Shown one piece after another: positions 1 to 44,438 of a DNA stretch of 44,438 bases. The stretch's first letter is position 1, and the number at the start of each line of letters is the position of its first letter. The notes beneath the pieces are model-generated. The model was given only the letters and a program-made list of their open reading frames with translations, made no database searches and was not told the DNA's origin. Position numbers and translations under genes: made by a program. Origin of the DNA: Coleofasciculaceae cyanobacterium RL_1_1 (GTDB lineage Bacteria; Cyanobacteriota; Cyanobacteriia; Cyanobacteriales; Geitlerinemataceae); assembly GCA_012033105.1 (NCBI GenBank), contig JAAUPN010000005.1:1-44438 (forward strand), written 5' to 3'.

Positions 1-378
1 CAAGCTTGGAACCATAGCTTCTATTGGAACTGTATTAAACCGGGTGGTGGCGGTCAACCTAGCGGTGACCTTGCTGCGAAAATTGAGGCCGACTTTGGGA
101 GCTTCGATGCATTTGTCGAAGCCTTCAAAGCGGCTGGAGCAACCCAGTTCGGTAGTGGCTGGGCCTGGCTCGTTCTGGATGGTGGAACCCTGAAAGTGAC
201 GAAAACAGCGAATGCTGACAATCCCCTGACTCAAGGTCAAGTACCTTTGCTAACGATGGATGTGTGGGAACACGCTTACTACCTGGATTACCAAAACAAG
301 CGCCCTGACTACATGACAACTTTTGTTAATAGCCTGGTGAATTGGGATTTTGTCGCCGCAAACTTGGCTGCGGCTTAA
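1..378 (+). CDS. sodB: Iron superoxide dismutase, C-terminal part (5' end outside window)
   Basis: Dismutates superoxide to oxygen and hydrogen peroxide in the cytoplasm. The frame is open from base 1 and gives the last 125 residues of a protein normally about 200 long, so the N-terminal helical domain is missing only because the window starts here. Visible metal ligands are the His in WNHSFYW (second of the usual four) and the Asp and His of [12 protein letters not shown]. Iron rather than manganese is suggested by Gln as the first residue, before AWNHSFYW (Fe enzymes have Gln here, Mn enzymes Gly), and by Ala rather than Gln in NADNPL. A terminator follows about 80 bases after the stop. Identification is secure; metal choice is inferred from these two positions. 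Confidence 0.95.
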
Positions 379-456
379 TTTCGCCCGGTTTTGATTCACT
401 CGATCCGAATGAGTCGCTCGAGGTCAATCCACTCAATTTACAGTGTTGAGCTGTTT

Positions 457-487
457 AAGCCTCCCTTCATGCTTGGGGGGCTTTTTT
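457..487 (+). terminator. Rho-independent terminator of sodB
   Basis: A 9-bp stem (AAGCCTCCC pairing with GGGGGGCTT, one G-U pair) is followed directly by a run of six T. It lies about 80 bases after the sodB stop, in the right orientation. Confidence 0.8.
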
Positions 488-658
488 CGGTCTTGGATTG
501 GGGTGGCTTGTTGCTCCGGCATTCCGAAGAGCGTATGTCGAAACATGTCAGGGCGGGGTGCGATCGATAAGTTGTTCCGTATGATGGAAATGTTGAATCA
601 TGTTTTCCGTCATGCGTGCCGGATATCATCCGAACCGCAGCGGTAGTAGGGGATAGTC

Positions 659-865
659 ATGACTGCAATCGATACAGCTCAAATTCAAGCCATGAGCGCA
701 CAGGATGTGCGGGCATTGGCTGATCGCCTCGAAGCGGATGAATATCCAACGCCCTTTGCGGGTCTACAGGACTGGCATTTATTGCGGGCGATCGCCTACG
801 AAAATCCCGAACTGGTCGAGCCTTATCTACATTTGCTCGAATTTGAGGATTGTGATGAGAGTTAA
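659..865 (+). CDS. DUF2555 family small cyanobacterial protein
   Basis: A 68-residue acidic soluble protein with no signal peptide or membrane segment. The stretch LADRLEADEYPTPFAGLQDWHLLRAIAYENPELVEPYLHLLEFED matches, from memory, the conserved core of DUF2555, a family of about 70-75 residues found almost only in cyanobacteria. Its function is not known. It begins about 170 bases after the sodB terminator, so it probably has its own promoter, and it ends 53 bases before coaBC in the same direction, so the two could be co-transcribed. An overlapping longer frame (705-908) is a shadow without family similarity. Confidence 0.8.
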   Translation: MTAIDTAQIQAMSAQDVRALADRLEADEYPTPFAGLQDWHLLRAIAYENPELVEPYLHLLEFEDCDES

Positions 866-918
866 GCTTAGGGTGATGCGGCTCATCACCCTAGCCTTAA
901 CCTCCTAAAATCTGGACG

Positions 919-2200
919 ATGACGATACAGCGAGAGCGACATTCCACCACGGATACGGCGCGGGTTTTGGTCTGCATTACGGGTGGTATTGCCGCCTATA
1001 AGGTCTGCGAGGTCATTTCGACCCTCGCAAAGTTGAGTGTGCAAGCGTTAGACGCGCACTTGACGGAACCTTGTGTGGAGGTGCGTGCGATCGTCACGGA
1101 CGGGGCGCAGCAATTCATCACACCGCTGACAATCGCGACGCTCTGCCGTCATCCAGCCTATACCGATCGCGACCTCTGGCAAGCCGATCGCGGGCGTCCA
1201 CTCCACATCGATCTAGGTGAATGGGCGGACGTAATTGTCATCGCTCCCCTGACGGCGAATACGCTGGCAAAACTGGCCTACGGGTTGGCTGATAATTTGC
1301 TGACCAATACGGTTTTGGCTTCGACGTGTCCGATTTTGCTGGCTCCGGCGATGAATACGGATATGTGGGGAGCAGGCGACCGTGCAACGCAATTGGCGAA
1401 TCGTCAATGAGCTGGATCGTTACCACGCGATCGCGCCCGGTTCCGGTTTGCTGGCTTGCGATCGCGTTGGATCTGGACGCATGGCCGAACCGCGCGATCT
1501 CGTCAGTCAGATCCGATCGCTGCTCTACACCCACGGCGATCGTGATCTGACCGGTAAAACAATTCTGATTAGTGCAGGCGGTACACGCGAGGCGATCGAT
1601 CCGGTACGGTTTATTGGCAATCCCTCCACGGGCAAGATGGGGGTTGCATTGGCACGAGCGGCAGCGCATCGCGGGGCAGCGGTCACGCTGATCTGTGGCC
1701 CGACGATGATTGATCTGAACTTGCCTGGAATTGCAGTGGTGCGCGTGGTTTCAGCCGATGAGATGCGATCGGCACTGCATGAATATTTCATAACCACCGA
1801 CTGGCTGATCATGGCCGCCGCTGTCGCCGATGTTCGCCCCGCTCAGTGTCACATCAGCAAGCTAGCAAAATCCGATTTACCCGCCACGCTACCCTTAACC
1901 TACGTCCCCGACCTGGTCGCCGAACTCGCAACGCTGAAGCAACCTCACCAGCGAATTATCGGCTTTGCGGCGCAGACTGGCGATATCGTCCCCCCCGCTC
2001 TCGGTAAACTGCAACGTAAGGGGCTAGACGCGATCGTCGCGAATCCGGTCGATCGGGCCGGGGCAGGCTTCGCAAGCGAAACTAATGAGGCCATTTTTAT
2101 CGATGCAACGGGTCAGCAAACGGCATTACCATCAGCGAGTAAGCTCATCCTGGCGCATCGCATTCTTGATCGAGTACAAGCTTTGCCAAGCTTGGTTTAA
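919..2200 (+). CDS. coaBC: Bifunctional phosphopantothenoylcysteine decarboxylase / phosphopantothenate-cysteine ligase, frameshifted in this sequence
   Basis: Two consecutive steps of coenzyme A synthesis: ligation of cysteine to 4'-phosphopantothenate (CoaB), then FMN-dependent decarboxylation (CoaC). The CoaC half shows the flavin loop ITGGIAAYK, the active-site His in [12 protein letters not shown], the PAMN motif and the [10 protein letters not shown] segment carrying the catalytic Cys. The CoaB half shows [25 protein letters not shown] and AAAVADVRP followed by KLAKSD. The frame breaks at GGGG (1367-1370): with one G removed the join reads [11 protein letters not shown], the family consensus. 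Repaired length is 426 residues, normal for the family. There is also an in-frame insertion of about 12 residues (ALDAHLTE region, near residue 45) between the Rossmann helix and the VEVRAIVTD strand. The gene ends in a strong hairpin. CoA synthesis is essential, so a sequencing error is more likely than a dead gene. Confidence 0.93.
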
Positions 2201-2243
2201 CGGGTAATTTATCTCGTATCTAGCATTTAAATTACCCGTTTTT
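2199..2243 (+). terminator. Terminator after coaBC
   Basis: A perfect 12-bp inverted repeat (AACGGGTAATTT at 2199-2210 and its complement at 2229-2240) with an 18-base loop is followed by T residues. It overlaps the coaBC stop codon. The AT-rich arms and flanking A/T would also let it work for dps, which converges from the other side. Confidence 0.8.
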
Positions 2244-2270
2244 AAGCCTATCTCTGGCGCGTATCGCGGC

Positions 2271-2756
2271 TTAGTCTTCTAGCAAACTGCGTAACATCCA
2301 GGCTGTTTTCTCATGAATTTGCATTCGTTGGGTCAGCAGGTCGGCACTGGGTTCATCGTTGGCGTCATCGGTGAGCGGAAAGATTTCGCGGGCGGTGCGG
2401 ACTACGGTTTCTTGTCCTTCGACCAGTAACCGAATCATTTCTTTAGCCTTGGGGACGCCCTCGGTTTCGGGAATCGAGGTTAGTTTGGCAAATTCGCTGT
2501 AGGTCGCGGGCGCGGGATATCCCAGGGCGCGAATCCGCTCGGCGATCGTGTCAACGGCTAGCGACAGCTCGTTGTATTGCTGCTCGAACATGAGGTGCAA
2601 TGTTTGAAACATCGGCCCTGTCACGTTCCAGTGAAAGTTATGGGTTTTGAGGTAGAGCGTGTAGGTATCGGCCAGCAAACGGGAAAGACCGTTGGCGATC
2701 GTTTCTCGGGTTTTATCGTCGATTCCGATATTGACGGGAGGAGAAGTAATGGGCAT
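2271..2756 (-). CDS. dps: Dps-type ferritin-like DNA-protection protein
   Basis: Forms a 12-subunit cage that oxidises and stores iron, using hydrogen peroxide, and protects DNA during stress. It has 161 residues, typical for the family. The ferroxidase ligands of the inter-subunit site are visible: His42 in [12 protein letters not shown], Asp69 and Glu73 in [14 protein letters not shown]; the 27- and 4-residue spacings match those of Listeria Dps (His31, Asp58, Glu62). The N-terminus ([17 protein letters not shown]) is short and not Lys-rich, so direct DNA binding through an N-terminal tail is not obvious. It converges with coaBC across the 2199-2243 hairpin. No clear ribosome binding site precedes the ATG. 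Confidence 0.95.
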
Positions 2757-3057
2757 AAAGTAATTCGAGTCGGTTCAAAGTGTTCAAAGGACTGATGGGT
2801 GTGCGGAAGTGCTTCTGCTTCGATCGGGGCGATCGGGTAAAACACGGCATCACGACACAGATCCGTACAGATTCCGTGGATCACGCACGCCAAAACGTGC
2901 TGCTCTCTCTCCTATTCTAAAGGCTAATATTCAAGGGCGTCGTCGCCCCAAACGCATCGTTATCGTGATCTGAGCCTCGTATGTGGCGATCTCAAGCACG
3001 GAAACAGGAGGCGTTAGTAGGCTCATTTCACCGGAGGGACAGGTTGTACTGCAAAGC
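2757..3057. other. Intergenic region between dps and sppA
   Basis: About 300 bases without a convincing gene. It must contain the dps promoter and the end of the sppA transcript. A plus-strand frame starting at 2983 runs into the sppA coding region on the opposite strand and looks like a shadow. I see no clear operator or terminator. Confidence 0.5.
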
Positions 3058-3882
3058 CTAGGGATGGTACATCCACAGCGGTTGACCGTTGGTCGTCAGT
3101 TCAAAATCTACCCAGGCACTGGCAGCGTTGAGACGGGCGATCGTCTGGCTGCGGTTGAGGGCGCGATCGAGTGCCGATTTTTGGGCTTCGATCGCAAAGG
3201 TGCGCGTTTTCTCGGGATCAAGACCGACTAGTTCGCACGCCCAACGCCGCGCATCTTCCTCGGTTCCTAGCCGGTCGACCAAGCCCAGCTCCAGCGCCTG
3301 CTGACCCGTAAACACCCGCCCATCAGCAAACTCGCGCACCTGATCCGGTTCAAGCTTGCGACCTTTCGAGACCGCTTCGACAAACTGGTGATAGCTGCTA
3401 TCAATCAGAGCTTGGAGGATATCGCGCTCGGGATCGGTGAGTTCACGATCGAACGACAGAATATCTTTATACGGGCCGGATTTAATCGTTTTGAAGGAAA
3501 CACCGACGCGATCGAGCAACTTTTCGAGGTTATTACCGCGCAAAATGACGCCGATACTGCCGGTAATCGTGCCGGAGTTCGCGACGATATGATCGGCGCT
3601 GACACCGACGTAGACCCCGCCCGACGCGGAAATATTGCCGAAACTGGCGATTACTTTTGTTCCCTGGGTTTCGCGCAGACGCTCGATCGCCGCGTGGATT
3701 TCCTGAGAGTCAACGACGGTTCCGCCAGGGCTATCGATGCGTAACAACACCGCTGGAAATTTCCGTTCTTCAACGGTTTTGAGCGCTGTGAGGACTTGCT
3801 TACGGGTGGAAGCCGCGATCGCGCCGGAGATTTCCACGCGGGCGATTTGTTTACAAAAGTTGGGGCGAAAAGGCCAAATCAT
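3058..3882 (-). CDS. sppA: Signal peptide peptidase SppA, short form (S49 family)
   Basis: A membrane-associated serine protease that degrades leftover signal peptides. The 274-residue length is that of the single-domain form (as in Bacillus) rather than the duplicated enzyme of about 600 residues. The Ser/Lys dyad is visible: Ser87 in GNISASGGVYVG and Lys139 in KSGPYKDILSF, 52 residues apart, the same spacing as Ser147/Lys199 of Bacillus subtilis SppA. RIDSPGG near residue 48 is the substrate-binding strand. Unlike the Bacillus protein it has no N-terminal transmembrane segment, only MIWPFRPNFCKQIARVEISG, so it may be peripheral. Cyanobacteria often carry a second, long SppA; this one may have a different role, such as the light-acclimation function reported for a cyanobacterial SppA, but that is inference. 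Confidence 0.93.
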   Translation of the reverse strand: MIWPFRPNFCKQIARVEISGAIAASTRKQVLTALKTVEERKFPAVLLRIDSPGGTVVDSQEIHAAIERLRETQGTKVIASFGNISASGGVYVGVSADHIVANSGTITGSIGVILRGNNLEKLLDRVGVSFKTIKSGPYKDILSFDRELTDPERDILQALIDSSYHQFVEAVSKGRKLEPDQVREFADGRVFTGQQALELGLVDRLGTEEDARRWACELVGLDPEKTRTFAIEAQKSALDRALNRSQTIARLNAASAWVDFELTTNGQPLWMYHP

Positions 3883-4011
3883 AGGAAAAATTGACGGTCA
3901 CTCAAGCTTGAAATAGCCTACGCACGGTAACAATTTATTTACATTTTTTGTAGGGGTTGCGACCAGTTAGAGGGGAACCCTGCCTACGACAGCGAGTCTC
4001 TTGGCTCAACC

Positions 4012-4314
4012 TAGGGCAAACGTATACGCTGAATTTTTAGGTTCAAAGTCAGCACAACGTTAGCGAGTGAAAGCCTGAGCGGAGTCGGAGTCTGGTTGTG
4101 TCGGCAAAAAGTGGCCGCACTTTTCCAGAACTGACGCAAAATATCAAAATCCGTAGGGGCGTCATAGCAATGCGACCACGATATCACAGGGTTTCTAGCC
4201 GATCAGTGCGTTAGCCCTATCTCCGCAAGCGAAGGCGACACCAACAACTCCGCCCAGTGTTCAAATCTGCTTGTGCTTGATGGTCATGCTGGACAACGAG
4301 TATGCGTCTGCCCT
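4012..4314. mobile_element. Decayed MITE, copy 1 of the AGGGCAAACGCATAC family
   Basis: Imperfect terminal inverted repeats: AGGGCAAACGTATAC at 4013-4027 and GTATGCGTCTGCCCT at 4300-4314 (13 of 15 pair). The flanks 4001-4011 and 4315-4325 share nine identical central bases (TGGCTCAAC), consistent with an 11-bp target duplication mutated at both edges. Inside, 4153-4176 resembles the 24-base core of the copy at 25279. No transposase frame is present, so it would need a transposase in trans. It lies upstream of the cydA leader. Confidence 0.7.
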
Positions 4315-4439
4315 GTGGCTCAACTTTATATCCCAAATTTTGAGATCGATGAACGGACAAGTTAAACCTTTGAAGACTTTAAATTTACTTTATAGTTATC
4401 AACTAGAGAATCTTCCAAAAATCTGTTAGAACTAAACGC

Positions 4440-4572
4440 AAAAGCACTGCAAAATTAACCCGCATTAACCCGTAAACTGGCAATTCATTTGCAATCTAGT
4501 TGCGATCGGTTTAAACGGATTAATAAAGCGATCTGAACTGTTACCAAAGATACCGCAGTGCTTTTTTGGTAA
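4440..4572 (+). promoter_or_regulatory. Structured leader upstream of cydAB, possible switch
   Basis: Two perfect inverted repeats overlap. AAAAGCACTGC (4440-4450) can pair with GCAGTGCTTTT (4555-4565). TTACCAAA (4541-4548) can pair with TTTGGTAA (4565-4572), which would place the first repeat's right arm in its loop. The structures compete sterically and share base 4565. The region also holds a direct repeat of ATTAACCCG near 4454-4472. It ends 27 bases before the cydA ATG. Whether the transcript starts upstream of 4440 is unknown, so a regulatory RNA function is inference. Confidence 0.35.
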
Positions 4573-4599
4573 TTCAACTCGCAACTTCGATTCCTTAAA

Positions 4600-6054
4600 A
4601 TGCCCGATATTTTTTCAAACGCAGTTGCATTATCTCGAATGCAATTTGCCTTTACTGCAATTTTTCACATGCTTTGGCCGGTGCTGACCACGGGCATGGC
4701 GATTTACCTAGTGATTCTCGAAGTTCTGTGGCTCAAAACGAAAAACCCCGATTACTACCGTCACGCGCGGTTCTGGTCAAAACTGTACGTGCTTAACTTC
4801 GGAATTGGCGTGGCCTCCGGTCTGCCGATGGAATTTCAATTCGGTACGAACTGGGCGCCATTTTCCGAAGCCGTCGGCGACTTTTTTGGCAGTATTTTGG
4901 GCTTTGAAGGGTCGATGGCCTTTATGCTCGAAGCTGGCTTTCTCGGCATTATGCTGTTTGGCTGGGAGCGTGTCCCTCCCGCGATTCACCTACTTTCAAC
5001 CGCGATGGTTGCCTTTGGTGCAAACTTGTCTACCTTCTGGATTTTGGTGGCGAATTCCTGGTTGCAAACACCCGCAGGTGGTGAGTTTGTCTCCGGTAAA
5101 TTCGTGGTCTCCGACTACTTTGAAGCGATCCTCAATCCATTTATGGTCAATAGCGTCGGTCACATGTTTTTCGCCACGCTAGAAACGTCGCTTTTTGTGA
5201 TTGGTGGAATTAGCGCCTGGTTTATCCTGCGGGGTTCCGATCAGCGTCATGCGGCCTTTTTTAGCCGATCGTTCAAAATTGTTCTCGCCGTGGCGATCGC
5301 CGCTGCACCCCTACAAATCTGGATTGGTCACCTCAGCGCCGAACAGGTGCGCGTCCATCAGCCCACCAAGCTCGCCGCCATGGAAGCTCAGTGGGAAACG
5401 ATCCCCGCTGGCGCGAAAGCCGACTGGAGTGTGATCGCGGCTCCGAATGTCGAAGTTGAACGTAACGATTGGAACATTTCGATTCCAAATGCATTGGGCT
5501 ACATCCTGGAACTTAAGCCGACCTTATCTGAGCCGGTTTATGGCCTGAAGCACTGGCCGGAACGTGATCGCCCCCACATGGTCGGCTTGGTGTACTACGC
5601 CTTTCGCATCATGGTCAGCATCGGTCTCTTCCTCGCAGGTCTGGCCGCCATCACCCTAGTGCAGTGGCTACGCGGCAAGCTAGCCGATACCGAAATCCAC
5701 CAGCAAAAATGGCTGCTACGCGGTTGGTTGTTCGCGGCTCCTTTGGGTTATCTGGCGGTGGAATCGGGCTGGGTTGTGCGATGTGTGGGTCGTCAACCGT
5801 GGACGGTTTACGGTCAGCTACGCACAGCGGATATGGCGTCTAATTTGCCTCCTGGCGAGGTGTTGGCGTCGCTGTCGGGGTTTGTTCTGCTATATGGCTT
5901 CCTGTTCATCTCCGCGATGTTCTTCGGTCGTCGCATCATCATGACGGGTCCAAACCTGGAGCTAGCGTTGCCGGGGCAGGCCAATCAGCCTGATGCGATC
6001 GTCGCTCCCGTGGAACACAGTCCCGATCGACGCCCGGTCGAAACCCAGCAATAG
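4600..6054 (+). CDS. cydA: Cytochrome bd-type quinol oxidase subunit I
   Basis: Membrane subunit that oxidises quinol and reduces oxygen to water. Its 484 residues and short Q-loop (about residues 241-327, lacking the C-terminal insertion of the E. coli protein) place it with the cyanide-insensitive/short-loop class common in cyanobacteria. Heme ligands are visible: His23 (b595), His188 and Met338 (b558). Glu103 and Glu111 of the proton path are present in FEGSMAFMLEAGF. In the signature GWxxxExGRQPW the Glu is replaced: residues 390-401 read GWVVRCVGRQPW, with Cys395 at the place of E. coli Glu445. No strong ribosome binding site precedes the start. It is followed 78 bases later by cydB. Likely a respiratory oxidase for dark or stress conditions and for over-reduced membranes. 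Confidence 0.95.
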   Translation: MPDIFSNAVALSRMQFAFTAIFHMLWPVLTTGMAIYLVILEVLWLKTKNPDYYRHARFWSKLYVLNFGIGVASGLPMEFQFGTNWAPFSEAVGDFFGSILGFEGSMAFMLEAGFLGIMLFGWERVPPAIHLLSTAMVAFGANLSTFWILVANSWLQTPAGGEFVSGKFVVSDYFEAILNPFMVNSVGHMFFATLETSLFVIGGISAWFILRGSDQRHAAFFSRSFKIVLAVAIAAAPLQIWIGHLSAEQVRVHQPTKLAAMEAQWETIPAGAKADWSVIAAPNVEVERNDWNISIPNALGYILELKPTLSEPVYGLKHWPERDRPHMVGLVYYAFRIMVSIGLFLAGLAAITLVQWLRGKLADTEIHQQKWLLRGWLFAAPLGYLAVESGWVVRCVGRQPWTVYGQLRTADMASNLPPGEVLASLSGFVLLYGFLFISAMFFGRRIIMTGPNLELALPGQANQPDAIVAPVEHSPDRRPVETQQ

Positions 6055-6132
6055 CCCGTAGATTTTACCCAATTTTGCCCGATCGCCGACGGGCGATCGG
6101 GCTGCACTTGACCTGTCACTTTTTTTGAATCT

Positions 6133-7141
6133 ATGGATGCTTTGACAAGATTCTTACCCCAAGTTTGGTTTTGTATTTTGGGGCTGTTTCTATTTCTGTA
6201 CATCACACTCGATGGCTTTGATCTCGGCGTCGGTATTCTTTCGCTCACCTCATCGAGTGAAGAGCGCCGCAGCATTTTGATGACCAGTTTGGGGAATGTC
6301 TGGGATGCAAACGAAACCTGGTTAGTCTTGATGGGCGGTGCGTTATTCGGCGCATTTCCACTGGCCTACGCCACGATTTTAAATGCGCTTTACCTGCCTG
6401 CGGTGGGTATGATTGTTGGTTTGATTTTGCGTGCTGTGGCCTTTGAGTTTCGTGAAAATGCTTACCGAAAAAGCCTTTTGGAATGGTGCGTTTGGAGTCG
6501 GCAGTTTTCTCGCCGCTCTCGGTCAAGGCTATGCTCTAGGCTCAATCTTTGAAGGGATCTCGGTGGATGCGGCGGGACATTTCAACGGCGGCATGTGGGA
6601 TTGGTTAAGCTGGCGATCGACCCTGGTGGCTCTGACACTTGTGCAGGGCTATGTGTTAATTGGTTCGACCTATCTAGTGCTCAAAACCAGCGGCTCACTT
6701 CAGCTCACCCACTTTAAAACGGCCAAAATCGCAACGGTTTCCACGACGCTTGGCGCAGTTTTAATCACAATCAGTGCGCCTATTTTCAATGAAGCCATTC
6801 GCGATCGACTATTTGAAGTGCCGCTGTTCTACATTTTTGCCGCGATTCCTCTCCTTGGCTTGAGCTTGATTGCAGGACTGTACTACAGCCTGATCAAGCA
6901 ATACGAGCGCTTGCCGTTTGTTTTAACCCTACTGATTTTTCTACTGTCGTTTTTGGGCTTAGGACTGGTTGTCTTTCCCTTTATCATTCCTCCGAGCATC
7001 ACGATCTATCAGGCCGCAGCTTCACCGAGCGCCCTGGTTTTTATGATTACGTTCATCGGGATTCTTATTCCGATCATGTTGTTCTACAACATCTATAACT
7101 ATGTTGTTTTCCGGGGCAAAATTTACGAAGTTCCAGAATAA
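6133..7141 (+). CDS. cydB: Cytochrome bd-type quinol oxidase subunit II, frameshifted in this sequence
   Basis: Second membrane subunit of the bd oxidase, required for assembly of the complex with CydA. The N-terminal part has the family opening QVWFCILGLFLFLYITLDGFDLGVGIL and ANETWLVLMGGALFGAFPLAYA. The frame breaks at AAAAA (6468-6472): dropping one A gives ENAYRKAFWNGAFGVGSFLAALGQGYALG, the expected continuation. Repaired length is 335 residues, normal. Several hydrophobic helices follow, and the end NIYNYVVFRGKIYEV resembles the family C-terminus. It forms an operon with cydA. A MITE (7178-7320) sits directly downstream of the stop, before the terminator. The break is more likely a base-calling error than a real loss, since cydA is intact. 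Confidence 0.92.
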
Positions 7142-7177
7142 TTTTGGTCTGTTCGTGATGCTCCCGATCGTGGGCGA

Positions 7178-7320
7178 ATATAGCAGAAGCCGATTAGATT
7201 AGGACACTCTTGTCTAAGTTGAAAACCGCACTATTCGCTTCGCGAAGGCTACGCCAACGACTCCGCTCAGTGCTCTCAGCTTTTTTTGATACGTCCTAAC
7301 CAAATCGTTTTTTGCTATAT
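7178..7320. mobile_element. MITE with IS630/Tc1-type ends between cydB and icd
   Basis: 28-base terminal inverted repeats at 7178-7205 and 7293-7320 match at 23 of 28 positions; the outer ends read ATATAGC and GCTATAT, fitting the TA target preference of IS630/Tc1-mariner elements, and the inner ends read TTAGGAC and GTCCTAA. The 143-bp body has no open frame. The core (around 7233-7272, CTTCGCGAAGGCTACGCC and CGACTCCGCTCAGTG) contains motifs found as dispersed repeats in cyanobacterial genomes. Assignment to IS630 rests only on end geometry. Confidence 0.6.
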
Positions 7321-7327
7321 CAGCAAC

Positions 7328-7363
7328 AAAGCCCCCCTTAACCCAATCGTTAAGGAGGGCTTT
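7328..7363. terminator. Bidirectional terminator between cydB and icd
   Basis: A 15-bp stem (AAAGCCCCCCTTAAC at 7328-7342 with GTTAAGGAGGGCTTT at 7349-7363, one mismatch) and a 6-base loop sits between the convergent cydB and icd genes. T-rich bases follow on the plus side (TGTTTACTC); on the minus side the run is weaker. Confidence 0.75.
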
Positions 7364-7404
7364 GTTTACTCTTCACTCCGACATATTGTCGTCAAAATCA
7401 TCGA

Positions 7405-8826
<1,422 letters not shown>

Positions 8827-8999
8827 AGGGGTCAGTGGTCTATTCCTGATCTATATCTGATCTCGATGACGCGAGCCTAGCAGCCTCGCGCGATCAAATT
8901 CGTTGCAGTCCACACCATATCGCCTTTTATGCGGAATCGCGCCCTATTTTTGCGCGATCGGCACTGCAATAATTGTGGGATTTTTCGTGCTAGACCGAT

Positions 9000-9971
9000 T
9001 TACCACGATCGCCCCGCCGCCCAAGCTTGCAGCTTTTTGACCGGCATCGAGGCGTTCACTGGCAAGCGCGAGAGGCGGTAGCGATCGCGCCACGGTAGTA
9101 CCCGTAACAGATGGCTATCGTAGACGTAGCCCGAGAGATGGTAGCGCCGCGCATACTGAATCACCGTGGCATTGACCGCACCGAAGGGATAGGCGACGTG
9201 TTGCGCGACCTGATGATCCCGATCGCGATCGCCAATGCAGGTCACAAGCTGATCGCGGGCTTGCTTGAATTCCACCTTGAGCTGATCCGGATCTAATGTG
9301 GTCAAATCTTGATGATTGGCCGTGTGGGACTGCACATCATAAAATCCCGCTTCAAACCCCGCCTGTAGGTGTTCGCAGGTCATGCGCGGTAGCGTCGTAT
9401 CCATTCGCCCGAGAAAGGCCGGATTAATAAACCAAATCAGCTTGATCGTTTTTCCGGTGCGCTTTTGAATATTTTCAGCCGCCTTGAAAGCATGGGTGTG
9501 GGCGCTGGCGTAACCATCATCGATCGAGATGGCTACCCGAGGCCGATGTTTGAATTCGTCGGGGATGGGATCGGGATCAGGTTTCGCAAAGTAGTTGTAC
9601 AGATCGTCAGCAGAAAGAAACCAGTAGTTTTGATCGACCAGATAGGCTAGGAGCCGCTCGAAATCTTGCCGCGTATAGTCGGACTCGACGGGCGCTCGTG
9701 CCGGGGCGCGTTCGCTCGGGAGGTTGGGATCGATAATGTCATGAAATCCCAATATAGCAATGCGATCGATTTGCGCCTCGATCGATCCCACAACGATCGC
9801 CAGACCCAGAGTCAGGCTGCCACCGATGATCGCCGCCCGCTTTACGCTTGCCCGATTGATCCCCAAGCGTCGTAACGGTGGCGCAAGGCGCGATCGACCT
9901 AAGCGAGAAAGGAACCGCGAGCCGCGATCGGCCAAGGACGGCATATTCGGTTTGAACGCAGCGAATAACAC
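9000..9971 (-). CDS. Membrane-anchored polysaccharide deacetylase (NodB/CE4 family)
   Basis: Probably removes N-acetyl or O-acetyl groups from peptidoglycan or an extracellular polysaccharide. A basic N-terminus is followed by one hydrophobic segment (about residues 46-64), so the enzyme is likely anchored with its domain in the periplasm. CE4 motifs are recognisable but divergent: SIDDGY at 149-154 (motif 1, normally TFDDG), HTANH at 216-220 (motif 2, H-x3-H) and AYPFGAVN (motif 3, RxPYG-like). Asp151 and the two His residues would bind zinc. Substrate cannot be told from the sequence. It stands alone between icd and clpC on the same strand; gaps of about 140-170 bases suggest its own transcript. 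Confidence 0.85.
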   Translation of the reverse strand: MLFAAFKPNMPSLADRGSRFLSRLGRSRLAPPLRRLGINRASVKRAAIIGGSLTLGLAIVVGSIEAQIDRIAILGFHDIIDPNLPSERAPARAPVESDYTRQDFERLLAYLVDQNYWFLSADDLYNYFAKPDPDPIPDEFKHRPRVAISIDDGYASAHTHAFKAAENIQKRTGKTIKLIWFINPAFLGRMDTTLPRMTCEHLQAGFEAGFYDVQSHTANHQDLTTLDPDQLKVEFKQARDQLVTCIGDRDRDHQVAQHVAYPFGAVNATVIQYARRYHLSGYVYDSHLLRVLPWRDRYRLSRLPVNASMPVKKLQAWAAGRSW

Positions 9972-10022
9972 AATTTAAAATTTAAGGAAGAAAAGGTTGT
10001 CATAAAGTGTAGCGACCTACGT

Positions 10023-10058
10023 AAAACGCCCTTCTGATACGAGGAACAGAAGCGTTTT
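10023..10058 (-). terminator. Terminator after clpC
   Basis: A stem formed by AAAACGC plus TTCTG (with a 2-base bulge) and CAGAA plus GCGTTTT, loop of about 10 bases. It lies about 60 bases downstream of the clpC stop. The T run is part of the stem, so strength is uncertain. Confidence 0.55.
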
Positions 10059-10115
10059 AGCTTAGTTCAGTCTAGCAACGCGATCCACGATCGGCTGCGG
10101 TGGATGTGATTGATA

Positions 10116-12587
10116 CTAATCAACCCCGACCAACTCTTTCGGGCGATCGCCGGAGTGAACGACGATCTTGCCGTCTTCACCCACATCGACCTGCGCCGTA
10201 TCACCATCCTGGATACGACCCGAAAGGATTTCCTCCGCGAGGCTATCCTCCAGCAGACGCATAATCGCTCGACGTAACGGACGCGCTCCGTAGGACGGGT
10301 TATACCCTTCATCGACCAAACGGTCTTTGAACTTGTCCGTCACGGTGAGCGTAATGCCCTGCTCGGTGAGGCGACCAAACACTTCCTTGAGCAGGATTTC
10401 CGAGATTTCCTTGACTTCATCTTTCGTCAGTTGACGGAAGACAATGATCTCGTCAAGACGGTTGAGGAACTCGGGGCGGAAGTACTGTTTCAGTTCTTCG
10501 TTCACCAGGTTACGGATGCGGTTGTACTGAGCATCGCCCTTGCCGTCGTCAAACTCAAAGCCGAGGCTACCGCCGCCTTTCTCGATCACCTTCGAACCGA
10601 TGTTCGAGGTCAAGATGATCAGCGTGTTTTTGAAATCAACCGTGCGGCCTTTGGCGTCGGTCAGGCGACCATCTTCCAAAATTTGCAGCAGCATGTTGAA
10701 CACGTCGGGGTGCGCTTTTTCGATTTCATCGAATAGCACTACGGTATATGGACGACGGCGGACGGCTTCGGTGAGCTGACCACCTTCGTTGTAGCCGACG
10801 TAGCCCGGAGGCGAGCCGATCAGCTTCGAGACCGTGTGACGCTCCATGAATTCGGACATGTCGAGACGAATCATCGCCTCTTCGGAGCCGAAGAAGTAGG
10901 AGGCCAGGGATTTGGTCAGCTCGGTTTTACCCACACCGGTCGGGCCGGAGAAGATGAAGCTAGCGATCGGACGGTTCGGGTTCTTCAGACCGACGCGAGC
11001 GCGACGAATCGCACGCGAGACCGCACGCACGGCTTCATCTTGGCCGATGAGCCGTTGGTGTAGCGTGCCTTCCATGTGCAGCAGTTTTTCGGACTCGCTT
11101 TCGGTCAGCTTGTTGACCGGTACGCCCGTCCAACTGGCGACGATTTGGGCGATGTCCTCTTCGGTAACCTGGGGCATATCTGCCGAATCGTTGTTTTCGT
11201 CCTCAGCTTTCTTGCTTTGGGCGATCGCCTTGATTTCGGCTTTGATTTCCATCTCGCGATCGCGCAGTTCGCCTGCCTTATCGAAATCCTGGGAGCGAAC
11301 CGCTTCATCTTTGTCCTTCAGGACTTGGCGCAGCTCTTTATCCAGTTCCTTCGCAGCGGGCGGCAGTTGCGAGTTGATCAAGCGTACCCGTGAACCGGCT
11401 TCGTCCACCAGATCGATCGCCTTGTCCGGCAAGAAGCGATCGCTGATGTAGCGATCGGACAGCGTCGCCGCTGCTTCTAGGGATTCGTCTAGGATTTTCA
11501 GCTTGTGGTGTTGCTCGTAGCGCTCGCGCAGACCGAAGAGAATTTCGATCGTCTCTTCTACCGTCGGCTCACCCACCATGACGGGCTGAAAACGACGTTC
11601 CAGAGCCGCGTCACGCTCGATGTGTTTGCGGTACTCATCCAGGGTCGTTGCGCCGATGCATTGCAGCTCACCGCGAGCCAGTGCCGGTTTGAGGATATTG
11701 GCCGCGTCGATCGCGCCTTCGGCAGCGCCCGCACCGATAAGGGTGTGGACTTCATCAATCACCAGAATGATATTGCCCGCCTGTTTGATCTCATCCATGA
11801 TCTTTTTCAGGCGTTCCTCGAACTCACCGCGATACTTCGTACCGGCCACCAGGAGGCCAATATCGAGGGTCACGACGCGCTTATCTTCGAGGATATCGGG
11901 GATATCCTGGTTGGCGATCCGTTGGGCGAGACCTTCAGCGATCGCCGTTTTACCCACCCCCGGCTCACCGATCAACACCGGATTATTCTTCGTGCGGCGT
12001 CCGAGAATTTGGATCACCCGCTCGATCTCTTTTTGGCGACCCACCACAGGATCAAGCTTGCTTTCGCCCGCTTGCTGGGTCAGGTTTGTACCAAATTCAT
12101 CGAGCGTAGGGGTTTTGGTGTTGCGGTTACCGCCACCCGAGGTGACCTCTGCCGTTTCGCCCAGCATCCGGATCACCTGGGTGCGAACTTTCGAGAGATC
12201 GACTCCGAGATTTTCCAGGACACGAGCAGCGACCCCTTCCCCTTCTCGGATCAGGCCAAGTAGCAAGTGTTCCGTGCCAATGTAGTTATGACCGAGCTGG
12301 CGAGCTTCTTCGAGCGATAGCTCGAGTACTCGTTTGGCACGAGGGGTGAAGGGAATCTCAACCGCGACGAAACCGGAACCGCGACCGATGATTTTTTCAA
12401 CCTCGATCCGGGCGTCTTTAAGGTTGACACCCATCGATTTCAATACTTTTGCAGCGACTCCCGTACCTTCGCCGATCAGGCCAAGGAGGATTTGCTCCGT
12501 GCCAACAAAGTTGTGACCCAGGCGGCGAGCCTCTTCCTGAGCCAACATAATGACTTTGATGGCTTTTTCAGTAAATCGTTCAAACAT
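10116..12587 (-). CDS. clpC: ATP-dependent Clp protease ATP-binding subunit ClpC (HSP100)
   Basis: Class I AAA+ unfoldase that feeds proteins to the ClpP/ClpR protease; essential in the cyanobacteria where it has been tested. It has 823 residues. The N-domain has two Clp repeats (about 5-70 and 80-145, each with [20 protein letters not shown]). AAA-1 has Walker A GEPGVGKT at 207-214 and Walker [12 protein letters not shown] ClpC-type middle domain with a UVR-like segment ([20 protein letters not shown]) separates it from AAA-2, which has Walker A GPTGVGKT near residue 550 and [11 protein letters not shown]. The reading frame is intact across 2.5 kb. GGAAGGA ends five bases before the ATG and is a good ribosome binding site, supporting the start. 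Long frames on the opposite strand are codon-bias shadows. Confidence 0.98.
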
Positions 12588-12836
12588 GGCATCCTTCCAT
12601 TGAACTGTTCCTGAGCCCGAGTTTTACGGGGACTGGCGCGATGGAATTAGCATAGCAAACGAGTATTGTGTCATGCCATGTTGTTATTACCGCGTTATTC
12701 CCACCCCGATCGCGCCGGTGGTCGCAATTTTTAAACCAAGCTTAACGTGTGATTCGGTTTCTGTTACAAATATTGCCGTTTGTGGGTAAGTTTGTATTGA
12801 TTTTTTGAGTGGGTGTGATGCTGAACGATCGAGCTG

Positions 12837-13795
12837 TTACTGCGGTTGAGGCGGGTCGGGTCGGGGCTGGCTGACCTGAAGAAGTAAATCGAGGGGCGAT
12901 CGCTGCTCGAGCCAATCGCGTTGGGCTGCATTTTTTGCCAGTAGCATCCCGGCAAATCCCAGCGCATTAATTGAGATGCGGCCCGCATCGCTGTCGATGC
13001 TTTCGCGCGATCGCGGCACAACGAACAACCAATCGCGTGTGACTAATAAGTTATAGGCTCCGGTTTGTGCGGTTCCACTGGGTGGCAGACCGATCGCGGT
13101 GAGGGCGTGGCGGTAGCGCTGTAGGGTTTTGCGGGCGCGATCGCAGGGTCGTCGCCCCAGGTGCGGTCGAGTGGGGCGATCGCGTGTCGAAAGGGCAGAT
13201 CGGGGCTTGTGCCGATTGGGCTGCCGTCGAAGTTGGTCTGAAACTCGGCGCGATCGATGGCAGGGGCAATCGGGATCGAGCTGCGATCGGCGGCCGCGTC
13301 GGGAACGAAAGGAAAGGGGACAAGCTGAAGATGTTTATGGCGCTGACTGGCTCCGGCATCGGCTCCACCGTTATAAAAGCCAAGGCCACCGTTTTCGCGC
13401 AAACCGAGCCAGAGGGCGAAGAAGTCGGCTTCGTTGAGCCAGTCGGTTTGGGCTTCAAAGTCGCGGGTGATGATCAGCACGTGGCGATCGAACACGTTGT
13501 ATTTGTTGAGAACGCAAACGTGGGTATCGCTGATGTCGGCGACGAAGAGGTCACGATCGTAGGGTAAAAACGGATTGAAATCGGCGGGTTTTGCCTGTTT
13601 CGCTTGGGTTTTGCGGCGGAGGTTGTCGAGGATGCGAAGGCTGAAGCGGAGGCCGTGATCGATCAGGGTGGTGTGGGTGGTGGTGAGGGGTTCAAGAGCG
13701 CCGCAGGCGAGGCCGTGGGCGGTGGCAGTGGTGGCGTGTTGCCAGAGGGTTCCGGGTTGGAGTTGAGTCGGATCGGGTCGTGGTGGGTTGGCCAT
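12837..13795 (-). CDS. ATP adenylyltransferase / Ap4A phosphorylase, frameshifted in this sequence
   Basis: Phosphorolytic cleavage of diadenosine tetraphosphate to ADP and ATP, or the reverse; member of the GalT branch of the HIT superfamily. The catalytic H-x-H-x-Q motif is visible as GASQRHKHLQLVPFPF. Other family landmarks are NPFLPYDRDLFVADIS, HVCVLNKYNVFDRHVLIITRDFE and, after the break, AYNLLVTRDWLFVVPRSRE and ISINALGFAGMLL. The frame breaks in GGG at 13146-13148 (CCC on the coding strand): one added base gives RKTLQRYRHALTAIGLPP and runs on to the conserved C-terminus. Repaired length is 319 residues, normal for this family. It probably clears alarmone-like dinucleotides made by aminoacyl-tRNA synthetases. 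Identification is firm; the direction of the reaction in vivo is inferred. Confidence 0.85.
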
Positions 13796-13974
13796 GGAAA
13801 ATTCAGCAGTCGTTTGGCTGCGATATCGTCATCTTTTTGGTCAGGGTGCGGTAAGTCGCCCAAGTAAATGAATGGAGGTTATGCATAGCACAAGCTTCGA
13901 GCTTCACGGAATTTTTCGAGCACTCATCTTCTTGTCAATGACCTATGAATCAGATTTGCCTGATGCATAGCGAT

Positions 13975-14382
13975 TTATTCTTCAAATGGAAAACGCTGAA
14001 ATTTTTTCACGGCTTCCAATACTTCATCCCAGTTCGCTTTGTTCGAGATAAAAATATGTCCATCCGGTATTTTATCCAATTTACAATCTAAACTTCCAGC
14101 AGGAACCACCAGAAGTCTACCTTCCATTTGCATGTGGGGTACGGCAGCTCCACATGTTATGCAGAATGCTTTGACATGATTGGATTTCTTCACTTGAAAT
14201 ACTCGTACATTATTTTCACCTTTAATCCATTCAAGTCTAGCTGTTGACGAAAACAAATTTGCTGCATGTGCAGAACCGGTATCTTTCTGGCAGTACCGAC
14301 AATGGCACAAATAAAAACTCTCAAACTCTCCTACAACTTTATATTTAACCGTTCTACATAAACATGATCCCAGATATTCCAT
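13975..14382 (-). CDS. GFA / Mss4-like zinc-binding protein
   Basis: A 135-residue protein of the family named after glutathione-dependent formaldehyde-activating enzyme, although most members have no shown function. Cysteines at 7, 9, 26, 28, 31, 74 and 77 (GSCLCRTV, LCHCRYCQ, FCITCGAA) match the family's structural and catalytic zinc sites. No signal peptide. The gene is clearly more AT-rich than its neighbours, and no intact GCGATCGC occurs from about 13,850 to 15,000, while flanking DNA has many. With about 180 and 300 non-coding bases on either side it looks like a recently gained single gene. Function should be read as unknown; activity on formaldehyde is unproven for such proteins. Confidence 0.85.
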   Translation of the reverse strand: MEYLGSCLCRTVKYKVVGEFESFYLCHCRYCQKDTGSAHAANLFSSTARLEWIKGENNVRVFQVKKSNHVKAFCITCGAAVPHMQMEGRLLVVPAGSLDCKLDKIPDGHIFISNKANWDEVLEAVKKFQRFPFEE

Positions 14383-14681
14383 TCAACCAATTCTCCAATA
14401 CACAATCAGGATTCAAAATCTGATGTTCATTTCGTTCACCCCAAACGTCGCTCTGGCGCTACAAGCGAGGCTCTTTCACCAGACAGTACTACCTGTTATT
14501 TGCTAACGACGCATTAGATGGCAAATTCAGGATAACTTCCCTTCGTGAGGTTTTGCCAAGTATACAAAGCGTTTAAAAGCCATATTGACAATGAGTCTCG
14601 AAATTTGATTGACGTGTAGGTATTAATTTGCGATATCAAATTGCAAAAGTGAGATACTCCCTAAAACTGCTATATTAGGCA
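14383..14681. other. AT-rich intergenic region between the GFA gene and tamB
   Basis: About 300 bases with stop codons in all frames. I see no terminal repeats, target duplication, tRNA or integrase site that would explain the neighbouring GFA gene as a defined insertion. It should contain the GFA promoter. Confidence 0.4.
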
Positions 14682-17600
14682 TCAAACATAGTGGGTCGAG
14701 CAACCATTAAAACGATACTTAAAACCGGTTTGAAACTCGATCGAGCCACGATCTTCACCATTAAAATCCGTTGAACCGCGTAAGATCAAATCATCACTTA
14801 ACCGATACCGCACCCCGAAGCGAACACTATCATCTCGATCGAGAATCACCTGAAACGAGGTTGACAGCCGATCCGTCAGTCGTACCCCCACCTCTGCGCC
14901 CAGCCCCAAAGATGAGGTGCGCGGATCAAACGCCGGGAATAGCCGAAAATCGCGCAAGCCCAAGGCACGACTGACGATCGACTGGATTTGGGTTAACAGC
15001 GCCGAACTGGCGATCGCCACCGTTCCACCACCCTCGGTGGTTTCCGCAACACCACCACCAATCAGCGAATAGAGTTCCAGTGGAGGACGCGCCGGTGTAC
15101 TGCTCAACTCAAGCTGATCAAACAGTTGGCTGGCTCGTCCTTGCACCGTCGCCGTAATCCGAATCGTTTCGACCCCGCCGCGCTCCAATGCCGTATCCTG
15201 CAACTCCCGCGATCGGGACACATCTAACGCATCCAAGTTACTGACGATGCGATTGCGGGTGGTCTGGGTGACCGCCGCACCCATCTGGACATCGAGGATG
15301 GGATCGCGGCCATACTGCGGGTCAAAAATGGCGGTGTTAAAGCGGTTTTGTTCGAGCGTAAATGCAGTGGTAAACAGGTTGACGCGACCGTCCCGCAGGA
15401 AAATTTTACCGGCGGGGGAGGGATTGTCGAGCAGGCCACGCACGGTTAGGAGACCCTCGGCAACAAAGTCAAGGGTGGGAGGGCTGACGAGGCGAATATT
15501 GTCATCAAGACGAATTTTGAGGTCATCGTAGCGGATTACGGGGGTCGAGCCGATCGGGTCTAACACCGGAGCTGGGGCGTCGGGATCGGGCAGAAACACC
15601 AGACCATCAGTAAGGGTCAAATAGCCGCCAATACTGGGTAACAGTGCCGACCCGGTAATGTCGATGCGCCCGTCGATGCCACCGCTATAAATGCGCTTAA
15701 GGTTGAGCGCCACGCGATCGAGGACAACGGTTAGCAAGCTATCGGTGGCAAAGGGATCAAACAGCGATAGGTTCCCCGTGGCTTTGACAGCGCCTTGCTG
15801 GAAGTTGCCGACGAAGTCGGTCACGGTGATGCGATCGCCATTGAGGTTGATCGTGCCGTGGACATCGGTGAGCGGTTCGGGAAGCTGCGGTGACTGGAGG
15901 ATTGCACCATCGAAGATCGCCGTCCCGAGAGTCCGCTCTACGTTATAAATCCCGTTCTGACGCCGACCATCTAGGGTAATATTCGCTTCCCCGCGACCAC
16001 CCAGCCAGCCGACACTATCCGTGAGGGCATTGAGAAAGGCCATACCGTCATCACGGGTAGAAAGGGTGACGGAAAAGCGATCGTCGGGGTCGAGTTGGGT
16101 CGCGCCAGGGAGGACAAACGGTGATGTGACTCGTATGGTGACGGCAGCGCTGTCTACGGGGCGTGACGGGTCGGGGTTGATTGGGGCGTTGATCGGGGCG
16201 TTGATCGGAGCATCGATCGTATCGGGTTCGTCGAGGTTGGTTGATTCTGGCGATTCTGGCGATTCTGGCGATTCTGGTGATTCTGGCGCATCACGTCTCG
16301 TCTCTAGACCCGCCGTCAGTAAATTTCCACCGAAGCGTATCCGGCCATTTTCATAGAAAAAACCACCCTGTTCTAGCTCGATCGGCTTGCCATTGAGCCG
16401 CCCATTCGCCAGGTGCAGCGTGCCACGTAAACGCGGATCGGCCTGGGTTCCCGCCAGAGTTGCCGACACGTCAAGTACGCCCGAGGTGCGGAACTGATCG
16501 GGTAATTTCGCCGCTTCACCCACAAAGGAGAGCGGCAAACCCGTTAGATCCAAATTGGCCGATTGCAAATCGGGGGACATAATGCCCTTGAGATCGAGCC
16601 GCGTTAGGACATCAGGCTCTAGATTGACCGTGACCCAGGAGGGGTCAAACTCTAGGCGACGATCGCGGTAGCGTCCGACCAGTTGCAGACCAGGGATGGT
16701 GTAGGGTGACCACTGCCAATCCTGACCTTGAGCTGCAAACTCCACCAGTGGATTGGAGACTGTACCACCGATATCCAGCTCGGCACTAAACTGGCCTGCG
16801 AGATCGCGGAGATCGGGTAACGCAGCTCGACCGATTGTCCGTTGTTCGCGCTGTTCGCGCAGGAGGTCGATCTCGACCAAGCGTCGAATGCTATTGAGTA
16901 GTGATCGCGCCGGATCTCCCACAGCCACGGCATTGAGATCCGCGATCGTGCCTAACTCTAGCGGCGCAAATCCGCGCAAAATATCCTCAATTTCAGACCA
17001 TTGCAGCAAGCCCAGCAAGTCTTGTAAATTCCCATCGTTCACGCTCACCTTCAGGCCAAGTTGTGGATCTTCGACGAGGTTAATCGCACCGTTGAACTGG
17101 TAGCGGGTGTCGTCACGCAGGATCGTCAGATCCTCCATCCCAAACCGCCGATCGCGCCACGTCACCGCCCCGACGATTGCGTCCGCCGTCACCGCGCCCC
17201 ACTGAGGTTCGAGCCAGTTAATTTGACCGGCGAAGGATCTCGCCGTGGGGTTGACTTGGCCGTCAAACCCGAGATAGCCTCCCACGCGACCCGATCGGGA
17301 ACGGGCTGCAATCCTAACCAAAGCAGCGGAAACTGATCGGCGGTAAAGTCGCAGCGATCGGCACTAGGGCAACGACCCGCCGCCCGTAGATCGCCCAATT
17401 GTGCCTCGAACAGTCGGGGCATGAAGTCGCTCGTTAGCTGTAGGCTAACGTGATCGATCGCGGTGGAACTGTCCGGTGGATTGTTGGGGTCGATCGGCTC
17501 GGTCAGGAGGATCGAAATATCATCGGCCACGTCTGCCGCGTTGAATTGGGGGAGGTCGCCGTAGCGTGCCACCACCAGTGGAAACGCGGTCGTGTTGCCA

Positions 17601-20600
17601 CTACGGGGCAATGCACCGCGTTTAAGTTCACCGATGAGTTTGTCGCTAATCGTTTCGCCATTGAGCGTCAGGTCAGCAAGCTGAAGACCACTAGTTCCAA
17701 GCTGGATATTGGTCGGAATTGCGCCATTCCAGCCGCCCGTTACGGCGATATTGGCGGCCAGTTGCCCACCAATATCGGGGGTAGCGACACCGTTTGTGAG
17801 GCGGCGATCGCCGGACTGGATAACAGCGCGTTCAAATCCTGGGGTGGGACTACGATTCCCGCTTGCCACTGGTCACGATTGAGGTTGAGATCCACGGCGA
17901 TGCCACCGGTGGGATTACCATCTGCATCGCGATCGGTGGTGGGCAATGCGGCCACGACACGCCCGACGATCGCGCTCGGTGAAAAGTCAAAAATTGATCC
18001 AGAGAGCCGAGATGGGGTCGCCGTGCTGGTCGCGAAGGGAAACTGATCGCCCCACGGGTCAGGAATCGGCAACGCAAATTGGGTGAGATCCACCGTCCAG
18101 CCTGCATCACGCAGCGCTAACGTTCCCTGCATTCTGCCGTTGTCCGCCGCGATCGCAAAGGCTCCCTGGGCGACGATCGTAGCCAGATCAAAGTCCGTTG
18201 TCCCGGCAAGATTGAGCTGAGGTGAATTGAGCCGGGGTGAGGTCAGCGGTAGATTGGCGGGCAGCAGTTTCGCAAGGCCAACATTTTGGATGCCCAGTTG
18301 ACTTTGCCAGCGATCGCCATTGAACGTCACATTGCCCGCAACCAGGCCACCTTCCACCGGAACCTGACCGCTACCACCGATTTGTGTTGGGATTAATTCC
18401 AGGCCGGAGGTCACCCCCGCCGCGACCACCGTACCGCTCAGGCCGCCAATCTCCAGCCGTGCGATCGGATCAGCCAGGTTGACAAACGAGGCGATCGGTA
18501 CATTTTCAAGCTGAGATTCCACACGCCATTGACCATTGCCAAGCTGTGCGCCGAACTGGATCGGCTGACCGTTAACACGGGTGACGCCGATGCCCTGGAG
18601 CGCGATTTTGCTCAGATCCGGCGCGGAGAAGACATCGAGCAGACCCGCCACCTGGGCGCGACCGCTGAACGCGCCGAGATTCACCGTTGGGGTCAAGGTC
18701 GGATCGATCGCAAGATTATTGACCGCGATTTCGCCTTGCCAGCGATCGCCGCGAATCTGGCCGACGATTTGCCCCAATCCCTCACCGATCTCGATTTGCG
18801 GAATCGCAATCCCGATCACGTCGTTTTGCAGCGTCACCCGACCGCGTGCGCTGACGCGATCGATCGGCAATGACGCGCCGTAGTCGAAGGCGATCGCGTC
18901 AGCATTAATATCCACCATCGCAAACTCGGCCAGGGCTTGCAGCGATGTTTTATCGTCGGGCGGTAACTGTACCTTAACCGCTGCTTGGATCTGACCGCCG
19001 CTGGCGGGAACTGCGTTGAGTTGTTCGAGGACAAACTCACCTGTGCCAAAGGAAAACCCGAAGCGTCCATCGAGATCGCTAACGGCAAAGCGATCGATCT
19101 CCAACGGCGAGAGATTCGTCACCTGACCGACCAAGATGGGCTGATTGAGTGGCCCCCGTAAAATAAGCTGTGCGCCGATTTCGCCCGACCCATCGATCGC
19201 AAAATCCGGGACGATCGCCTGTCGTGCCACGCGCCAATCCACCGGTGGAACCAGCATCGGCAGTTCGTAGCCCCGCTGTAGGTCAATCAGACCGCGCTCG
19301 ATCGTGACCGGCAACGGGCCATACTGCCCGATCGCATCTTCAAACGCAACTTGCCGCTCTTTGAAGGCCAGATTGCTCTTTTCAATGAAAATCGGTTGCG
19401 GCGCACCGTCGATCGCCATCAGTACATCAGTTCCCCGCGCCGTCCCAGACATCAGCGGAATTTCGCTGAGATTATTCACATCCAGCGCAATTCTGAGATT
19501 CGTAAACAGCCGACCGCCGTATAACTCAAACGGCAGCGGTAAAGCCGTCGTCAAAGCTTCACTCACCACATTTTGCGCCGCAACGGTTAGCAAAATCGCC
19601 CCACTCGCGGGCTGTACTTCGCCTTGCACATCCAGGCGGCCAAACTGACCATTTTTACCAACCGTCTCGAAGGCCACGCGCTGCCCTTCATCCTCGATTG
19701 TCACCTCTCCTTCAACATCGAACAGCCGCAGGGAGGTCGGCGGCGCAGGCAGAGTGTCGATCGCGGGTAACTCGATCGTATTCGGAGCTTGGACAATCTC
19801 CACCTCCGACGACTCACGCTCTCGCTGCGGGTCATCGTCATCGGTCTTGATCGTCGATGTGGATGCGCTCCCGGCTTCGCCCTCGCCGGACGGTTTGGAG
19901 CGTGGGGCGGTTTCGTTCGCTTCTGTCGGTGCAGAGTTCGCTGGGGTTGGGGTCGAGTTTGGGTTTGGGTTTGGGTTTGAGCTTAAGTCCAAACCTAACC
20001 CCAAATCGACCAAATCTTCAGGGTTTAATTGACCCAGTGCCGACAAATCGCCGGAATCTGTTGGCGTTGAGGGAGCGGGTGCAGGCGTCGCTAGCTCGGG
20101 AATCGCCGGGTTTGGGTTGGGGTTCGCCTGATTCGGATTGGTCAAGTTAGGATTGACCGAATTCGCTGAGTTGGCTGAATTGACCGAATTCGCTGAACTG
20201 GACGTATCTGTACGATCGGGGCGGGAAAGGTTGAGCGGTGCTGAAGCGGGAGCGTTGGAGTTTGCCCCAGGTTTCGCGCCCGGTTTGGGGTCAGCTTGTG
20301 TCGGCCTCGGTGCTGCAAACGGAACCAGGCTGACCTTACCGCCCTCGATCGCCAAGGTATCGAGCCGAATCTTAAACCCATCCGTGGGCTTAGTCTCCAG
20401 CTTGATATCGAGCCATCGTCCGCTTTCCGCTTGGATCAGCGTCACCGTCGGCTCTTCCAGCGTCACGGTCAAATCTAGCTCACCGCCGATCGCCTGAAAT
20501 GGGTTGAAATTCGCCGTTACTGACGGGATTTGGGCAAAACTGCGATCGCCTGCCGTCGCCGGTAGCTTGCTCGTATCAAAACTCACCGATGTTAGGCCAA

Positions 20601-20850
20601 ACCCACTCACCGCCCCGATTTCCACCGGACGATCGAACAGCGTCGTCAGCGATCGCGCCACTAGCGGCGACAGCTTCGTTTTGACCAAATACGTCGCCAC
20701 ACCCGCTGTCCCTGCCGCGACGATCGCGATCGTCGCCCCCGCAATCACTAGCCACTTGGGTAAACGTGGCGCTGGGGAGGGACGTTCAGGGGGCTGAGGT
20801 GACGGCTCGGGGGTCGGTTCAGGCGGTGACGGAGGAATCGCGTCGGTCAT
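14682..20850 (-). CDS. tamB: TamB-like (DUF490) envelope protein of about 2,056 residues, two frameshifts in this sequence
   Basis: Family of very long periplasmic proteins thought to bridge inner and outer membranes, moving lipids or aiding outer-membrane protein assembly. The Pro-rich N-terminus is followed by one transmembrane anchor (about 33-53). Next come an Asn/Ser/Pro-rich linker (about 195-350), a long series of beta-strand repeats of AsmA/TamB type, a second linker (PES repeats coded at 16243-16287) and the C-terminal DUF490 domain ending in FNGEDRGSIEFQTGFKYRF, a membrane-strand-like end. Frame breaks: one base missing in GGGGG (17777-17781), giving SLPPDIGGQLAANIAVTGG; and one missing in AAA (17320-17322), giving QFPLLLVRIAARSRSGRVGG. 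Both repaired sequences continue the repeat pattern. No Omp85 partner gene adjoins it. A divergent 209-base region separates it from the DUF3110 gene. Confidence 0.85.
16183..16287. repeat. Tandem repeats inside tamB
   Basis: Two and a half copies of a 12-mer (GGGGCGTTGATC, 16183-16218) are followed by five copies of a 9-mer (GATTCTGGC, 16243-16287, one with a single change). They are in frame and code on the minus strand for NAPI and PES repeats in a linker. Such tracts can change length by slippage without breaking the frame. Confidence 0.85.
19945..20200. repeat. Repeat-encoded Asn/Pro/Ser linker of tamB
   Basis: GTTTGG units near 19952-19980 code for NPNPNPNS. A 17-base repeat (TTGACCGAATTCGCTGA) occurs at 20153-20169 and 20180-20196, 27 bases apart, coding for repeated NS/NSAN units. 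All spacings are multiples of three. Confidence 0.75.
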
Positions 20851-21059
20851 CTAACAAGACAGCAGGACAGGACTACGAGAAATATCGAACAGACGGGACG
20901 ATTTTGCTTGGGATAGCTTGCGTCAGATCAGCTCTCAAAGGATATCAAGTTCGCGATCGTCATGCTTGATCGATCGCGAGTACGAAGAGTGCGGATACCA
21001 CGTTGTAGAGTAGACACGTCGGACTGAGCGATTTCGGATCTAAGGGAGAAAGACGAGCC

Positions 21060-21506
21060 ATGCGCGTGTTTGTTCTACTGTTTAATGCAGGCACTGATAA
21101 TGAAGGAATCCATACGATTCGGCTTGTTGGCAGCGACGGACGCGAACACAACATTGTCATGATGTTTGAGTCGGCGGAGGATGCGGAACGTTACGCCATG
21201 CTACTCGAAGCACAGGATTTTCATGTCCCCACGGTCGAGGAATTATTGGCGGAGGAAATCGAGGAATTTTGCGCGACGGCGAATTACGAAGCCAAGTTAA
21301 TCCCCATCGGGTTTGTGCCGCAGTCCGAAGAGGAGCGGATTTTTCTATCGCCTCCCGCCGCCAATACGGAAAAAACGGATTGGTCTGAAGATGATAACGA
21401 TCGCGACGACGATCACGCTAATGATCGCGACAACGATCACGAAGATGAAACGATGGTATCAAGCGAGCTCGATGATATTCGCCGTCGCCTAGAGGGATTG
21501 CTGTAA
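21060..21506 (+). CDS. DUF3110 family protein
   Basis: A 148-residue acidic protein of unknown function. The first 95 residues (MRVFVLLFNAGTDNEGIHTIRL, VMMFESAEDAERYAMLLEAQDFHVPTVEELLAEEIEEFC) match what I remember of DUF3110, a family of cyanobacteria and plastid-bearing plants; NTEKTDW after it is also typical. A highly acidic Asp/Asn/His tract (about 115-135) encoded by near-repeats of GATCGCGAC follows, then a short helix. No membrane segment. GGGAGAAAG ends seven bases before the ATG and supports the start. The stop is only four bases before the GTG of truB, so the two are almost certainly co-transcribed and perhaps translationally coupled. A shared role in RNA or translation is possible but unproven. 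Confidence 0.85.
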   Translation: MRVFVLLFNAGTDNEGIHTIRLVGSDGREHNIVMMFESAEDAERYAMLLEAQDFHVPTVEELLAEEIEEFCATANYEAKLIPIGFVPQSEEERIFLSPPAANTEKTDWSEDDNDRDDDHANDRDNDHEDETMVSSELDDIRRRLEGLL

Positions 21507-21510
21507 CAAC

Positions 21511-22535
21511 GTGGACGGATTTCTCAATCTTTATAAACCCAGCGGCTGGACTTCGCATGATTGCGTCGCCAAGGTGCGGCGCATTCTCCGACAAAAAAAA
21601 GTCGGCCACGGCGGCACGCTCGATCCGATGGCAACCGGTGTTTTACCGATCGCCCTCGGACGCGCCACCCGCCTAATCCAATACCTCCCCGGCGACAAAG
21701 CCTACACCGCCACCGTGCGCTTTGGGCTGACCACCAGCACTGACGACATCGAAGGCGAGATCCTCACCACGCGATCGACGGCAACCCTAACCCGTGACGC
21801 TGTAATTGCCGCGATCCCGCCCTTCCTCGGCACGATCCAGCAAATCCCCCCGAAATACAGCGCCATCCAGGTAGACGGTAAACGGCTCTACGATCTGGCG
21901 CGATCGGGTGTTGAGGTGGATGTTCCGGTGCGGACGGTGACGGTGACGGCGATCGAGATCGGGGATTGGCGCGACGGCGATCAGCCTGAGTTAGACCTGA
22001 CGATCGCCTGTGGTGCGGGAACGTATATCCGGGCGATCGCGCGGGATCTCGGGGAAGCCATCGGCACGGGCGCGACGCTATCGCAGCTCGAACGCATTCG
22101 CAGCAGCGGCCTCGATCTGGACTCAAGCGTGACGCTGGAGGAGTTGGCGGCGTTGATGGAGGCGGATTCAGCACCATTCACGCCGATTTCGCCGAATGTG
22201 GCGTTGGCGGGGTTGCCGATGGTTGCGATCGAGGGTGAGATCGCCAGCGCTGGCGGATGGGGCAGACGGTAACGATTGATCCGGCAATGTTGTCCTCTGC
22301 GGCGGATTTGCTTGGTGCGGCGATCGCGACTTCTGCGGCGAGCGATCAGGACGAAACCGATCACAACGATGCTGAAACAGCTACACCCGTTGAAGCCGGT
22401 GAAGCCGTTGAAACCGGTGTAACAATGGTGCGTGTTTGCGATCCGGCGGGGGACTTTCTCGGGATCGCTCGCATGATCGGGTCAGAAACGCCAGAGGTGC
22501 GGCTCCGTCCGAAGATGGTTTATCTTCCAGCCTGA
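21511..22535 (+). CDS. truB: tRNA pseudouridine(55) synthase TruB, frameshifted in this sequence
   Basis: Converts U55 to pseudouridine in the T-loop of tRNAs. It starts with GTG four bases after the DUF3110 stop. The catalytic Asp38 is in VGHGGTLDPMATGVLPIALG; PPKYSAIQVDGKRLYDLAR and CGAGTYIRAIARDLGEAIG are further family motifs. The frame breaks at CC (22244-22245): one added C gives EGEIAQRWRMGQTVTI, and the frame continues through VRVCDPAGDFLGIARM to LRPKMVYLPA, the usual C-terminal PUA-like part. Repaired length is 341 residues. A variable Asp/Glu/Val-rich stretch near residues 265-300 contains small repeats (VEAGEAVETG). It converges with proS, 63 bases between stops. Confidence 0.92.
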
Positions 22536-22598
22536 ATCGGCGCGAAGTCGCGATCTGAAGTGACATGGATGCGCAGCCTTGCAACATCTTTCTCAGTT

Positions 22599-24398
22599 TT
22601 ACACTGTCGCCATCACCTTCGCTTTCAGAAACTCCGCCACTTCCTCGATCGCCACCTCCTGCGTTGCACCCGTCAAGCGCTCGACAATCTCCACCTTGCC
22701 CGACTCGATCGAGCGACCCGTCACCACCCGATACGGAATCCCAATCAACTCCGCATCCTTGAACTTGACACCGGCTCGCTCCTTGCGATCGTCCAGCAAC
22801 GTTTCGACCCCCGCCGCATTCAGCGCCTCATAAAGCTGCGTCCCGATCGTCATTTGCGCTTCGGTGTTGATATTCGGCACGACGACGACGGCATGATACG
22901 GCGCGATCGCCACCGGCCAAATGATGCCATTTTGATCGTGGGATTGCTCCACCGCTGACTGAGCCAGCCGTGACACGCCGATACCGTAGCAGCCCATGAC
23001 TAAGGGCTTATTCTTGCCATCTTCATCCGTGAACGTTGCCCCCAGCGCCGCCGAATATTTCGTGCCAAGCTGAAAGATATGACCCGCTTCGATGCCCCGC
23101 GCGGTTTGCAGGGTTTGGTTCGGGTCGTGGAGGGCGCGATCGCCAACCATCGCGGTATCCAGGTCGAGCGTATCGGGCAGCGTGTAAGTCTCGCCCCAGT
23201 TCGCGCCAACGGTGTGGTAGCCCGTCTCGTTCGCGCCCGTGACGAAGTTTGTCAGTTCCGTGACGGTGTTATCGGCCAAGCGGAGGAACTTCGGCGCGAC
23301 GGTTTTTGAAGCTGCGATGTAATCATCGGCGAGATCCGGCGCGATGTAGCCCAGGGGCAACGGTTTCGCCGCCCATTTTGCTTGAGCGTCAGCATCGGGA
23401 ACGTCTAGGGCGATGAGAGTTGTGGCCTGGTAGTCCGTCGCGCGGCGGGTTAGTTCGTTGGTCAGTTTGGTTTCGTTCACGTCGCGATCGCCCCGAATGC
23501 TAACCAAGACTAACACCGTCATTCCGTTGTCATACACCGCTTGATACAGCACGTTTTTGACGATTTGGGTCGGCGAACAGTGGAGGAGATCGCATAGCGT
23601 GGCGATCGTTGCGGTGTCCGGTGTGGCACGTTTTTCCGTGGTGGTGAATTCCGAGGCGATCGCCGCCGGTGGTAACGACACCGCCTTTTCCAAATTCGCC
23701 GCATACTGACCATCCTCGGTGTACATCACCGCATCTTCGCCCGCATCGGCCAACACCATAAACTCCTGGGAGCCGGAACCGCCGATCGCGCCCGAGTCCG
23801 CTTCCACCGCCTGAAACTTCAGGCCGCACCGCGTCAAAATATTGCGATAGGCGCGATCCATCTCGGCGTAGGTTTCCTTCAGGCTTTCCTCACTCGCGTG
23901 GAATGAGTAGCCATCTTTCATAATGAATTCTCGACCACGCATCAGGCCAAACCGAGGGCGAATCTCATCGCGGAATTTGGTTTGGATTTGATATAAATGC
24001 GTCGGCAGTTGGCGATAGGAGCGGATCGTCTCACGGGCGATGGTGGTGATCACTTCCTCGTGGGTTGGGCCAAGTCCCATCTCGCGATCCTGGCGATCGG
24101 TCAGCGAGAACATAATCCCCTCAGCCTTCGTATAGGTATCCCAGCGCCCCGACTCCTGCCACAGTTCAGCGGGCTGAATTTGCGGCAACAAGCATTCCTG
24201 AGCGCCCGTTGCGTTCATTTCCTCGCGCACGATCTGCGACACTTTTTGCAGCACACGCCACATCAGCGGCATATAGGCATACACCCCACTGGCGATCCGG
24301 CGAATATAGCCCGCCCGTAGAAGCAATTTGTGGCTGGGGATCTCGGCTTCGGCGGGGTCTTCGCGGAGGGTGACGAAGAGCATCTGGGACAGGCGCAT
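22599..24398 (-). CDS. proS: Prolyl-tRNA synthetase, bacterial type with editing domain
   Basis: Charges tRNA-Pro with proline. At 599 residues it is the bacterial type with a YbaK-like editing insertion (about 225-385) between class II motifs 2 and 3. Motif 2 is [28 protein letters not shown]; motif 3 is [20 protein letters not shown]; the C-terminal anticodon-binding domain follows ([36 protein letters not shown]). The frame is intact. The start [19 protein letters not shown] matches the family, so the ATG at 24398 is chosen. An upstream region of about 160 bases separates it from the TIGR04376 gene on the same strand. Confidence 0.98.
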
Positions 24399-24560
24399 GA
24401 CGGGTGTGGCTCGCTCGTAAATAATGGCTGGGACAGTGCGACATTATCGCATGGGACTTGCACACGAGACTTGGGGAGGATGAATGATGAGCGTGGAAGA
24501 GCTAAAGCCCAACGACGATCGAGCGATCAGAATTGTGCTGGGCAACGACTCGCCGCGCGA

Positions 24561-25187
24561 CTAGCGCTTCATCTTGCGCTTCAACTCATCCAACTCGTCA
24601 TCCATTTCCCAGGAGGCAAACGCCTGTTCTAGCGGATCAGCCGCCTTGGTATAGGATGTATTGCCAGCATCCCAACGATCGTCCGTTGCTGTATAGCCGT
24701 CTGCCTGCGAACTCGATCGCGCTGACGCTGACGACGAAGTGTCCGCCGCTGCCGAAGCACTGGCCTGCTGGGCTTGCAGTTCGGCGGCTTTGGCCTTCAA
24801 TGCCCGACGACGCTCACGAATCTCTGCCTGTAATGTCTTGGTCTGCTCTAGCCGATCGCTCGCGGCCTTCCGCTGCGCCCAAAGCTGATTGCCCTCCCGC
24901 AATAGCGCCGCCTCACGTTCTGCCGCTCCATTCGCTAACTCAGTTTGCCCTGCTTGCCGCGCCTTTGCGACTCGCCCATGCCAAAGCTGAATCTTTTCCG
25001 CCGTCTCCAGAATCTTCGCTTCGAGCTGCTTTTCCTTGAGCTCAAATTCCGTGATCAGCTTGACCGTATCCGCTTCTTGGTCGCGCAACTCATCCTCCAA
25101 CACCTGTAACTCCAGGTGCGGATTGTTTTGTAAAAACTCATCGAGTCGATCTTCGAGAAATTTACTAAAGTCGCCGAATAAGCTCAC
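24561..25187 (-). CDS. TIGR04376 family coiled-coil protein
   Basis: A 208-residue charged cytoplasmic protein. MSLFGDFSKFLEDRLDEFLQNNPHLELQVLEDELRDQEADT at the N-terminus is the recognisable conserved part of TIGR04376, a cyanobacterial family of unknown function. Residues about 35-145 are predicted coiled coil, rich in Glu, Lys, Arg, Gln and Ala, with EREAALLREGNQLWAQ conserved. A low-complexity Ala/Ser segment follows (about 145-160), then an acidic tail DELDELKRKMKR. No membrane segment or enzyme motif. It lies upstream of proS on the same strand. Family membership is from memory of the N-terminal motif. Confidence 0.8.
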   Translation of the reverse strand: MSLFGDFSKFLEDRLDEFLQNNPHLELQVLEDELRDQEADTVKLITEFELKEKQLEAKILETAEKIQLWHGRVAKARQAGQTELANGAAEREAALLREGNQLWAQRKAASDRLEQTKTLQAEIRERRRALKAKAAELQAQQASASAAADTSSSASARSSSQADGYTATDDRWDAGNTSYTKAADPLEQAFASWEMDDELDELKRKMKR

Positions 25188-25278
25188 GGATTTCGCCTCG
25201 ATATAGATCCTAACGATCGCGCGATCATTTTATTTAGTTTAACGATTGCATAAAACGAAACCTCAGGATAAACAGACT

Positions 25279-25493
25279 AGGGCAAACGCATACTCGTCTA
25301 GCTCGATCTGGTGTCGATTGATCGTCGGGCGCATTGCCATGCGCCCCTACGAATAAAAAGGATTAAAGCGAGGATTTTTCGGTTTGAAATGGATAAACAA
25401 TGGTGATTTTGTAGGGGCGCATGGCAATGCGCCCGCGATCTCGTATCGCTTTTATCGATCAATCCATTCGTGGTAGGAGTATGCGTTTGCCCT
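25279..25493. mobile_element. Intact MITE, copy 2 of the AGGGCAAACGCATACTC family
   Basis: 215 bp with perfect 17-bp terminal inverted repeats (AGGGCAAACGCATACTC at 25279-25295, its complement at 25477-25493). The flanks carry a perfect 11-bp direct duplication, GATAAACAGAC, at 25267-25277 and 25494-25504, with one T between the left copy and the repeat. Inside is a second perfect 24-bp inverted repeat (25327-25350 and 25411-25434) that is itself partly palindromic and resembles the GTAGGGGCG repeats dispersed in cyanobacterial genomes. There is no transposase. Perfect ends and duplication argue for a recent insertion. Confidence 0.85.
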
Positions 25494-25638
25494 GATAAAC
25501 AGACCCAGGGAATCAGACCCAGGGAATTAACAGTGATGTCCAAAACATCAAAGGTTTCGCTCCCGCGATCGATCCACCTTCTGACCAGGACGATTGAAGC
25601 CCCAAGATAGCCTCAAGATAGCCTCACGCCCAACCTGG

Positions 25639-26787
25639 CTAAAACTCCTGACCCACTGAAAGATTGCGCGTTTCACCATTGCGCTCGATCGTGGCTCGAT
25701 CTTCCGTCACATCAATCACCACCCAACTGCTATTACCGATCGTCTCACCCACATTCACCCAGCTCGCCGATCCATTCACCTCAAACAGCGCCGCCGGACG
25801 CCCGCCATTCCCTCGATCGAGCGTTCCCACAAGCGCATAACTACTCGCCGCCGCTGCCGGTTCTTTTTGCTCGGCGGTCGGTGCGGGGGCAGAATTCCAG
25901 GAATCGTTGTCATTCATCGGAGGGGCTGGCGGTGGCGGCGCAACCACGGGCGCTGGAACCCGTACCGGAGGCAGGCGATCGGCATTGCTCGGGTTGGGAT
26001 TAGCGCGACTGTTGGCGCTCGCATTGGCAGGGTTCGGATTGCTGCTCGTGTTGTTACTATTAGTTGCGGCTGAGGGGTTGGCGGGCGCGTTTGGCAGCGG
26101 AGCCGGACGTGAGGAGACTCGCTCTAGGGCGCTGGCGATGCGATTGAGCGATCGCAACATGGTTTCGGACGAGGCTGGATCGACGGGAATTGACAGCGTT
26201 GCGGTTGACCCCGCCGTAACTTTCGGCAGCGCATCACCAATCACCGAATTATCTTCATCGTCGGGAATCCGGCCTTCGATGCGATCGAGCGATTGGGTGA
26301 TGTATTCCGCAAATTCTTGCTCACGTAGAGCTTCGGGACTGAGTTCTACCTCAACCTCGGCGGTTGTTGCGGGAGCTGGGGCGGCAGCCTGCATCCAGGG
26401 TGGTAGGTCGCCGCGTTTCATCAGCCACAGCAGGATCGCCGCTAGCGCTGAGGTGGCAAACAGGGCAATCAGAAAGCGATCGAACCAAACCAGGGCGCGA
26501 TCGCGCTTCGGTTGATCAACGTCAATGGTTTTGACCGATGTATCCGGCGTCGAGACGATCGGCTGCATGACGATCGGCGGAATCTGGATCGGTTGCAGCG
26601 ACACAGGTTGATATTGCTCGACCGGTGTATCGAGTGGCGTTTCGGCTAGGTCTAGCCCGCGATCGATATCCTCGAAGACCTCATCCATTAATTTGTCGGC
26701 ATAGGCTTCGACCGCCCAGGGTTGTGGAGTCGAACGACTGGGCGAAGCTTGGATGGCTTGGGGTTGCGATGAAGTTCGATCGGACAT
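25639..26787 (-). CDS. Single-pass envelope protein with GspC/PilP-like C-terminal domain
   Basis: A bitopic protein of 382 residues from the chosen ATG (an in-frame ATG at 26832 would add 15). MSDRTSSQPQ is preferred because the extra residues are of low quality, but no ribosome binding site decides it. The cytoplasmic region (about 95 residues) has QPWAVEAYADKLMDEVFEDIDRGL. One transmembrane helix (DRFLIALFATSALAAILLWLM) follows, then a long Asn/Ser/Ala/Pro linker, then about 65 C-terminal residues (YALVGTLDRG, ALFEVNGSASWVNVGETIGNSSWVVIDV, ATIERNGETRNLSVGQEF) that look like the small beta domain of GspC/PilP proteins of type II secretion and type IV pili. Role in secretion or pilus assembly is inference. 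Confidence 0.7.
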   Translation of the reverse strand: MSDRTSSQPQAIQASPSRSTPQPWAVEAYADKLMDEVFEDIDRGLDLAETPLDTPVEQYQPVSLQPIQIPPIVMQPIVSTPDTSVKTIDVDQPKRDRALVWFDRFLIALFATSALAAILLWLMKRGDLPPWMQAAAPAPATTAEVEVELSPEALREQEFAEYITQSLDRIEGRIPDDEDNSVIGDALPKVTAGSTATLSIPVDPASSETMLRSLNRIASALERVSSRPAPLPNAPANPSAATNSNNTSSNPNPANASANSRANPNPSNADRLPPVRVPAPVVAPPPPAPPMNDNDSWNSAPAPTAEQKEPAAAASSYALVGTLDRGNGGRPAALFEVNGSASWVNVGETIGNSSWVVIDVTEDRATIERNGETRNLSVGQEF

Positions 26788-27143
26788 GGCGATGGCGTTC
26801 GGATAGAGGGAAGCGCAAGAGTCACGGAGCATCGGATCTGGAGCCGAGGAGATGCATCAGGCGCAACAGCAAGTGTGTTGATCTGGGCGATTAAAATCGT
26901 AACCGATCACAGAATTGATTCGACGTGTCATGAGAGTTCACGCCATCAACCTGGGATTATGACACTGAAGATCAGAGCCACGATGTGAGTCCACAGGAGC
27001 CAACGTTATTCAACGCCACGATAGCGCATCGTTAGTTTAATACAGGTTTTTTAGACGGCTTAAATTCTGAGCCACGTTCTTGTTATCGATCGTTCTAACC
27101 CATACTTCACGAACACTTCACGAACACTTCACGAACACTTCCT
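26788..27143. other. Divergent promoter region with triple 11-bp repeat
   Basis: About 355 bases between divergent genes. Nothing coding is visible. The last 40 bases hold three exact tandem copies of ACTTCACGAAC (27104-27136) plus a partial fourth (ACTTC, 27137-27141), ending directly before the ATG at 27144, where a ribosome binding site would be expected. None is seen, so the repeat array occupies the translation start region of the next gene. Confidence 0.6.
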
Positions 27144-28838
27144 ATGAGTTTCCCCACCCGAGATGAATTCGCCCGCGCTGCCCTGGCCGAAATTCCGCGC
27201 ATTTTAACCCTGCTCGATCGCAACCCCCACAGCCCCACCTATGGTTGTTTCGATCGCAACTTCTGGCATTACAAAATCGTGGACTTTCCGAGCGGCATGT
27301 CCCAGGAATTCGTCTGGCCGTTGGCTTTGGTCTATCAGCTCGATTTACCCGACAATCCCTACTATCAACAGGCCAGCATCCGTAACTGGGTCGCCGCCGG
27401 GATTTTATACGCCGCCCGTAGCGCCCACCCCGATGGCTCCTGCGATGATTATTTTCCGTTTGAACGGGCGGGCGGTGCGACAGCGTTTTCGCTGCTGGCC
27501 TGTGTGGAAAGCTATACGTTACTTAAGCTGGACAATGCCGAAATGCGCGTCTTTTTTGAGCATCGTGCCGACTGGCTAGCCCACCATAACGAAAGCGGCC
27601 AACTGACCAATCACCAGGCGCTGATTGTGCTGTGTCTCGAACTGGTCGGACGCTTAAACCGCACCTCGAAATGGTCGCGAGCCAAGGCGACTCGACTCGA
27701 TCGCGTCCTGGAATGGCAAAACTCCGAGGGCTGGTTTACGGAATATGAAGGCTGCGATCCGGGATATCACTCGCTGACAATCTGGTGTTTGGCGCGGTTG
27801 CTGGACTTGCACGCGATCGATGATGAACGACTACGGCCAGCGCTGATCAAGGCGATCGAACTCGCCAGCCAGTTTGTCCACCCCGACGGAACCTACGGCG
27901 GTGAATACGGTAGCCGCAACACCTACAATTTCTTTCCCCACGGTTTCGAGCTGGCCGGACGCTGGATGCCGACAGCGCTCGATCTCAACGATCGCTTTCT
28001 CATCGGTCTCGCCAACGGTCTCGCCCCTTGCTACAGCGACGACCACATCATCGGCCACCACACCTGGAACTATCTCCTCACCTGGCAAGATTTCGTCACC
28101 GATCGCCACAATCCCAACGAGCGCCACCTCACCCACCCGATCGGTCGCATCCATCTGCCCAATGCAGGCTTACTAATCGATCGCCGCGCTGCGTTCCCTG
28201 ACCTACCCGACGCCAACGGCAACGCCGACTTGATCGAACCTTCCCCCCACCGACCGGGCGAAGCCAGCGTCGAGCTATACATCGCCCTCAATAAAGGCGG
28301 AACCTTCAAACTCTTTCGTGACGGTCAACTGTTGGCTTCCGACACGCAGGTTTCGCTCCGGGTCGAAACCGGCGGTAAACTCCGTAACGCCGTCGGTCAT
28401 TTGGTCGATGCCTACGAAACCGAAATCAGCGATCGTGAAATCACGATTCGCGGCAAACTCGGCTGGGCAAAGCAAACCCAAATGACGCCACCCAAGCTCA
28501 TCGTGCTACGGGTCGTCATGCTCACCGTGGGTCGCTTTTTCCCAAACCTGATCCGCAAAACCTTACAAAAAATGCTGATCGTCGGCAAAGATCCCACGCC
28601 CTACACCTTCGTGCGTCGTTTTACCTGGGATAATCACCATTGGACGATCGAAGATACGATCGCAGCTCCCACCTGGAGCAACATTCAAGCCGCTGATATT
28701 GGCGGCGATCGTACCTCGATTTACGTCGTCATGAGCCGCACCTTCCAGCGCCATCAGCTCCAGCCCCCCACAGACTTGACCGACTCAATCCGGCAGCTAC
28801 GCGACGGCCAACCGCTCACCGTCACCCGCCAGTTTTAA
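27144..28838 (+). CDS. Conserved cyanobacterial protein, possible heparinase-like or glycan-related (alpha/alpha) fold
   Basis: A 564-residue soluble protein without signal peptide. I recognise the opening as that of a widespread cyanobacterial hypothetical family (GCFDRNFWHYKIVDFPSGMSQEF, SAHPDGSCDDYFPFERAGGATAFSLL) but not its function. The first 330 residues are helix-rich and Trp/His-rich in the style of alpha/alpha toroid enzymes such as heparinase II/III or other polysaccharide lyases; DDHIIGHHTWNYLLTWQDF is notable. Residues about 365-560 look beta-rich (NKGGTFKLFRDGQLLASDTQVSLRV), as in the C-terminal sheet domain of such enzymes. A strongly hydrophobic segment LIVLRVVMLTVGRFF near 450 is odd for a soluble enzyme. 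A role in extracellular polysaccharide metabolism is inference only. The frame is intact. Confidence 0.75.
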   Translation: MSFPTRDEFARAALAEIPRILTLLDRNPHSPTYGCFDRNFWHYKIVDFPSGMSQEFVWPLALVYQLDLPDNPYYQQASIRNWVAAGILYAARSAHPDGSCDDYFPFERAGGATAFSLLACVESYTLLKLDNAEMRVFFEHRADWLAHHNESGQLTNHQALIVLCLELVGRLNRTSKWSRAKATRLDRVLEWQNSEGWFTEYEGCDPGYHSLTIWCLARLLDLHAIDDERLRPALIKAIELASQFVHPDGTYGGEYGSRNTYNFFPHGFELAGRWMPTALDLNDRFLIGLANGLAPCYSDDHIIGHHTWNYLLTWQDFVTDRHNPNERHLTHPIGRIHLPNAGLLIDRRAAFPDLPDANGNADLIEPSPHRPGEASVELYIALNKGGTFKLFRDGQLLASDTQVSLRVETGGKLRNAVGHLVDAYETEISDREITIRGKLGWAKQTQMTPPKLIVLRVVMLTVGRFFPNLIRKTLQKMLIVGKDPTPYTFVRRFTWDNHHWTIEDTIAAPTWSNIQAADIGGDRTSIYVVMSRTFQRHQLQPPTDLTDSIRQLRDGQPLTVTRQF

Positions 28839-28872
28839 CCCTGCATCACACAGACGAACCCGCAGTAAAGTA

Positions 28873-28904
28873 CTGGATCAATCTAAATCTGGATCAATCT
28901 AAAT
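28873..28904. repeat. 16-bp exact tandem duplication
   Basis: CTGGATCAATCTAAAT occurs twice in direct succession (28873-28888, 28889-28904) in the gap between two convergent genes, just outside the end of the rimK fusion gene. No terminator-like hairpin is evident here. Confidence 0.8.
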
Positions 28905-28908
28905 CGAT

Positions 28909-30369
28909 CTAATCTGTGGTGTTTGAGATCTCCGTGATCTCCGTTAGTTTAATCACACCTTGAGCCGCCGTCGCCGCGTTCGATAGTTCACGCTTCCACG
29001 ACAGTTTTTTCTCGATCGAAGCGATGATCATCCCCGCGATATCCTTGCCCGTCGCCGCCTCGATACCCTCCAAACCGGGCGAAGAATTCACCTCCAACAA
29101 CAGCGGCCCCGCCTGCGATCGGATAATGTCCACCCCGGCCACTTGCAGACCAAGAACCTTCGCCGCCTTCACCGCTAACGTCCGTTCCTCCGGTGTAATC
29201 TTCACCACCGAAGCCGTCCCACCCTGATGCAAATTCGCGCGAAATTCTCCCGGAGCCGCTTTCCGCTCGATCGATGCCACCACCTTGCCATCAATCACAA
29301 AACAACGCAGATCCTTACCATTCGCCTCCTTAATAAACTTCTGAACCAGCAAGTTAACACCCAACGACTTAAACGCATTCACCACACTTTCCGCCGCCTT
29401 GCGTGTTTCCGCCAAAACGACGCCTTTCCCCTGCGTCCCTTCAAGCAATTTCACAATTAACGGCGCACCGCCCACCATATCAATTAAATCATTCGTATCC
29501 GTCGGTGAATTCGCAAACCCCGTCGTCGGAATGCTAATACCACTCTTCAGCATCAACTGTAGGGAAAACAGTTTGTCGCGCGATTGTGAAATAGCCGACG
29601 AGCTATTCGTTGTATAGATCCCCATGCTTTCAAACTGACGAGCTAAAGCTGTGCCGTAAAAGGTGACACTCGGGCGAATGCGTGTGATCACCGCATCGAG
29701 ATCATTGAGCAATTTCCCACCACGATAATGCGCCTCCGGCTCCAGCGCATCCAATTTCATATAGCATTGCTTGACATTTAGAAAAATCGTTTCATGACCG
29801 CGCTCTTCCGCCGCTTCAAGCAAGCGCTGATTACTATATAGCTCTTTATTGCTCGCCAAAACAGCAATTTTTAAGCCGCTATTTGTTGATTCTTTTTGAC
29901 CATAAAACGTTTTCAAACTCTCGATCGAGACATCCCCCGTCGTGCAGCGCTGCGATGGGTCAACGATTAACCGTCCATTCATCGCTTCACGACCTAAAAG
30001 CATCCGAAAGCCCATCGAGTCACGATTCGCTAACGTCAGCTCAATATCCCACGTCATCTCACCGAGCTTGATCGGCACTGAAATGACATAGCGCGTTTCC
30101 GCAATCCCGCTAGAACTTTTGACAACGCGCTTATCCACCACAACCTGCTCGCAACGAATTAATGTTTTGCGATCGTTTTGTAACGGATGAATTTCGAAGC
30201 TGACCCAAGATTGATTATTGCGTCGAAACGCTTGGATATTAAATGCATGAATGGAGGATGTTTTTGCACCAGAATCCACCCGCATTTTGATTGCCGGAAT
30301 GCCCAAAGCTGGTAGTGCACACCATTCCTCACGACCAATAATTAACTTTGAATCAAGACTAAATGCCAT
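28909..30369 (-). CDS. rimK: Fused RimB-like aspartic/zinc protease domain and RimK glutamate ligase
   Basis: 486 residues in two domains. Residues about 8-140 match the family annotated as ATP-dependent zinc protease (PF05618), which includes RimB: retropepsin-like motif [14 protein letters not shown] at 30-42 and the second loop MLLGREAM at 123-130. Residues 167-460 are RimK, an ATP-grasp enzyme that adds glutamate residues to ribosomal protein S6: [48 protein letters not shown] (299-321), metal-binding Glu and Asn in [13 protein letters not shown] (424-434). The RimK part is close to E. coli RimK throughout. In Pseudomonas the protease RimB is a separate gene that trims the glutamate tail; here writer and putative eraser are one chain. 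The gene is more AT-rich than its neighbours and lacks HIP1 sites. Whether S6 is the target here is inferred. Confidence 0.92.
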
Positions 30370-31137
30370 TTCTATTTTTTGCGCTGATACTGCAAGTTTT
30401 GTAAGCGTTCTATTGTTTCTAAACGACCCAATCTAAACTTTGGCATACTCAATATTATTGTCTACGCTCAAATATCACACGATCGCAAGCTGGCTTTCAA
30501 CAAAAGTACTGCTAATATTTACTGCCTGAATTCAAAACCAAGGGATTGATTTCTACGAACAGTAAGCATTAACAGAAAAAAGGCTTCTTGTAGCTGATTA
30601 GCTGCGACTTAGCGAAAGAATATAGAAATTCGATTTAAATCAAGGAATCAAACCAAAATTCATACATTGCCTAGCCAATACTCAGGCTGTAGGTTTTCTT
30701 GGATAGACTTGGATGGTGTCGTGTAGCTCAAGAGACACTTTAGCACAGCCAAATCATGCTTGAAAAAGCTTATCCTTAAATTAACGATAATACGAATTAT
30801 ACGAGTCGAGACCGATCAATGTGGATCAACGAGAGCGGCGCTATCCTGAAAATAGATTACGTTGATGTTTCAGTGCGTTTAATCAGTACGCTTCAATATT
30901 CTGTGCAAGCTCTAACGTGCGAAAAATATAACACTATTTAGAAAAGAACGTATAAAGAAATACAGTACCTTGAGTCTTTCAAAAGAGTTCAGATACTGCA
31001 TCTTTAGGATTGTTGAATTCATGGTTGAATTTGCCTTACCTGATATCCGCGTCGGCAACCCACACGCTTTCACTGAGCAACCACTGAGCAACCAGAGTTG
31101 AAAGGCTAGGTTGAACGATATGGATGAGAATTCAGGA
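30370..31137. other. AT-rich non-coding region
   Basis: About 770 bases with frequent stops in all frames and no intact GCGATCGC. It should contain the rimK promoter. An 11-bp tandem duplication (ACTGAGCAACC, 31072-31093) lies near its right end. I see no tRNA, tmRNA, RNase P or SRP RNA signature. Confidence 0.5.
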
Positions 31138-31260
31138 TTAGGGGCTAGTTTTCTCTGTGGTATCTCGTCCCATGAGACTCAGCAACCAACGAACAAATAA
31201 GAGGTAACCCGTGACAAGGAGCACGATCGCGGCGGGAACGCTAAGAGGACTAAAAATCAT
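31138..31260 (-). CDS. Candidate 40-residue single-pass membrane protein
   Basis: An ATG frame reading MIFSPLSVPAAIVLLVTGY, then LLFVRWLLSLMGRDTTEKTSP. Residues about 8-25 form one clear transmembrane helix followed by positive and polar residues, the usual shape of small cyanobacterial subunits of photosystems, cytochrome b6f and NDH-1 complexes. It does not match any psb, psa, pet or ndh small subunit that I can recall. It sits alone in a 1.75-kb gene-poor stretch and is too short for most gene finders. There is no obvious ribosome binding site (CCGCCGACC precedes the ATG). The frame stays open upstream without another ATG. Coding is plausible but not proven. Confidence 0.45.
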   Translation of the reverse strand: MIFSPLSVPAAIVLLVTGYLLFVRWLLSLMGRDTTEKTSP

Positions 31261-31784
31261 GGTCGGCGGCGGGGGGTGAGGAGCTAGAAACAGGCGAGGC
31301 AATAATCCGGGCTTAAACTCAGCGGTGCAAAGTCTAGGCTCAAAGACGGTCTAAAGATGCAAGGTATAGCGAAGTGAACCGCAGCTATGAGCGCAATAGC
31401 GGCGGCACAGGACTCAACCAACGCGGACTGTCTATCGTGGTGATAGCAACCCGGAATTGAGATTCGTTTTACATCTGCTTATGCCGATCCGGTCAGCGAA
31501 CCGATAGACAACTCCCAAAAGGACGTTTACATTCGCTGCACTTTACGGATAAGCCCACAGTTACGGTCTGGCGATCGCAGTCACTGTGGTGGAAAAATTA
31601 ATCTCCGAATGTGCTGGTATTTTTTTGGCAAGGTCGGTCGAAACTGATCAAGGCTCGGGAAAGCTAATCTTGACGACGTACACCTTTGAGCGGGAGCTAG
31701 TGGGGATGCTCCCGCAATACCGTCAGCCCAAGCGCGAATGACTTCTTGCTTGGTAATTCGGAGCTACTGCAATCTTTGATTTAA

Positions 31785-31800
31785 ATTTAACACGTTAAAT
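31785..31800. promoter_or_regulatory. Palindromic site, possible operator
   Basis: Perfect 7-bp arms ATTTAAC and GTTAAAT separated by two bases. The size and symmetry fit a dimeric regulator site. The nearest downstream plus-strand gene starts over 300 bases away, so the target is unclear. Confidence 0.25.
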
Positions 31801-31920
31801 TCATAAATGTCGCGTCTTTTCTAATGTTTTTTGAGCGACATCCGCAAGCGTTGATTTTGCGTGAGGACGAAGCTGAATGCGATGTTGAGGATCGCGTCAG
31901 GTCAGGTCACGAAGCGGCAT

Positions 31921-31968
31921 CACGATCGGACGAGGCCTGGGCGGGGATCGCGGGAAAGCGCGATCGTG
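31921..31968. other. Nested GC-rich stem-loops, possible RNA structure
   Basis: An outer 8-bp pair CACGATCG (31921-31928) and CGATCGTG (31961-31968) encloses an inner 7-bp hairpin GATCGCG-GGAAAG-CGCGATC (31946-31965). The two share bases and so are alternatives. Some of the symmetry comes from GATCG-rich HIP1-like sequence, which lowers its weight. Confidence 0.25.
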
Positions 31969-32126
31969 CCGTGAGAATTGGGTGAGATCGAGAGGCTAGA
32001 GAGATGTCAACATCAAGCTTTGGGCGATCGCGTGTCAGCGGTCAATCCCAGACCCAAATTATCCGTCTATAGTGTTGTTGATCGGAACTGTCTGGCTAAA
32101 ATTGCGGACTGATTGCGGAGCTAGGG

Positions 32127-32447
32127 GTGGATGTTATCGTCATTTTTAAGGGTCGGACGTTCTTAAAAGCGTCATATCTTACGGACGGGATCACGCTTTT
32201 GTACTATGATCCCGTTTCGGCTTTAAAGCAGAAGAGAAATGTTGTTATGGGTCTTAATCCACTCGTAGCAGCTAACGGTATCGAGGAATCAGAGATTGCT
32301 TTTAAACGATCAACTGAATCCAAAGGGTTAAATAGAGCGTCCTTTTTTTTTGGTAGCCAGTATATATACTCGTTCATCGTCGAGTTTGGCAAAGGGGGTG
32401 AGGTGAACCAGATCGATAGAGTTCGATATAGTGAAGTCAGTGTTTGA
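32127..32447 (+). CDS. Small protein of unknown function
   Basis: A GTG-started frame of 106 residues with normal mixed composition (VIVIFKGRTFLKASYLTDG, IYSFIVEFGKGGEVNQIDRVRYSEVSV). The C-terminal pattern, a hydrophobic strand, a Gly/Lys turn and another strand, resembles small beta domains such as those of OmlA/SmpA-like lipoproteins, but I do not recognise the family. No signal peptide is visible from this start. It is more AT-rich than its neighbours and contains a run of nine T. GGAG lies about seven bases before the GTG. It ends about 90 bases before the chosen pepP start. Could be a degraded or frameshifted fragment. Confidence 0.4.
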   Translation: MDVIVIFKGRTFLKASYLTDGITLLYYDPVSALKQKRNVVMGLNPLVAANGIEESEIAFKRSTESKGLNRASFFFGSQYIYSFIVEFGKGGEVNQIDRVRYSEVSV

Positions 32448-32539
32448 TTGGCCAGTGTGTGAGTCTTGCGACTGGATACTTGCCAGATAATTGTCTTGAA
32501 GCTGTTGTTAATTTTCCTCTATCTTCCTTCCATACGCCT

Positions 32540-33945
32540 ATGCTGCTCGGGAGTAACTATCCGTCATCATCGCTCAACGATCGCGCCCTGGAGATGACCC
32601 TCCGTGATCGCCGTCGTCGTTTGGCGAATGAAGTGAATTTTGCGGTTGTCCTCTGGTCAGGGCGGGGCAAGTCGCGTAACTTTCCGGCCAATCGCTATCC
32701 CTTTCGGGCGAGTAGTCATTTTCTCTACTTTGCAGGGCTTCAGCTTGAAAATGCGGCGATTCGTCTCGATAATGGTCAGCTCGAATTGTTTTACGACAAT
32801 CCGTCGCCGAGTGGTGTCCTATGGCATGGTGAGACGCCGAACCGTACGGAGTTAGCGCGGATCATGGGGGCGGATGCGGCGTTTCCGCTAGCGGAACTGC
32901 CGTCACGCGCGAAGGGTGCAGCCACGATCGCGGTGCAAAATGATGATGTGCGCCAGCAGCAGGCGGCGATTTTGGAGCGATCGCTCTCACCGTTGGATGA
33001 TCTGAGCGGGATTGATCGGCAGCTCGTGCGGGCGATCGTCAAGCTGCGATCGCAACAGGATGCCGGGGCGATCGCCGAGCTGCGACAGGCGGCGGCGGTG
33101 ACGATCGAGGCGCACAAGATCGGCATGGCGGCGACGATGACGGCGAATACCGAAGCTCAGGTTCGCGGCGCGATGGAAGGGGCGATCCTGGGCTACAACA
33201 TGACCTGTTCCTACAACAGCATCGTGACGGTGCGCGGCGATGTGCTGCACAATGAGCGCTATCACAATCCGCTGAATGCGGGAGATTTGCTACTAGCGGA
33301 TGTGGGCGCGGAAACACCGGGTGGCTGGGCGGCGGATATTACGCGCACCTGGCCGGTGAATGGCACGTTTTCGGCGACGCAGCGGGATATCTATGATGTG
33401 GTGTTGGCGGCGCACGATCGGGCGATCGCGGCGATCAAACCGGGTGTGGAATATCGCAATTTACATTTGATGGCCTGCGAGGTGTTGGCGGCGGGCTTGG
33501 TCGATCTGGGAATTTTGCGCGGTGAGGCGCAATCGCTGGTCGAAGCCGATGCCCATGCGTTATTTTTTCCCCACGGTCTCGGCCATCTGCTCGGTTTGGA
33601 TGTTCACGATATGGAAGACCTGGGCGATTATGCCGGGTATGGAAAAATCGGGCGCGGAGTTCACGGTTTGGCCTGGGCTATCTGCGTCTGCATCGTCCGC
33701 TGGAGGAGGGCATGTTGGTGACGATCGAGCCGGGATTCTATCAAGTGGATGCGATTCTCAATGATCCGCAGCGCCGCGAAACCTATCGCGATCGGGTTAA
33801 TTGGGAGCGGTTGGCACAGTTTCAGGATGTGCGCGGCATTCGCATTGAAGATGATGTGCTGGTCACAGAAGACGGCGCGGAGGTGTTGACGGCGGGGCTA
33901 CCCACTCAGGCCGAGGCGATCGAGGGATTGGTGCGTGGCGGTTAA
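32540..33945 (+). CDS. pepP: Xaa-Pro aminopeptidase (M24 family), frameshifted in this sequence
   Basis: Removes an N-terminal residue before proline; a two-metal enzyme with pita-bread fold. The N-terminal domain has SRNFPANRYPFRASSHFLYFAG. Metal ligands are visible: two Asp in LLADVGAETPGGWAADITRTWP, His in FFPHGLGHLLGLDVHD, Glu in TIEPGFY and Glu in RGIRIEDDVLV. The frame breaks at AAAAA (33643-33647): one added A gives GKNRARSSRFGLGYLRLHRPLEEGMLVTIEPGF, which is what the family shows. Repaired length from the ATG at 32540 is 468 residues; an ATG at 32594 (MTLRDRRRRL) is an equally good start, and the open frame extends upstream to a TTG at 32444. It converges with the membrane protein gene at 33981. 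Confidence 0.9.
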
Positions 33946-33980
33946 CGATGGTTGACTCGTCCGCAACAGCCATTGAGGAG

Positions 33981-36361
33981 TTATAGAGGGTTTGGAATGC
34001 GACGATCGATCACGTCCATTGGCTGTAAGGTCTGCAATGTAACCTGAATGGTCGGAGCAAAAAGACGGGGATTGCTGGTCGAAAATTCAAATCCATACAT
34101 TCGCTCGGGAAATTCTCCCCGAAACCATGGCTCGATCTCGCGCTGGGTTTGGGGGAAGGGCGAGAGCAGGATTCCACTGGTTGCATTTTCCGGTAGCACT
34201 CGATAGGTCGAGGTCTCGCCCGCGCTATTCCAGAGGGTAAGCTGGACGGGCGGCACGCGAAAGAGGTGGTTCAGGATGCGCCCCCAAAGGGTATAACGCA
34301 CGTGAATAATGGCGCGAACGATCGCCCCTTGGGGGGTGGTGATTGAGATGCGTTGGTTCCAACTGACGGAGAGTGAGCGTTCGCTCTCGGGGGGGCGGCA
34401 GCGATCGCGATCGCGCGGTGTGAGGGCGAGCAGATCGACCAGGGGAGAATCTGGATCGGTCTCTGGAATGAGCGGGATGGGTAAATCCGGCGCAATTTCG
34501 TAGGTACACCAGAGCTGAAAGAAGGTGGCGGGTGCATCGAAAAAGGGGTGGTAGCCATTGGCGGGGTCAAAGTGGTAGAGCAGCAGATCGCGCGGATCGT
34601 TTTGAAGGGCGTCGCGATTGAGTTGATCGAGGTATCGCGTGTAGGCGAGACGGGTGGGAACCACGGGGAGCGGTGACCAGTTGAGGTTGTTAGCAGCGAT
34701 GATCGTGGTTTCATTGGGGAGAACTTCGACGCGACGATCGCCGATCACCTGGCGTATTTCAGCGGGAAATTGTAGCGGTGCGAGATTGGCTGCGCTTTTT
34801 TGCTCTAGAGACTCTTGCCAACGCTGGGGATTGAGGAGGACTCGGCCTTGATGCGAACCCGATCGGTGCAAATACCCGTAAACGATCGGTGGGATAGTCT
34901 TCCACGTTGACGTAATAGGCATAGGACCAGAGGCAAAAGATCAGGGTGAGTAGATGAGCGGCGCAACCCACTTGGCGCAGGAGGGACGATTTCCAGGTGC
35001 TGATGACGATCGCCAGTAAAAACGGCAGGGTGAAGATAAAAATTAAGACGTCATCGCTGCGTCCGGTTAGGCTGCGATCGACCAAGGCAAAAAATATCGG
35101 GAAAATGGCAATCGCGACGGCGGGGTTGCCCAACGGTACGGCGATCGCGATCGCGATCCATAGCCCGATCGCTTCCAACAACACGAGCCGCAATTCAAGC
35201 GCCGATCCACCATAGTCCAGACCCGCAGGCAAGCGATCGAGCTGATCGGTCAATGCGGCAATATATCCCTGAAGATAGCCGCCAAAGCCGACGATTGCCT
35301 CGCTTGGGGCTTGGGTCATGGCACTGCTGTTACCCAGGGTGAGTTCAAGGTAGCTGCGTAGGTAAGCCGCCAGCGAGGGTTCGGTATAGTTCGCGAGATA
35401 CATTAAACCCAAGCCAAAGACCAAACAGGCTCCCAGTTCTGCCAAAGCATTGTGGGTGCGATGGGAGATGCGATCGAGGCATTGAACGAACTGTCCCACA
35501 TGGGGAAAAAGACCGTAGATCCAGGTGGCACGGCGGACTAAACGCGGCATCAGGCCGTAGCCGATCGTCACCGACACACCAATCACGATCAGCAAACGCC
35601 ACACCAGATCGCCACTTCCCGGCGCGAGGCTCAGAAACGCCAGCGCCCCAAACACCAGCACAGTTTCGATGAGCTGGAAGACAATATCCGTCGCTGTTTC
35701 AAATTGGGGTGTCACTTGCCAACGTTGACCACCCCGCACGAGGAGAAATAGCATCAGGCTCGCGATCGCGCAATCCCGATCGACGCATTGGCATTGACTA
35801 AAATACCCGCTGCGGCTCCAAGTCCGAGCGGCCAATAGTGCGTGTCATCCGCCCAAATTTCAGGAAGCGAGAGCAATAGCAGTCCAATAAAGACGATTTG
35901 CGATTCGGTTTGCAGGGCAGGGTCAATCTCGGCGATCGTGTAGGGAAACAGCAGACTGATCGCTAAAGCAAGGCGGGTGAAGTGATCGTTCAGCCGTGAG
36001 AGTTTGAGCAGAGCGACAACAATGAGCAGCAGGTGAAGGCTCAGACGAACCACAAACACCGTATCGAAGTTATCGCCGACGATCGCACCGCGCAGCCAAT
36101 AGCCCAGCGATCCATACAGCGATACAGCATCACGACCAAAAATCGCGCCATTGAGGTTGAGCTGACTCAGGCGATACTCCCATGCGGTGCTGGCTCCCGG
36201 TGTGATCGGGTCGGCAGCGGAATGAAGGCGATCGTCAGGTAGAGGATCGTGATGACGATCGCTAGCATCAAACTCGCGGTTTTCCACGATCGGCTCGCCC
36301 AACGGGAAACATCACGCCACGCGTAACGCAAAAGGTGCAGAGGATTGGAAGATGAGGACAT
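33981..36361 (-). CDS. Large polytopic membrane protein with soluble C-terminal domain, three frameshifts in this sequence
   Basis: Repaired length is about 793 residues from MSSSSNPLHLLRYAWRD. One helix near the N-terminus (ASLMLAIVITILYLTIAFIPL), a loop with SAADPITPGASTAWEYRLSQLNLNGAIFGRDAVSLYGSLGYW, then around ten hydrophobic helices (to LLTLIFCLWSYAYYV), then about 300 soluble residues rich in beta pattern. Frame breaks: one base missing near 36213-36225, one missing near 35765-35775 (giving VNANASIGIAAIASLMLFLL), one extra in GGG 34891-34893 (giving VEDYPPIVYGYLHRSG). The layout, membrane helices with a large loop after the first, resembles GT-C glycosyltransferases, but I do not recognise a catalytic motif. 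It follows a similar gene (36581-38833) on the same strand and the two probably act together in envelope glycan or exopolysaccharide assembly; that is inference. Confidence 0.65.
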
Positions 36362-36580
36362 GCAAACAAGTCGCCGGGATACGGACAAGATTTCAAACCG
36401 ATGCACATGCGTTAGATGCTGGAGTCGCACTAACCCGTCTACATTGCGGGTTCACAGGTAAACTCATGGAGAGACTCGAACAGGAGCGTATCAGAAGATT
36501 TACGTATGTGCTACACGGATTGAGATTTGCTCACCCTGTACACACAACCGATTCACTTGGGTGAAGCCGCCCATTGGTCG

Positions 36581-38833
36581 CTAAAGTTTCGGGCGCAAAA
36601 TCTGGCGCCATCGATCGACGGCGTAGGCTAAACCGGCGAGGATGATGAACCATAGCAGCGGCCACAGCGGACGCAGGTAGCGATCGCCAGACCCGACCGG
36701 CCAGCTCGTCACGTCAATATAGGCGATGGTCATGACCCGAACCGCGATCGCCACGATCGCCACGCACACCAGACTGAGGGGCATCGGACTGGATGCGTGG
36801 GTTGATTGGGGTTGGGCTGAATTTAAGGCTGGATTGGAGCGGGAGCGATCGTGAGCATGGTTTGATCGGCGTGGTCGGCGTGGTCGGCGATGATCAGCCG
36901 AGGTCGTACCCGTCGCGCCAACCATCTGCCCTAGCTGCATCCCGCTTTCGATCGCAATACCCAGCACGCTCAAGCCGATCACAATGGGAAAAATCAGCCG
37001 GTAAAGATCCGCACCGAAGCTAATGGCAGCATCTTTGCGCTGATTTTCGGGGCGCGATCGCTGGGTCACAAACTCCGCCGGTTCGCCAATAATCGGCTCG
37101 TAATAGCGCTGTCGCAGAGCGATCGTCTCCGCATCCTGGGGTGAATCCAGCTTCAGCACGATCGCCGTTCGCCCTAGTTGACGTGTCAGCCGCCCCATGC
37201 TGCCCAGCCAGCGCGGGATCGTCTGCCAGCGCAACGCCGGAACCATGCCCCACAGCCCCGATCGACAGCGCAGCACCCCATCATCACACGCCGCGTTAAT
37301 CTCCGCCGCTAGTTGTCGATAAAATGCTGCCGCGCGATCGGGCGTCTCGTAGTATCCCGCCGCCGCCGCCGCATCACGCAACGCCCAAAAGAAAAATCCC
37401 CCGGCATAATCATCGCAAATTCCCTCGGCACAGGATTGCGATCGCCAGCCCGTATTCGGCGGAACTTCCAGGGCGGGACGCAATTCGCGAAAGGCGGGGC
37501 TATGGTCATAGATGGCCGCACGGGCGGAAGCGGGAACAGGAACGATCGCCGCTGTGTCGATTGTGTTAGGGGAAGGTGACGAGGTCGATGAGTTAGAAGA
37601 GTTGAGCGAATTTGAGGGATTTAGGGAATTTGAGGAATTTGCAGGATTAGAGGAATTAGTAGAACTTGCAGAATTGGAGGAATTTGAAGAATCAGTAGAA
37701 CTTGATGAACCTTCGACCCGAGATAAAGCACTATAGGCCGCTGCAAATTCCGGCGTTTTAAAGTCAGAAGTCACGAAAATCCCAAAGTTTGCGGCATTAC
37801 TCCAGCAAATCCCGAGGGTCACGATCGTCACAGGCACGATCGTCAGCCCCAGACCGATCAGCAGCTCACGGGCGATCGCAACGATGTTTATTTTTTCTGA
37901 CGCTTGGCCTCGATTTTGAGACTCAGCACCAGAAGACTCAGCTTGATGCGCTTGATCTTGATGAATATCTTCCGAGACCTGAAACTCGGACAGCGCAGGC
38001 AGCTCGGGCAATGGGGGCAAGATCACGCCGTTTAACTGGGCTTCAAGCTGCGCTTCGATCTCACGCTCGATTCGATCCTGGCGTGCCGCTTCCGCTTCGA
38101 GCTGATCGCGATACTCCGCTTCGAGCCGATCGCGATCAGCTCGCCGTAACGCCTCACGCTGTGCCTGGTAGCGTCGCCACCCCACGATCGCCCAGACCAG
38201 CATGATCGGCGGAACCATCAACACCCCCTCCGGTCGTGTATTCCACAACCCAGCCAACACCGTGCCACCGCCCAGCGCCCCCAGCCACCACCGCAGGCCG
38301 CGACACTCCACAACCGCGATCGCACAGCCCAGCCACGCCGCCATCAGTGGCAAATACAGCACCTCTTGCAAGGTTTGGCGATTCCAATGAAACGAGAACG
38401 GTGCTAGGGCATACAGAGCGAAACCCAGGGTTGCGAGACGCGGACGGCGATAAACCCCACCCACGATCGCGGCGAGGAACGCTCCCCCCGTCAGATATAT
38501 CGCTTCTTGCCACAGACGCAGCGGGATACCGAGCCAGTGCGCCACGGCGATCAACAACGGGTAGCCCGGTTGACGCAGCAACGCAAAGGCATCGTAGGTG
38601 GTGTCGTGATGGATCAGGTTGGTCGCGAGGATGACGTAGCGCAAATTATCGCGATCGGCATCGAGAGCGCGAATCGGCAGATGTGCCACGAGCCACAGTT
38701 TTAGCCCGATTAGCAGCATTGCGATCGTGATCCAGCGCCACAGGTGCGGTCGATCGTCCACGGGTGGGCGTATACGCCAGTCTTGTTGAGTCCTGATCGA
38801 TTCGCTGGAAAACCGTTTATCTTGAGGGTTCAT
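36581..38833 (-). CDS. Polytopic membrane protein, probable GT-C-type glycosyltransferase
   Basis: 750 residues, frame intact. The first helix (LWRWITIAMLLIGLKLWLVAHL) is followed by LDADRDNLRYVILATNLIHHDTTYDAFALLRQPGYPLLIAVAHWLG, an acidic loop in the place where PMT/ArnT-type enzymes carry their catalytic Asp. More helices follow, with GLWNTRPEGVLMVPPIMLVW. A charged coiled-coil segment (about 225-270), a further helix, a Ser/Asn-rich linker (about residues 370-425) and a Cys-containing extracytoplasmic part (CAEGICDDYAGGFFFWALRDAA, CDDGVLRC) come next, then C-terminal helices ending GSGDRYLRPLWPLLWFIILAGLAYAVD. The ending DRYLRPLWP is seen in other membrane glycosyltransferases. Substrate unknown. 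Same strand as the 33981-36361 gene, 220 bases apart, so likely related in role. Confidence 0.65.
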   Translation of the reverse strand: MNPQDKRFSSESIRTQQDWRIRPPVDDRPHLWRWITIAMLLIGLKLWLVAHLPIRALDADRDNLRYVILATNLIHHDTTYDAFALLRQPGYPLLIAVAHWLGIPLRLWQEAIYLTGGAFLAAIVGGVYRRPRLATLGFALYALAPFSFHWNRQTLQEVLYLPLMAAWLGCAIAVVECRGLRWWLGALGGGTVLAGLWNTRPEGVLMVPPIMLVWAIVGWRRYQAQREALRRADRDRLEAEYRDQLEAEAARQDRIEREIEAQLEAQLNGVILPPLPELPALSEFQVSEDIHQDQAHQAESSGAESQNRGQASEKINIVAIARELLIGLGLTIVPVTIVTLGICWSNAANFGIFVTSDFKTPEFAAAYSALSRVEGSSSSTDSSNSSNSASSTNSSNPANSSNSLNPSNSLNSSNSSTSSPSPNTIDTAAIVPVPASARAAIYDHSPAFRELRPALEVPPNTGWRSQSCAEGICDDYAGGFFFWALRDAAAAAGYYETPDRAAAFYRQLAAEINAACDDGVLRCRSGLWGMVPALRWQTIPRWLGSMGRLTRQLGRTAIVLKLDSPQDAETIALRQRYYEPIIGEPAEFVTQRSRPENQRKDAAISFGADLYRLIFPIVIGLSVLGIAIESGMQLGQMVGATGTTSADHRRPRRPRRSNHAHDRSRSNPALNSAQPQSTHASSPMPLSLVCVAIVAIAVRVMTIAYIDVTSWPVGSGDRYLRPLWPLLWFIILAGLAYAVDRWRQILRPKL
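37580..37725. repeat. Degenerate trinucleotide-phased repeat encoding a Ser/Asn linker
   Basis: Units such as GAATTTGAG, GAATTAG and GAACTTG recur about 15 times, always in steps of three bases. On the minus strand they code for SSNSSNS, NSSNPANSSNS and similar. Composition is far from the surrounding GC-rich coding sequence. Confidence 0.75.
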
Positions 38834-38940
38834 CGTTGCTCGATCGGCCTACCACACTGACAATCCGGCTTAAAGTCTAGCCTGATCGTCCGTGATGATC
38901 GCAATTCTCCGACATTCGGAGGGCTAGATCGAGGCGGTGG

Positions 38941-40127
38941 CTAGTTGGCAGACTGCGATAGTCGTTTAACTGCTTCGCCACCGAGCAGGTCGTGGGTTTC
39001 TTTGAGTAACGTCGGAATCCGATCGCGGTGCGGGCTTGCCTGCAATGCCGTCGCAAATTTCCCGACATTCCCATCCTGTAACCGTTTTCCAGGAAACCAG
39101 TGACCGCCTTGGCCGAGCAGGTTGTAACGCATCTTGCCGTATTCGGTCATGTCGTAGGCGATCGCCAAATTTCGCAACCACAGGATCGTTTCCAGGTTCA
39201 CATCGTCCGGCGTCTCGCTCCAGTGCGGCAGCCCCACCGTCCAGGTGTGATACCAATCTGCACCCAGGGCATCGATCGCCGCCTGTTCTAGCCGCTCGAT
39301 GATCGGCGGTAAAATTTCATCGGCGCGATCGAGCAGATCGAACGTTTTCAGATGTTCATCAAAATCCGTTGGTTTTGCCGCACCGACGCTCAGGGTATGA
39401 ACTTGAGGATGGTTCAAGCAAAACAGATTGTTAAACACCATCGGACTGAGCGGCGCACAGAGATTGATGAGCTTTTGCGGTGCATGGTAGAGCATCCCGC
39501 CTTTGTTCGAGGGACTGATGATGAAAACGCCCATGTCGTGGTGCGTGGCGGCTTCGATCGCAGGCCAGTTGCGCTGAAAAATGTAGTACCAATGCAAATT
39601 GACGTAATCAAACGCATCGGTTTCGATCGCCTGGACAATCAAATCCGTCGGCCATGGGTCGAAAATCCGACGTGACCGATCCGTCCCTGAGCTTGCCAGC
39701 GGCGCACCACATCTAGGCAACCACCCGGGCGAATCGTCCAGTCCAGATGCTCGGGTAGGTTGATGCCGTGAATGCCGAGCAAATCGACGCGATCGAGCTG
39801 GAGGTTCGCGAAGGAGGTTTCAAGTGTCGTTTCAAACTGGCGGGCATCTTCGTAGGGTGAAACCTTGGTTTGGACGATCAGGCGATCGCGCGGAAGATCC
39901 GGCAAAATCTGACCGAGTTGGAGTTCCGATGTGCCGTAACCGCGTGCGGTTTCGATGTGAACGATATCGAGTTCGAGAGCGCGGCGGATACTCGCTTCCA
40001 GGTTGGTTTGACCGTCAGCGGGAATACTGCTCCAAGGTTGATCCGTCCAGGAATGCTGATAGCGCATCCCCCCGCAGGAAAACACGGGCATCTGGAGACC
40101 GGTTCGTCCGAAACGTCGAAAGCGCAT
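38941..40127 (-). CDS. Aldo/keto reductase, frameshifted in this sequence
   Basis: NADPH-dependent oxidoreductase of the AKR superfamily. MRFRRFGRTGLQMPVFSCGGMRYQ is the expected opening, so the ATG at 40127 is preferred to the one at 40142. Catalytic residues are Tyr64 in HIETARGYGTSE, Lys88 in IVQTKVSP and His120 in LLGIHGIN; the usual Asp of the tetrad is Glu59, which I believe is normal in this cyanobacterial subgroup. The frame breaks at CC (39652-39653): one added base gives GRIGHVGFSTHGPTDLIVQAIE, the conserved join. Repaired length is about 395 residues. The C-terminal part (YDMTEYGKMRYNLLGQGGHWFPG) is typical of the longer AKR group in cyanobacteria; some relatives have a 4Fe-4S cluster motif, which is not visible here. 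Substrate unknown. Confidence 0.88.
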
Positions 40128-40241
40128 AGTCAGGTGTCGCAAAACAGTTGAGCAAGGATGGATGGGCGAAATCTGGGGGAGGTTTATGCCCCATTTTAGC
40201 CAATCGCCCGGTGCAAAGCTGCGATTGTCGTGTACGAAACG

Positions 40242-41518
<1,277 letters not shown>

Positions 41519-41627
41519 GGCGGGAAAGGTCGAAAATTAAGGATAGGTCTTGAGGGTGGCACGATTTGGCCTCACCTACGCTATCAGGTTTTGCCAAGGG
41601 GGCTGACAGAGTTGACCAAAAACTGGC

Positions 41628-42545
41628 CTAAACGGTCGTGCGGGTTAACGCCTGTCGTACCAGTTCGGGAATCTCTGACGGACGATGCGCGACTCGAATA
41701 CCCGCTGACTCAAAGGCTTCGATCTTGCGTTGGGCTGTGCCGATCGTCAGGTCATCAATGCGCTGATAAATCCCGCTGAGGCGAGCATCGACAATTTCGC
41801 CCGCATGACCAAAATGACTGTCCAACGTGGGGGCATATTGTCCGGCGATATAGGCAATCACGGGTTTATCGATCGCGGCTTCCACATAGCGAGCGGCGAC
41901 CTCTTCCGCCGTGCTACCCACCCGACCAATCAAAACAATCACCTCTGTGTTTTCATCCTCATCGAGCAACTGCAACCATTGGGCAAAGGATGAACCGAGG
42001 ATGCCATTACCGCCGAGTCCCACACAAATGGACTGACCGAAGCCAGCTTCGGTTAAGGTCAACGCGACTTCATAATCGAGCGTACTGCTGCGACCAATCA
42101 CCCCGATCGATCCGGGCGCGTAAAATTCCACGGGATGTGTCCCCATCAGGCAAGCCCCCGGCACAATCACCCCCGTGCTACCGGGGCCTAACACCAGCGC
42201 TTCCGCCGCATCCGCCGCACGGATCAGCTCGATCGTGTCCATCGGCGGCACACCGTCCGTCATGATGACAACCTGGCGAATCCCCGCTGCGATCGCTTCT
42301 AGCGCTGCATCGAGCACCTGATAGGGCGGCACAAAAATCGCTGTGAGATCAATCGATCCGACCGCTTCGATCGCCAGACTGACCGTATCGAATACTGGCA
42401 CTTCGGCAATCATTTGATCGCCATAGCCCGGACTGACGGCAGCGACGACGGATGTACCGTAGGCACGCATCCGAGAGGTGTGGATCTGTCCGAGGGGTTC
42501 GGTAATGCCTTGGATGAGGACGCGGGTGCGATCGGAAATGTTCAT
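41628..42545 (-). CDS. sucD: Succinate-CoA ligase alpha subunit
   Basis: Alpha subunit of succinyl-CoA synthetase, which makes ATP from succinyl-CoA. The start MNISDRTRVLIQGITEPLGQ at 42545 is chosen because upstream residues overlap sucC and do not resemble the family. Phosphorylated His247 is in SHFGHAGEIV, matching E. coli His246. Length is 305 residues. Several motifs deviate from the enterobacterial consensus: GITEPLG for the CoA loop GFTGxxG (usual in cyanobacteria as far as I recall), GPGSTGVIVPG for GPNxPG, SSTLDYE for SGTLTYE and GGNGILG for GGDxIxG. It starts 17 bases after sucC, clearly one operon. In cyanobacteria this enzyme works beside alternative routes round the missing 2-oxoglutarate dehydrogenase. 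Confidence 0.92.
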   Translation of the reverse strand: MNISDRTRVLIQGITEPLGQIHTSRMRAYGTSVVAAVSPGYGDQMIAEVPVFDTVSLAIEAVGSIDLTAIFVPPYQVLDAALEAIAAGIRQVVIMTDGVPPMDTIELIRAADAAEALVLGPGSTGVIVPGACLMGTHPVEFYAPGSIGVIGRSSTLDYEVALTLTEAGFGQSICVGLGGNGILGSSFAQWLQLLDEDENTEVIVLIGRVGSTAEEVAARYVEAAIDKPVIAYIAGQYAPTLDSHFGHAGEIVDARLSGIYQRIDDLTIGTAQRKIEAFESAGIRVAHRPSEIPELVRQALTRTTV

Positions 42546-42562
42546 GGTTGGTTTGGCTAGGC

Positions 42563-43795
42563 TTACGACGAAACGGTTGGTGATAGGTCTTGCGATCGAT
42601 CTTGCGAGGGATCGTGAGCCCACAGACCCGCTTCAATCGCCGCATCAAGAGTCGGACAATAGATCAGATCGTGGAGGAGGTCGGGAGCTTCGAGCCGTTG
42701 ACGGCCTAACGCCTGATCGTGACCGGCTAACCGCACGATCCAGCGAAATGTGCGTCCCAGTTGGGCGAGGCGATCGGCTGTGGACAGGATGGTTTCCGCG
42801 ATCGCATCACAGGAGGTGACGCTACCGACCAGGTTGATCAACACCGTCTCGATCTCCGGGTTGGCCGTCATCAACTCCAAGCCCCGATCGAGCCGATCGC
42901 GTAAACTCGGCCCTCCACGCCAGTAAATTTCATTACTGAGATTGAGAAAACTGGTGGGACAAGCACCCGCCTGACACAACAGATCAACCGTCGCCAGGGT
43001 CAATCCAGCTCCGTTGCAGACCACACCAATTCCAGAATCGTCGCGATCCTCCTGATCCAGGGTGACCAGCGAGGCACTCAGGGGATCGCGTGAGGGGTAT
43101 TTCGAGCGCCGATCGCGATCCGCCTTGCGATCGCGGGCGTATTGCGCCAGATCCGGGTGACGCTCGATCGCATTATCATTCGTCGTAATCTTGCCATCCA
43201 ACGCCATGATCTCCATGATCTCCCCGTCCTCGCGTAGAGCCAACGGATTGATCTCAACCAAATCAAGATCCTTGGTCGCGAACAGCGTATACATCTTTTC
43301 AACCACCAGGCTGACCGCCTCGATCGCGGCTCCCCGCAGCCCCATCGCCACCGCCAGACGCCGCGCATAAAACGGCGAAAACGTGTCATCCACCACCACC
43401 CGCTGGAGCGACTGACTCGCCACCTGAAGCCCACTGCCACCATCGGGAGAACCCAGCAACACCGGACGGCGAGCATTACGATCAATCACGATCGCCACAT
43501 ACAACTCACGATCGGCGTCATACTTCGCCTCCGCTAGGACAAGCTCTGGGTATAGGCCATAAATGGGCAGATGAAAGATCGCCTGAGCCGCTGCGACCGC
43601 ATCGATCGTATTCGCTGCCGGTTTGATGCCCCCAGCCTTGCCCCGACCGCCCATCGGCACTTGAGACTTGACCACAATGGGGTAAGGAATTTGTAGATGC
43701 TTGAGTTCCTGAGGGTAATAAATTTTCTGCGAGGGCAAAACGGGAATACCCACCTCGGAAAATAGCTCCTTGGCTTGATATTCGAGCAGATCCAT
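42563..43795 (-). CDS. sucC: Succinate-CoA ligase beta subunit
   Basis: Beta subunit with an ATP-grasp domain, partner of SucD. The start MDLLEYQAKELFSEVGIPVLPSQ at 43795 matches the family; the longer frame adds 20 residues without similarity. ATP-grasp features: VVKSQVPMGGRGKAGGIK, and metal-binding residues in KDLDLVEINPLAL and MALDGKITTNDNA. The CoA-ligase part is of the cyanobacterial type (SNEIYWRGGPSLRDRLDRGLELM, INLVGSVTSCDAIAETI), differing from the proteobacterial GGGA and NIFGGI motifs. A variable Arg/Asp-rich insertion (RDRKADRDRRSKYPSRD) sits near residue 230. Length is 410 residues. First gene of the sucC-sucD operon; cutA lies upstream on the same strand with a gap of about 140 bases. 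Confidence 0.93.
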   Translation of the reverse strand: MDLLEYQAKELFSEVGIPVLPSQKIYYPQELKHLQIPYPIVVKSQVPMGGRGKAGGIKPAANTIDAVAAAQAIFHLPIYGLYPELVLAEAKYDADRELYVAIVIDRNARRPVLLGSPDGGSGLQVASQSLQRVVVDDTFSPFYARRLAVAMGLRGAAIEAVSLVVEKMYTLFATKDLDLVEINPLALREDGEIMEIMALDGKITTNDNAIERHPDLAQYARDRKADRDRRSKYPSRDPLSASLVTLDQEDRDDSGIGVVCNGAGLTLATVDLLCQAGACPTSFLNLSNEIYWRGGPSLRDRLDRGLELMTANPEIETVLINLVGSVTSCDAIAETILSTADRLAQLGRTFRWIVRLAGHDQALGRQRLEAPDLLHDLIYCPTLDAAIEAGLWAHDPSQDRSQDLSPTVSS

Positions 43796-43933
43796 AGGGT
43801 AAGACACAGGGTTTGGAGTGGTTACCCTACCATAGCGAGATCCGCGCCATCGCATCTAGCATTACAAACTCTCATTTTTCTAGTGCTATGTCCCTCCTCC
43901 CCTTTGTTCCGATCTCAACGCCAGACTGTTCGA

Positions 43934-44293
43934 TCATTCGTCTCCATCCTGTCTCGGCTCCGTGCTTTCGCCCAGCCAGCGAAGATAGGACGACGACCCC
44001 GCCACGATCGGCACGGCGATACATTCCGGCACGTCGTAACCATGCAGCTCCGCGATCGCAGCGGCGATCGCCTCCCAATGCTCGCGTCGCGTCTTAATCA
44101 TCAACTGCCACTCCGGCTCGCGTTGAATCGCACCATCCCAGCGATACACCGACGTGGTCGGCGTCAAGCTAACACAGCCTGCCAACTGCGCCTTGACCAG
44201 GGTTTGCGCGATCGTCTGTGCTTCCGCTTCAGATCCCGAGGTGACGTAAACAATAATAAATTCGTGGGTCTCAGGCATCGCATCAGTCTTCAT
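43934..44293 (-). CDS. cutA: Divalent cation tolerance protein CutA1
   Basis: Small, very stable trimeric protein with ferredoxin-like fold; binds copper or other divalent ions, exact role unsettled. EFIIVYVTSGSEAEAQTIAQTLVKAQLAGCVSLTP, VYRWDGAIQREPEWQLMIKTRREHWEAI and LHGYDVPECIAVPIVAGSSSYLRWLGEST cover the whole family. Starts at 44293 (MKTDAMPETHEF) or 44278 (MPETHEF) are both reasonable; the frame extends to 44407 but those residues are hydrophobic and overlap the mobile element at the window end. Length is 119 residues from 44293. The insertion sequence begins roughly 40 bases upstream of the start and may have displaced or replaced its promoter. Confidence 0.93.
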   Translation of the reverse strand: MKTDAMPETHEFIIVYVTSGSEAEAQTIAQTLVKAQLAGCVSLTPTTSVYRWDGAIQREPEWQLMIKTRREHWEAIAAAIAELHGYDVPECIAVPIVAGSSSYLRWLGESTEPRQDGDE

Positions 44294-44330
44294 CACGATC
44301 GAATCCTGGGTGGTAGAGATGCAATGTAAT

Positions 44331-44438
44331 GGTATAAGAGAGTAGAAGTAGAAGGAAGCCGCACAAACCAAAGCCCCATGCACTGCCCAAATTGTGAATC
44401 GAGCCAAATCATCAAGTACGGTCGTATTCGTACCGGCA
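44331..44438 (+). mobile_element. Left end of an IS1-type insertion sequence (continues past window)
   Basis: The transposase frame begins at 44378. GGTATAAGAGAG at 44331, 47 bases before it, could be the left terminal repeat, since IS1 elements begin GGTA and leave a similar leader, but the right end is outside the window, so the boundary is a guess. Confidence 0.4.
44378..44438 (+). CDS. IS1-type transposase zinc-ribbon N-terminus (InsA-like), partial
   Basis: Only the first 20 residues are inside the window: MHCPNCESSQIIKYGRIRTG. The pattern C-P-x-C-x-S-x-x-I-x-K-x-G is the N-terminal zinc ribbon of IS1-family InsA or the combined transposase of cyanobacterial IS1-like elements, where it contacts the terminal repeats. 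It points away from cutA, which is transcribed in the other direction from just left of the element. Family call rests on this short motif alone; IS1595-type transposases also begin with a similar zinc ribbon. Confidence 0.6.
   Translation, partial: MHCPNCESSQIIKYGRIRTG

Follow-up and report, generated by a model that had tools for sequence, protein, structure and literature searches.

A 217 bp MITE with ISAs1-type ends and an inverted pair of GTAG-tagged REPs in Coleofasciculaceae cyanobacterium RL_1_1

A 44,438 bp stretch of contig JAAUPN010000005.1 from Coleofasciculaceae cyanobacterium RL_1_1 was analysed as a whole and is referred to as the window. The insert at 25278-25494 of the window is a genuine MITE with ISAs1-type ends and is well preserved. 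It was very probably mobilized in trans by an ISAs1 transposase with a pair of REPs as passenger. The mechanism itself is nothing new and the element is of an ordinary kind. It does tie an abundant short-repeat family of a cyanobacterial group to a specific transposase family, a link which many cyanobacterial MITEs are without. It also presents one class of small repeats, the REPs, carried and multiplied inside another.

The borders of the 217 bp element were reset by comparison with other copies in the genome. The initial annotation had described inverted ends perfect over 17 bp (25279-25295 and 25477-25493). These were confirmed, and alignment of 27 paired copies from this genome extended the terminal repeat to 18 bp with the consensus 5'-CAGGGCAAACGCATACTC. 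A C precedes nearly every left end and a G follows nearly every right end in this alignment, while the left outermost base of the present copy is T instead of the consensus C. The inner inverted repeat spans 28 nt with 96% complementarity (25326-25353 and 25408-25435) and is perfect over 24 bp as previously noted. Fifteen exact inverted pairs of 15-mers 30-500 nt apart were counted in the window compared to none in 20/20 Markov-1 simulations, so the inverted ends and repeats are not due to chance. The element is non-coding and the sole overlapping ORF (81 aa) is attributed to chance.

The 11 bp string GATAAACAGAC occurs at both 25267-25277 and 25494-25504 and had been read as an 11 bp target duplication, a size that was taken to fit IS4-like families. 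Members of IS4 do produce duplications of about this size. However, the eleventh repeated base is the terminal G of the element itself, and the target site duplication (TSD) is therefore 10 bp (ATAAACAGAC), with 10/10 positions matching at this copy. The G at 25267 matches the terminal G by chance. With the 18 bp borders the flanks matched at 9-10/10 positions at exactly 10 bp in 16 of the 27 paired copies of this genome, and none of the 27 fitted another length between 5 and 14 bp. In other genomes the 10 bp duplication was present in 26 of 44 copies (approximate; a few loci overlap). The features are listed in Table 1. The second MITE listed has a different interior, including a GTAGGGGCGTCATAGCAATGCGACC stretch which resembles another dispersed repeat of this genome. 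A twofold tandem repeat of CAGACCCAGGGAAT at 25500-25527 shares its first bases with the end of the right-hand duplication.

Table 1. Positions in the window of the MITE, its component features and a further MITE of the same TIR family
Feature	Position	Strand	Remarks
TSD, left copy, ATAAACAGAC	25268-25277		Flank match; the preceding G (25267) is coincidental
Left 18 bp TIR, TAGGGCAAACGCATACTC	25278-25295	+	Consensus CAGGGCAAACGCATACTC; outermost C replaced by T
MITE, 217 bp, non-coding	25278-25494		Copy comparison
GTAG-tagged REP, left, GTAGGGGCGCATGGCAATGCGCCC on the minus strand	25327-25350	-	Tag faces inwards
GTAG-tagged REP, right, identical to left	25411-25434	+	Opposite orientation; 84 bp start-to-start
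Right 18 bp TIR, CAGGGCAAACGCATACTC on the minus strand	25477-25494	-	Copy comparison
TSD, right copy, ATAAACAGAC	25495-25504		Flank match
Second MITE, same TIR family	4012-4315		304 bp; TSD TGGCTCAACC/TGGCTCAACT, 9/10

The initial annotation had proposed a genome search with the end sequence. This search (up to 3 mismatches) returned 98 matches in this genome compared to 6 for a reversed control. The element is short and non-coding with 18 bp TIRs, a TSD and multiple dispersed copies, in agreement with the original description of a non-autonomous MITE lacking its own transposase. Several mutually unrelated interiors occur between the same ends. Size variants were found with two REPs (217 bp), a single REP (about 130 bp; C396 and C416 in the congener G001) or no REP (85 bp), and these fit loss between repeats. 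Another subfamily in this genome, which includes L067, L073 and L078, shares these ends, but its interior contains many GCACTGAGCGGAGTCG/CGACTCCGCTCAG inverted repeats; a TTCGCGTAGCGTCTGCGAAGCAGATAG-like palindrome is present in some of its copies and absent from others. Two long candidates in this genome, L110 (1919 bp) and L089 (1851 bp), had poor second ends and no recognizable TSD and were dropped. An Rfam search of the window gave no match, and no description of this element was found in the literature on ISAs1 combined with MITEs. Previously described cyanobacterial MITEs (Nezha; Anabaena sp. 90, PMC3542288) are likewise short and gene-less, with TIRs and many mostly intergenic copies; for Nezha the likeness concerns these general features. 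The Anabaena sp. 90 MITEs were classed as type II and no IS with their ends was present in that genome (PMC3542288). Unlike those MITEs, the present element could be assigned to a parent family through elements in other genomes.

Elements of full length (1213-1222 bp) bounded by identical 18 bp ends were found in other cyanobacteria. Three 1213 bp copies with perfect 10 bp TSDs and an intact ORF are present in G052, which belongs to the same order. Nodosilinea sp. LEGE 06152 contained a 1222 bp copy (L212 365-1586), also with a perfect 10 bp TSD and an intact ORF. An uncultured Leptolyngbya (L163) contained a 1214 bp copy with identical ends and an intact ORF, the flanks of which repeat with a one-base shift. 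The proteins of L163 and L212 (379 and 386 aa) matched NF033564 transpos_ISAs1 with E values of 4e-130 and 3e-131, and also matched DDE_Tnp_1_assoc and DDE_Tnp_1. The G052 transposases were 65% identical to that of L212. ISAs1 elements are characterized by ends of 14-22 bp beginning CAGGG and by a 10 bp duplication (PMC11946415), and the MITE has a TIR of this length and start together with a 10 bp TSD. As intact elements with identical ends encode ISAs1 transposases and the TSD is 10 bp, comparison of the sequences assigns the MITE to ISAs1 as its parent family and not to IS4. An IS4-type MITE with an 11 bp duplication has in its favor that GATAAACAGAC is literally present twice, but no copy in this genome gave 11 bp at the consensus borders and this origin is extremely improbable.

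The MITE and the 1.22 kb ISAs1-family IS of Nodosilinea sp. LEGE 06152 share the 18 bp ends and the 10 bp duplication. Unlike ISAs1-family ISs, the MITE has no transposase and its interior is unrelated; no similarity between this interior and the transposase gene was detected. It speaks against the ISAs1 reading that the MITE has nothing obvious in common with the known parents beyond approximately 18 bp, so that it did not arise by simple deletion from any of the parents found. Most likely an ISAs1 transposase acting in trans would bind the CAGGGCAAACGCATACTC ends and either cut the element out or copy it. Insertion at a 10 bp staggered cut would then account for the ATAAACAGAC at either side. 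The two head-to-head GTAG-tagged REPs were probably captured once and would then have multiplied with the MITE. Any ISAs1 element named as the driver in this lineage is a putative one.

The parent element is absent from the window, as had been stated. The proposed check for a transposase between the same ends gave a divided result: such genes are present in G052, L212 and L163, while no intact transposase with matching ends was found in the assembled genome (86.6% complete) or in the congeners G001 and G002. The sole ISAs1 gene of the assembled genome is located at C177. Its ends are divergent (CAGGGTAAGCGCAAGAAAA), matching at only 11 of the first 13 bases, and the gene is split by another small nested insertion; this copy was not retained as a candidate driver. 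The nested insertion (L119 1250-1502) is approximately 250 bp in size with ends CTCAGTAC(A/G)GGGACAAAA and a repeated GCCGAGAGCC as an apparent 10 bp duplication. It apparently belongs to a different MITE family.

The insertion had also been described as recent, which the comparisons bear out in part. Identity to the closest copies in this genome is 91% over the full length and 93% for a partial copy, and it is 82-87% for the near-full-length copies of G001. These values indicate that the subfamily did not arise in a fresh burst. The off-consensus left outermost base also tells against a very young copy. The intact TSD and the lack of the insert in the orthologous intergenic region of G002 speak for the opposite view, and on these grounds the insertion most likely arrived after the split from G002. 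That G002 region is short and too diverged for an exact empty site to be seen, and the downstream gene was not found in G001, so the empty-site comparison bears out absence from the G002 interval only.

The MITE lies between two co-directional genes on the minus strand (25639-26832 and 24561-25187). The 397 aa product of one gene matches T2SSC weakly and under the Pfam cut-off, and the 208 aa product of the other has no Pfam match. An effect of the MITE on these neighbors is possible. The MITE strand folds at -103.4 kcal/mol (z -12.4), and roles for REPs in mRNA stability and termination have been hypothesized (PMC3733652). Together with the intergenic position, this would accord with an element kept for its action in RNA, the hairpin terminating or stabilizing transcripts between the two genes. 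However, the fold is strong because the inverted ends and the inverted REP pair fold by construction. A search for intrinsic terminators found no such site inside the element on the minus strand, on which both neighbors are encoded, and the only terminator-like match within it was a 5 bp stem on the plus strand. In addition, G002 has no insert between the same genes. The terminator role suggested earlier for the inner palindrome therefore found little support despite the strong fold, and retention for an RNA function is considered quite unlikely.

The interior of this MITE subfamily contains two identical 24 bp GTAG-class REPs in opposite orientation, 84 bp apart with tags inwards. Each is a palindrome with an unpaired GTAG tag and is dispersed in several copies. 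The 84 bp spacing of the doublet is kept in several copies of this genome and in G001. The REP matched at 21 sites in this genome and 41 sites in G002, with no matches for reversed-pattern controls. For 19 of the 21 REPs in this genome the similarity to the MITE extends past the REP itself, whereas almost all of the 41 REPs of G002 are located outside MITEs. This is most simply explained by a REP that existed before it was captured and that in this genome was multiplied mostly by the MITE. The class of GTAG-tagged REPs has been described, and dimers of GTAG REPs nested in longer palindromes in Anabaena variabilis (PMC3733652) provide a precedent for the nesting. The inner arms of the MITE are GTAG palindromes in an inverted pair, similar to GTAG-tagged REPs and REPINs (PMC3733652, PMC3116915). 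The present pair differs in being contained in a MITE, with which most of its copies in this genome have spread.

Alternatively the inner pair could be an active REPIN which was moved by its own RAYT and landed in the MITE, and not a frozen passenger. The inverted doublet with its 84 bp spacing is as in REPINs (PMC3116915), G002 has many REPs outside MITEs, and a Y1_Tnp ORF of 242 aa is present at C105 of this genome. However, no RAYT gene was found adjacent to the REP pair, no REP was close to the C105 gene or near the three Y1_Tnp matches of this genome, and the only REP on the Y1_Tnp contig of G002 is approximately 28 kb from the Y1_Tnp match. The location of 19/21 REPs in MITE-related sequence points to co-amplification with the MITE, and an active REPIN is unlikely. 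The chances are about even that RAYT spread of the doublet has ended in this lineage and that it now hitchhikes on the ISAs1-driven MITE, multiplied by an unrelated DDE transposase. A separate dispersed repeat with a consensus of approximately AAACTATCGAAACTCGTAGGGGCGTCATGGCAATGCGCCCACGGTATTGCGTGGTTCTAG was found at eleven places in this genome (L307-L317). It is related to the GTAG REP and has its own conserved flanks.
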